This document shows positions 1 to 64,000 of a stretch of DNA of 64,000 nt, in pieces. Every line of letters starts with the position of its first letter. Position 1 is the stretch's first letter. A program made the translations under genes and the position numbers. The notes beneath the pieces were generated by a model. It had not been told where the DNA came from, did no database searches, and worked only from the letters and a program-made list of their open reading frames with translations. Source of the DNA: Styela clava (taxonomy: Eukaryota; Chordata; Ascidiacea; Stolidobranchia; Styelidae); assembly GCF_964204865.1 (NCBI RefSeq), contig NC_135252.1, positions 11,925,383-11,989,382 on the forward strand, given 5' to 3'.

Positions 1-300
1 GTTAATATTAGGTTCGTATATTTAGATTAAATCATTTTTAGTGTATGTATTATTCTTTCCTTATCCAAAGCTTGTTCAAAAATGATTTTGATGGTTGTAC
101 ATAGAAGTTTATGATTTTTTATAATGAATACAGTAACTTGCAAATGTTGCAATAATAGTGGAATGCAATTATTAATATGTAATTGCAGTTGAAATTGAAG
201 AAAATAATAAAACTTAATCCAACTGTTTAGTTGCATCACAATATATGTCACAAACTAAAACTATCTTAAAAATATCTTTCAAGTATACATTATCAAAAAC

Positions 301-371
301 TGTTGGCGGCCCTTTTTACAATTTTCAAAATGCAATGCGGCTCTCGAAAACCCGTGAGTTTGACACGACTG
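301..371 (-). repeat. Terminal fragment of a hAT-type repeat
   Basis: Read on the minus strand, the segment begins near 371 with CAGTCGTGTCAAACTCACGG and continues into GAGAGCCGCATTG and GGGCCGCC. The CAGNGGTGTCAAACTCA start followed by a 'GGCCGC' block is typical of non-autonomous hAT ends in animal genomes (family knowledge). The partner end was not located, so boundaries and target-site duplication are unknown. Confidence 0.4.
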
Positions 372-2632
372 ATCTGTTCTAAAAGATCCAAGCATTGCTT
401 TGCGAAATATTATCACTTCAATAAAATTGAAAAAAATCTCGCTATATTAAATACAAAATCGTTGCTATCATAAAGGTAAACCAATTCAGCCACTCGAAAT
501 ACATTGGGCTTCACAAAGTAATGGAGGCAAAATTGAGAGTTTATGAGCTATGAACATTTGTTCTTTTCTTTGTCTTGAACTTTTCATACTCCACAGCCCC
601 TCTTAATTTTTCAATTCTAATTACCATGTGATGGTCATACATATCTTTAACTTGTATTTTCTGTCATGATGTATTATCTCAATGTGTCAAACTATTAATT
701 AGTGTGCATATTTTGCTTCAAGATGACATAAATGTATTGTCTTGTTTATTACCTCTGCTTGTATGGACAAGAAAAAGGTGCCAGTAAATTAGGTAAAAAC
801 AATTTTTAACTCTTTGTTATAATCAGAATTCACAATTAATAGGAATTATAAACAGCCAACAATCAATGAGAATTATATGCGAAATCCCTCAGAATAAATT
901 TGTCTAAAATCGGAGGAAGACAAAACATATAGGTAGTTTCCATCCACACAAGCATTTCAAGAAGACTTGCTCGAGCCAAACTAAATGAGCATCGTCAGGT
1001 GATCGGTAATGCTGCAAGTTGAATTCAGCCCTGCAACCTTCTGCATAGAAGATAATATTAATTGTGGGCTATGAGCTAAATTCCTAAATTTAAACAAACC
1101 TATCTACGATGCATTATGTACCAGCAATGTTACCTACGATTAACTGAATATGTAATATGTCTAATAAATTCACCTACAAAAGCAAGTTCGATAGGGGCAA
1201 ACTTTGTGTTATGGAATTGTATCACAGAACCGTTAAGAGAAGTAAAAACATTTTTGCTGTTTTGTATGACACCCTCTTTGAATGAAATTTCAATGTTTAA
1301 GCGCAAACATCAAAATTACTAACTTTGAATTTTGTCAATTTCTGCAAAATGTTCCACTCAAATCTTTCCGCTATCGCGTTTCTAATCTTCTCTGATAAAA
1401 AATCGTCTATGATGTCCAGAATTGCTCTTTACAACTTGTCTGCCATTCCAGCTTTCCAAGTGAGCAAAACTTCTTAGATATAAAGATTATTTTCTTTCGT
1501 TACAGGCGCAAAAAGGCAGGTACTACACGGAAAAAAGACGCCGAGTAGCAAAAGCAAGCGGAAAACGGACGCGAAAGGCGACGAGAAATATGTGCATTGG
1601 AGCGTATCATGAAATACAATCTTTCACCTGTAGTCTTATGGAGTGACGTCAGAGTTGCCTATCATGTTGTTTAATGTCATTGGATAGACTAAGCAAAAAT
1701 TCTTTACCGGTACTTTTAAAAAACAGATTGTTGTATGCGATGAATCATAATGATGGTTTTAAACACTTACCCATTTTACAGGCGCCAACTCGCAAAAGCA
1801 CTCTCAAAATAGCCCCGAAAATTTTGCAATGGTAAAGTATGGAAGGAATTTTTCGGGGGTCAAAGGTCGGGGAAAGGTCCATAGGTACCGGCAAAGCGTA
1901 TATATAATACAAGCGAGGCAACGCTCAGACAATTAACGCCTTCTTGTGCCTATTGTTCTCGGCCATTTAACACAGCGCCTTATGAGAAGTTCTCACACAA
2001 TTATTGAAACATACCCAATATTTTCATTAATATATCAGATAGAAAGATTTTGAAGGTCGCGTTTTGAAGTAGAAGCTTAGACGAATATGGTGATATTCTT
2101 TCATGTTTGCCAAATTGCATTTAGAGTGCATTAAATTGTCTTTGAAGACAAGTATGTCGGTTTTGAGTTGCTTCCGAAGTAAGTTGGCCATTCTTATCGT
2201 CATAATTGACCATTCGACAATGGCGTTCCTTGTGATGTCACAGATGGACAGTTGTATTTACTCGTCGAAATTAATTCGGAACTCAAATGCGTCGCAATGG
2301 CCGTTTCTATTTTCGGCTCAACATTTTCTCGTCTGTCAAGCTCCATAATGCCCGTCTGCTCAGCTCCACGCTGCGCTAGAAGACCAAATGACATTGTAGG
2401 ATTGTTGCGATGGCATTATACACCGTCAAATCGGCGTATCACTATAAAAGTTTACAAAAATATGACCAAAAATGGTTCTACGTTGTGTTTGTGGCTAACT
2501 TTAACGCGTTAGATAGTTTTTTATTCTTAATTGCGTTATATATTTAAGTAGCATATAGCTTAAAATTCACCCTTCGGCTTTATTCTAGCCATATCAGATG
2601 ACTTATTGGATTCGGTACAACAACACCTCAAA
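372..2632. other. Gene-free AT-rich stretch
   Basis: Only short open frames occur, with no splice-supported coding pattern on either strand. A run near 1700-1910 has several TACCGGTA-type palindromes and a TATATATAA box-like sequence at about 1900, but no gene follows it convincingly. I see nothing else to annotate. Confidence 0.4.
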
Positions 2633-2876
2633 AATTGGGGCTCCCGAAGTATGCGAACCAAGATGGCGGACATCGGAATGTAATATGTGTATAGGTTAGG
2701 GTTAGGTCATAATTTTAGGTATAAATACTACGGGAGGCTCTTGGCTGGTCTTCGAACTGATAATAGGACTAAAATAAGGAAAATTGGAAAGAAATTATCG
2801 CCTAACCTTAACCTGTTACCCGTGATACGTTCCGATGTCCGCCATCTCGGTTCGCATACTTCGGGAGCACCCAAAA
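2633..2876. mobile_element. Fold-back MITE with about 45-bp inverted repeats
   Basis: The left arm begins GCTCCCGAAGTATGCGAACC at about 2640 and runs on through an 'AGATGGCGGACATCGGAA' block. The right arm (about 2839-2870) is its reverse complement with only one or two changes. About 160 bp lie between the arms, including telomere-like GGTTAGGGTTAGG (about 2694-2706) and an inverted CCTAACCTTAACC (about 2801-2813), so the symmetry continues inward. There is no coding capacity. This is a short palindromic, probably non-autonomous, DNA element; the superfamily was not determined. Confidence 0.65.
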
Positions 2877-5735
2877 ATTTCCCATGAGACTCCATTGTTT
2901 CGCGTTTTCCAAATATGGCACAAGATGGCGTCCATGAATTTGTTTAACATTAGGCGAGTTGTTTGCCGGCCGTTGGGTACCGGTACGCTAGTGGACGACT
3001 TGGGCGTCTTTCTCCAGCCAAAGTGACTATAAACTATAATTATAGTCATTTTGAATCCAGCCTAAAAGCACGCCGGTACCGTACTATGTTAGTATATGTA
3101 ACGTTGTTGCATCGTATATATATTCAATGAACTAACTTCTTTGTCAACCTACGCTACCCGTACCTACCTGTACCGGTATCGTATCAGACTGTTTTTTGTT
3201 AAATGTCTGAACCAGCCACACGACATCAGAATGTTTCCAATTCCTTTGGAAGTTAAAATATACTGAATATACGGCGCCTGACAACAGTTACGGTACGGTA
3301 TCAACATGCTGACATGCTGTTGCATGAATTTCCATCCTAATGCAGTACTGATTCATAAGACTGCATAGCTACCGTATATTTAAAACAGTAAAATGTTACT
3401 TTTAATCAAATCATTATTTATTCCTGTATTCTGCTGTTTGTTACCATAAGGTTTAGCGTAAAATCTATAACATTGGTTCCCAACCTTTTATGGTACACTT
3501 AGTAGTTAGTACCGGTACTCGTGGCCCCCTGTTCACCATTCTAAAAAATAGATGTACACAAGTCTATGATGTATTTATAATTTTTTATGATAAATAAAAC
3601 AAACCAATTGCTAAAAGTAAAAGGTACAACTAACTGCAAAGGTTACAATTCACCGAGCACAGTGTTATCGGTATTTATCTTGTTATTTCGATTGGTAGAT
3701 TCTCATTATGATTAAGCAAATCATGCTCAAGAAAGTTTTTTGTATGTTTTTTTTTCGGGGTAATCAAAATAAACTTATATTTATAAACTGCCAGTGACCT
3801 GAAATAAACTTTTTAGGTAATGCAATGGCACTGGCATATGGCACTGTTCTTCGATTCCAAGAATAGCCCCCACATTGAAAGACATAAATTAATAAAGTGA
3901 TTGCTAACCCTTACTTTAAGATAGCCTACAGTCTGGTCCTCCATATAGGCAAGGCAATCTGGCGCTGAATATTGTAATAAATAAAAGTAAACTAAATTCT
4001 AAACTATATATACTAAATGTAATAAACTAAAAAGAAGCGAAATCTAAAAACGTCACGTCACCATTGGATTCTCGAAAAAAAAATACGATGTACCAAAGGA
4101 AAAATATTTCAGAGTTTTTAACAAAAAAAAATGCAATTTTCGTGACATGAAGGTAGCAATCAATTAGGACTATTATTGAGATAAGCATGGTGCATTTGCT
4201 GTTGTGCCAGACGCCCTCGTTTCAAAGAGAAAATTTTTTTTTTTTCATCAAACCAAATGTCAGAAGATAGTGGAATCGGAGAACTGTGCCCTATGAAACT
4301 ATGGAGAACAAGGTACCTGTGTCTTTTTCTGAATGGAAAAGTATGAAGCTGCATTGAAATTAATTAATTAGTGTTGTCTTGAGTAAAGTTTAAGGACCTG
4401 ACAAGGTTAAAGACTGATTGTGATTAACATGTATCTGGTATGTCACTTGGATTATATCCATATATCTGCATATTTCATAATCTATGCCACAAGATTGTCC
4501 ATATATACATTTATATAGTACTTTTCCGTCAATATGTCGCATGTTAACATCTCATTTATTATCGCTGGGATATTCTTGACCCAAAATTCTTATCAAAATG
4601 TTTTGATTATGCCATTTTGTACTCCATATGTTCCCATCTTTCTGTTGCTTAGTTTATCACAGAGTCCTTCTATTGTGGTGGGTAAACTTTTCAATGCTCT
4701 ATGCCTCTGTATAACATATGGAAGACTTTGAGGAATTTATTTCTCCCATTTCAGTATTGACTATTTGTTTCTCAAGAATGTCAAACCATGATTAAAACAA
4801 AACAGAAAACGCAAGTAAACATTCTTATGGTAGGATGAACCCAGAAACTACATCCTGCAGAAAAAATATCTAAAGCAAATGATGATGTTTTATTTGTTAT
4901 CATTTCCATTTAAACTTTACTTTTTTAATTACTCTATTTCATACAACTATATTACTGTATTTGTTGATAACATGGTTAATATCTCCCATTTGTCAATTTT
5001 AATTTTAAAATTGACCTATCCTGTCATTATCAATGATTTGGTTGTAAAAATGCATTGATTTATTATCATTGAAAGCTTTGAACTGCTGTGATCTTTGTTT
5101 AATGTCTGAATATGATATGTGATTACTAATATGAATATTATTGTATGTTGGTCGCATTAGCATTGTGGTGTAAAAACTGGTTTGATCTTCACATGTACTG
5201 ACATTAATAATGTTGTCTTTCTCCCCCTATCCTTAATTAGTTCGTATAATGATCTCAATTATGTGTTATGCAAATTTATTGATCTGTTTGCTCAGGGATT
5301 CAATGACATTATGTTTTTCGGTCCCATGAGTATTTGTCTGGTCTGTAGTTTTTTCTCTCCTAATTGAAACATAAGTGATTGGTTATTGTTAAATGTGTCA
5401 AAGTTTAGCACAGTTTAGTTTTTATTTTGTGCATTGAGTATTGTAAAGCTAACTTAATGAGGATTTAACAGAAGAGTTAAGAAACAATTGCTCTTATAAA
5501 TACTGTTAGTTTAATGTAATTTACTCTTCTATATCTAGTCTTGGGTTACAAGGTTTTACATAATCTTAAGACAGAACATTGCTAAAGAATTCATTTTCAG
5601 ACTGATTGGATCATTTGTTTATTCCAGTAACATTAGCTATGGCATCATTATTTAAAATACATCTGGGAATAAATGCCAGTGCAGCTAGACACAAAACAAG
5701 ACACATTTCATTATTAACAGATGAACAAGCACTTT
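2877..5735. other. Gene-free stretch with TACCGGTA palindromes
   Basis: No supported coding region was seen. The part from 2970 to 3520 carries a cluster of TACCGGTA/GGTACC palindromes. At about 3473 the text TTGGTTCCCAACCTTTTATGG, followed by GGCCCCC, resembles the end of a hAT-type MITE. A short open stretch at 5640-5749 (+), ending in a donor-like CAG|GTGTTT, could be an exon but has no partner. Confidence 0.35.
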
Positions 5736-6011
5736 TCAATAATGTTCAGGTGTTTTGTTTGGGAACATATATAAACCGTCTGTTTTCTTAGGTAAATGTC
5801 TGCGGCGGAATTTAGAGATAGAATTACACTTTTCAGACAGTGCTTCTCTCATTTCTTTCAACGTATTTCGTCCTTTATCGCCGTTTCCGTGTCCAATAAA
5901 CAATGCTACAAACGGAAATAATACTATGTAGATGATTTCCTTTGGAGTCCATTTAAATTTTAGTACTTGTTTTTGTAGTTTATTTTTATAATATTTCGGG
6001 ATATTTGACAT
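5736..6011 (-). CDS. Short single-pass membrane protein, unrecognised
   Basis: This single-exon open frame encodes 91 residues. It has a basic N-terminus rich in lysine (about residues 5-26), one clear hydrophobic segment (about residues 27-41, IIYIVLFPFVALFIG), and then a hydrophilic, basic C-terminal half with an RRRH run. The layout fits a small one-helix protein of an organelle membrane, but I recognise no family. An AATAAA on the minus strand (TTTATT at 5618-5623) lies about 115 bases past the stop, suitable for polyadenylation. No neighbouring exon is needed, although a spliced form cannot be excluded. It is clearly separate from the RASSF8 gene 5.8 kb away on the other strand. A chance open frame is the main alternative. 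Confidence 0.45.
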   Translation of the reverse strand: MSNIPKYYKNKLQKQVLKFKWTPKEIIYIVLFPFVALFIGHGNGDKGRNTLKEMREALSEKCNSISKFRRRHLPKKTDGLYMFPNKTPEHY

Positions 6012-9000
6012 CAGCTAACGTCCAAACTAAAGTTAAATTTCACTTCACCTAATACCATTCAATCTGCAAGCATTTATTTTTCGTTCCCACCTGCGAGTGA
6101 CGTCTGCTTTTCTTTTCATAATCGATCACATATATTCTGTTATGTTTATTAATATTCATAATCGATGCGTTTCGATTTTTTACCTAGGTCGAATATAGAT
6201 AATGTAGCACAAGGTGTTGTGATTTCCAGTCTGGTATGTTTCGATCATTATCGGTAATTTGTTTCGATCCGCAACCCGCAATTTGCCCAATTAATTGGCA
6301 AGTAACTTTAATTTGATCGCTGAGTTATTCACACAGTGTGCGAAGAACGGCAATTCAAAGTATATTTTAACAGTATTGCCTGCGGCAAATTTTATTTATT
6401 TCGTTCTTGATTCTTCACTGTGAATTTTTAGAAACAGCATAGTTTTTTTAGGCAACTGAGAATTTTTCAGTAGAGGAATTGCGTGGAAAATGGAATATCG
6501 AAGTCAAGTAGGTATTTTGAAGTTTGTAATGATATAGGCCTACTAGGATGTAGAAATACAGTGTTCTAGAAGCAATGTTACATATTCCGTATTAAGGTAA
6601 ATTAAATTATAGAATCTAAAGTACCATCCTTAATGTTTTGGCATGGGCCATCTATCTACCGCTGTAAAACATCGAACTAATTTGCGTCGCATAATACACT
6701 ACAGGAGCAATTTCCTACTTCCATGTGTTTTTCATTCAGATGATAGCGTCGAAATTGAAATGTAGTGAAATATTCATTAGATTTGTCTGTGGAAGAACTA
6801 CAGTAATTCGTCGCCCGTACCGTAACGCATCACCGCATAAAAACAGATCCTTGCATTTTAAAGCGTATCCGATCAATCGCCCCGATGGTTAGTTGCATAC
6901 CGTCGCATAGCAACAGAAAGTATTTGTGTTTGAATGCATTAATCTTGCAGGAATTTAGGGGACGTTGAGTTGGAGTCATAGGTGTAGTTACGTCGATAAC
7001 CTTTCTATCCTTCTGATGTTTCAAGCTATTGAAATACAAAAAGTATACCACAGGAAATATGACTGGTACAGAACTTCAATCACCAGCTTCTTACGATAAC
7101 ATCAAAAGCTTTGATTCTTATTAAACGTTATGACAAAACGATCATGTAGTAAAATCATTCGCTTTATCCGCGCAATAAAGCACCTTTCAATAGTACTGAT
7201 TAAATAGGAAATTATATGTATTAGAAATTATCAATACTTCCGTCCGTACATCTGTTTCAAATGCCAGCGAAAGACTAATTAATCTCCATGTCTGAATTAT
7301 ATACTGACTGTATTTGTAATCGGATTCACAATATCAACGGCGGTTTTTGCTTATTGAATAGTAGTAAGCCCCCGTGCTGATTACTTCATTTGATACTTTC
7401 CAGAAGTAATCGACGCGATTGAACAGTACAGGCGTCAGATTTTATACTTTGCTATCGGGTGAAGGGAAGTTCTCCAACTCTAACGAGTCAGTTGAATTGC
7501 CTTTAGGCGTGAGACATGTAGATTGAATAGTTATTTTGTCATTGCAAGGAGGCGAGCATTGATAGTGACCAAGTATAACAGCTCAAATTCATTAATGCGC
7601 TTGTTTGTCACAGGGAAATAGAAACAGTTTCAGATTCAAACAGTTTCAGATTCTTTACACAATCTTATGAAATGGTATACGACCCAAGGTACATATTTTC
7701 GGGAGAATGGTTCATTTAGAAATGCCGGTGATTGTAATCTTCAAAATGAAGAATGGACAGGCGACGTTAAGTAGTTTGGTCTCGATTTCGAATGTAGTTA
7801 CTGCTGCTGTATTTTTCGGTCATTTGCGCATCGGTGGTGCTCGCTATCTTAATTAATGTTTGGTGGAAGCTTGCTCCGGGAAATATTTTGAAATCGCTTT
7901 TTAATACACATAAAAAATGAACGCACTTTTGAATGCGGTGGATTACTGTAGTCTTTGTTTTCAGAAGTATTTTTAAAATGCTTTGGATCCCCGTTATGTT
8001 ATTGAATGTGCTCAAAAATCTAGAATCGGCTTTTACTGAGCACGACAACAGGGATTACAACTTGCTTTGGTACAATAACTATTTGGGCTATTGTCTGTGC
8101 TAACCATGTTTCCGATGGACAAAGACGAAATAGGTGTGGCTCGAAGTCGCCTACGACGGTGTTGTTAAATGCCCGCGACGATCGCGTTAGATTGTGTTAT
8201 TCACACAGTCACACATCATCAATTTCTAATTACCAGATTGTGTAATATGACATCATAAAATTACTGATATGTTCCCTTGTGTCGGTATAAAATAAAGGTT
8301 CCATAAACTTGAATAATGAATGCTCTTGCATGTGTCGCTAGTTACAATAGTACGTAGAATGTAGTCATATAAAATCGTTGCCATTCAGGACTGTCAACCT
8401 CGCTTTAAAATTAGTTTGAATTGTAAATATCGACTGCGAATTTTATCAATTATAGAAAAATATATCCAATTTGTTCCACCTTGTAGTAGAAAGGTAACGG
8501 ATTGTATCCAATGGACAAAAATTTACATTTGTAATATTTTGTATTTGTAATAACATTTTAGGAATATTTATAAGCGATACATCGTTTAGATTTGTAGTGT
8601 GAGTAACAACAGCGGAAGGAATTGATCATTTCAAATTTTACAACGGTTTCACGAAATCGATCAACTTTTGTAATATGAACTGCAAAATAGTACAAATCAG
8701 TAGACCAATCGCGCATAATCGGGTCAAACTTAATTAATATTTAACGTTCGTACATGTTATAAAAGCGAATTTCATTTTACGACGTAATAAACCCGCTTCA
8801 TTGCAAAGCGCGGCCTGTGTTATCTTTGTGCAGGGCGTCGCCTTCTGTACAATGTATAGTACAAAATAATACAAAGCAGTAGCACTCGCTCCGTAAAATG
8901 GGGTCATACTTAATTAATATTTAACGTCTATACATTTTTTTAATCGTTTCAATGATAGTGATTTGTAGCCATTCCTGTTTTATTTTCAAGTGATCGGATT

Positions 9001-11803
9001 TCCCGCATTAAGGCAGCTTCGAGCTCTCAGCTTCAGTTCAGTTCATCTCTCAATTCAGATGATTAAATAGCAACTTTATATTGGAGGCATTGTTTGTTTA
9101 TACTTGTATTTAAATCGCTAGTGATTGATATTGTTTATTGAATGGCTTTGGCGTTTCAAATTGTTCTGACGTTTTAAAACGCTGAGCGTTAATTTTGAAT
9201 AGCTCGGGGCAATTTATTGGAAAATAAATTATTTTTTAAGAATTTTTCCGTGTATCAGTAAACGAAGTTATGATTAGATTATGAAAATTCACCCAATACA
9301 TTAGATATTAGTATAAATCGTGTTTCGAATCAAAATTTCGATTGTAGACTTGTGGTTGTATTAGTAATATTGCTGACGGTATAGTTACTATAGTATATTT
9401 ATATTTCTGTCTCGGGTTGCAACTTTAATTGCTGGAATCCTTGCTCTTTATCTTATGTATTTTCGTTTACTCAAAAAAAGACTCTACTTTTACCCCGTAG
9501 ATAGCAAGTATCGGTCGATGGGGTTAATATGATATACTGGCGGTTAATATACAAACAACAAATGTTATCTACCAACTATGAGTCATTTTCAATTCGCAAT
9601 TTATTCGTAAGTCTCATTACATTACCACTAGCCCTGGAAATTTTTGATTTGGATTAGTAAATTGTTTTCGAATGCCGTGCGTGACGTACGTGCGCCGATC
9701 TCAATTAGTTGAAGTTGTAGACTCATTCACGCTTGTCGGTGGTTTTGACCTCTAGATTACTTAATGCGTCACTGTTATACCAAAGTGAAGTCGCCACGCC
9801 ATTGCAGAAATATTCGCTCAAGTCGTTAATGTGTACTCAATGACGTTTTTTAACGATGTTGATTATTGACCACCTATGCGTTGGGTTTTATCGTCGAATA
9901 TGGATGGGACGCGACATGGATGCTCAATTCATCTTTGACTTACATTCAGCACAGAACTAATATAATCTTAAGTTTACTTGACAAATAACCGCAGAATTCA
10001 AATCTTTGTGATGAGAAATGTTCATATACTATATGGTGCTAATCGTACATTGAGACTCCATTTGTACGTTCTCTGTTGTGATAATACGCAAACAAAAGAA
10101 GTTATCGCATTACTATTAGTTTGTATGGCTGATGTCGAGTCGATTTTTTTCGCATGGATTAATATGTGGCACAAGTGGTTCTTTACCGAGAGTAGGTAGT
10201 AGATGACAATGTCGTGGGAAATGTTGATTGTGCGTCATAATGTATCGAATATCGATCTTTGGTGAAAGTTCGTCGTAGGCTTAGATTAGAATATATATAC
10301 CGGTATACAATGATGACGAGTTGTTGTTCACCTGTGTTCAAATATGATCAAAGTGCCTATTATGTTGTATTCATAAAAAATTTGTTGAATGTTCAATTCC
10401 GAAAACGAAAGGAGTTTGTTTTGCTTTTTATGATATTAAAATCAATTTTACTTTATCAACGCCAGATATTTTAACATTCTGACGCGTCTTATAGTAAGAG
10501 ATCAAAGGCGGCGCTTCGTCGGGAGCCAAAGTTTATTTTTCACGTTTATGCTAAGTTATTGTGGTAGTTATTCAAGCGTGATGGTCTCATATTATAATGG
10601 AATTTGCGTGACCAATTTTAAACCTATCGCAATGGGAGCGTAGATGCCTTTATTGTTTTCTACATTTATTCCGAAATTTCTAACTTATTATTGTTTCGAG
10701 GTTTTGAGTGCCATTAGAGTCATGCTGGGAGTCACGCACTGTGGTTGAAGTTTACTCTGGGATTATATTTCGTGATTTCAGAACTGCGTCCAGTGGATTT
10801 AATTTTAGTAATTTCACTGTAATAGTATCCTCAGTATGCCCAGCGGGAGACCAAAATAGTTACATAGTTTTACTTTGAAATAACGTTGCATGTTCCTTTT
10901 GTCAAACCAAATATAGAAATTACTTCTGTTAATGAATCAATATTTTTCTCATTGCTGTTTAATTTGTTTAAAAAATTAACAAATTATGAAATTATACTGC
11001 CAGGTCGAAATACTAAACTAGGGTTATGTTATTGTTTACATTCCACAGATAAATAGTACAGTACATTTATCTGGAAAACTCCTCGTAACTCTGTTAGTGT
11101 TAAACACATGCCCATACTATTATTCCTTGGCATCTGAAGCCAATCACCTTTATTCAGTGATGCCAATATACTAGTTGGATACTTTGTAGCGAACTGTATT
11201 GTTGGTTGTTATGAAAAATATATTGTATTTTAACATTATGGTATTTGCAATTTGGTTTGCCTTAGGCACTAGACATTGGAATTAAAATTGCCATTATTTA
11301 ATTGGAAAATAATTTTCACTCATGGGAGACACAAGTTAATTGGTTCGAAACTGAACCCGTAATTTTGTATTCTGCTTCATTATTTCAAGGTAGAAATACA
11401 TTCTCCTTTTAACCACAACCAGATATCGACTTTCACATTCTTTTACCTAAACAGGAATGTTGTCTAGGTGTCTAAATCAAAGTTGTATTTCTATTAAACT
11501 CAGTGAAATGTTCTATAACCTATCATTAAATAATAAATATGATGTGAATATTACAAATACCACATCACAAATAAATAAAGGGTAAAAAAATGGAAAAATT
11601 TACATTAGATGTTACTTTTCAATTTTCTGACTCCAATATCAATTAATGTAACAAAGTTTCTTTCACAGATTTTACATATAAGGAAACAGTTGATAACTTA
11701 TGTGGTCACTGATCATGGCTATGTAAGTTGGAATTTTCCCTGATCACATTTAACATAATCAAGCTTTTTTCGCCTGCCAACATCTGACTATTGGTGTAAC
11801 AAA
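6012..11803. other. Long intergenic region upstream of RASSF8
   Basis: No coding exon could be supported on either strand. A pair of direct repeats of about 85 bp lies at 8680-8765 and 8860-8945; both contain CTTAATTAATATTTAACG. The last few hundred bases before 11804 should hold the RASSF8 promoter or 5' untranslated exons, but no core promoter element could be assigned. Confidence 0.35.
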
Positions 11804-14800
11804 ATGGAATTAAAAGTATGGGTTGAAGGAATACAGCGTGTTGTTTGTGGGATTACTGAGCAGACAACAGTTCAAGAGGTTGTTATTGCATTGGCACAGG
11901 CGACAGGTAGGCTCACTTTAATATATTAATTATATGTTGTGTTATCGTGTCGTACCAACATGCGCAAGTTTCCTAATATGCCATGTCGTTAACAGCGATT
12001 TCAATATGTAATTTTGCATGTTTTCTTGTCATTGCATCATGTATATATTTAGTATCTTCAATGGCAAACTTTTTCACAATCTAAAATGGGCTATGTAGCT
12101 ATTAAATGAATGGTTTTCAAGCAGCACAACTTCTAAAAAATTGACGGTAAAATCTTCGTATTTCAGGTCGCACCGGAAGATATACTTTGGTTGAAAAATG
12201 GAAAGATATGGAAAAGCTTTTGCCTCCAAGCGAGCATCCAATTAAGGTTTGTTTTTATCGTTATTTTCACTGTATATTTTTGTAAATTTGAGGGTTGGTG
12301 TAAAACTCATTTTAATAAGCCTAATACTAATGATATCTTTCGACAGGTTTTAGAGAAGTGGGGAGAATACGCAAGCGATGTCCAATTCTTACTCAAGCGT
12401 ACAGGAGCAAGTACAACAAGCAGTGATGTGGAAAATATAAAAGCACCAGAACGCAATCATTACAGGTATGATGAAGTATTTGACATGGAAGTCAATTATA
12501 TAACATCCATCAGCTTTGCATAGCTTAGTTGACTGGTGAAGCATGAATTGGCTATTTCTACCTACCATTGAATTGTATAAAACTGATATGAAGGAATGGT
12601 CAATATTCCAATGGACAGAAAAAACATCAATATATTTGTATTGTATTACAATACAGTCAGCATTTTTTGAATTGTGTTCTTAATATTATGTTGTGTGCCA
12701 GCTCCCAGCATTAATAAGTTGTCATGGTAGACACATATAATGCATAATTTAATAGCGCTTTGGAACAATTTCGATTCCTCTATTATTTTTCAATGTGAAA
12801 AATGTCTACATTGATAATGGTTGATCGGATCCTAATACTGATATGGCTCAAAATGATTAATAATATCTCTTTTACAGTTTTAGCCCTCTAAAAGTTTTGT
12901 AAACAATTCTTCATTATCGGTCTATTAGGATGTACTTGTCCTTTATTGTGATCTATTGCAGATTTGCAGTGGTTCCCAAGCTCATTTTCAAGCGACCCAA
13001 ATTTAAAAAAAAAATAATTTTGTAAAATTTGCGACCCAAGGATATGTGCACATAATAAATAGCATGTAGTGCTTTCATGGCCACAAAATTATAAAATTGA
13101 ATAAATGACTAATACAAAACAGTCATTTCTTATTTATGTAGCATTTATTTCAACAGAAATTGATTCAAAGTTGCACTGGCGAAAAAGCTGCGCTTGTTTG
13201 CTGTTAGGAAGTTTTTGAAATCAGGGTGGTGCCGCGGTGGTTTATTTAAATGAATTATATGCTGCCAAGATTTTATACCGTGATACTTCTCGCATATACA
13301 GTTACTACTGAGCTACACTACAATACCAAATATAAAATAAACAATACAATTTCCTAACAAATGAAACCAATAACTTTTAAGCTTGTTGAAAAAAGTTTGT
13401 TTTGGGCCGCGACCCATAGGTTGAAAAACACGGATCTATTGCATATAGCCTATTACAAATATTCTTCTTTTTTAGACAAAGTCTACCACCACTTGCTAAA
13501 AATAGAGAGAAGAGTGAGATGTTACAAGGCCTCAAAAGAAAAGAACCCAAACGGAAATCACTTACAATAACTGGTGGAACTTCACAAAATTATGGTGATG
13601 ATAGCAGAGGTACAAGCAGAGGCTATTATTAATTTTAATGTATTTGGTTAGTTCCAACAAGATTAATTCATTTCTTCCCATAAAGTGAGAAAACTGAGGA
13701 TTTGATTCTCCTATCTCTGCAACTGTAATCATCTGAAAAATATTATTTTTTTAAACAAATTCATACTAGTTATGCATACTAGGATATTTAGGTACATGCT
13801 GTCTATAAAGATATATGAAGTTAGCCATAGCATAAAATAGTGCTTAGTTTTATTCTGATACTTTTCTTAAGTATTCATCTCTATCGATATGTTTCATTGC
13901 AATTTCCATTATATCCTTCGCTTATAGACAAACGAAGCCAGAACAGCAATGGTAACAACAATAGAACTCAGATTTCAACAGAGGATGCAAGACCTTCTCG
14001 TTATGATCGATCAACGTCTGGTTCTGTCCCGGCAAATGTCAGAAAAGCCGCTGAAAAATTCAGTTCTAATGCACTGAACAAAGACTCTGGGAGACGAGAT
14101 AAGAGCCGAGATAGAGACGGTAAATCGAAAAGTAAACACAAATATGATAAAAAGACCAAAGAAGATGACAGAAAAGTTTCCGCAAAAACTCCTCTGATGC
14201 CTCCTCACACGCAAGGAGGAAGAAACAATGTCAGTTCTGCAACTGAAGCTCTTTTTCCTTCAGAAACCAAGAGTGATGTGTTCGCAAAATCTCCTATAAG
14301 AAAAAATGCAGATAACCAGATAAAAAATGTTAATATCAAAAGTGGTGGAAAAGTTCCACTTATGCCTCCAACGAATAAAGTATTGCGCAATCGGAACCAA
14401 AGCAACAGTTTTGACAAGCCACAAGCATCGCCTAGCTCTCCAAGTAGTTCAGAAAATCATTCAAATAATTTGAGTTCCAGTTCAATGACTCCAACACCAT
14501 TCTCGTTGCCCAATGAAAACAAACTCTCAAACTCTTCATATAGATATGGTAATTCGCTACCTCGGTCGAAAAAGAAATCATGGAGTGAAGCAAATAGTTC
14601 TTCTGTAGATGATAGCAAAAAGCAATTGAATAAAGAAACGAATAGACGATCTGCGTTGATGCCACCAACTCAAAAGCAACGCGCCATGACACCCAATCCA
14701 CAAATCCATCGAGATGCTTATCAAAACAATTCGAGACATAGTTATCATCCGACCTCGCCCGTTCCAATGCAGTCTAGTAAATTATCAGAGCAGGCAAGAG

Positions 14801-17250
14801 CGAAAGAAGATTTTTCAAAGTTAGTTTCTGAACAGCAGAAGCATGTTGAAGAGCAAAAAGACACGATATCAGCATTGGATAAACAAATTCAAATTATTAT
14901 TGACGCAATGCAACAGAGGGATAGGGAAATAGAGGTTTGTACTATTTTTTTATATGGAACTCGGCATTGGTTCTTGTTATTATGCCTGAATCATAATACA
15001 TTTCGGTTACTTTTTGATCATCTATATCGGGTGTTGATCCCTATTGTTAAAAATTTCTCCAGGGTGCCACGCAATTCTGGTTGAAAACCACTGCTCTGCC
15101 TATAGGGCATAAATTTTGTAATATTGTCATATTAATGTGGTCACCGAACCAGCTAACAATCACTACCACAAATCGAATTATTCAGTTTTATAAAGAACTA
15201 TCTGGGCTGTGCATCCAGTAGCTCTCAGTTAGAATTTGTATGTAGAGTGTGTGTGATTAATTTAAAAAGGAAAATCTATTTGTTTGTAATATGTAAGACC
15301 ATGAGGCTATTTTTAACCGTCAGTAGGTCTGGCATGCTGTTTCGATGCCAGTGTTCCTAATCACATGTTATTAATTACTTTTGCCTAGTTGATGGTATAA
15401 TGAATTACATTTACAGGCTCAAATTACACAGCTAGAAGAGAAAAATAGATCGCTAGAGATTGAATATGAAAGTGAATACAATGTCCCTGAAGAGCTTTCA
15501 GCAGAAGACGCAAAAGGTATGGATTATTGCAATTGCTTTTAATTGTGGTTCATAAAAAATGATTTCCAAACGCGTAAATCAGTTTACTATGTTATCAATA
15601 GCATTTTTGCGATTGTTGGTCTCATTCAGTTTATTGGATTTTTTTTTAGAATCCATGACAAAAAGACAAATGAGTAATCTACAAGCTAAAATAGATCGAT
15701 CGTCAGCTGATATTTCTGCTTGCTCAAGAAAGAAAGAGGATCTAACTAAGGTAACCTGTTCTTTTTTAATTACGGTTCAAACACAGCTTTATTAGTTTTT
15801 ATCTCATGAACAGTTAATCTCTTACAATAAATAGTATCTGATAATTTGAATACAAGAGATCGATAAGAAATAATATCGATTTAAGTTCGTATATAAAATT
15901 CTAGAATTACAATGCATACCATCATTTATATATTATTATTTTCATATCATTTTGCTAGCTTTAAAAAACTTAGAAATGATATTTCTGAACCAGGTGTCTA
16001 TAAAGTGGTTAGTTTTTAGGTTGAATGCATCAGTGATGCATGTTTTTCTTCGATAATTTTACGTATTATAAATATTTTCCACTGACAATAATAGGTTGAT
16101 TCGTGTCAAGTAATCCATGCCAAGGGTTTATTTCATTATAACCAGGTGGAAAAAGAGTGTTTTGCTCTTCTTATTTTCCATTGCAACTGAAGGGTGTACG
16201 GTAGCGATGTGCTTATCACCATTTGCATGTTTTCTCTATGCAGGCAATTGCTGAAGAAAGTCATCTACAGAGAGCAAAACAACAAAGAGTGGCCGAAAAT
16301 AATAAAAACATTGCAATGAAAAGTAAAAAGGATATTGATCATATTAATTGGAATCTTAACTCGATGAAAGATGAAATTGAAAGAATTCAGAGCCAAATTG
16401 TCAACAGAGAACAAGGTAAACTGGAACATGCATCCTCAAGCTTGGGTAGTTTTCGGATTGAAAAAAATTTCTGTACTTGAGTTTTATTACTTAATAATAA
16501 AAGCGAATTGATATCATTTTCAGATTTCATATGAAGCAGTGTTTCATGCTACTCATGCTAGATAAACTAAGGCTTATTTTTTATATAGCGATGGGATCTT
16601 GTCCTGTAATTGACTATGTAAATTTCCATTTGGAACTAGTGAAAATTTATAGGAGATGCTATACACAACTTCCTATCAAATAGCAAGTTTATTTGTGGCA
16701 AATATTTTGAATAGGTAGTTAGAAGAATGTCAAAATCTGTCATTAGTCATGATTAAACAGAGAAATATTGCTGAGTAGTGCTTATGAATTTAAACTAATT
16801 AAATTAAAATTGCATTATAGTGATTGTTGACATGAAAGTGAGCTTCCATGTAACCGAGTTTTAATATAATTGTATTCTTTGTACAGATATCGATCATAAA
16901 TATTCATCTCTCGATTTATTGAATCGAGAGTTACGTCAAGTCAACTTACAACAGTTCATCAGGAAAACAGGATCCAAAGTAACAGTCTTGCCACCTGAGA
17001 CCGAAGAATCCGACACTAGAGGTAAGACGCAAATAGATCATGAATTGAATTTTTTCTTTTTCAATACATACCATATTGGGCTTTTTCACTTTATTACATA
17101 TATGAATGAAATGTATATTACTTTTCAGCTCAATCCATGAGAAGAATGTATGAATCAAGTCCTTCTCTCAATGTAGGTGGGTCTCGTTCACCATTTTCAG
17201 CTGCTCCACCCTCACCACAAGCTGGCAATTCTGAAGGTGTATGGGTCTGA
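11804..17250 (+). CDS. RASSF8: N-terminal RASSF protein, RASSF7/8 type
   Basis: Ten exons: 11804-11906, 12167-12246, 12347-12465, 13476-13609, 13928-14934, 15417-15516, 15650-15750, 16244-16415, 16887-17021 and 17129-17250. They total 2073 bases (690 residues) and all have GT-AG junctions in matching phase. Residues 1-82 form the N-terminal Ras-association domain; the start MELKVWV and the block [14 protein letters not shown] are near-identical to vertebrate RASSF8. RQSLPPLAK and [11 protein letters not shown] follow, again RASSF8 hallmarks. One long exon encodes a serine/asparagine-rich linker (about 146-330) with three LMPP motifs at 235, 290 and 389. Coiled coil then runs to about 620, followed by the signature [10 protein letters not shown] (621-630). 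The protein ends EGVWV, where vertebrate RASSF8 ends EGIYV. Family members act at cell junctions as adaptor or growth-restraining proteins; that role is inferred. At 690 residues it is much longer than human RASSF8 because of the linker. Confidence 0.93.
12961..13433. mobile_element. hAT-type MITE in RASSF8 intron 3
   Basis: The left end has CAGTGGTTCCCAAGC and the right end has GGTTGAAAAACACGG, imperfect inverted repeats of the very common hAT end CAGTGGTTCCCAACC. Internal GCGACCC / GGGCCGCGACCC blocks also match such elements. The 10-bp word ATCTATTGCA occurs directly on both sides (12951-12960 and 13434-13443), fitting an 8-bp hAT duplication plus a little extra. The element has no coding capacity and lies wholly within the intron. 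Confidence 0.65.
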
Positions 17251-17786
17251 TGGAACTCTCAACCCTGCTGTACACTAAATGTTCCATTACCATATTCCAC
17301 TGCTGTGCATGCTGTTACAGACTACCCGTTTCTTGTAACGGCTATTAATCATAAAAAATATGGAATTTGTCTGTAACAAAATCATATGTATCAAGTCGAT
17401 GTGAACTATGTGCTGTTAATAGATCACTTTCCAAACTCTTTTTTTGCATTTCAAAGAACATTTGTCTATCTACTTGTTATACAGATAAAAAAGACAATCT
17501 AAATGTAATTCAGAATCCAGCATTATCGTCTGGAATCCAGTTCTGTGTATTCAATAAGATTCGATAACATTCCATGCATCATATTTTGCAATTTTAACTC
17601 TAAAATGAATTGGTTTGATGCAATTTCAAGCCAAATTCTAATTTTAAGTTTATCTAGGAATCCAGGATATGAGTATCTAAACTTCATTTGCCTCTCCATC
17701 TCAAAAAAGTAATACAACAGCAGAACTTGGATATTATTCACCTAAATTCTGATTACTAGGCAGACAAATATTGATTGTGGTTGACA

Positions 17787-17792
17787 AATAAA
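17787..17792 (+). promoter_or_regulatory. Candidate polyadenylation signal of RASSF8
   Basis: An AATAAA hexamer lies 537 bases after the RASSF8 stop codon. It is the first canonical hexamer downstream on the + strand that I noticed. Another follows near 17930. Confidence 0.4.
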
Positions 17793-18239
17793 GTTGATTG
17801 TGCCTCTTCTGCTAACTGTCGCTATGTCATTTGGAATATTAATTTTTATGCATTTTTGTTTTTCTCTAGCAGTATTATGATTCACTTAAAATATAATGTG
17901 AATTAAGTGAGATGACGCATCTTCATCGTTGAAATAAATCAGAATATGTTTTATATTGTTATTTTCTTTTATAATTTTTTGTTTGACAATATATCTTTTA
18001 TTCACAAAAATCCATGAAGCATATTGATCAGATTATCATTCGATGGAACTTTGTTTTGACCAATTTGTACACTGCCCTTGCTTTACTTTTTTTATTATTG
18101 TCTAACTATGTCAGTTGAAAATAAATGGTACTTTATATATATTTATATGTTTTATAAGTTAAAAAGTTAGTTCATTTGTGCTCAGCATTAAAAAAGAGCT
18201 TATCGCCACAGGCTTATTCTTCTGCGTGACTGTGATTTT

Positions 18240-18530
18240 ATGGGACAGGAGTTCTGGCATGTATTTGTAGAAAAACCCTTCCCTCCTGTACATATACATA
18301 TTCAGCTCAAGCCAGTCAGGTACGTGCAGACGTCGGTGGTTTCTCACCCATTTTATCTGGTTAATGAACAAGATCATATGAGAGAGAAATATATCCCACA
18401 GACGGCGTTTGATAACAAAAAATACATGGAAAAAAAGATGCGGTCAAATTCATTATACTGTACAAGACTGATTCAAAAATACGCCGCTAACTTCAATCAA
18501 CTCATCCGAGATTTTAGCTTTGAAAACTGA
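18240..18530 (+). CDS. Unrecognised 96-residue open frame
   Basis: An open frame lies between the RASSF8 polyadenylation signal and the mL51 start. It begins MGQEFWHVFVEKPFPP, is rich in aromatic and basic residues, and ends in an asparagine/phenylalanine-rich tail. It is open upstream to 18191, and an acceptor-like CCACAG at about 18205-18210 could make it a terminal exon. The opposite strand is also open over 18159-18377, so coding sense is uncertain. I recognise no family. It could be part of the RASSF8 3' untranslated region, a small gene, or chance. Confidence 0.25.
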   Translation: MGQEFWHVFVEKPFPPVHIHIQLKPVRYVQTSVVSHPFYLVNEQDHMREKYIPQTAFDNKKYMEKKMRSNSLYCTRLIQKYAANFNQLIRDFSFEN

Positions 18531-18851
18531 GGTACGACGGGTCATTTAAAAATCCTAATTGGAGGTGTGAGCACAAACATTTGTGAACAATGTCTAAAAA
18601 CCATTAACACTAGGAATCAACTTAATACTAAAAATTAGACGGAGTATAATAAAAAAAGTCTGTTCTTGCCATTCTGCAAAATGGGTTACTCTTTTTCGCC
18701 ACTTAGTGGCAATGTGGAGCGAAGTTGTTGTCCCAAGCAATGCGTACTGCAGTCGAGGACAATATTAGGCCTAGCCTAGTTCAATTTTCGCTCTTGGTAA
18801 TCAATCATATGCGACTGAATAAATGTACCGCAATCGTTCTCAGCTGAAGAG

Positions 18852-20875
18852 ATGAACTGTGCCCTGAGGACTTTGGTGTTGAGTCGTGTTTTACCTACTT
18901 GTCATTCAACAGCTACTGATTTTTTTTCAACCAGTAAGTAGGCTAAATACGGTACTTTCGTTTTACTGCCCGTACATAACACTGTACCGTAATATCTGAA
19001 TATGCGGGTCTGGTACCGGTATAGTTTAGTACCACATGCACTTATAGTTTGCCTGGCTCAACAATTTTTGCATATGTTAATCCTAACCCCCACCTGACTA
19101 CGTCACCAAAAAATTACGTCATTTGGACGTCACAGTGGCGTAATAAGACCCACCAAAGTATGAGGATGGTCGTCCAAAACGCGCAGACGATCAACATCCA
19201 ACATCCGAATTGTTTTCTATGTTCCATTCCATATCTTTCTTTTTGTGATATATCAATATACAGATATCATTCTATTTTCTGTATTGTAACTGTTTCAGTT
19301 TAACTTAAATCTTTGGGATGTGCTCAATTGTATTTGTTATGCATTTTGTCAGTTATAACCAAAAATTGGGCTGGAAAATCCTAACAAGCAGAACGCACCT
19401 AATTTGGGAGAATGTATTTACAACACATCCTCGGACTCTTACAGAATTTTTTTGTGTCGTTAGATAGAGCCTAAGAGCTACATTAAAATATGAAAAATGA
19501 TCTGAAATATGTCTGTGTTAAATGAAATGTAGGTTACATATAAAGCAAGTCAATAAAATGTTAATATTACTGTATTAAATAGTCAAAAATAACTGTCAAT
19601 GTTTTTATTAATATTCAAAATAAGCATGAGAAATATTATAATGGTAAGTCATAAGATGAACTTTTCTGAGTTGAAGGTCTGAAACATCCATTAGAATTAC
19701 ATGTTAGGGCGATTCTCACTAACACTATTTATCTCCTGCAATTTAAATATAATTGAGACATAAAAAAACATACAGTTAATAACTGAGTTTAGCAGAGAAA
19801 CCCAACTTTTCATGACATGATTTTCTCTTACCTCCAGTTATAACATAGACCATTCAAACTATGGCCTAGAATCCACTTTGCTTTCATCCTGTATTTAATC
19901 AATATTGCATGCTTACTCTAAATCGCAACAACATAGTTATCTTCGCTAGAAATAACTTAGAATGCTTTTACGGACTTAAATATTGATCTCTGTTGCTCAT
20001 ATTCATTTAACTTCTCTTAACTGTTTTAGGTGCTTGTGCATTGGGTTATAAAAAGTATAAAAGAAGATGGGTTAACACTGAAAACTGGCCAAAAAATAGA
20101 GTAACTGATGAAACATGGGCACCTAATGTTCCAATGGAACAGAATAATAATCCCTGGTCACCTGAAAATGCTTACTTCGGAACTTATGACTTCATGGATA
20201 TTTTAGGTGATTATTAATGTGATCATTAACTTTTTTATGATTTTACTAAAGTATGTATTATCTTTATTGCAAGCATCAGAATAACAATATTTTGATAATA
20301 CACTGATAAATAATAAAAGGTTATAACCAATTGCATGTTTACTATATTCTTGAGCAAGTTGGTAGGGCATAAATGGTGATAAATACAGCAACAGAGTGTT
20401 CTCTTGAAAAAATGTTTAATGTTATTCTAGGAAATGATGTTACAATGGAACCTGCTTTATTGTGTAAAGGCCCTTCTTATCTTCGTGGTAAACGGTTGAT
20501 GGAGGTTCAAATGTTATTAAACAGGTATGTTAAAGTATGCATATTGTTTTTTATTATTCCTTCAGTCTTTGATATTATTTCCTTTTAATCCAAACCCTAG
20601 ATTTTGTATGTTACCCAGCAATGGTTACTATGCACATTTTAATTAATCATCCCATTTCTAAATCTAGATTGACATATGCTCTATGATCTTCCACTGTTGT
20701 ATAACTTCATCAAATTTCTGCTTCATTATCATGATAAGATCATAATATATTTGAATGTATATGCAGGAGGAAGCAGTATGGAGCAAGAATGCATGCAGAG
20801 GATTTGAATCAAACTGACAAACGTATTAAATATTTATTAACAGTTTACAATCGAAGGAAGAAAAATCATGGTTGA
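18852..20875 (+). CDS. MRPL51: Mitochondrial large-subunit ribosomal protein mL51
   Basis: Four exons: 18852-18933, 20030-20206, 20431-20524 and 20767-20875. They total 462 bases (153 residues) with all phases consistent. The C-terminal half matches the mL51 family: YFGTYDFMDILG corresponds to human MFGVYDNIGILG, YLRGKRLMEVQ to WLRGWKGNELQ, and GARMHAEDLNQTDKRIKYL to GSRMFADDLHNLNKRIRYL, ending in a basic tail. Exon 1 (start MNCALRTLVLSRVLP) is short, with arginine, serine and leucine and no acidic residue at its start, as expected for a mitochondrial targeting peptide. It was chosen because its donor (A|GTAAGT) supplies exactly the one base that exon 2 needs. Residues 30-80 contain a tryptophan- and asparagine-rich insert, making the protein about 25 residues longer than the human one (128). 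It is a structural component of the mitoribosome. Confidence 0.93.
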
Positions 20876-21595
20876 AAATGAAATTGTTTTATATTTCGTT
20901 TTTTTTTTTGTATATTTGGGCGGTTCAGATAAAAGGTCTTGGACAATGCCAATACCCTGCAAATAGATCCAAGACGAGCGAAGAAGCTTGTCCAAAACTC
21001 ACCTTTTTACAAAAATTCTCTTCCTTTTCATGAGATTTTGACAAATAAACCTTTGTGAAGATTATAAATCACCTTTCATATGGGTTACATTTATGTACCG
21101 CACATTTTACATCATTGAACCACTGTACGAAAATATTGCAGTGTGATACATCTCCTAATTACTCAATTTTTCGCCACTGAGTTTTCAACCAGAGTTAAAC
21201 TTCGTGCATAAAAGGTGAGTGCAGCCCTCTGTACTGGACCTGACTAGAGTCGTCTTTAGGCAAATATAATATGATTAGGAAGTTTCTGAAAATTATTCCT
21301 CTCTCACTTTGTTCAGGATTATGTCATCAGCAGTGCTATCTATTTGACTTCAAACTTAAAAAACTTGTATGTGAAGAGGGCATTAGAATTCCCTCTCCAT
21401 GAAATTTGGAAGAACGACTCATGACTCTCATACTAGATAAGTGAGCTCTGGCTTAACACGTTTTGTGCCAGTTCAGATAGAAAATAAATACGTTTCTGGC
21501 ATAAAACCTGCCGCTCCAAGGAGTAAATGCGCCAAGGTTCATTTGAACAAATACACTGGGTGTGACTTGTCCCCGCAATGATTAAGTTGTTGTTG
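20876..21595. other. mL51 3' flank
   Basis: An AATAAA at 21044-21049 (+) lies 169 bases after the mL51 stop and is a good polyadenylation signal. Nothing else was recognised before the LINE remnant begins. Confidence 0.4.
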
Positions 21596-22640
21596 TTAAC
21601 ACCCTCCGTCGTTCTGTGTTTGAAGACCCAGGAACACGGCGGCTTCGACCGAATTCTCCCATAGGTCCCTTGTGGTTAGATGTGTTGGTTTGGCTGAACA
21701 TATAAATAGATGTGGGACGTCGTGCGGGCCGGTCCCGCACTCGGGGCAGATATCCCTTATTGCTGGATCAATGCGTGTCATGTAGTGGTTTGTTTGACTC
21801 CACCCAGAGCGTAGCTGAGAGAGCGTGTAGTTCTGGGCAGGGAACTTTCGGATTTGCTGATCGGTGGTGGATAGCCTCCCAGGACCAAGTTTTGTTTTTG
21901 GTGGCAAAGGTAGTCTGACACGAATTTAGTATGAATTTCTTGGAGTGCTATATTTCTCGGCATATTGGAAAATGCTTCAGTCAAGTAGCCAAATGTCTCA
22001 ATCAATCCCTTCTTGATTTTTCGATGTGGCGGTTCTCTGATGCTTGTTATGTGGCAGGGGTGGTATTGGTCGTAGCATCCGGCAAGGAATTGCGAGGATA
22101 GCATTACATTGTGAGCCTTCACTGGCAGCAACTTTGTTTCTCGGTGGAGATGATTTTCGCTGGCCATGAGGTGACATCCTGTGATAGTTCTAAGAGCCGC
22201 ATTTTGCCTTCGTTGTAGGGAGTTCCAGTGCGTAGCGCTGAGCTGGTTCCATTACATTTGAACCCATGACAATTGCACCTGCATACTATTGCACCTATGG
22301 AAATTTTGTTGTTGTACGGATAGTTGAACCCATACTAACCCTAACCCATGGGTTTCAGCACCCGCATATTGATTGAACCCGCGGATATAGACATGGGTTC
22401 AAATGTACAGTCACCCGCTGAGCTGGGGTGTCCAAATTGGTGCAGCATAATTTACGACGGATCGACCGATAGGTTTGTAGGTGGTAAGGAGTGTATTCTT
22501 GTCTTTACCCCATGTAGTACCCGCGAGTGACTTTGAACATTGTTGCGGCTTTGAACTCGGTTGTTAACACTGCTGGCGTGTGCTGCAAAGGTGTAGTGAT
22601 GATTGAGTGTATTTAATGCCCGAAAAACTGTATGCAAAAA
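21596..22640 (-). mobile_element. Decayed jockey-like non-LTR retrotransposon (3' end)
   Basis: Read on the minus strand, the open pieces show the C-terminal part of a jockey-clade reverse transcriptase. First comes a segment around 22430-22500 (frame with YKPIGRSVVNYAAPIW), then ALRTITGCHLM and a HRETKLLPVKAHN block (about 22100-22180). The last piece (21596-21907) carries LSQLRSGW, DICPECG and HDVPHLFIC, which is the CCHC-like tail seen in these elements. The copy is 5'-truncated. It is interrupted by a small MITE (22253-22408) and has at least one frameshift near 21830, where the reading passes from the 21778-22167 frame to the 21596-21907 frame. It cannot encode a working protein. Confidence 0.75.
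22253..22408. mobile_element. Small MITE nested in the LINE
   Basis: ACATTTGAACCCATG at the left is inverted as CATGGGTTCAAATGT at the right, a perfect 15-bp inverted repeat about 155 bp apart. Outside it, the word CGCTGAGCTGG occurs on both sides (about 22235-22245 and 22417-22427). The LINE reading resumes across it (APIW... before, ALRTITG... after, on the minus strand), which supports a later insertion. The exact element edges relative to the duplicated word are unclear. The interior contains CCCATACTAACCCTAACCC and is non-coding. Confidence 0.55.
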
Positions 22641-22746
22641 GTTTACAAAACATTCTGGCGAGACGGGAATTACACATTTATTTAAAATTGAATATTATTG
22701 AGGTGAACAGAGCGGAAAATACTTTATGATGAACCTATGATACGAC

Positions 22747-25700
22747 TTAAAGCTTCCTGTCACGGCGTCCAATGATCCGACGTTTTCTTGCAACTTCCAG
22801 CGTAGATGCCGATCTTTCGAAATCTCCGAAATAGCCTCTTTCATTATAAGGTGTTGGTGCGGACTCGACAACTGACGGGGTGTCTGTATGGGAAAGATTC
22901 CTCTTTCCGCTGTGAAATATAAAGAGTGATAGATGAATACCTGGAGTTTGTATCTGGTGGTGTAGGCATCCCATGTTAGCTTTGAAGCCCTAAAATGACC
23001 ATATGCGCGAATAATTAATCGTGGTGGTGAATTTTACGTCGATCTAATTTTAAAAGGTCTAGTCTGACCCAAAATAGTAACTGGGAACAACCAGTTAATT
23101 CAATCAGAATCGCTGTTTCTAATGTCTGTACAAGCCGCCACTTGACTTTTTTCTGTACAGCCGAAGGCGAAATTTTTGCGGTGTTCAATAAATCATTTAC
23201 CTGTTGAGAGATGAGCTGAAATAAGTCCCAGTTCCATTTTGCTTTTTTTCAGTCGATATGCCTTTGTAAAAAATTGCGCCACTGTCAAGTTCGTTGCGAT
23301 TACCTTCACCATTTGAATGAGGAGACTCGACCGTTTTTCGACTACTGTTATGGACTGCGCCGGTTGGATACACGACTTCATCTGTTGGGACAGGATCACA
23401 CTTTTCACAGTCATTGTCGTGCAGAAAGGTATTCGGACGATGTCGACTTCTGGCGTAGGCGTTGTAAACTTCTCTTTCGGATACTACATATTGCTGGTTG
23501 ACTCGGCACCGTGGATTGCGTGTGCTATTGCTTGCTGAACTTGTATCATAGTTTGTTGAGGAATTATGAATTTCAGCAGTCGGAATTCGGATGGGCTGTC
23601 TCCTCGATGAAACATTTGCTCTATTAATGGTGCGTCCAGATGTATCTTTCACGCGTAAGTCTTTTATTTGTGAATTCATAGCAATTTTATTAAGATCTCG
23701 ATTGCAGGGAATGCGTTGCAGTATGTTGGTGTTAAAGTCAGAATTTTTTGGGTTGTTATATAGTCTGTCAGAAATTTCCATTTGGTGCCCTACTTTCTGT
23801 CTGGGCTTGGCACTTCCTAATGTCGCCCCCAAATATCGGTCTGGTACTGTTCGGTTTCCACGTGTTCCTCGATGCTTGTTATGGGACATAGTAAAACACG
23901 GCTGAATAGGGGGTATTATATCTTGATACAAAGACGCATTAGTTATGGGATATGACGGTCCTGTCATATACGGTGGCGATGCGTAGCTATTGGAAAGAGG
24001 AGGGTAGGATACGTACGACGGACTGACATAGCGAGAGTACGCCGGTCCACACAGTACAGATGGGGAAGGAAATCCAAAGGCATTAACTGAAGGCGTTGGA
24101 ATATAGGTCGGTGGAATGGGAAAGTGAACAGCGTTTTTTGTATTTAGCAGCCCATTACATGTTTGAAGGTTTTCTGTTTTCTTCAATTTCTGCGGCGAAA
24201 CTTTTTTACGATGTACTTCTGACATGCGGTGGCCGTCCGCGTCCATGTCTGTACTGATGTCGCATTCGTTATTAGCGACTGAACCAGCTATTGCACAAAT
24301 GATTGCAGGTTTATTTTCATCGGCAATGCTTTTTAACTCTGACATGCCTGAAGTCTTGAGGCGTTCTTTTAACTTTCTTAGATCTCCTTCAACGGAAACT
24401 AGCTTTTCATTTAATTCCTTTCTCGCAGATTCCCTCTTCTTCTCGCTTTCCACACGGAGCGATCGCGCTTCCTCCTTGACTACATCTATCATCCCTGTCA
24501 ATAAAAAACTTGACGTAATAAAGTTGTTAAATGTTAGTGACATTGACAAACAGTGTTATTCATAAATCATATGTGTCCACCAAAAGAGCAAAATTCACTA
24601 ATCCATATTATAGTTTGAGACGATACTTGCCTTTGAGTTTACTGTTTGTTACGACGAGTTTTTTTGCTCGTTTTTCTGTAGACACAAGTCGATGTTCGGC
24701 ACTCCGTAGACGAGCCCTCAGTAAGGTTGCTTGCCGAAAGAGTTTTTCTCTGCCAATTAATAAAACTCTGATAACAACTCAGAAAATAGGTTTTATGAAT
24801 CGGTTCATGACAGAAAAATTTAAAATTCAATACCAATACATATATATATGCACATTATTCACCTGTGAGCCACAGCTAGTCTTTCCAATCTTGCTCTCCA
24901 AGTCTGTGCTTGTGCTTTTGCTTGATGTTCTTCTCTTAACGAAGTTCTAATACGCTCCTGTGCATTTTCATATTCTTTTTGGAGTCTAAAGACACAAATC
25001 ATTTCATTCTAATAAACATGCATTTTACTAGGGAAAATTGGTACATATTACTATTTTATATGTCGCAGAGAGTGTAGAACTCGGTCGATTTTGTAAGCTA
25101 TTATATATATATACTCGTATATGAAGAGTTTGTATTTGTTTTTCTATCTCTCAAGAACCGGTTATTACAGTCTTTTTATTTTTTTTATTCTAAACTTTAG
25201 ATTACTGGTACGAGGAAATTCCTTTATATTTCCTACAGCATGTGCATCTTACTTCTCCTCTTCTTTCTTCCATTCGTCCACCATAATCATTATATTGTGA
25301 GACTGACCGAGCCCATCTTCGGTGGTCTCAATATTTTCATCTGTTGGGGGCTTCACCGTATTCAATTGTGCATTTCTAACAGATCTCTTTTTTGTGAGTT
25401 TTTTATTTCCAGTGTTTTTCAACAACTTTACTTTAATAGTTTTAGTTGTGCTGGTAGTACTGGCATCTGTATATGTGCTTGTATTTTTTTGTTCCGGTGA
25501 GATCTTTTGAATTCTTTCTGCAAAATGAGGTAAAGTGGTGATATATTACGACAAGTAGCCCAATATTCTTAATGTACCGTTTGTCCCACCTGTACTAATA
25601 GTATCATTTCTACCTCTTTGCAAAGCAATTGTAAAACTTCTACGCATTTGACTGTTTCTAGCACTGGCTTGTGTCTACAGAAAAATCGAGCGAAAAAACT

Positions 25701-27525
25701 CGTCGTAACAAGCAGTAAAATCAAACGCAAGTAAAATTGCACACAGCACTTGTTCTACACTATGCTCCCGATCTTTTTATTGTTTCCAAATTAATCAGGT
25801 TGTAGATATTTTGTTACCGTATTTCTCAGAAAATAATACTGAGTCCTATTTTTTTTTTAGGAAAATACCACTAGGGCTTATTTGTCTTTTATTTTCATTT
25901 ATCAAAAACAAAATTACAAAATAGAGAATTACGAGATTTTCAAATGTACAAAATATGAAAACGGATATCCATTCACTTATAAATAACACGTTTTTATTCA
26001 ATCATTTAAAACGTGTAGGAGGGATTTATTGTTATCGACTAGGTCAAAATAAATTTCGCGTTATTGACTAGGTCTTATTTTAGGGGGAGGGCTTATATTC
26101 ATGGGGAGCTGTGGCCGGAACGCACCAAAACGGCGTTAAGGTTGTTGGACATTTTATTGCATTTGCGTTCCTGTTGTTGAAATCAAATTATTATAAAAAG
26201 TCTAGTTACTCTTGTAAACTTAGTTAATAATTTATGTTTTGTTACAGAATATTTCGTAATTCTTTGTACATCACGTTACGCAATTAATTAGTACAGCAGG
26301 AACGTGTAATAGATGTTTCCTTGAATTTTAACCCCATGAAAATTCATCCTTTACCTTTATTATAATGACATTTGTATTGAATTGCTATGAATATTCTTGT
26401 AATTTTACACAGGCATATTTCAGATCATTTCTTCATATTTCATCACAGTCCTTCGTGACGAAACAAATTTCTGTAAACGCCCGCATCATTTTGTTTCATA
26501 AGTACACCTAAATATATTACATTTTTGCGAAGGTGCGTTCCGGTTGTTACGATTTTTCTAGCTCATCACTGCTTAGTGCTTATATTAAAATCATTTTTTA
26601 ATATTCAGGCTAGGTCTTATTTTCGGGAAAACACGGTATTAGCGACAAAACTATTTACAACTGACGAAAATGCGTTATGTATTTAACTGACCATCTGTAC
26701 CGTTATTGATATATACGCCACTGCCTGGATATTCGAATACAATTATATCTAATTTAGACCAAAGCGTGGTGTGTGTGTGGTGGGAGGGAATTCACTACGG
26801 CACAAATACCTATTTCATGTATACTTTCACAAAATGCAATTTATAGTATTGGCAATCTCACAACGCTATCGGAGTGACGAAATTAGTAACATGGTCAATC
26901 AAAATGATACCCTTTCAACAAAACATAGGCATGGTTACCACAAATTATGTGTATGCCAGCCGCCGGGTCACTTACCAAGTCCCACCTTCTCTGACTTCGG
27001 AGAAGATAACTGAGTTTTTGTAGAAGAATCACTCTTTCTTATTTTCTTATCCTTTATTCCTTTTGTGAGACACTGAGTCTTTGCATTCTTTATTGGTAGT
27101 GAAGGCTTTCGGTCTTTTCCGTCGTAGTCCAATGCACTTTTACTATTGATATTTTCAACGTTTCCAGATTCCTTGGGTTTACTCAACGACTTACTTTTTA
27201 TTGAAGGCACGGGCGTTTTTTGATTCTTTAATTTGACTTTACCAGGCTTATCAGAACCATCACTTTTAGTGTTTGGTTTGCCAAAATTTAAACCCTTGTC
27301 TGGTGATGCTTTCTTTTTCGTGTTTGCGCCCTTGGCAGGGAGTTTTTTAGAGTCCTTTTTGCTGTTACGCTGTGCCTCCTTATTCGATGAACGATTGCTC
27401 TTATCTGTTTTTGATTGCTTTTTCTTGTCACCATGAATTTTTGGTGGTATTCTATTATCTGTTTTGCATTTGGGCGATTTAACATTATTCTCTTTGCTTG
27501 GTAATTTCTTCAAAGTATTTCCCAT
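22747..27525 (-). CDS. Unrecognised coiled-coil protein with basic N-terminus
   Basis: Six exons in transcript order: 27525-26976, 25517-25253, 24985-24863, 24767-24631, 24494-23201 and 22909-22747. They total 2532 bases (843 residues), with phases agreeing at every junction. Residues 1-183 are extremely lysine/serine-rich and likely disordered; the start MGNTLKK could be N-myristoylated (an in-frame ATG at 27552 adds nine residues). About 250-410 is a strong coiled coil rich in Arg, Glu, Lys and Leu, encoded by exons 2 end to 5 start. About 484-541 is rich in proline, tyrosine and serine. The rest is polar, ending in a basic RKRRIIGRRDRKL tail. The exon 4-5 junction uses a GC donor (AAAG|GCAAGT). 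No domain or family was recognised; a cytoskeletal, centrosomal or nuclear scaffold role would be a guess. The MITE-bearing LINE lies just past its stop. Confidence 0.75.
25668..25733 (+). repeat. Inverted partial copy of exon 4 in intron 1
   Basis: On the + strand, the 66 bases from CTTGTGTCTACAG to GCAAGTA match the minus-strand end of exon 4 plus its GC donor (24623-24687) with about five differences (one inserted T and four substitutions). The copy points opposite to the host gene, so in the pre-mRNA it is antisense to exon 4. Because it includes intron donor bases it arose by DNA duplication and not through an mRNA. It is not itself open over any useful length. Confidence 0.8.
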
Positions 27526-27552
27526 GTTTTGATTGAAAACCTTTATACACAC

Positions 27553-28981
27553 TGGAGCCTATAATACACTGCTCTTATCTAGACAAAGGCGTTTTCTTGG
27601 ACTGTGCATTTTTATCAATACCAAACTTGCGGCCATTCTATGTTGAGGTAATTGTCAAGTAGGTGTTTCAGTTAATTTTGCGTTTAAAGAATGGCATCTA
27701 GCGACTTGAGTACTTGCTGGTATTTTCGTTTTGTTCCATTTTATGAAAAGTTCGGATGTGACCCTCCACATGTTTCACAAGTGCCAACAATTGTTCGTAG
27801 CTTTCGTAGGAAGTTACAAGTAGGCATGATCGATTGGCTTCTGGAATTACGTCAAAAATAGTCCAAATTAGAAACTCACAATACTAATAACATCAAAAAA
27901 TGATTGTAATAGAGATAGTAAAAATATACTCACGCAGAAACTTATAACGCCATTTTTTGAAAAATATTTCACATACACATATAGAGGCGGAGTCGTGAAC
28001 GATAAATCGGAACTCGGAAGTTTTTTATATTACCATAATATGAAGGAGGGGGTAGACAAAAGTGTGAACGCTGATGGAAAAAATAATTTTATATTATTAC
28101 CGAAAACGAATCAAGCACATTCTAAAGACCATAAAACAAGGGTTTCATTGACACGGAAAGTCAGCCAAAACGATGATTTATGTCATTCGCGTATTTAGCA
28201 TGCTGCATTTAGTACATCTGTTTCCATTTTACAATTCGTACCTCGTACTAAATTATTCCAATATTGATCATATCTGTTTGAATCAAGCATATAACATTTG
28301 TAAATTCCATAGCCGTATTTGCAGTAATTATGATTTGCCTAATCCAATACACCTCTTTTGGTGTATTTGCCGATACCAGATCCGAAATAAAGACGGGTAC
28401 TTGACCAAACGTGGACTCGCGATTGGCACGTTGATGGTTGAACCAACCACGTTTGAAATGAAGCTAAGAGACTGCATATATGACCGTTAGTGCCACTCAA
28501 CAAGATTACACAGAAATGACTTGTGGCATCCAGTATTTCAACCTCATATCGTAGGTGTTTTTATTGTTTATCAATATTAATCAATCAATAAATATTGAAC
28601 AAGTACCTCACTTCGATACACGGGTGTTAAAGATCTTACCAGTTAACATGCTCATCTTGAATCAAATGGAAGCACAGAGAAAAAGAGTCTGAGCTTCGTT
28701 ATTCTGATATCATAAAATTGGAAACAGCAGCTCTGAAGTAAAAGACTTATTTATATCTAGCCATGAAAAAGCACATGGTCACTATTTAAAAGTCAAAGGC
28801 TCGAGCAGATTTGCAATAACAACAATTGCAGTTGTTCATGTTAGTCTTTGCAACGAGAAGCCTTAATACAGCATTGCAGAATCTCTCACATCAGTCTAAG
28901 TAGTAGAAAGCAGCAGGTGTTAAGATCCTAACACCACCATTGTAAGTTATAACTATGAGATGATAACAACATAGTATATAT
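27553..28981. other. Intergenic region between coiled-coil gene and CDC5L
   Basis: The two minus-strand genes are about 1.46 kb apart. The region should hold the coiled-coil gene's promoter (about 27.55-27.95 kb) and the CDC5L 3' untranslated region. A TTTATT at about 28558 (AATAAA on the minus strand) is a candidate CDC5L polyadenylation signal. Short open frames at 27995-28490 (+) have no coding support. Confidence 0.35.
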
Positions 28982-32871
<3,890 letters not shown>

Positions 32872-33089
32872 TCACTGTTATATTATGTTTAGGGTAAAGT
32901 AGACTATAGAAATGAAAGAAGCAGTAGCTTAACGAGTTGATACAGTAATACCGTAATGGTTAGTCCTGTCCAGTCAGCCAGTTACTGTTACTATTTCCGG
33001 TACCTTGGCCTGAAGACAGAGAACCATTTTTTTGTATTTCTGTACCATTTGTAACCGTACTCTTGTACTCGGAGATGTGGCGCATCGCG

Positions 33090-33535
33090 CACCACGGGCA
33101 GGAGGCCGTGGTTCGCCATGCAGCCATGTCAGCATGTGATCAAGCCGTCTTATCGTTTTCCCTCTTCTCCGCGATATATACGGTACCGGTACGGTATGGC
33201 GCGGCGGTGTGGCTCAACGGGCTAAGCGTTAGGAATACGCTTGCCACCGCACCTCTAATTACTCTGCGTGGGTTCGCAGGTTCGAATCCCATGCAGGGAT
33301 GGTTATGTGCGAGAGGATTGCTGGACTCCTTGCCGTCGTTGGGTGGTTCACGTAACCGCTGGTCGGTTACGGCTTCCTCCACCACCAAGTCCATGCTTCC
33401 GAAAACAAACAATACAGTAAAACTAATCCCATACCGGTACCCGACTTGGAATGGTAACCGGACGAGAGGCCGTGGTTCGCCATATGGATACGCCGTCTTA
33501 TCGGCTTTCCTCTCCCCCGGGATAAATATGTAAAA
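33090..33535 (+). mobile_element. tRNA-derived SINE, full copy with an extra 3' tail
   Basis: The head (from about 33201) has an A-box-like TGGCTCAACGGG at 33210-33221 and a perfect B box GGTTCGAATCC at 33279-33289, giving an internal RNA polymerase III promoter. The body continues through GAGAGGATTGCTGGACTCC and ends GGGATAAATATG near 33531. Just upstream (33095-33180) is a partial copy of the same tail (GAGGCCGTGGTTCGCCAT ... GCCGTCTTATCG), so two tails flank the head. Two related copies occur in this window (39050-39357 and 56370-56604). Confidence 0.8.
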
Positions 33536-34018
33536 TCCTATCCTATGTAAATCCTACCTCTCGTTTTTATGCGTTTCTGCCAAACCGTTTAGCTTATTGT
33601 TGGATGAAGTGGTGCGTTATCAGAATGCCGAAATAAATCTTACTGGTAGCCTATATTGTAGTACCGGTACTACCTGACTGTAGTAAGTTGCAATTCGCTT
33701 GTGTGTTTAAAAATTACATCAAACGCAACTAATAAAGTCAGTCAATGTAGTCACCAATGCACTGATGATAGACTTGCGAGTTGTGGAGTCAAACTTTGGC
33801 ATGTTTTTGTAGGAGTCGTATTTGCAAACTTGTCAGAGTCGAAATTTTGAATTCTCGGAGTCAGAATTTTGGATATAAGTTTATTTTAACCTTCTTGAAA
33901 AAAAAATACACTAAACAATGAACACGCAAAAGATTGGAAAATCGAAAAAACTGGCAAAACCCGTGATGTGGTTTACAACACGCAGAAACACATGTGTCAG
34001 TTTACCCATATTACACAC
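33536..34018. other. Spacer between SINE and hAT element
   Basis: Nothing coding was seen. It contains one TACCGGTAC palindrome (about 33661). Confidence 0.3.
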
Positions 34019-34026
34019 ATAAAAAC

Positions 34027-36953
34027 CAGTGGCGGCGCGTGGTCATTTTGACAACCGGGGCAAGCTACTGTGGGACTAAGTCACCCCCATCTATGGGGAC
34101 AGAATGAGCGCTGTAAGTTCTCCCATCATTTTATGAGTATAAAAACCATTCAATCGTTTTGAAACCTCTTTCAAAAGGAAAGGCAATATTTACCCAGATA
34201 AATACAATGACATATTAACAGAAACTTCGGGAAAGCAGACAAAACCTAAAATAAGGTTTAAAACGTTACTATGAAGAAAGGAAAGCTAATGCAAAGATAA
34301 AGACAGGCGTCGCTCACTCATGGATATATATGCTGCTAGACTTCTACTGCTTGAACATATATGCAACACGCCGCGGTTTCTTGGAAGCAAAATGCTCAAT
34401 AACGCGCTGATTAAAGTCATGCATCCCAGAAATAACGTCTCTGTGAATGGATAAAACAGCCAAGGAATTTAATCTATCTTGCTTCATTGTGTTTCTGAGA
34501 TACGTTTTATTACGCTTCAGCGTGCTGAATGTTCGCTCTGCGTCGGCGGAAGAAATAGGCGTCGTCAAAATGATGTCCAGAAATTTTGCAGACGCCGCAA
34601 AGGTAGTTACTAGAGTGTTATCTATGAGGAACCCATAGAGCGCGCAAGTTGATGTGATGTTCAAAAAAGTTTGATTGGTGTATATACATCGCAATTCATT
34701 TTCCAATTTACCCACGTTTAACGTGGGGTAAAATTTGGAAACAGTAGCCAACAAATGGATGGGAAATTACCGTGCAAATTTTAAAAAATTTTTGGGATTC
34801 ATCAAAGAGAACGCGGCAAGGTGTTCAGTGCGCAGACGATCGCCTATTTGATTCACAAGAATGTCACAGCATTCCTTTGCAGACAAAATCAAACGCTGCG
34901 TTGTTTGCCCGCGGCGTAAAGAAGCACTCCATGTGTCGTCGTATTTTATTGTTTCCCGGATACGAGATACAGCATCGCAGAAGTCTGAAATACACGACTG
35001 CACAGACGCTCCATCCATTAGCCTTGACTGCAATGCGCCGTATAATACATCCACGTGATAGAATATTGTGGAGAAAAAAGCGAGAAAAAATTAAAAACTC
35101 ACCATCTTCTAGCAGACGCTTTAGACCTGCCGCCTCCCTCACAGAGCGTTCGTCCCAAACCGGATAGCTCTGAATGCCATTGAAACACTCAACGAGCTCA
35201 GACCTAATTTCGGACACGCCCTGCACCACGCGTGATTGGAAGTTTCAACGTGTTGGTGCACAAGCTGGGAGACGGCGGCTACATATCTGGCGAAGGAGGT
35301 CAGAGCGCTTCGGCGAAACGGAAAAAAATGAAGAAAACCCCGAAACATTTGCAAAAAATATACGGACGAAAGGGGTATCAAGACACATATTTTTAATAAC
35401 GAGGTTAAATTGGTGTGCATAACAATGTAAAAAATGCGCATGAGGAAAATCGTCTTTTAAATAAACTTGAACACCATGTTTCGACCCACTCATGACTGCC
35501 GCGCCGTCATAAGTTTGAGCTATCAATTTTGACTTCGCGTTGTAAGGCTGTAACACTTTTTTCAGTACAGCCGATATCCCGCAAGCCGTGCGATCAACGA
35601 TTGGTACAAAGCTGTGAAATCTCTCGGTAGGTTTACCATCTTTCACAAACCGAAAAATCACAGCCAGTTGGGAAACGCACGTGATGTCAGTTGTCTCGTC
35701 AGACTGAATCGAAAGGAACTGGCAATTCTCAATTTCCAGAGCCAAATGTTGTAAATAAATTTTATACATTGAGTCGAGCAAATCATTTTGGATATCCTTA
35801 GATGTCCCTTTCGAAACAGTTGCGGCATCAAGATGATCTCTCAATACTGTATCTAGGGATGCGGTGTATTCCACCATATCCAAAAATACCCCTCTATTAG
35901 AAGAGCCAGCCCGTTCATCGTGCCCACGGAGGGACAGCTCGTGAAAACCAATGAACTTCAAAACATCTATCAATCGACCGAGAACATGGCGATTTTTCTC
36001 GACGTTTTGGTTGTGCCGACGAATAGAAACCGCGCGTCCTTCATCCAACTGTGCTGCAATATTAACATTTCCGAATGTTCGGTATTTTACTGCATTGTCC
36101 AGATGCTCCATAGAAGATTGATGATCCCTGGCACGCTCGGAAAGATGTTTAAGATCTCTAAAACCAAATTTACACCAACGTGAGTCACGGGCGGTAGCAA
36201 AAAGTAGGCAATAAAAACAAAAAAGTCCATTTTTGTCCTCGCTGTAACACAACCATTCGTGTTTTTTTATACCAAGTTTCTGCGCAGAATGTACGCCGAC
36301 GCTTTCCTCCGTCATGGGATTGTTCCAGTGAACAATTTTTTGGTTGATAAGGCCCAAGACGTTGTACCTCTAATTTTTGTTCCAGCGGCAGCTGCGAAAA
36401 CGGAGTGCGAAGTAGTGCATCAACCTTATTCATTATGAGGTCTAAGGCTAAGAAATGCGAAGCCGGAAAGAAGTGAGGAGCTCAAAAGGAATGTGGAAAA
36501 TCGAAAGCAAATGGACTAAAAGTCTCTAACTGATTCAAATAGCGAAACAAGCGACAAAAACGAAGGCGAGGAAACTATCAACTCTTCAAGCAACCAACGA
36601 ACGAGAAGGAATGCGTGAATATGTCAACACGTTGTTGTAAGAAACGCCGGTATTGTGTCGTCATAATTTCGGGGCTAGCCCCGATCGGCCCAATGATTTA
36701 GTAAAAGAAACAGAAAACAAACGAGCGAGTGGAAGATAAAAGAGAGAATACGATATACAATGAGCAAAATCGGCGTCGCCCCGTCGACGTTCGGCGAAGG
36801 CTTTGCGAGCGAAAAATGAACCATGTCGGGAGAATATGGCTAGTGTAGACGGTCTGTGCAACCGATATTGAGGTATTTTTCGAATATTTTTTATTATACC
36901 GAAAAAACAACCGGGGCATTGCCCCGGTTGGCCCTATTGACGCGCCGCCACTG
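34027..36953 (-). mobile_element. hAT DNA transposon, full length, non-functional
   Basis: The left terminus CAGTGGCGGCGCGT (34027-34040) is inverted at the right terminus (ACGCGCCGCCACTG, 36940-36953). The similarity continues inward with an ACCGGGGCA block on each side. The 8-bp word ATAAAAAC flanks it directly (34019-34026 and 36954-36961), exactly the hAT duplication length. Near the right end a 21-bp palindrome centred at about 36920 (AACCGGGGC / GCCCCGGTT) could form a hairpin. The perfect duplication suggests a fairly recent insertion, yet the transposase is broken. Confidence 0.9.
34344..36433 (-). pseudogene. hAT transposase (ZMYM/DUF4371 type), broken
   Basis: Minus-strand pieces: 36433-36185 (start), 36357-35245 (370 residues), 35229-34864, 35054-34767 and 34754-34344. 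The large piece has a TTF-type zinc-finger pair (LFCFYCLLF), then the DUF4371-like region with SIQSDETTDITCVSQLAV and TYDGAAVMSG, followed by CYAHQFNLVI, the standard RNase H-like hAT core. The last piece carries the hATC dimerisation region (SSADAERTFSTLKRNK). The reading is broken by a frameshift near 36355, an in-frame stop at 35245, a frameshift near 35060-35100 and a stop at 34767. The element is therefore not autonomous, but it is close enough to an active relative for each domain to be recognised. Confidence 0.85.
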
Positions 36954-36961
36954 ATAAAAAC

Positions 36962-39049
36962 ATATATTAAAGTAAAAAAGAAAAGTTTATTTTGAAAACT
37001 CTATATTACACGAGAAATATCACGAACCCACAGACACACAAACCTCTTGGGCCAGAAATAACCAAAATATACCCAAATATAACGAACTTTCGGTCTGTTG
37101 CACTTCAAAATACTGAAACAAATAATGACCTATTCAATCTGATACAAAGATAGATAGATAGTTTAGATAGCGTGCAATGTGAGGAAATGGCAAAGATAGT
37201 CAAGATCCATGGAAAACTAAACTGTTTGGGCGTTGCTGAAAAAGGGATTCAAGATACATATATACCTAGATCAAAACTATCTTGGTAAATTCTGCGCACG
37301 GACTCATATAAAAATAATTATCGGGAAAATCACACGTGCACGTCTGTAATTGATGAGGCCGAGATTCTTCGAATAGTATTCACATTTTTCGGTCATATGG
37401 CAGGCTACCTTATCATGTTATAAAATGTTACATTCTTCATTTTCTTAATGCCAAGCTTATATCTATGTTTGGTATTTGCTTTTGCAATCTAAAAAGAAAC
37501 TCGTTTATATAAAAATGGATTATTTGTTGGTCCAAAATTTCACTTAGTTTGATTCAAGCGATGACCATCATATAAATTATAAAACAATTGTTGCTGTATA
37601 AATTTATATATTTGGTTTTAGCCTAGTCAGGTGTGAATAAAAATATATACTGTGTCTGTATCCTTGAATCCATATACACTTGCAATTCCAACATGCTTGA
37701 CTTGTGCATTTCCAGTGAATTGTTATCTCATTATATTTTGGAGATTACTGTTTTTTTTATGTAAAAGGTTACTGTTTTCTATGTTTGCAATCTTTCGCTA
37801 TATTCACCAATGTTACATATCGCGTGTTGTACTTTGCTGCTCTGAACCAAAATTTCATCTTATATCACATTCATGATATCTCCTAAGCAACTTTAACTCT
37901 CTATTTTTATATTTGATTACTATTATTAAATGTTCATATTTAACGTGTGCCAAATCATGTTGTAAAATGTTGCATTTTTCATTTCATAGGGCTAATATGC
38001 CAAGCTTGCATTGCATTCATGATACTTTCTCTGTAAAATGAGTTCATATATTCTTACAATTCGATTATGACTATTAAATGTTCGCTATCAAATTGTCCCA
38101 AATCGTGTTATAAAATGTTACATTTATTTTATTAAGGTAATATGCCAAGCTAATAGCTCATTTCCATCATCCCTAAATTTGTTAATCAAATCACAATACT
38201 TCTTCATTGAGCTCCCTGTTCAAACTAATTTGCATGAATGGCCTGGACTAATGAATTGTATAAGTTCTGTGTAATCACACTTCTATTTAATGTTTATATT
38301 CAAAGTGTCCGAAATCATTTTACGTAGGGTTATAAAATATTGCATCCTATATCAAGTCAACTTTTTTTCCAACTGTGTGTCTTTCATTCACTTGATTTAT
38401 AGTTTATTATTATATTGACTTTAATATTACTTTATTTATACTAAGTCAACAATATACCAAAATATTTGCATGAATGACCTTGTCCAAATAAATGCATTTT
38501 GTATACAACAAAAATCTGTATTGTTTCGATGATCCAACCCGTGCTTCTGATTATATAACACTAGTATGTGTATGTTATAATGGAACTCCACCCTTGTTCA
38601 AATTCCTTCATGTTGTATATTAACTTACCTTCACTCATAAGTTTACAAGTTACCCAAATAAATCGTATCTCATTAGAGTACCTGGGCTCCACTGAGCAGT
38701 TTATATTTTAGAAATTCAAATTCAATATGTGGCAAATTTCGGTTAGTTGAAAGAACCGCATACCATAGTTTTCGCTTTGATAATAAAACATGTAGCCTAA
38801 ATATTGTATATAGTAAACAAACATGAGAGGTATTAATAGATTGACACTGAACCTGTTATTTATTTTATATGCTCATTGAATTGAGTGGCAACTCTGATGG
38901 TTGCCCCCCAGTCATGTACCGAAAACATTTGTTAATGTTATGTATGTATGTATGTATGTATGTATGTATTGTTTTCTTGGTTTGACAAAATGAAATAAAC
39001 TCTCTCTCTCTCTACACGCTTCTAAAATGGCTTGACGAAACACAGTTCG
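36962..39049. repeat. Diverged repeated block and TATG microsatellite
   Basis: A phrase like TTATAAAATGTTACATT...ATGCCAAGCT recurs at about 37415-37460, 37960-38003 and 38105-38153, with a weaker form at about 38325. Spacing is 150-540 bp, suggesting an old irregular tandem or dispersed repeat. At 38939-38969 there is a (TATG)n microsatellite, and at 38995-39014 a CT run after GAAATAAACTCTC. The latter looks like the 3' end of a retroposed element immediately before the second SINE. No gene was seen. Confidence 0.45.
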
Positions 39050-39357
39050 GAGTCTCGCTCGGCGAATAGCGCATTGTGGAAAGCGTTAGAAATACGCTCG
39101 TCATGGCACTTCTGATTACCCCGCGTGGGTTCGCATCCCATTGGAATGAAAATTACGTGCGACAGGATTACTGGATTCTTCTCGGTCGCAGGGTTAGCAC
39201 TTAGCCGTTGGTCAGTTACATCTTCTTCCACCCCCAAGACCATGCCTCCCAAACAAATAGCTGATAACTATTCCCATAACTAACCTGGACGAGGGGCTAT
39301 CGTTACGCATGTGATGGAGCCGTCTTATAGGCTCTTCTTTCCCTGGGATAAATATGA
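39050..39357 (+). mobile_element. tRNA-derived SINE, diverged copy
   Basis: This is the same family as the copy at 33.2-33.5 kb. It shares AAGCGTTAGAAATACGCT, CCGCGTGGGTTCGCATCCCA (a decayed B box), GGATTACTGGATTC and the tail GGGATAAATATGAAAT. Several substitutions and a changed head indicate an older insertion. Confidence 0.7.
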
Positions 39358-39886
39358 AATTCTCATTCATTTTGCAACTTTAAAAATCCAAAAACTGGAA
39401 TAAAGTCTCAAAAACGTTGCCGCCTCAGGTGGGCCTAATACGTAGACCACAAAATGCAGTCAGATGCGGATAAAATCATTCTCCTGTTGTATGATTCATC
39501 AGTGATATGAAAAAAGATGCACAAAAAATGAAATAATATGTATATATATGACAAATTTTGTTTTGGTATAATTTAGAGCAGTGATATTCGCAACCGATGG
39601 GTAAATTACCACTAGCTGTGACAAGCGTAAAATGTGCATTGGTGATGTTATTTAATCCCTGGTGCATTTTTTCACATTCTTTTGCATTGAAATGTTTCAT
39701 TTGGTAAATATCAGTGCTTTCCTTCAAACCGGTCGTCACTAACTTGGAACGCCACGGAGTGTGAGAAGTGTTCTCGGGGGATCATGACTTCTATAGTCCT
39801 CATTAATGACGGCTCTGTCTCAAGCGGAAGTGGGTATTGGAAAAAAAAAATTTGAAAACCACCCTCCCCTCTGCGCGCTTCTCCAT

Positions 39887-40162
39887 CTAGGACTTGACTG
39901 CGTCAAGATCTGATTTTTTACTATGATCGTTATGAATGCCCATACCTTGAGATGTCGGCTGTGGAAGTGAGATATCAACACTGTTGTTCTTCGCTTTCTG
40001 CAACTCACTGTTTGCCGGGTTCCTGCAAGGCACATTTTGGTGGGATTTTCTCTGTGGAGATAGCCCTATAATTTCGAAAAGTAGTTCTGCATTCTGAACT
40101 GTTAGATCTTCGGTGTCAATAGGTGTATCTTCTTCATTCTTCTTATGTTTATTGTCCATCAT
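39887..40162 (-). CDS. Unrecognised 91-residue open frame abutting a transposon end
   Basis: The open frame begins MMDNKHKKNEED, is highly polar (acidic start, then serine, asparagine and lysine), and ends DLDAVKS before TAG. Its ATG lies at 40162, directly against the TIR of the DNA transposon that starts at 40163. Any longer upstream exon would therefore have been separated from it by the insertion. There is no recognised domain and no hydrophobic segment. It may be the last exon of a disrupted gene or a chance frame. Confidence 0.3.
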   Translation of the reverse strand: MMDNKHKKNEEDTPIDTEDLTVQNAELLFEIIGLSPQRKSHQNVPCRNPANSELQKAKNNSVDISLPQPTSQGMGIHNDHSKKSDLDAVKS

Positions 40163-43050
40163 TCGCTGCTGTAGAACAAGACTGACTTATGTCCACTTTT
40201 TGAGATTTCACTTTTTTCAATTTTTTGAGGTTTTAAACTATGCTCTTTCAGATGCACATAAGCTTGACCCTTGAAACTGTATAGTTTAGATTAGAAGATA
40301 GCTTTAAATTATGTCCCTATGCTGTAGTGCAAGACTGACTTGTGTCTCATGGTGGGATTCAAGTCTCATTTGCTCTGTACAACTTTTTCGAACAACAGTG
40401 ACTTATGTCTCAAAAATAGGACATAAGTCTTGGTTCGCTGGTTGTTTTTTATGCAAAAGTAGCTTATGTCTACAAAAGTGGACATAAGCTCTAAACTCCC
40501 CAAGACAAATTTTAAATATACTGGGCATAAGCCTTTCCTTCATGCATGACTGCACAGACCCAGTAAAACCTTTCATAGTCTACTTATATCTGTCAAATTT
40601 AAGATTTTTTCAACCAATATGTGATATTAAATATTTCTGTTTGTGCTTTGATCATTAAGTTGACACCATATGTAATTTATTTCTGTTTTATATTTCATCA
40701 ACATACAAATGTCTGTTGCTACTTTTCAGGAGTGAACAGCTATTTGCTGAAACCCAATGCTGCTCAAAAATTAGCTCGAAATGTGCCTATTGTCTGAAAC
40801 TTATGCTGTAGATCTAATTTAGTTATGGTCAAACAAGGTCTACAGTTCTGTATTAGAATTCGATATGTTTTGTTTATTTCTCAGATATTTAGAATTTAAA
40901 TCTTTTGCTTAGTGTACCTGAATCTGAATTATGCCAAGAATTAAAACCGGTTGCTACGTTTCAACAGAAGCGTGGCGATTTGATAATGAACATGAGAGTG
41001 TTGTTGAAAGATGGTCATACAAAACATATGATGAGAATTGGCGAGATGCAAGAGTACATGGTAAAGTGACAGGACGACAGGGGAGAAGTGGATTGTTGAG
41101 TGGGCAGATGGAGATACAACACTTTTTGAATCAGGTTATTTGCTTTTGGAAGCAGGACGGCAGGATTTGCACCCAGACAATGAGATGCAGATGGTTGCTG
41201 AGAATGTTCAGATAGAAGATGAGCAAACAGAAAATAATGTAAACGAGTTAGTTAGATTTAATGAAGGAGATGAGCCAGAAAGCAGTGAGGATGATGTAGA
41301 TGAGGATATCTCAGTTGACGGTGACAGTGAATGGATTCCTGATCCCAAAAGGCCAGCATCACATTTTTTTTTTGATCAAGAATCTGATACATCTGAGGAT
41401 GAAGAATCTGGATTTCTGTGGATCGAACTGCTAAACAGATCAAACTGTCAGAATATGAAGAAGTTTATTTGACAAAAAATAACAAAAGATTATTCAAAGC
41501 AAAGTGTGGTGTTGTTGGTGACGAGCAAGCAAATCAAAATTCTGGTCAATTTTCCATAAATAAACCAATGAAAGATGCGGTTACTTAGGTACTTTTCGAT
41601 GAGGTACTATTCGATGATACACTGCCCTGGAGCAGCTGTGTTTCGGAATTTTAACAGCGTACAAAAGATGCCAAAACACAAAATTCCTGAAACACCAACA
41701 GTTGCTCAGACACCGACTGTGATGGAGGAAAAAAGAAAAAAGCGAAACCCAAATGAATGGAAAAGGACAACACTGAAAAGAAAATTAAATACCGGGATGC
41801 GCTTCTATGGAGACAAAACACATTCTTCTTCGGATGAAAGAGTCTGTATACCAAGATCACCCTGCTGGGCTGGTTGCAGGCACAATTGTCGTTCTAAAAT
41901 TTCAGAAGAGGAGCGAAAAATCATTTGTAGTGCTTTCTGGGACCTCGCGTCATATGACATGCAAGTTTCGTACATTGGGAAATATGTAAAGAGAGTTCCA
42001 GTCCAAAGGCTAAAGAACCACAAAAGAAACTCCATCACTAGCAAGAAGAGACAAAGACAAATGAGTCGTCTCTATAGATTGGAATACGAATAATTAGTGC
42101 GGGTGTGTCAAAAGTTTTTTCTTTCCACTCTTTCAGTATCAGAGAAAAGGGTAAGATCGGCACTCGATAAAATAGCATCTAGTGGGGAGACTACTACCAG
42201 ATTGAAGAGGCAGTCATGGAAATCAGAAGAAGGTGGATGAAAGCAGAGAAGCACCAGTTATCGAGCACATCAAGCTCTTTAAAACTGTGGAGAGCCATTA
42301 TGTCAGGAGCACGTCAAAATTTGAATATCTGGAGGAGGGACTTTCACTGTCCAGAATGTAGAGGATGTATGTCGACTGGTGCAATGAAAAGAATATTTCC
42401 CCAGAAAACTATTCTTTTTATGGCATAGTATTCAATACCAAATTCAATATTAAATTCCATAAACTTAAACATGACACATGTGCCGCATATGACAATACTC
42501 CCCAAAGAGCATTAACAGACGAAATGCTTCAAGAGCAAGAAATTCATTTAAGTGAAAAGAGTGAAGTCAGAAAATTAAAAAAAAGCTTAAAAGAGTTGGC
42601 ACAAAACGACCCGACAACTGTTGTAGCAGCCTTCGACATGGAAAAAACTTTGTTATTGCACCACGGGCCAACATCGTCGTTCTATTACTCCCTGCGATTA
42701 CGAGTCACCAATTTCACAGTTACTAACATTGTCACTAAAAACTCGCCCTGTTATTTGTGGAACGAAGCTGAGGGTAAAAAGAGTGCATGCGAAGTAGCAA
42801 GCTCCCTTTTCAAGTATATAGAACAACTGAAAAACATGGGCATTAAAAATATCCACTTCTTTAGTGATCGTTGTACCGGTTAAAACAACAACAGGAGGGT
42901 TGTGATTATGTTGTCTTTCGCTATGCGATCTCTTGGGCTGGATGAATTAACAATGAACTATTTGATAACCGGGCACTCTCAGAACGAAAATGACACAACA
43001 CACTCAATCATTGAAACTCACACGAAAAACCAACTAGTATTTATTACCGC

Positions 43051-43763
43051 GGTTGGATATTTGGACTAGAGTTCTAGCGTTTGACTTTAGCGTACTGTAG
43101 ACTCCGACACTTTTGCTTGGTGCAAACAATAATACTTTGATACGATCTTAGTTGAACCTTGCAAAATCCCTCCCCAGTTCCACACTGTCAAACAATCTGA
43201 ATTACTTTGAAACTTATATTGAAAAGGTTCCACAGCACTTTAAATGTCGAAAGTTAATCATCAAGCAGCAAATCCAGAAATAATGACAGTAAACATATAG
43301 GTAACTTGCAGGTGTAGATAACGTCTTGAGAACAAATACGAAACGTCCAAACCGGGGTAATGGGTACCCTAACGGGGGTTTTACAAAAGTGAACAACTTA
43401 AATCACAATTAAGATAAATAACTTATCTGCAAATAAATAACAATAAGGGACATTCAGTGGAGCTATAATTCGTATTCAATCATAAACATATAACTAGTCT
43501 GAATGCAATAGCCCTAAACAACTAAAAACAAAATCTAATGGTCACGGTAACTAAACTAAGTCATACGCAACCTACTGCATTACAACCATAATCTAGGAAT
43601 TACAGTTACAAACGGCACTTCTCGATAATCAAAGATGCTCGCCGACTTCTGCAAGTCTAGAAACGTCTCGATGTGACATCACAAATTGAGCAACGCGATT
43701 GCGACACTATGTTGTAAACAACTTGATTACAAAATGAAATTTGATTATTAGCAGTCCGTAACA
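43051..43763 (-). repeat. 3' LTR of the BEL/Pao element
   Basis: 713 bp. On the minus strand it starts TGTTACGGACTGC and should end CCAACA; here the last bases read CCAACC (one change from the other copy). It lacks the insertions seen in the other LTR, for example the C-run and the repeated GGGTAATGGGTA segment. Confidence 0.9.
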
Positions 43764-44046
43764 TTCCGGCCCCAAATAACTTAACATTGAAAGGTTAAGT
43801 TATTTTACCATAATAAAGGAAAGGACTGCGACACAAAAAATCTTAAATAAATTTAACTAAGATTTGAATTTTATCGTGCCTTATAAACAGATGAACTTTC
43901 AAAAAACAAGAAAGAAAGAAATTATTAATACAACGAAACATATGTATACATGACCAAGTATTTGAATGTAACAATAACGTCATGCCTCAGCAGCCTCTAA
44001 AAGGCATAACTTTCTAATGTCTCTCAAAAAAGTCGAAGTTGCAGTT

Positions 44047-46838
44047 TTAAGTTTGACTCTTCGTACTACCATTAGAGTCAGGATACGTATACACAACAAG
44101 TGCTTCAGGCCAGATTCCTCGGCTTAATATTTCATCCACCATCAACACCACATCTCCTATCTTGAAATTAGGAACAGGTTGCATACTTGCATCCACTTCT
44201 GGCGTTGTTACAGTAGTGGGAGATACGCTCTGATCCAGCGTGACCAAAACTGGTTACACATCCACTGAACAGTTCGCCAGGATTTCTTGTAACCATCAGC
44301 TTTGATGAAAATGTCCGGCGGTAAGGAAGAATCCAAACTCCCAGTGAGAAGCGACATGGGAGTTAACGTTGTAGAATCATCTGGGTCCTCATTGACAGGT
44401 GTTAGAGGACGGTTGTTTGGAATCCATTCGATTTCTACCATCAGAGAATGTAAAGATTCATCACTGAGTACACGCTCATTTGTAAGAAAACGCACTATTT
44501 TTCGCACAGAGCGAATCATTCTTTCGAACACACCACCTTGGTGGCTGCTGGCGGGTGGATTCCATTTCCATTCAACTTCCTTCTGACAAAGACAGTCATG
44601 TATTTGTTGCTTGTTCCACCTCCTGATTCCTGTACGAAGCTCTTTCTCTGCTCCAACAAATGTAGAAGCATTGTCACTGACAATTTGTTTTGTCGTTGAA
44701 CCACGGCGATATAAGAATCGAAACAATGCTTGAATAAACGAGCTAGTTTCTAGTGAATAAACTACTTCAATATGAACAGCTCGGGTTGCAAGACATGTAA
44801 AAACACAAATCCAACGTTCCACATTACTGCGTCCCATTTTGGACAAGACAGGGCCCATGTAATCTAAGCCCACATAGGTGAAAGGTTTGTGGTGTGGAGT
44901 GACTCTACTCTTAGGTAGAGGTGCCATTAATTGTTCACCAGTCTTGGCTTTCCAGCGACGACATTGCCTGCAAGTGCGTAGATAATGTCGAACGGTCGAG
45001 TGACCATTGACAATCCAATACCGCTCTCTCGTTGCGGCAAGAACATGTTGAGTACCACAATGTCCGTGCTGTTTGTGAAAGAAGTCAATCAACAAACCAG
45101 TTACATGGTGTCTTTTTGGAAGAATCACGGGATGTTTTGAATATTCTGGCAAAGGGGAACTCTGCAAACGGCCACCAACACGTAAGATGCCATTTACAAG
45201 AATTGGGCGAAGTTTCTGCAAATTGTTGACATTCAACTTAACATTTCCTTGGTTCTTGATTGCATCAGCACAAGAACTGAAATCCTCAAAACTTAATATC
45301 ACATCTTTAAAGCAATGCGATTGCACAAGTTTGACAACCGCATCAGTTGTTCGGCAAAATTCTTTCACAGTCAAAAAACCCTTTTGTTTTGACTGCTCAT
45401 GCATTGAACTCCGCTTGTACTTCAGAAAGCGGATGTATCGCAAAATCCAAATAACTGCTCGAAGAAGTTTAGTGAAGGAAGAGTACATAACCAACAACCG
45501 ATCCAATTCATGAACAGTTTCTTGAGTCGAAATGTTGACCCTTGCTTCTTTCTTCAGTTCGGGATCATTTTCATTCAAGGGGGGTAATACGACAGGTCGT
45601 ATAGGCCATTTCGCTTCACTCTCTCGCAAGCAGAGTGGACCATTGAACCACAATTCAGCACGATTGACTTTGTCTGGCATAAGTCCGCGGGACGCCAGTG
45701 TTACGCTTAGAGTTAACGTGTCTCCATCGGTCAGGAGTTGTGTGCTTATTGATAAGAGCTATCCGATTGGCAATGAATATTTGAAAACGACGAGATTTGT
45801 TATTAATGTATTGCAAAACAGACGTTGAATCCGTCCAATAAACAACGCGATCTATTGATAATTCAAGCTCCTCAACTATCAATCGAGCAAGTTTCACTCC
45901 AACTACTGCAGCGGATAGTTCCAAGCGCGGAATAGTCATTGGTTTAGATGGGGACACACGTGATTTGCCCATAACAAAGGAAACACAATTTGTTGTGTCA
46001 TCGGGAGTACGCATATAGCAAACTGAGCCGTACCCCAGTTCACTAGCATCACAAAAACAATGCAACTCAATCCCAGTAACACCAGAGAGAGATTTAATGC
46101 ATCTTGGAATTGTTACAGATTCAAGTTGTGGTAGACAGCTTTTCCAAGTTGTCCAAGTCCTTTCATATTCCGGAGGAATTGCGTCATCCCATCCGAGCTC
46201 AAGTACACATAGTCTCTGCATTAATTTCTTCATCGATAGGAAGAACAGTTGAAGAAATCCCATTGGATCATAAAGTTGACTAACCATAGAAAGAATTTCA
46301 CGGCGTGTGGAAGGCTTCGGGGTAACATTAACTCTAATTTCGAAGTTATCAGTGGAGGTATTCCAATAGACACCAAGAGCACGGTCTACGGGAAGATCAT
46401 CAAAATCGAGCTTTTTGACTGATGGAGCCAAGTCACCTTGTTCAACAGCGGGAAGGACTTGTCGAGAGTTACTCAGAAACTTTGTGAGAGTAAATCCGCC
46501 TGATTTGAGTAATAGAATTAATTCATCAATCAGAGTTTTGATGTCATCGAAGACATTGACTTCAAAAGATCATCAACATCAAAAATTGTTTAATACAGTC
46601 GAAATTGTTTCAGAACTGGCATTTGATTCATTAAGCTTAGCAACAGTTTTAAGAGCATACGTTACACAAGGTGGACTAGAAGTTGCACCAAAGATATGTA
46701 CATTCATTCGGTGATCTTTAGGGATTCGTGTGATATCTCCCTTTGACCACCATAGAAAACAAAAGAGAATCACGGTCAACAGGATCCACCAAAACTTGGT
46801 GAAAATTTTTCTTGGCGGAAACGCAATAACGTTCCAAT
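44047..46838 (-). pseudogene. BEL/Pao pol, 3' half: RT end, RNase H, integrase
   Basis: Minus-strand pieces, 5' to 3'. The end of the reverse transcriptase (about 46600-46560) carries VDDLLKS, although the residue before VDD is Asp where Tyr is usual; a frame change follows at once. 46431-45655 holds the rest of the polymerase and RNase H (LYDPMGFL, HCFCDASELGYG, YWTDSTSVLQYI). 45680-44208 is a 490-residue open frame with the BEL integrase: a zinc-binding H..H..CRQC region, then VGLDYMGPV, IVSDNAS and HQGGVFERMIRSV, which give the D, D and E of the active site. 44247-44047 holds the short C-terminal DUF5641-like end (FKIGDVVLM). The integrase frame is intact, the rest is broken. Confidence 0.88.
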
Positions 46839-49800
46839 CAAACTGCTGGCCAAATTAGGACCAGGCAACAGATTCGCATTAAGAGAAGTACCATTATATA
46901 CTTTGGAGAATTGAACACTACACGGAATTTGGGTCCAACAGCATGATGGCATATGTAAAATGTTTTATCAGGATCATAAACATGTTCATCAGAAAGCTCA
47001 GTTGCGTGGCCCTTTTCCAAAGCTTCATTCATCTTTGCTGTGTATTTTTGGAACAGTTCGTCATCACGCTCAAATTTGCGTTTCAAAGAATTCAGGCGAT
47101 TTTCTGCAACACGACGATTATACGGCATTTTTACATTATCGTCACACCAGGGCAAGCGCACCTGAATATGACCATTAACTTTGGTGACAGAAGAGTCAAG
47201 AATGGACAATGCGCGATGATCCTCAATAGAATAAGCAATGTCATCCGAGCTAGGTGCTCGGTCTTCTATAAAATCATAATCAAACATCTGTTTATGCAAC
47301 ATATCGTCACTGCTCAAAGCAAAATTGACTGAAGATACAGGTTTAGTTTGAATCAAACCAGAGTCCAACCGAGACCTGTCCTAACCGCTCGGGGTTGATC
47401 AGAAGTGCTCTTTCGCATGTCAATTACTTCATGAGCTGTCTGTGTGCCAGCGCCAATCAGTAAGTCGACGTCACCATGGCCAACATGTGGGAAATTCAAG
47501 CCCAATAAATGATTATATAGCGTTTCACGTCATTGTTCGTAGGAATACTCGATTCAACTTTTGGCAACTTATCAACTGCAAAACATCATTGATCAGAATT
47601 GCTTTATTCTCTTTTATGCCTTTCAGAGACAGATTTACAATATTTCCATTTAACATTTGCGTACCATTCATACCACAAACATTGCGTGTTACATCTACTC
47701 CTTTTATTTCTAGTTTGTCAAGGAGTCGTTTAGTACAAAATGTTGTGTCTGACCCTTCATCAAGAAACGCATATGTTTTCACTTTATTCTCGTTATGCCG
47801 GCCCCATACAACAACTGGGACAACTTTGAATCTAACATTTGGACTTGTATGAACAGTGGTTGAAGACACACTCGCATTATCTATTTTACTTGGACTGTTG
47901 GTTTGACATGTAGAATCCCTTTTTGCATCAATGTATGACGACTGAGTTTGAGACTTCGTGACATTTCTATGTAATAATGAATGGTGATGTTTTCCACAAT
48001 GTTTGCATTTGTGCATGGATTTACAATCTTTACTTCCATGACCCTTACTTGAACAGTTAAAACACAGTCTTGCCCTTTTTACCAAGTCCCACTTATCTGA
48101 AATAGGCTTATCGTGAAAACCAACACATTTCCACAATGGGTGAATCAAAGAACAACATACACATTTCTGTTTATTAGCAATGAATCTGGGCTCATCCTCC
48201 AAATTGGAAGAGTGAGTCGTATTCGAGTACCCTCTGTGGTTTTCTGGGTTTTATATTAGGTTTGGTAAATCGTTTAGATCGTTTTTCTGCAATTATCCTA
48301 CCCATTGGGTCATTTACAGCAGTAATTTTCTCTTCGAGAAAACAAATTAGCTCTTGAAATGTAGCAAAATTTAATCTTCCAATCACCCGATCATGAAATT
48401 TTACCTCAAGATGTAGTCTACGGAAAACATCAAGAATGACGCTAGATGAATTAAGATCACTTGCACATCCCCATTGTCCCAGAATGATTTGACAATTAAG
48501 TAGCTCCGTTGTGAAGTCGCTGAGGCTCTCTTTATCTTCTTGAATTTGAGGGCCTTTCGTAACAGCATCCAAGTGAGCTTCGACAACAATATGACGTTGA
48601 CCAAATCGAGTTTCAAGAAGACTCAATGCCCTTTGCCAGCCTTCAGTACGATTTTTGTAAGACCCTCAAGATCGAATAACCTTGTGTGCCTGACCCGTGC
48701 ACATATCGAGTAAATAACGTAATTAAACTGCTGGATCAGGCACCTGAGTCAATATAGTCTCTTTGAACGTTTTGACAAATTGAAAATAGTTCAGAGGCGA
48801 TCCATCGAAATGCTCCAATTGTCGTTTTGGAAGTGTGAATCCTTGATGAATGAGAGCATTAATATCACGTAGATAATGACCAACTTCATTGGCTTGACTT
48901 TGCATGTTACCTTGATATTCTGTTATTCGAAAAAGAATCGAACTTTGTAGAGGCATATCGAATTGATTCCTCAACAATTGTGGTAGGTATCATCAAGCCG
49001 GATGATCTTGTCCGAAAGTCATTTAGTGGAGAAGGTCGATTATTGAGTACAGTACCAGCTGGTTGTGGCGTAGTTGATTCTGTCCTTTTCCCCAATCCTC
49101 TAGTAACACCATGGGCATCTGCATCAGAATTTACGATAAGCAAGGTAGCCGAAAAACCAGAACTGACATTTGTCAACATTTTGGGTGGGGAAACTTGTTG
49201 TTGTTCATTACTCACTTCAAGCAGATTCGAAGCAGACATTGAACGTACTGGCATGTTCGCCGAATATTTCCGAATTCCTTTTGGTGGAAGTGTCCGCCGA
49301 CTCATATCACTCCGAAAGGAACGTACAGAATGACTGTCCACATTGGAGTCGATTTCAATTGCAAATTCTGCTATTTGTGCAGACCCTCTCTAAAGCTTTG
49401 GGTTCGATCTCAATCATTCGTTTCTCCAATTCCAGTTCTGCCTCCGCCTTCCGTTTTTCCAATTCTAGTCTGCTGTTTGTCGCCTCTGCCTCCGCTTCGC
49501 GGAGCGCTAATTGGTTTTCTTTCTCCAACCTCTTTGTTTCTAAGTCTATCAGTTTTCTATTTCTTGATCTGGAAGATGATGATTTTTGACTACTTGACGG
49601 ACTGCGACGCGGCAGTCTCGCAATACCACTCAATGATTTAAGTATACCGCTTGCTCCACATTCTTGAAGATAATTTTGATATTGGGAGTCAACTTGAACT
49701 TTTCGATGCATTACTTCATTTCTCCCAGCTAAGGCATCTTCCTTTTGCGTAACACTTTCCTCAGTGTCCGTCTTGAAATCTTCAATTTTTTTTACACAGG

Positions 49801-50007
49801 TTGACGCAGTCCTGCACTGCGGCATAAAATATTTCCTTTTTGTCAGTGACAAGCTTGTAGTTCGTTGTTGCGACATTAACTGGTTAATTTCTTTGTTAAT
49901 ATTAACCACATTTTGTATCATATTGTTTAATGATCAAATCATGTCAGTAAGACCTCCAGTTTTTTGTTGTGATGTTGTTGAAACTGTTTCCTCGCTTTCA
50001 TTAGACA
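46838..50007 (-). pseudogene. BEL/Pao gag, zinc knuckle, protease and RT start
   Basis: The likely start at 50007 (MSNESEETVST) meets an in-frame stop after about 24 codons. Gag-like pieces follow at 49921-49355 (Glu/Arg-rich coiled coil), 49341-48907, 48977-48723 (HFDGSPLNYFQFVKTF, the DUF1759-type capsid signature) and 48626-48192. 48202-47525 has a CCHC knuckle (CFNCSSKGHGSKDC), a second Cys/His pair (CKHCGKHHH) and the aspartic protease region (FLDEGSDTTF). 47368-46838 contains the start of the polymerase region (RLPWCDDNVKMPYNRR, then VGPKFRVVFNSP). At least five frame breaks separate these parts. Confidence 0.85.
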
Positions 50008-50197
50008 TCTTGCTTCTTTCAGATACTACAAATGCGAGTGCACCGTATTGAAGTCGGCAATAATTCAGCAAAACCTTTTGTTAAACTGAGTGATGAAACA
50101 AGAATTAGCAGTTTTTGCACTTATTCAGCAATTAACAAGAATAGCTGTCAAATTCTTCTAAGAAGTCTAGTGATCCAGGTTGAAGTTTTGTAAAAAA

Positions 50198-50970
50198 TGT
50201 TGGATATTTGGACTAGAGTTCTAGCGTTTGACTTTAGCGTACTATAGACTCCGAATCATTTGCTCGGTGCAAACAATAATACTTTGATACGATCTTAGTT
50301 GAACCTTGCAAAATCCCCCCCCCCCCTCCCAGTTCCACACTGTCAAACAATCTGAATTACTTTGAAACTTATATTGAAAAGGTTCCACAGCACTTTAAAT
50401 GTCGAAAGTTAATCATCAAGCAGCAAATCCAGAAATAATGACAGTAAACATATAGGTAACTTGCAGGTGTAGATAACGTCTTGAGAACAAATACGAAACG
50501 TCCAAACCGGGGTAATGGGTAACTAGTATCGTAACGGGTAATGGGTATGCTAACGGGGGTTTTACAAAAGTGAACAACTTAAATCACAATTAGGATAAAT
50601 AACTTAACTGCAAATAAATAACAATAAGGGACATTCAGTGGAGCTATAATTCGTATTCAATCATAAACATATAACTAGTCTGAATGCAATAGCCCTAAAC
50701 AACTAAAAACAAAATCTAATAGTCACGGTAACTAAACTAAGTCATACGCAACCTACTGCATTACAACCATAATCTAGCAATTACAGTTACAAACGCCACG
50801 TCTCGATAATCAAAGATGCTCGCCGACTTCTGCAAGTCTAGAAACGTCTCGATGTGACATCACAAAGGGGTACACGTAAATAAATTGAGCAACGCGATTG
50901 CGACACTATAATGTAAAGTTGTAAACAACTTGATTACAAAATGAAATTTGATTATTAGCAGTCCGTAACA
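50198..50970 (-). repeat. 5' LTR of the BEL/Pao element
   Basis: 773 bp. On the + strand it begins TGTTGGATATTTGG and ends CCGTAACA, so it has the usual TG...CA ends. It differs from the 3' LTR mainly by indels: a C-tract at about 50317-50331, a local duplication around GGGTAATGGGTA (50512-50550), a short insertion near 50868-50884 and another at about 50910. Substitutions are few. Confidence 0.9.
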
Positions 50971-51126
50971 ACCGCTCAGTGGGAGACTGCCATACGCATG
51001 TCCTTTGCTTCAACTCGAGCGGAAGTAAATATGCAAAATCATGACGACTTCATTGATTTTGAAAATGCAGAGGCCCTTCCACAATATAGTGATGTTTTGA
51101 AAAATACTCTGCAAGTCTTGGGATAA

Positions 51127-52590
51127 ACGCGGACAAAAAAAAAGATTGGCTGAAGTTATGCACGAAAAATCCCAACTCAGCACCACAGTTTCTACGAAGC
51201 ACTGGATGTGAAATAATCACGAAAGACAAATTTCAATTTTGAAGTTGAGCGTTTCTTTTGTGACATGTTCCCTCGAGCAACTGAATGTAGTAAAATACAT
51301 TCGGAATTCATTGAATTTTTGCAAAGACTGTGGAATAGAAACAAATAATTGAAATATGCAAAACCGTTTCATCCATCTCAATGGCTTGAGATCACTGTTT
51401 TTCTTTACACCACATAATTCATTGCGTTCCTACATTTATAATTTTTGATGTGGTTGCTGCCATGGTGTTGTATCGTGTTTGTGTCAGTTCATTTCAGAAA
51501 TCAACTATTTACCCTCAATATTGTTTTTACACCTCATTTTCCATGAAACAAGATATCGATCATGGCAGAGCTGTATTATAATTGCTTCTCCACATTTTCA
51601 CTTGGTTGCACGATATTACGAAGCTATGTTATTAACTTGTTTTCCTAGTGCGTTTCTGTTAATTCTACAGTATATTTCATTTGTTACACGGTGTTTCCAC
51701 TCGCTAGAGCATTTGTTCTGGTTGTCTTATTTAATTATCTGGTATTCTGTTTGAACCAAGTTGAATGATATTATGTTCTTAATGCTGAGTCCTGCAGCTG
51801 ACATTTTCAATAGAACAACAAAGGTCTTCTTGGGATAATATAACATCGGAGGTCCGAAGAAAGAATATATTTTGATTTGAAAGTTGTCTTGAAGTTATTT
51901 AGAATTGTTCAACTAATGCTTGCAGTTTTTCGTTAGCAGAAAAAAAACAGTAATAATTAGAAAAGACTTATTTATCAAAATTGTTGGGAGATATGCAGGA
52001 AAGATAAAGTGCTGTGGAAATTCATTCAGATTTTTTCATCTAGTTAATCAGCTTCTTTAAACACAGTAAATTTCATTAATTTAATAGAGAACTAATCACT
52101 ATTGGGACAAAAAACTTTAGAGTTGTAAGCATGGGACATCAAATGTAACCGATGATAGCTTTTTACCAATGATGACAATAGAAAAGAGATACCTTGTCGA
52201 ATTAGAGAGCTCAAAATAGTTTATACAGTTCGTCTCGGCTACTTGTATGCACGTTGTTATCATTTATATCATAAATGGCTTCATAGAATAATGTTTGCTA
52301 GGTTTTAAGCAATTGATTAAGTCACACCAGCGGCAAATATAAAAACAAATTATTTAGTGCAAAAGAGACTTATGTCCAAAACAGTGTAAAAAAAATAAAC
52401 AAGAGAATGCAAAAAAATAAAATCTAAAAAATGCAGGAGAATGCAACAATTAAATTGGACTAAAAATTTTATACAGCTATGCAAAAATAAAATTATTATG
52501 GAAAATTAACCCCCGAAAAAAACTTTAATTGAAGGCCATTTTCTCAGAATGTCAAAATGAACATAAGTCACTCTTGTTCTAGGGCAGCGA
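51127..52590. other. Right non-coding part of the DNA transposon
   Basis: After the transposase stop the sequence has no supported coding region. Copies of the subterminal word (GACTTATGTCC at about 52367, ACATAAGTCA at about 52561) appear towards the right TIR. Confidence 0.45.
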
Positions 52591-54673
52591 TATGATCTTT
52601 TCTCAATTCTAATGTTAACAACCCTATTGGCTATGGTAACCCTAGTCCAGGAGTGGCCAATCCGCGGCGGCAATCCGCATGCGGCTCTATCTCCGGTTTC
52701 ATGCGGCTCTTTTCGCCTTGGTTATTTTGAGGAAAAAATAAGTTGCAAACTACGATTCATCATGTTTTGAATAAACATATTATGAATTATCGTGCATTCT
52801 TTTTTTACGTCGAAAATACACTAACACAATCACATTCTTTGTTGCAAGACGCGTGTATCGGGGCTGAGAGTCATCTATGCGAAAAATTGGTTTCGGTTTC
52901 TTATCTTTGTTTGGATCGTTATTCTTGGCTTATATTTATAACGGGGTTGAATTTTTGTGCAATTTACGCTTCGAAGTTGATGGCTCAGATATTCTTCACT
53001 GGTATCGTATTTCTTCCTGATTTTTTTTACTGGAGTTGTAATTTGTGTTTCAGATGTTTTTCCTTTTGAGATTAGATGCATTTGTTCCCGTTTTTATATA
53101 TTAACCCTGGTTTTCTAGGTTCGTCTGCTCTCAGGAGTCCACCTTTCACTCATCGGTCACAGATATTGGATAAAAAAAATATCTTAAATCATTTTGCTTT
53201 CTCTCACAATTTTACTTTTTAATTGGTTATAAACTGATCTACGGTATCCGTGAAATCAATGCGTCCGTGAAACAAATCTTAGTACGAGTCATTACAAAAC
53301 ACAAGAATGAATAACAGGAATTGCAGACAGGTAAAAACGAGGAGCAAGTACTAGAAAACAATTATGACACCATAATCACAAATCTAGTCCGTGTGAAAAA
53401 GCGGGCTACGCCGCAAAGACCCAAAAATTATTTTATTTATTCAAGATTTTGTGGAATAATTGAACAAATATAAGCATAGAACTCCCAGACAATACACGAA
53501 TACCCAGACGAATGCTAGACCGCATATTCTATCGTTTGGGACCAAATGGTGACAGATTTATATACTGTTCACAAGGCACATTTAAATACTCCAGAATATC
53601 GCTTTAAATTGTTTCCACCGTTTACCTCGCCCATGAATCTGGCGATATTCGTGACGACCTAGGTTTGAAAAAACACGAACGTCCATATCCATGAGTTCAA
53701 AACACATCTCCCAAAGATAGGATTCATTTATTACACACATAAATATTTACAAGCACAGAAAATGAATGAACCAAGAAACAGCTGATTCCAAAACCTTACT
53801 CTGTCACATACAAATAGGTGGTGAAAGAATAGCAAGACTGTTTGACCTGTTGGCAAGCGACGCTTGGGGGTACTTTCGATAAGCTCATTATTAACTATGT
53901 TACTTTTGTTAAGAACAAAAAATAATTGACAGTCCTGAGTGTGTATTAGTTTTATAAAATTGGTGCAGATTATTTATAAGATGTAATAATTTGAATCAAA
54001 GTATAGAGCACAAAATTGTACATCATAATCATTTTGCACCACAACAATGGAATATAAAATAACCGAAAACACACTCAAGCATCCCTGAGTGTAATCATCT
54101 CGGTAAATGATTAAGTATTGCTGTAGCATTAATATTGTCAGATGACACAAGCCCATTCCATATTATCACAGGAAATACATTATGATATATTGATATGAAT
54201 TAATGATAATGCTTATAAGCATATTTACATATTCAAAATTGATATTGTCAGTATAATTTATATTGTTGATATGATAACGATAGTTATCACAAACAAATGC
54301 GGAAGAAAATAAATTGTTTTACACAGTACTAGAAAAGTAATCCAACTAAAAAATACTGCTTATATCACTAGTTAGTTATTCAACAAGGAGGCACAAAAAA
54401 ACATACTCTAAGAAAGATAATGAAATGGAAAAATTAATATACTCAATATATCTGAAATTAATAAAAAAGATCTTCTTAAGGAAATCCGATTGAGAGATTT
54501 CAGTAGGGTAACAACTATTCGCTTTACATATACAGTTTCAAAATATCAATGTTTATCGAAATTCTTATTTCAAGATTTTATCATCAAAAACTTTTTTTTA
54601 TCAAATTATAAATTCGGTAAGGCAATCTGAGTATTGGCCTAACTAGAATTTGGCAGCAAATTTCAACAATAGA
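52591..54673. other. Gene-free region with a hAT-like end
   Basis: At about 52651 the text CAGGAGTGGCCAATCCGCGG, followed by two copies of ATGCGGCTCT, has the look of a non-autonomous hAT terminus; its partner was not found. Open frames such as 52743-53069 (+) are not supported as genes. The last few hundred bases (54.2-54.67 kb) are probably the NCOA4 3' untranslated region. Confidence 0.35.
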
Positions 54674-56026
54674 TCAGCAGGTAAGCAAACGTTGAAGCTG
54701 GTTTGACAACAGGTTTACTGGATCCGTGCCAAAAAAGACTCCGTCGTGTGACTCAAAAATTGGCCCAGCTAAAACATCACCCTGATATATATGTGCTAAT
54801 TTTTTATGCAATTTGAATACTTCGTCTGCAGATCCTGAATCCTTTTTCTCAGATCCATCCAACGATGAGTCAAAATAAGAACTTTTGTTGTCTGCTGAGA
54901 CAGCCTCTGTATATTTGCAGAAATTTGTTCCAATAACAGACAGTTTGCCATCCTCATTCCCATCTATTATTCTTTGTAATTTAGAATTGAGATCGCCAAT
55001 AATATCTGTTTCCTCCACTAAAGAAGTTGTTTTTTTTGACTTTGATGATTGATCACACATGGAGCCAAGAATACCATTCACCGCATTAGTTATCTGAATC
55101 AAAGGATCATCACCAAGTCTGTCTTCTGTTTCAGGCTTGGTACTCCCACCCTTGTTGTTATAGTCTTGAAATCCGCCCTGGCCTTCTGCATATACAGCCT
55201 CAAGCTTGTCATGTAGTTCACCAACAGGATCCATACTTGCGTTCATCTGTGATATTTTAATGCAGGGAGTATCGCAAACGCATTCGCTGATTGAACAACA
55301 AATTTCATTAGCCTTGCAAAATTTTTTTAGAAGATCAGATCTGTCAAAATCAGACCCTACTGGCACCTGTTCTTGACAGATAGTATCAGAGTTAAGTATA
55401 GTTGAAAAATCCATATCTTCAATCTCATATGAGGATTGACAGCATGTTGCCATTGTGCCACAACATCTGCCTTTGACAGCCGCCTCTTCGTTGTCATCTT
55501 CTTCATTTTCTAATCTTTCATCAACTAGATCCCATGACTTTTCTGTCAAAAATGAATCAGTCTCATCTGCGTCACTACAAGACTTAGTTTGTAGTCTACC
55601 ATACGATAAGATTGAATTCCGTAGTTGGATATCGTTGTGCATAAATTTGATCGAAGGAAATCGAGTGTCATTAGAATGTGCATACTCTTGTACCTTCTTT
55701 TGCAATTGTGCCATCACATCGGATGCTCGGTCTACTCCCTCTAAATAATCATGTTCCTTGGAAAAACTCATAAAATTTGTGCATTCCCCCATTCTGCCTT
55801 TAACTTCAGCCATTGATATTTGTTTTTTCATCATCAGTGCCATAGTAGTTTCTTTTAGGTTGTCCACTTGATCTAGAAGCCAAAGTTCTCTTGATGCCAA
55901 TGACTTCTTGTGCTGCAGGAAAATTGCACGTATTTCTTCCTTCAAATTCATAGCTTGTGAATTGAATTCACTCACAGCCATACGCTGAATACTATTATCT
56001 TGGAATGCAGCTGACATAGTGCTCAT
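54674..56026 (-). CDS. NCOA4: NCOA4 homologue (ferritinophagy receptor)
   Basis: One exon encodes 450 residues from the ATG at 56026, which directly follows an acceptor-like TGTGCAG, so an upstream exon may add N-terminal residues or only 5' UTR. Residues about 15-80 match the N-terminal ARA70 coiled-coil domain (SLASRELWLLDQVDNLKE against human CLRSREVWLYEQVDLIYQ). FMHNDIQLRNSILSYGRLQT (about 128-147) matches human FEADTITLRQTITTFGSLKT. The diagnostic part is the cysteine cluster at 237-255: its spacing C-x5-C-x5-C-x-C-x3-C is the same as human CRANEPCTSFAECVCDENC, and both share ANE and ECVCD. In vertebrates NCOA4 binds ferritin heavy chain and delivers it to autophagosomes, and this region is linked to iron sensing. 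The rest is acidic and carries five copies of a DPV-x2-L-x2-KL-x2-I motif. It is shorter than human NCOA4 (614). Confidence 0.85.
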   Translation of the reverse strand: MSTMSAAFQDNSIQRMAVSEFNSQAMNLKEEIRAIFLQHKKSLASRELWLLDQVDNLKETTMALMMKKQISMAEVKGRMGECTNFMSFSKEHDYLEGVDRASDVMAQLQKKVQEYAHSNDTRFPSIKFMHNDIQLRNSILSYGRLQTKSCSDADETDSFLTEKSWDLVDERLENEEDDNEEAAVKGRCCGTMATCCQSSYEIEDMDFSTILNSDTICQEQVPVGSDFDRSDLLKKFCKANEICCSISECVCDTPCIKISQMNASMDPVGELHDKLEAVYAEGQGGFQDYNNKGGSTKPETEDRLGDDPLIQITNAVNGILGSMCDQSSKSKKTTSLVEETDIIGDLNSKLQRIIDGNEDGKLSVIGTNFCKYTEAVSADNKSSYFDSSLDGSEKKDSGSADEVFKLHKKLAHIYQGDVLAGPIFESHDGVFFGTDPVNLLSNQLQRLLTC

Positions 56027-56369
56027 CTGCACACAATTTTGATTGAGTTAAAAAAAATGTGGGTTGTAACTGAATGAAAAGAAATTGAATAAGGTGCTTA
56101 TGTAACATAGATATAATTTTAATGTATGTAGCAATGTATCACTGTAACAATCTTTTTTGCTTAGAGAATTATTTATTTTCTGCAAATGAGCACAATGTAT
56201 AGTTGAACATTGTGCAGTATGAAATAATATACTTGTGTTATTGCAGTGTGGCACAGTTCTCAGATTCGAAGATAAATAAAACAAACACTCTATTTGTCTC
56301 TGAATTGAGGCATGCTTTTTTTGATAATACTTTAAATCGAGCCCAATGTCTAAATGTGCGTTGGCTGCC

Positions 56370-56604
56370 ATATTTATCTTGAGGGAGAGGAAAGCCGGTT
56401 CGTTTTCAGAAGCATGGACTTGGTGGTGGAGGAAGCCGTAACCGACCAGCGGTTAGTGGACCATCCCACGACGGCGAGGAGTCCAGCAATCCTCTCATAC
56501 ATAACTACCCCCACATGGGATTCAAACCCACGCGGAGTAATCAGAGGTGCAGTGGCAAGTGTGTTCCTAACGCTTAGCACGATGAGCCACACCACCGCGC
56601 CGCG
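56370..56604 (-). mobile_element. tRNA-derived SINE, inverted copy upstream of NCOA4
   Basis: Read on the minus strand, it starts GCGCGGTGGTGTGGCTCATCG, has AAGCGTTAGGAACACACTTGCC, a decayed B box (GGTTTGAATCCC), GAGAGGATTGCTGGACTCC and the tail AAGATAAATATGG. It is very similar to the copy at 33.2-33.5 kb. It lies about 340 bp upstream of the NCOA4 coding exon, on the same strand, where a promoter or 5' exon would be expected. Confidence 0.78.
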
Positions 56605-59600
56605 TTCACCATTTTCAAAATTCATTAACCATTGTTCCCTTATTGCCTTCTGCATTTACACAATAACACCAGTAACACTAACATTATTCAGTTATTGAAG
56701 TCCCTAACATGCCATATTTCCGTCATCCATTTATCTCTGTAAAATGGAAATTCAATACAAAAAGTTTAACCCGCGTATCCACTGCAGCGAGATGAACTGG
56801 ACGTAAAGCGAACAAATCGCAAGTAGCCAACAGGGTCAGACTGGCCTGCGAACGACAACCTCACACGGTCGCAACAAAGCAAGTCACAGAAATCCGACAT
56901 TATAAATGGCGTTTTACTCACGTACGGGAAAAGAGAGAGAGTCGCCAAGACGCCAACTAGCGATCGTATAATGGTAATCGGATTAATTTGACAACGAGAA
57001 AGCTCAAATATATGGACACTTAGAATAAAACGAAATATATTATGATCACTTCACCAAAAACCATAGGGTACCCTACGCCTTCGAGGCGGTATCCTGCACG
57101 AATCTGAACAGTAAAACAGCTACATGGCTATGGTAACTGATTTACTAGTACTTGGGTACAAATACCGGACAGGGACTGTCATAGCTCTTCCATGTCCTGT
57201 GGTAATGATCTATTCTTCTCCATCCAATTTCAACGTGAATTGAAATACCAAGGGATCCGAGTCACTTCTTCATTACGGTACCAGGCAAAATAAGGAGAAA
57301 ATATCGATTCCCCGATAATAATATGCGGTGCGGTAACTTACCAGTAGGGCCTACCTGCTATTCGTTCGTGGAACGGTTCTTCCTTGTCATATAAGAACTC
57401 AATTCAATGTTGTTTAATGTCATTGATTTGATACTATGAAAGGTGGTAATATCCAGTCGTGTGGCTGTGGTGTTGTGGTTTCGGGAAAATGCTTATTAAA
57501 CCACTGCGAAAAATCATGAAGATGACTGATTATAGACTATTTCACAATGTTTTGACTAAACTCGTTTTCTTCGAGAAATCGTTCAGCTCAGAAAACATAT
57601 CCATTCTTCTATTTTCGACTCCATTTTACAGTTAATCAAAAATGCCTTACAATAACAAATGTAACAGCACCCTAACTATTTAATTTAGAATGGACAAATC
57701 TCTTTATCTGTCTTTATCAACCAATTCCACAGGGCTACTGCTGACCTCGCATTGCTACCAAACAGAACAATTGTCCACGTAGTAGACTTTCGATCCCAGC
57801 AAAATTCTTCCGCTTTATACTCTACCATTGCAAAATTATTGATACTTATTTCAAAAATGGTTTTGCGAGTTGGCGCCTATAAACCGGTTTATATGTTTCA
57901 AACTATTAATTTAATTCAATACATTCAACAACCTTTCATGTACCGTAGAGAAGTTTGACTTAGTTTATCACAGCTATTTCTAGATTAATTTTTGATTACT
58001 GCATTTAAAATAAAACTCAGACAAAGCAAAATGATTATTTAGTTATTTGATTAAGACCTATATTTACGATACCTAAACACCACTAAAAACTAACAAATAG
58101 TCCGCAAAAACCGCCAAAACGAGGTGATATTCACAACCACGAAAGACTGTCTGAATGGCAAAAGTATCTGAGCGCTTCTGAAACGTTTATTGTTACGTCA
58201 AATTTTGCACTTATGCTGATTGGCCAATGTTACGGCAGTAAATAAGGAAGTGTATACTCGGGAAAACATCCATAATTGTAATCAGAGATTTATAAATTTG
58301 TTATACATAAATACGCTATACTGACGCGATGCTCATATTTATGGCAAATTTAAATTGTTTTGCGACTCAGAGCGGAGGGCTTCGCGACCCAATTATGGGT
58401 CGCGACCCCGTAGTTGCGGAGCCCTGTCGAAAATTTGAAAGCAATTGGTCCAGTATTCGAAGAGCAAAGCGATTTTATAATGATGGTGACAAAGAATAAC
58501 AATACCCTCAAGAGAGCTATGCTCAAATATATGAGTAGAATAAACGAAATATATTATCATCACTCCACCGAAAACCATAGGGTTCCCCACGCCTTCGGTG
58601 CGGTATCCTGCACGAATCTGAACAGTGAAACAGCTACATGGCTATGGTAACTGACTTACTAGTACTTGGGTACAAATAACGGTACAGGGACTGTCATAGC
58701 TTTTCCATGTCCTGTGGTAATGATTTATTCTTTTCCATCCAATTTCAACGTGAATTGAAATACAAAGTGATCCGAGTCACTTATTCATTACGGTACCAGG
58801 CAAAATAAGAAGAAAATATCGATTCCCCGATAATCATATGCGGTATGGTAACTTACCAATATGGCCTACTTGATATTCGGTTCCAGAACGGTTCTTCTTG
58901 TCATATAAGTACTCAATTCAATTCCTCTTATCAAATAAAAAAAAAAGATAGGCTACAAAATTTATGTTGTTTACATCAGGACTGTAACGAAAAGATGAGA
59001 GCGTAATTCATAGAGGTTCCATACGGTACCTTACCAGTACCTGTTGCTGTACTGTAGACCTGCTATTCGATCGTGGAACGGTTCTTTTCTGACATATAAA
59101 AACTCAATTCAATTTGCTGTTATCAAAATTAACATAGTACGGTAGGCTAGATTTGCTAGAAACCCTACATTTGACATTACTGCAATAGTAAGATCGCGAA
59201 AGAAACAAGAGAGCTACGCACAAATATATGGACACGTTAGACCAGAGCGAATCAGTCCTTACCGGTACCTTTGACGCTACCGGTACCCTCAAAAAAGTTC
59301 TGAATTTCCAGTAGCAAGAATTTTGCAGAATCCAAATGTACAGCCAGTCATGACACTGACTAAAATCCGTGTTCCCATGGATAAATATTAATACAGCAAA
59401 AATTTAGACGAAATATCAAATTTCATAGAATTCACGCAAAATTTTGAAATAAATAAAAGTAATAGCCTTCTAGCGAAAAAATTAATCTTTAACCACTAAA
59501 AAATTTCAAAGCAATTTGTCCAGTATTCGAAGAGAAAAGCGACTTTTTGAAAACGTGTCAAAGAACAAGAACAACATAATATTGAAACGATCGTTATGTC

Positions 59601-62600
59601 CACTTCGTGTCCAATAAGTCAATTTCACTGTGGTACAGTAACTGAGTGCCGTACCTGCAGGCTCGATTACGCAACCGCTTGAAATAAGTTTCAAAACAGT
59701 GTTCACATGAGTAAATTTTAGATTAGAAAAATTTTGAATGAAATATCAGATCTCATAGGATTTATAGGAAATTTGGGAATAAATAAAAGTAATAGCCTTC
59801 TGGAAAAAAATCAAACTTAAAAGCGATTTTATAATAATGATGGTGACGAAGAACAAGAGAGCAATGCTCAAATATATGGACACGCAGAACAATTCCCCAA
59901 AAATCATATGCGGTGACCAACGACTAACATACCGGCGGTGACTTACCAGTACCTGTATCGGGGTACCGTGACGGTACAGGGACTGTCATAGATATTTTAG
60001 GTCCTGTGACAATTGAAACATCAGTTGAAATATCTCGTGATATGAGTCAATTATGTACCGTATTATCGGATCAGGTACCAAACCACAGTCAAACATTTCA
60101 CATAAAAACGTTACTAAATAACATGCGTCAACTTAACACCAGCCGAATCGGGGTACAATTTTTGGTACAGTGACTGCCATAGCCGTTTAGGGCTGATGGA
60201 CAATTCGACTACACGGACAACTCACCAGGCCTAGGGTGGTGTAGCCATTCTGCGGACAATTTCATTCAAACCGCTATAAAACAAAAACTCCATTGTGTAA
60301 TTTGGACTTCAATTACTAAATATAAAACAAAGAGAGAGATCTCATCAATGACACTTATTTCGGCCACCCGCTGTTATTTAATCAAGAAATTCACAGATTT
60401 CATTGATTATTTAACATGCGTGACTCCTATAATTCTACTATGATTGTTTAAATATGCATGTAACTGCTTTTCGTGTTGTAGTTGAATTATGTATGTCTGA
60501 AGAAGTCTGACCTTGGTCAGACGAAACGTTACAGAAATATATTTGTGTTAGTGTGCAGCAAGACTCTTGAATCACTTAGCAATATATCTAACCCGTTAAT
60601 TTTTTCACCGTGGGTGCATTGGCGGCATTTATTCTATACGCTAAACCTCGTATTAACTTTCTACGACAAAGGGTTGAAGCTATACAAATCCCCAAAGTAC
60701 GGCACTCGAAAGACGTATTTGCGACCGAACGACCAGTGTGCGACCACGGATTTCAAGCCTTGATCATCGTTTATGCTGCGTCGAGACTATCGCATACGCA
60801 GCCATACAGCAATCAAACAGACAAAACACGTGGTCGCAAATTGGTTGACAATTGTTGGTCTTGTGACAGCGTGAAAACATTGGGCTTCTAATTGCATTTC
60901 TGACCGTCATATATTTCAAGAACACGGTTATTTCGAACAAAACTCGTTGAATTATAAACAAAGCACCACATCACAGCAATCAAACAGACGAAAACACGGT
61001 GGCCGCAAATTGGTTGACAAAGATATTATCGACGTATCGGAAATGCACACCCCCTATTCCCCCTCCTTCAAATGTAGAAACGCGAAACTTTCAAATGTGG
61101 TTAAAAGAAACACAACTCTACCCACCTGCCAAGTTTCATCTTTTTATTTCTCATATTTGTATGGATTTTCAAGCTTTTGACAGCTACGAGTTAGTTCAGT
61201 GTCACCGCGCTGTGTTACGGTACCAGAACTTCTCTATCTTTAGAAGTCCTGTCTTGTGACAGCGTGAATTGAAATTGCAAGATGGTCCGTTGGACACAAA
61301 ATGGCGTCCGATACCCGCAGAACGTGTCCAACAACATAATATTGAAACGATCGTTATGTCCTAAAGTGTACAATTATTTATTATAGTTTAAATTAGTGCA
61401 ACTAAGTTTTCAACTATATCCCATGTTGACATCCTTTTTTACCATATATTTCCTACCCGTTCAGGTTATATCGTGATTATCTTGAGTCCCAATTCAATAT
61501 TGGATATAATCTGTTTACATTTGTATTATTGTTTGTTCCTAAAGTTTGTAAATATATTACTGGTTTAACGTAGTATATATTTACGGTCCAACTTGTTCTT
61601 TAAGTCATCTTAAAATTTGAATCTTATCCATACAAACGAAATGGGTGGGAGTTGACCTCGATGACCAGATGGTCGTATCGCTCCCTGCTGTTCATACAAA
61701 AACAATTTTATTGATATTATATTACTGTATTGATGACTGCATTTTTGGTTGACAAAATAACAAATCTCTCCCTCTTTTTTTGCCAGCTGTTGTCATGTGC
61801 CGGCAGCTTGGTCTCATGACCTGAGATAATGTGATAATATATTGTTGCCAGGTTTGTTGTCACAAACGCTTTTTTGCTAGATCTATTCAGTTCATAAATA
61901 ATTGTACTGATACGTATGGCGTTTGTGTTTTATTTTAAAGGCTATTTATTTATGTCGTGGTAATCAGCCACGTAATTAGTTGGTCTGTATCAATCTATAT
62001 GACAATCTCTAATTTCTATACCTGGAATCAACTAAAAAATAAACTACTGATACTGAACTATGGGTTTTCATCAGTATATCTGGCAACTGGTTTATTTAAT
62101 ATTTCGCTTTCCTGCTCCGTGGCTCATTTGCAATTATTGTACCTTCACCAATCGATCCGTCGATGAACTTACGCCCTGCAAGTGAATCACATATAGTTTA
62201 GCGGGCTAGACCGGTACGGTAATTCATGTTTTCTATTTGTTGCCGGTATATTTGATTAAGTGCATGCTCACGTCTAATTAGAAGTACTAAAAGTATTAAA
62301 ATTGATTGATTACCGTACCGGTACCGGTACTGCTGTGGACTAAAGCCCGGTACGTTCCGGTACAGGCATACCGTAGTACAGTCTGCAAGTCTTTGCCCAT
62401 TTCTTGACTTCTGTATTTTATTGAATTTGGCGATTTGATGTTGAGCCTACCTGTACCGTGTCAAATACCCAGAGCATTTGTTATTTATTATATTTATATG
62501 TACCGGTACAGCGGTATGCATAAATCTGGAAATTAATTTTTTTGGTTTGTTGAATGAAAAACTACAGGTATTTATCTTACTACAGTAATAGAATACCAGT

Positions 62601-62656
62601 GGTTAGTGAAAATTGAAAAAGCTTTTGTTGATGAAGTGCAGTGTCACAACTGCAAG
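56605..62656. repeat. Repeat-rich, gene-free region
   Basis: A unit of about 340 bp is present at 57003-57345 and again at 58518-58860 (for example CGGTATCCTGCACGAATCTG and TCCTGTGGTAATGAT in both), with a fragment at 59865-60070. Another unit is repeated at about 59402-59590 and 59730-59880 (both with AAATAAAAGTAATAGCCTTC). 58365-58428 is a hAT-like end (minus strand CAGGGCTCCGCAACTACGGG, then GGTCGCGACCC). ACAACATAATATTGAAACGA and its neighbours form an identical 31-bp word at 59571 and 61331. 60807-60850 is repeated at 60973-61020. TACCGGTA/GGTACC palindromes are dense at 59.0-60.0 and 62.2-62.5 kb. No gene was supported. Confidence 0.55.
60497..60526 (+). other. Hammerhead-like core sequence
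   Basis: CTGAAGA (60497-60503) is followed, after one A, by the hairpin GTCTGAC / GTCAGAC (60505-60511 and 60516-60522) and then GAAA (60523-60526). This is the order of a hammerhead ribozyme core (CUGANGA, stem II, GAAA), a motif known from Penelope-like retroelements. The extra A and the lack of a visible stem III with a cleavage site make activity unlikely. Confidence 0.3.
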
Positions 62657-64000
62657 ATGAAGGTTACTAATTTTGTTGTCTTTCTTGCATTCATATTTGG
62701 ACAGTCTTTCGCTTCTGACTATGTTCCTTTTTTGCTTTGGACAAATATCAGGTAAGATTTGGCAATAGCTACTTTTATACAATTTTATAAATCTATTCTT
62801 GATATACAGATATAGACTATATATATATTGGTTTTAATGCCTTCAGGTCCTAGTACAGTAGTAATATGTTTTAGTAATTTTTCATAGTCTTTTTCACATA
62901 AGTATAGTGCTAGTTATCTGTGTTTAAGCTATCTGTGTTTATCTTTCAGTTATTGATTCGATCTTAACTCTTCAACTTAGTCAATGATGTAAGAAATGTT
63001 CTGGCGATCTGGGGCCTTGGCCTAATTATATATCCTTTTATTCCTAATGGGAAATTGAAGAGACATCTTAGAAAGAATTTCTTTAGGATTTCATATAATT
63101 TCTTCTTTTTTCATTTTCACAGAAATGAAGATTGTCAGCAGGATGTTCAAGTGTTTCCATCTGAATATATTTTAAAATTTTCTGAAAGTAATTTCTTCAA
63201 ATGTTTACAAAATAAAAATCCTCAAGAAATCAAAATTTTCATTACAGAAGAGGTTTATAATTTTCCTATTCATTTATTTGATAATATTTATTATTCAGTA
63301 TTGTATTGAAAGATTGCATTGCCATTTGTTAGATTTGTTAGAAAAATGTTTTTCAAAAACCTACGGTAGGTTTTTCAAGGACAATCATTCATAGCTCACT
63401 GTATTGATTAGTTTTTTTAATATCTTCAAAATTATATGAACTCCTAATATTTAAAACAACTCTAGCTAAAATTCAATTGTAGTCTTTATATTTCAGAGGT
63501 TCCCTTATATTACCTCAATAATACTTAAATTAGAGACGAACAAATATGCGCTCATTAAATTATTTTGTTATAAATATCTTCAATGGTTGGTCATTGACTT
63601 ATTGTCCTGTCATTTATTGTTCTAAGAGAACATTTGGTAGATCAGGTTAATCTTCGTTAAATTTGACAACCCGCTAATAATACCCGATGGGATACCGCGA
63701 TAATTCGGCGGTATCCGATCGCTATCAAGTACTCTATTTTTAATCTCTCATTCTTGTGTCAATTACAATAATGATTCTTTTTTCTGCAGTTGGACGAATC
63801 TGACTTCCCACTGACACAAGATGGAAAAGACAAGAAAGCATTTTATAACTTACAAGTAAAGAAATTTAATATCATGCTGAATTTTTTGAGGGATGAAGTT
63901 CTTACTGGCTGAAATTGTTCTAAGAACAATATTTTGATAACTTGTATCATATACTATATATAATGTTTTGTTGGAACGAAACAAAATTACCCTAATTCTA
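62657..64000 (+). CDS. ATP6AP1: V-ATPase accessory subunit S1 (Ac45), 5' part
   Basis: Three exons are visible: 62657-62751, 63123-63252 and 63790-63855, with matching phases; the gene continues past the window end. Residues 1-20 form a signal peptide (MKVTNFVVFLAFIFGQSFAS), followed by DYVPFLLWTN, which aligns with human QQVPLVLWSS at the mature N-terminus. Exon 2 ends with EIKIFITEE and exon 3 starts LDESDFPLTQDG and goes on to KKAFYNLQ. Together these match human [20 protein letters not shown] and SAFSNLEN. Ac45 is a type I membrane glycoprotein that helps assemble and traffic the proton pump in secretory and lysosomal membranes. Only about 97 codons are present, so the transmembrane anchor and sorting tail cannot be judged. 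Confidence 0.82.

Follow-up and report, generated by a model that had tools for sequence, protein, structure and literature searches.

A very likely NCOA4 ortholog with a human-type cysteine block and five tail repeats that may grip ferritin

Introduction

How does an NCOA4-like protein that keeps the cysteine block of its human counterpart, but carries five copies of a different repeat in place of the human WL motifs, recognise its cargo? Human NCOA4 makes ferritin condensates through dimerisation and ferritin binding (PMC9452830). Holo-NCOA4 is described as the substrate of HERC2, and ferritin is bound by apo-NCOA4 (PMC10831263). NCOA4 orthologs are stated to exist throughout metazoans (PMC4592949; PMC11222541), and the functional work on NCOA4 that we found concerns the human protein. 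A locus encoding such a protein outside the human system raises the question of which parts of the receptor are fixed and which are free to change.

The coding frame and its surroundings

The window, i.e., the whole stretch of DNA that was analysed, comprises 64,000 nucleotides. The original prediction had placed an NCOA4 gene in it without stating the strand, and the coordinates are correct: the minus strand is unbroken over the entire interval (Table 1) and the plus strand of the same interval contains many stops. A run of 450 open codons would arise with a probability of about 1e-14 at the composition of window positions 50001-60000, and the G+C content by codon position is 0.47 at the first, 0.36 at the second and 0.33 at the third. 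A second in-frame ATG is present at codon 4. Directly 5' of the first ATG, the minus strand reads ...gtgtgcag, a sequence that may mark a 3' splice site within the 5' leader. The complete coding sequence is contained in one intronless frame, while human NCOA4 has many coding exons, and intron loss or a retrogene origin is therefore possible. The nearest downstream AATAAA/ATTAAA occurs about 940 bases beyond the stop. A known RNA at the locus was rejected, as no Rfam family reached its cut-off across the window; in a permissive scan of positions 53400-57400, RAGATH-30 and four snoRNA families gave five matches, all below threshold, and an IRE was absent from them.

Table 1. Features of the NCOA4-like locus, with positions counted along the window
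Feature	Position	Strand	Residues	Basis
NCOA4-like coding frame, unbroken	54674..56026	minus	450 aa + stop	translation; alignment to human NCOA4
Coiled-coil region, counterpart of human 37-159 (dimerisation region)	55586..55978	minus	17-147	BLASTP/Smith-Waterman
Candidate LIR FSTI after EDMD	55397..55408	minus	207-210	1 acidic LIR vs 0.72 expected in shuffles, not beyond chance
Cysteine block C-x5-C-x5-C-x-C-x3-C	55262..55318	minus	237-255	sequence, alignment
Repeat 1, DPVGELHDKLEAVYAE	55184..55231	minus	266-281	motif, profile, DNA comparison
Repeat 2, DPLIQITNAVNGILGS, weakest copy	55061..55108	minus	307-322	motif, profile, DNA comparison
Repeat 3, DIIGDLNSKLQRIIDG	54959..55006	minus	341-356	motif, profile, DNA comparison
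Repeat 4, DEVFKLHKKLAHIYQG	54779..54826	minus	401-416	motif, profile, DNA comparison
Repeat 5, DPVNLLSNQLQRLLTC, extreme C-terminus	54677..54724	minus	435-450	motif, profile, DNA comparison

Several other elements were observed in the window. At 29370-31154 on the minus strand, a splicing factor resembling CDC5L is represented by a large exon (Myb_Cef, E 1.4e-58). A DUF4371 transposase-like frame is located at 35248-36369 (minus, E 2.3e-18), and a retroelement frame at 44211-45758 (minus) contains the zinc-binding integrase domain Integrase_H2C2 (E 7.4e-9), with the integrase core under its cut-off. This retroelement, which we guess to be of the BEL/Pao type, is adjoined by broken frames up to about 49933. 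Together, the CDC5L-like exon, the DUF4371 element and the retroelement integrase domain suggest that the window is animal DNA. It is plausible that the host is an invertebrate. A short SINE-like element is found at 56371-56625, just upstream of the NCOA4-like gene, and has further copies at 33198-33410 (86% identity) and 39069-39248 (74% identity).

Relationship to human NCOA4

Two separate regions of the protein match human NCOA4 in the same order, and it is therefore very likely the NCOA4 ortholog that the original prediction had named. Compared with a partly verified human sequence, residues 17-147 aligned with positions 37-159 at 21% identity (BLASTP 38.9 bits; Smith-Waterman z 11.3). Residues 233-257 aligned with positions 400-424 (52% identity over 25 residues, z 8.5). 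For both regions, 0 of 2000 shuffles scored as high. The corresponding BLAST E-values, 3e-7 and 5e-6, refer to a one-sequence database and were calculated without composition correction. The tail after the cysteine block did not align to human NCOA4 (160 of 2000 shuffles scored as high), and the human protein is longer, with 614 amino acids versus 450 here.

Among solved structures, the best phmmer match was the NCOA4 chain 9l93_C, which covers residues 233-258 at a weak E of 0.012. The two chains are alike in the cysteine block, over which 26 residues align, and differ directly after it, where the human chain continues with EALYKWLLKKEG and the protein here reaches the start of repeat 1 ten residues on. 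Judging from the title of a work cited in PMC12872393, chain 9l93_C probably represents NCOA4 in complex with HERC2.

The original prediction had regarded a failed profile search as evidence against NCOA4, and the search with Pfam ARA70 did fail, giving no match in the protein here. The best stretch of ARA70 on human NCOA4 is however 199-327, which is situated inside the WL array, a feature that the protein here lacks. Two further database matches were set aside: a weak match to paralemmin stayed under its cut-off and fits a coiled-coil likeness, and a match to T4 RegA was taken as a chance or repeat effect. In scans of viral and prokaryote contigs for relatives, one pattern scan gave 0 matches, another gave 20, none of which was confirmed, and further scans gave none.

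In the N-terminal coiled coil, F36 and L43 align with human I56 and L63, and hence both dimer positions are hydrophobic; I56 and L63 are given as dimer residues in PMC9452830. A single-sequence AlphaFold2 model (mean pLDDT 40.8) shows the region as mostly helical; its block-wise pLDDT is about 54-70 over residues 11-120 and drops to about 30 beyond them. Human NCOA4 and the protein here are thus alike in having an N-terminal coiled coil in the same order and with hydrophobic dimer positions, and by this likeness the coiled coil would pair two chains.

The cysteine block

The spacing C-x5-C-x5-C-x-C-x3-C, for which identity with the vertebrate protein had been claimed, is exact and the same as in human NCOA4 (block sequence CKANEICCSISECVCDTPC). 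C237, C243, C249, C251 and C255 align with human C404, C410, C416, C418 and C422, and an extra C244 is present next to C243. In human NCOA4, the iron-sulfur cluster is liganded by C404, C410, C416 and C422 and survives a C418A exchange (PMC10831263). All four ligand positions are occupied by cysteine here (C237, C243, C249 and C255). Considering the identical spacing and the 52% identity over 25 residues, the protein here presumably contains an iron switch as well. A second cysteine cluster, CCGTMATCC (C-C-x5-C-C; residues 188-196, 55439-55465 minus), is located about 40 residues upstream of the block and may form a further metal or redox site.

Five repeats in the tail

The tail that follows the cysteine block contains five repeat copies: DPVGELHDKLEAVY at 266, DPLIQITNAVNGIL at 307, DIIGDLNSKLQRII at 341, DEVFKLHKKLAHIY at 401 and DPVNLLSNQLQRLL at 435. 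Each copy opens with Asp, which is followed by Pro in three of them; the start-to-start spacing is 41, 34, 60 and 34 residues and the linkers between the repeats are 18 to 44 residues long. The original prediction located all five copies exactly, but its literal motif, D-(P/I/E)-(V/I)-x2-L-x2-(K/Q)-L-x2-I, matches just two of the five copies, those at 341 and 401. When relaxed to D-[PIE]-[VIL]-x2-[LI]-x3-[LV]-x2-[VIL]-[YIL], the motif matches 5 of 5 copies and nothing else in the protein; its hydrophobic classes were widened after seeing the copies and are thus fitted to the data.

The repeats exceed chance. When the whole protein was shuffled 20,000 times, one match was obtained once with the literal motif and 13 times with the relaxed motif, and neither motif matched twice. 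A leave-one-out profile test is fairer than the relaxed motif, because the tested copy is excluded from the profile. In this test, four of the five copies ranked first of 431 positions with scores of 8.1-11.8, the best other position per left-out copy reaching 3.9-5.9; the copy at 307 came fourth of 431, scoring 0.29 where the best other position scored 4.13. Any two copies are identical at 2-7 of 16 residues and at 29-52% of the nucleotide positions, and a recent DNA duplication was rejected as their source on account of this low identity at the DNA level. A repeat finder detected two short families within the frame, neither of them inside the five repeats. The pattern is kept at the protein level and not at the DNA level, which suggests selection.

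These data also bear on the possibility that the repeats have no specific function and are simply helical stretches in a fast-evolving disordered tail. The tail is poorly predicted and the copy at 307 is weak, as this explanation would have it, but five matches to a 14-residue pattern, even one fitted to the copies, contrast with at most one in the shuffles, and four of the five copies are recovered in first place by the others in spite of their divergence in DNA. We therefore regard an absence of function as unlikely.

In the AlphaFold2 model, each repeat is helical over 12-13 of 13 residues, although pLDDT is below 50 throughout residues 118-450; when five windows were placed at random within the tail, all five were helical over at least 12 residues in 0.05% of the placements. 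The helical hydrophobic moment of the copies is modestly high and is reached by 2% to 14% of shuffles, depending on the copy. The short-helix reading of the original prediction therefore agrees with the model in form, at a model confidence in the tail that is below 50, and the repeats are predicted to be amphipathic helices.

The spacing of hydrophobic residues at +2, +5, +9 and +12 equals the a/d spacing of two heptads, and this allows a different interpretation, in which the repeats serve self-association, pairing mutually or with the N-terminal coiled coil, and build the condensate rather than grip the cargo. In line with this, the repeat profile scores highest outside the repeats on DVMAQLQKKVQEYAHS at 103 (4.49), within the coiled-coil region, and a profile search of the PDB ranked the helical neck repeats of CLEC4M first, without any individual stretch passing. 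However, isolated 14-residue helices on long linkers are weak coiled-coil formers, and the match at 103 may reflect ordinary coiled-coil likeness. The matches of the repeat profile to CLEC4M, Lin2111 and haemagglutinin were themselves taken as chance or repeat effects, and we judge self-association to be an improbable role of the repeats.

Comparison with the human WL array and its ferritin site

In the human sequence, 12 of the 13 Trp residues between positions 191 and 614 are part of a W[LV] motif, compared with a mean of 1.9 in shuffles. The protein here has Trp at 49 and 165 only, and its single WL, at 49, is part of the coiled coil. As had been proposed, the human-type WL array is absent, and where human NCOA4 has its W[LV] motifs, the protein here has five D-x-V-x2-L-x3-L-x2-I-like repeats instead. 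Human NCOA4 contacts ferritin via W497 within a binding element at 484-499 (PMC11076521; PDB 8QU9). W497 falls within one of the 12 W[LV] motifs, and a repeated motif that includes the cargo site therefore has a precedent in the human protein. The remaining human WL motifs may bind ferritin or a partner weakly, though the fragment 383-522 alone works in cells.

A counterpart of the human ferritin element DSFQVIKNSPLSEWLI was not detected here with the repeat profile, which places the element 188th of 599 positions, with a score that 36% of its shuffles reach. The element and the repeats are alike in being short helices with an Asp start and hydrophobic residues at +2, +5 and +13, a likeness that is not significant. 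They differ in that P493 divides the human element, which makes use of Trp, into an alpha helix and a 3-10 helix (PMC11076521), while each repeat is predicted as one continuous, Trp-free helix. Despite the shared hydrophobic positions, the repeats were accordingly rejected as plain homologs of the human element, based on its low profile rank. Because this element is defined on the human protein, its lack counts against a human-type ferritin site and not against orthology.

The ferritin side of the interface was compared in four ferritin sequence types (7dlb, 6lp5, 7vt2 and 6a4u), which we take to be invertebrate. They were obtained from ten alignments, their positions were assigned to human numbering by eye, and they represent the best-scoring matches to chosen queries rather than a random sample. 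In these four types, the position of human FTH1 F82 is Val in 4 of 4 and N22 is Asn in 4 of 4; the R23 position is Arg in two and Lys in two, the K87 position is Lys in two, Ser in one and Ala in one, and the D90 position is Asp in three and Ser in one. In human FTH1, F82 forms a wall of the W497 pocket (PMC11076521). By these alignments, the ferritin groove appears partly kept and the Trp pocket changed in the four types, and Val at the F82 position would fit a receptor without WL tryptophans.

Possible partners of the repeats

The repeats are probably multivalent binding helices, and ferritin would be the first candidate for their partner. A repeated motif in the corresponding tail, after a kept cysteine block, is most simply read as a repeated binding site. 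The gene product would be the animal's NCOA4, i.e., the receptor that carries ferritin into lysosomes. When iron is plentiful, the cysteine block would hold an iron-sulfur cluster and mark the protein for HERC2-driven removal; when the cluster is missing, the receptor would be active, provided that the cluster switch operates as in the human protein. Each tail would present five short amphipathic helices capped by Asp, and a dimer would thus offer about ten weak binding helices. Their likeliest target would be the surface groove of ferritin, and many weak contacts could cross-link ferritin cages into condensates that are taken up by autophagy. Taken as a whole, an NCOA4 ortholog whose repeats act as multivalent ferritin-gripping helices is a serious but tentative proposal, to which we assign somewhat less than an even chance. 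The missing profile match to the human element, the weak copy at 307, the tail pLDDT below 50 and the non-uniform ferritin groove argue against ferritin as the partner.

Data on the human protein also show that many sites are not needed in that system. In cells, the human fragment 383-522, which has one mapped ferritin site and no coiled coil, supports the degradation of ferritin (PMC12872393). Likewise, ferritin puncta persist when human NCOA4 lacks the M or the C domain (PMC9452830), while deletion of IDR1 is given in the same source both as failing and as restoring puncta.

The autophagy machinery, which the original prediction had named beside ferritin, could be bound by the repeats in place of cargo; an Atg8 protein, a TAX1BP1-like adaptor or a protein of the initiation complex might recognise a helical motif that is repeated for avidity. 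Avidity is required for the binding of human NCOA4 to GATE16, which involves two weak motifs, and the human cysteine block also carries an Atg8-binding motif, 413-FAECV (PMC12872393). The core Phe of this motif is Ile here, which is hydrophobic but not aromatic, and Atg8 binding may therefore have to come from elsewhere in the protein. A counterpart of the second human Atg8-binding motif, 485-SFQVI, was not found here with the repeat profile. The repeats themselves offer little to an Atg8 protein: [WFY]-x-x-[LIV] occurs in none of them, and its four matches (123, 142, 165 and 207) are all outside and below the chance expectation of 5.3. A more conventional Atg8 candidate, EDMDFSTI at 203-210, is found upstream of the cysteine block. 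Binding of the autophagy machinery is thus given a low probability.

Imitation of known short helical motifs would connect the repeats to other pathways, namely to MIT domains through an ESCRT-III MIM1-like sequence, with ferritin entering endosomal microautophagy, or to nuclear receptors through an LxxLL box. L-x-x-[RK]-L-x-x-[LIV] is present in three of the five copies (266, 341 and 401), and the last copy contains LQRLL. The MIM1 consensus has an acidic residue three positions before the first Leu, and this consensus has 0 matches across the whole protein; LxxLL is limited to one copy. Although human ferritin condensates also reach endosomes by an ESCRT-dependent route (PMC9452830), we consider either form of imitation very unlikely.

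Concluding remarks

The titles and abstract openings of the open-access papers listed for invertebrate or metazoan NCOA4 do not describe repeats of this kind; others may nevertheless have already seen them. With ferritin retained as the preferred partner of the repeats, the most far-reaching version of this proposal is that in this animal lineage an independent five-fold helical motif takes the place of the human WL array and grips ferritin at many points, which we consider doubtful. If true, the iron switch would be ancient and fixed, and the cargo grip would have arisen as a different repeated motif on each side, alongside the change from F82 to Val in ferritin. The combination of a fixed cysteine block with a wholly different tail separates the ancient control of ferritinophagy from the part of the receptor that changes freely. 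If the repeats bind ferritin, they would provide a natural multivalent design that can be compared with the single solved human site.
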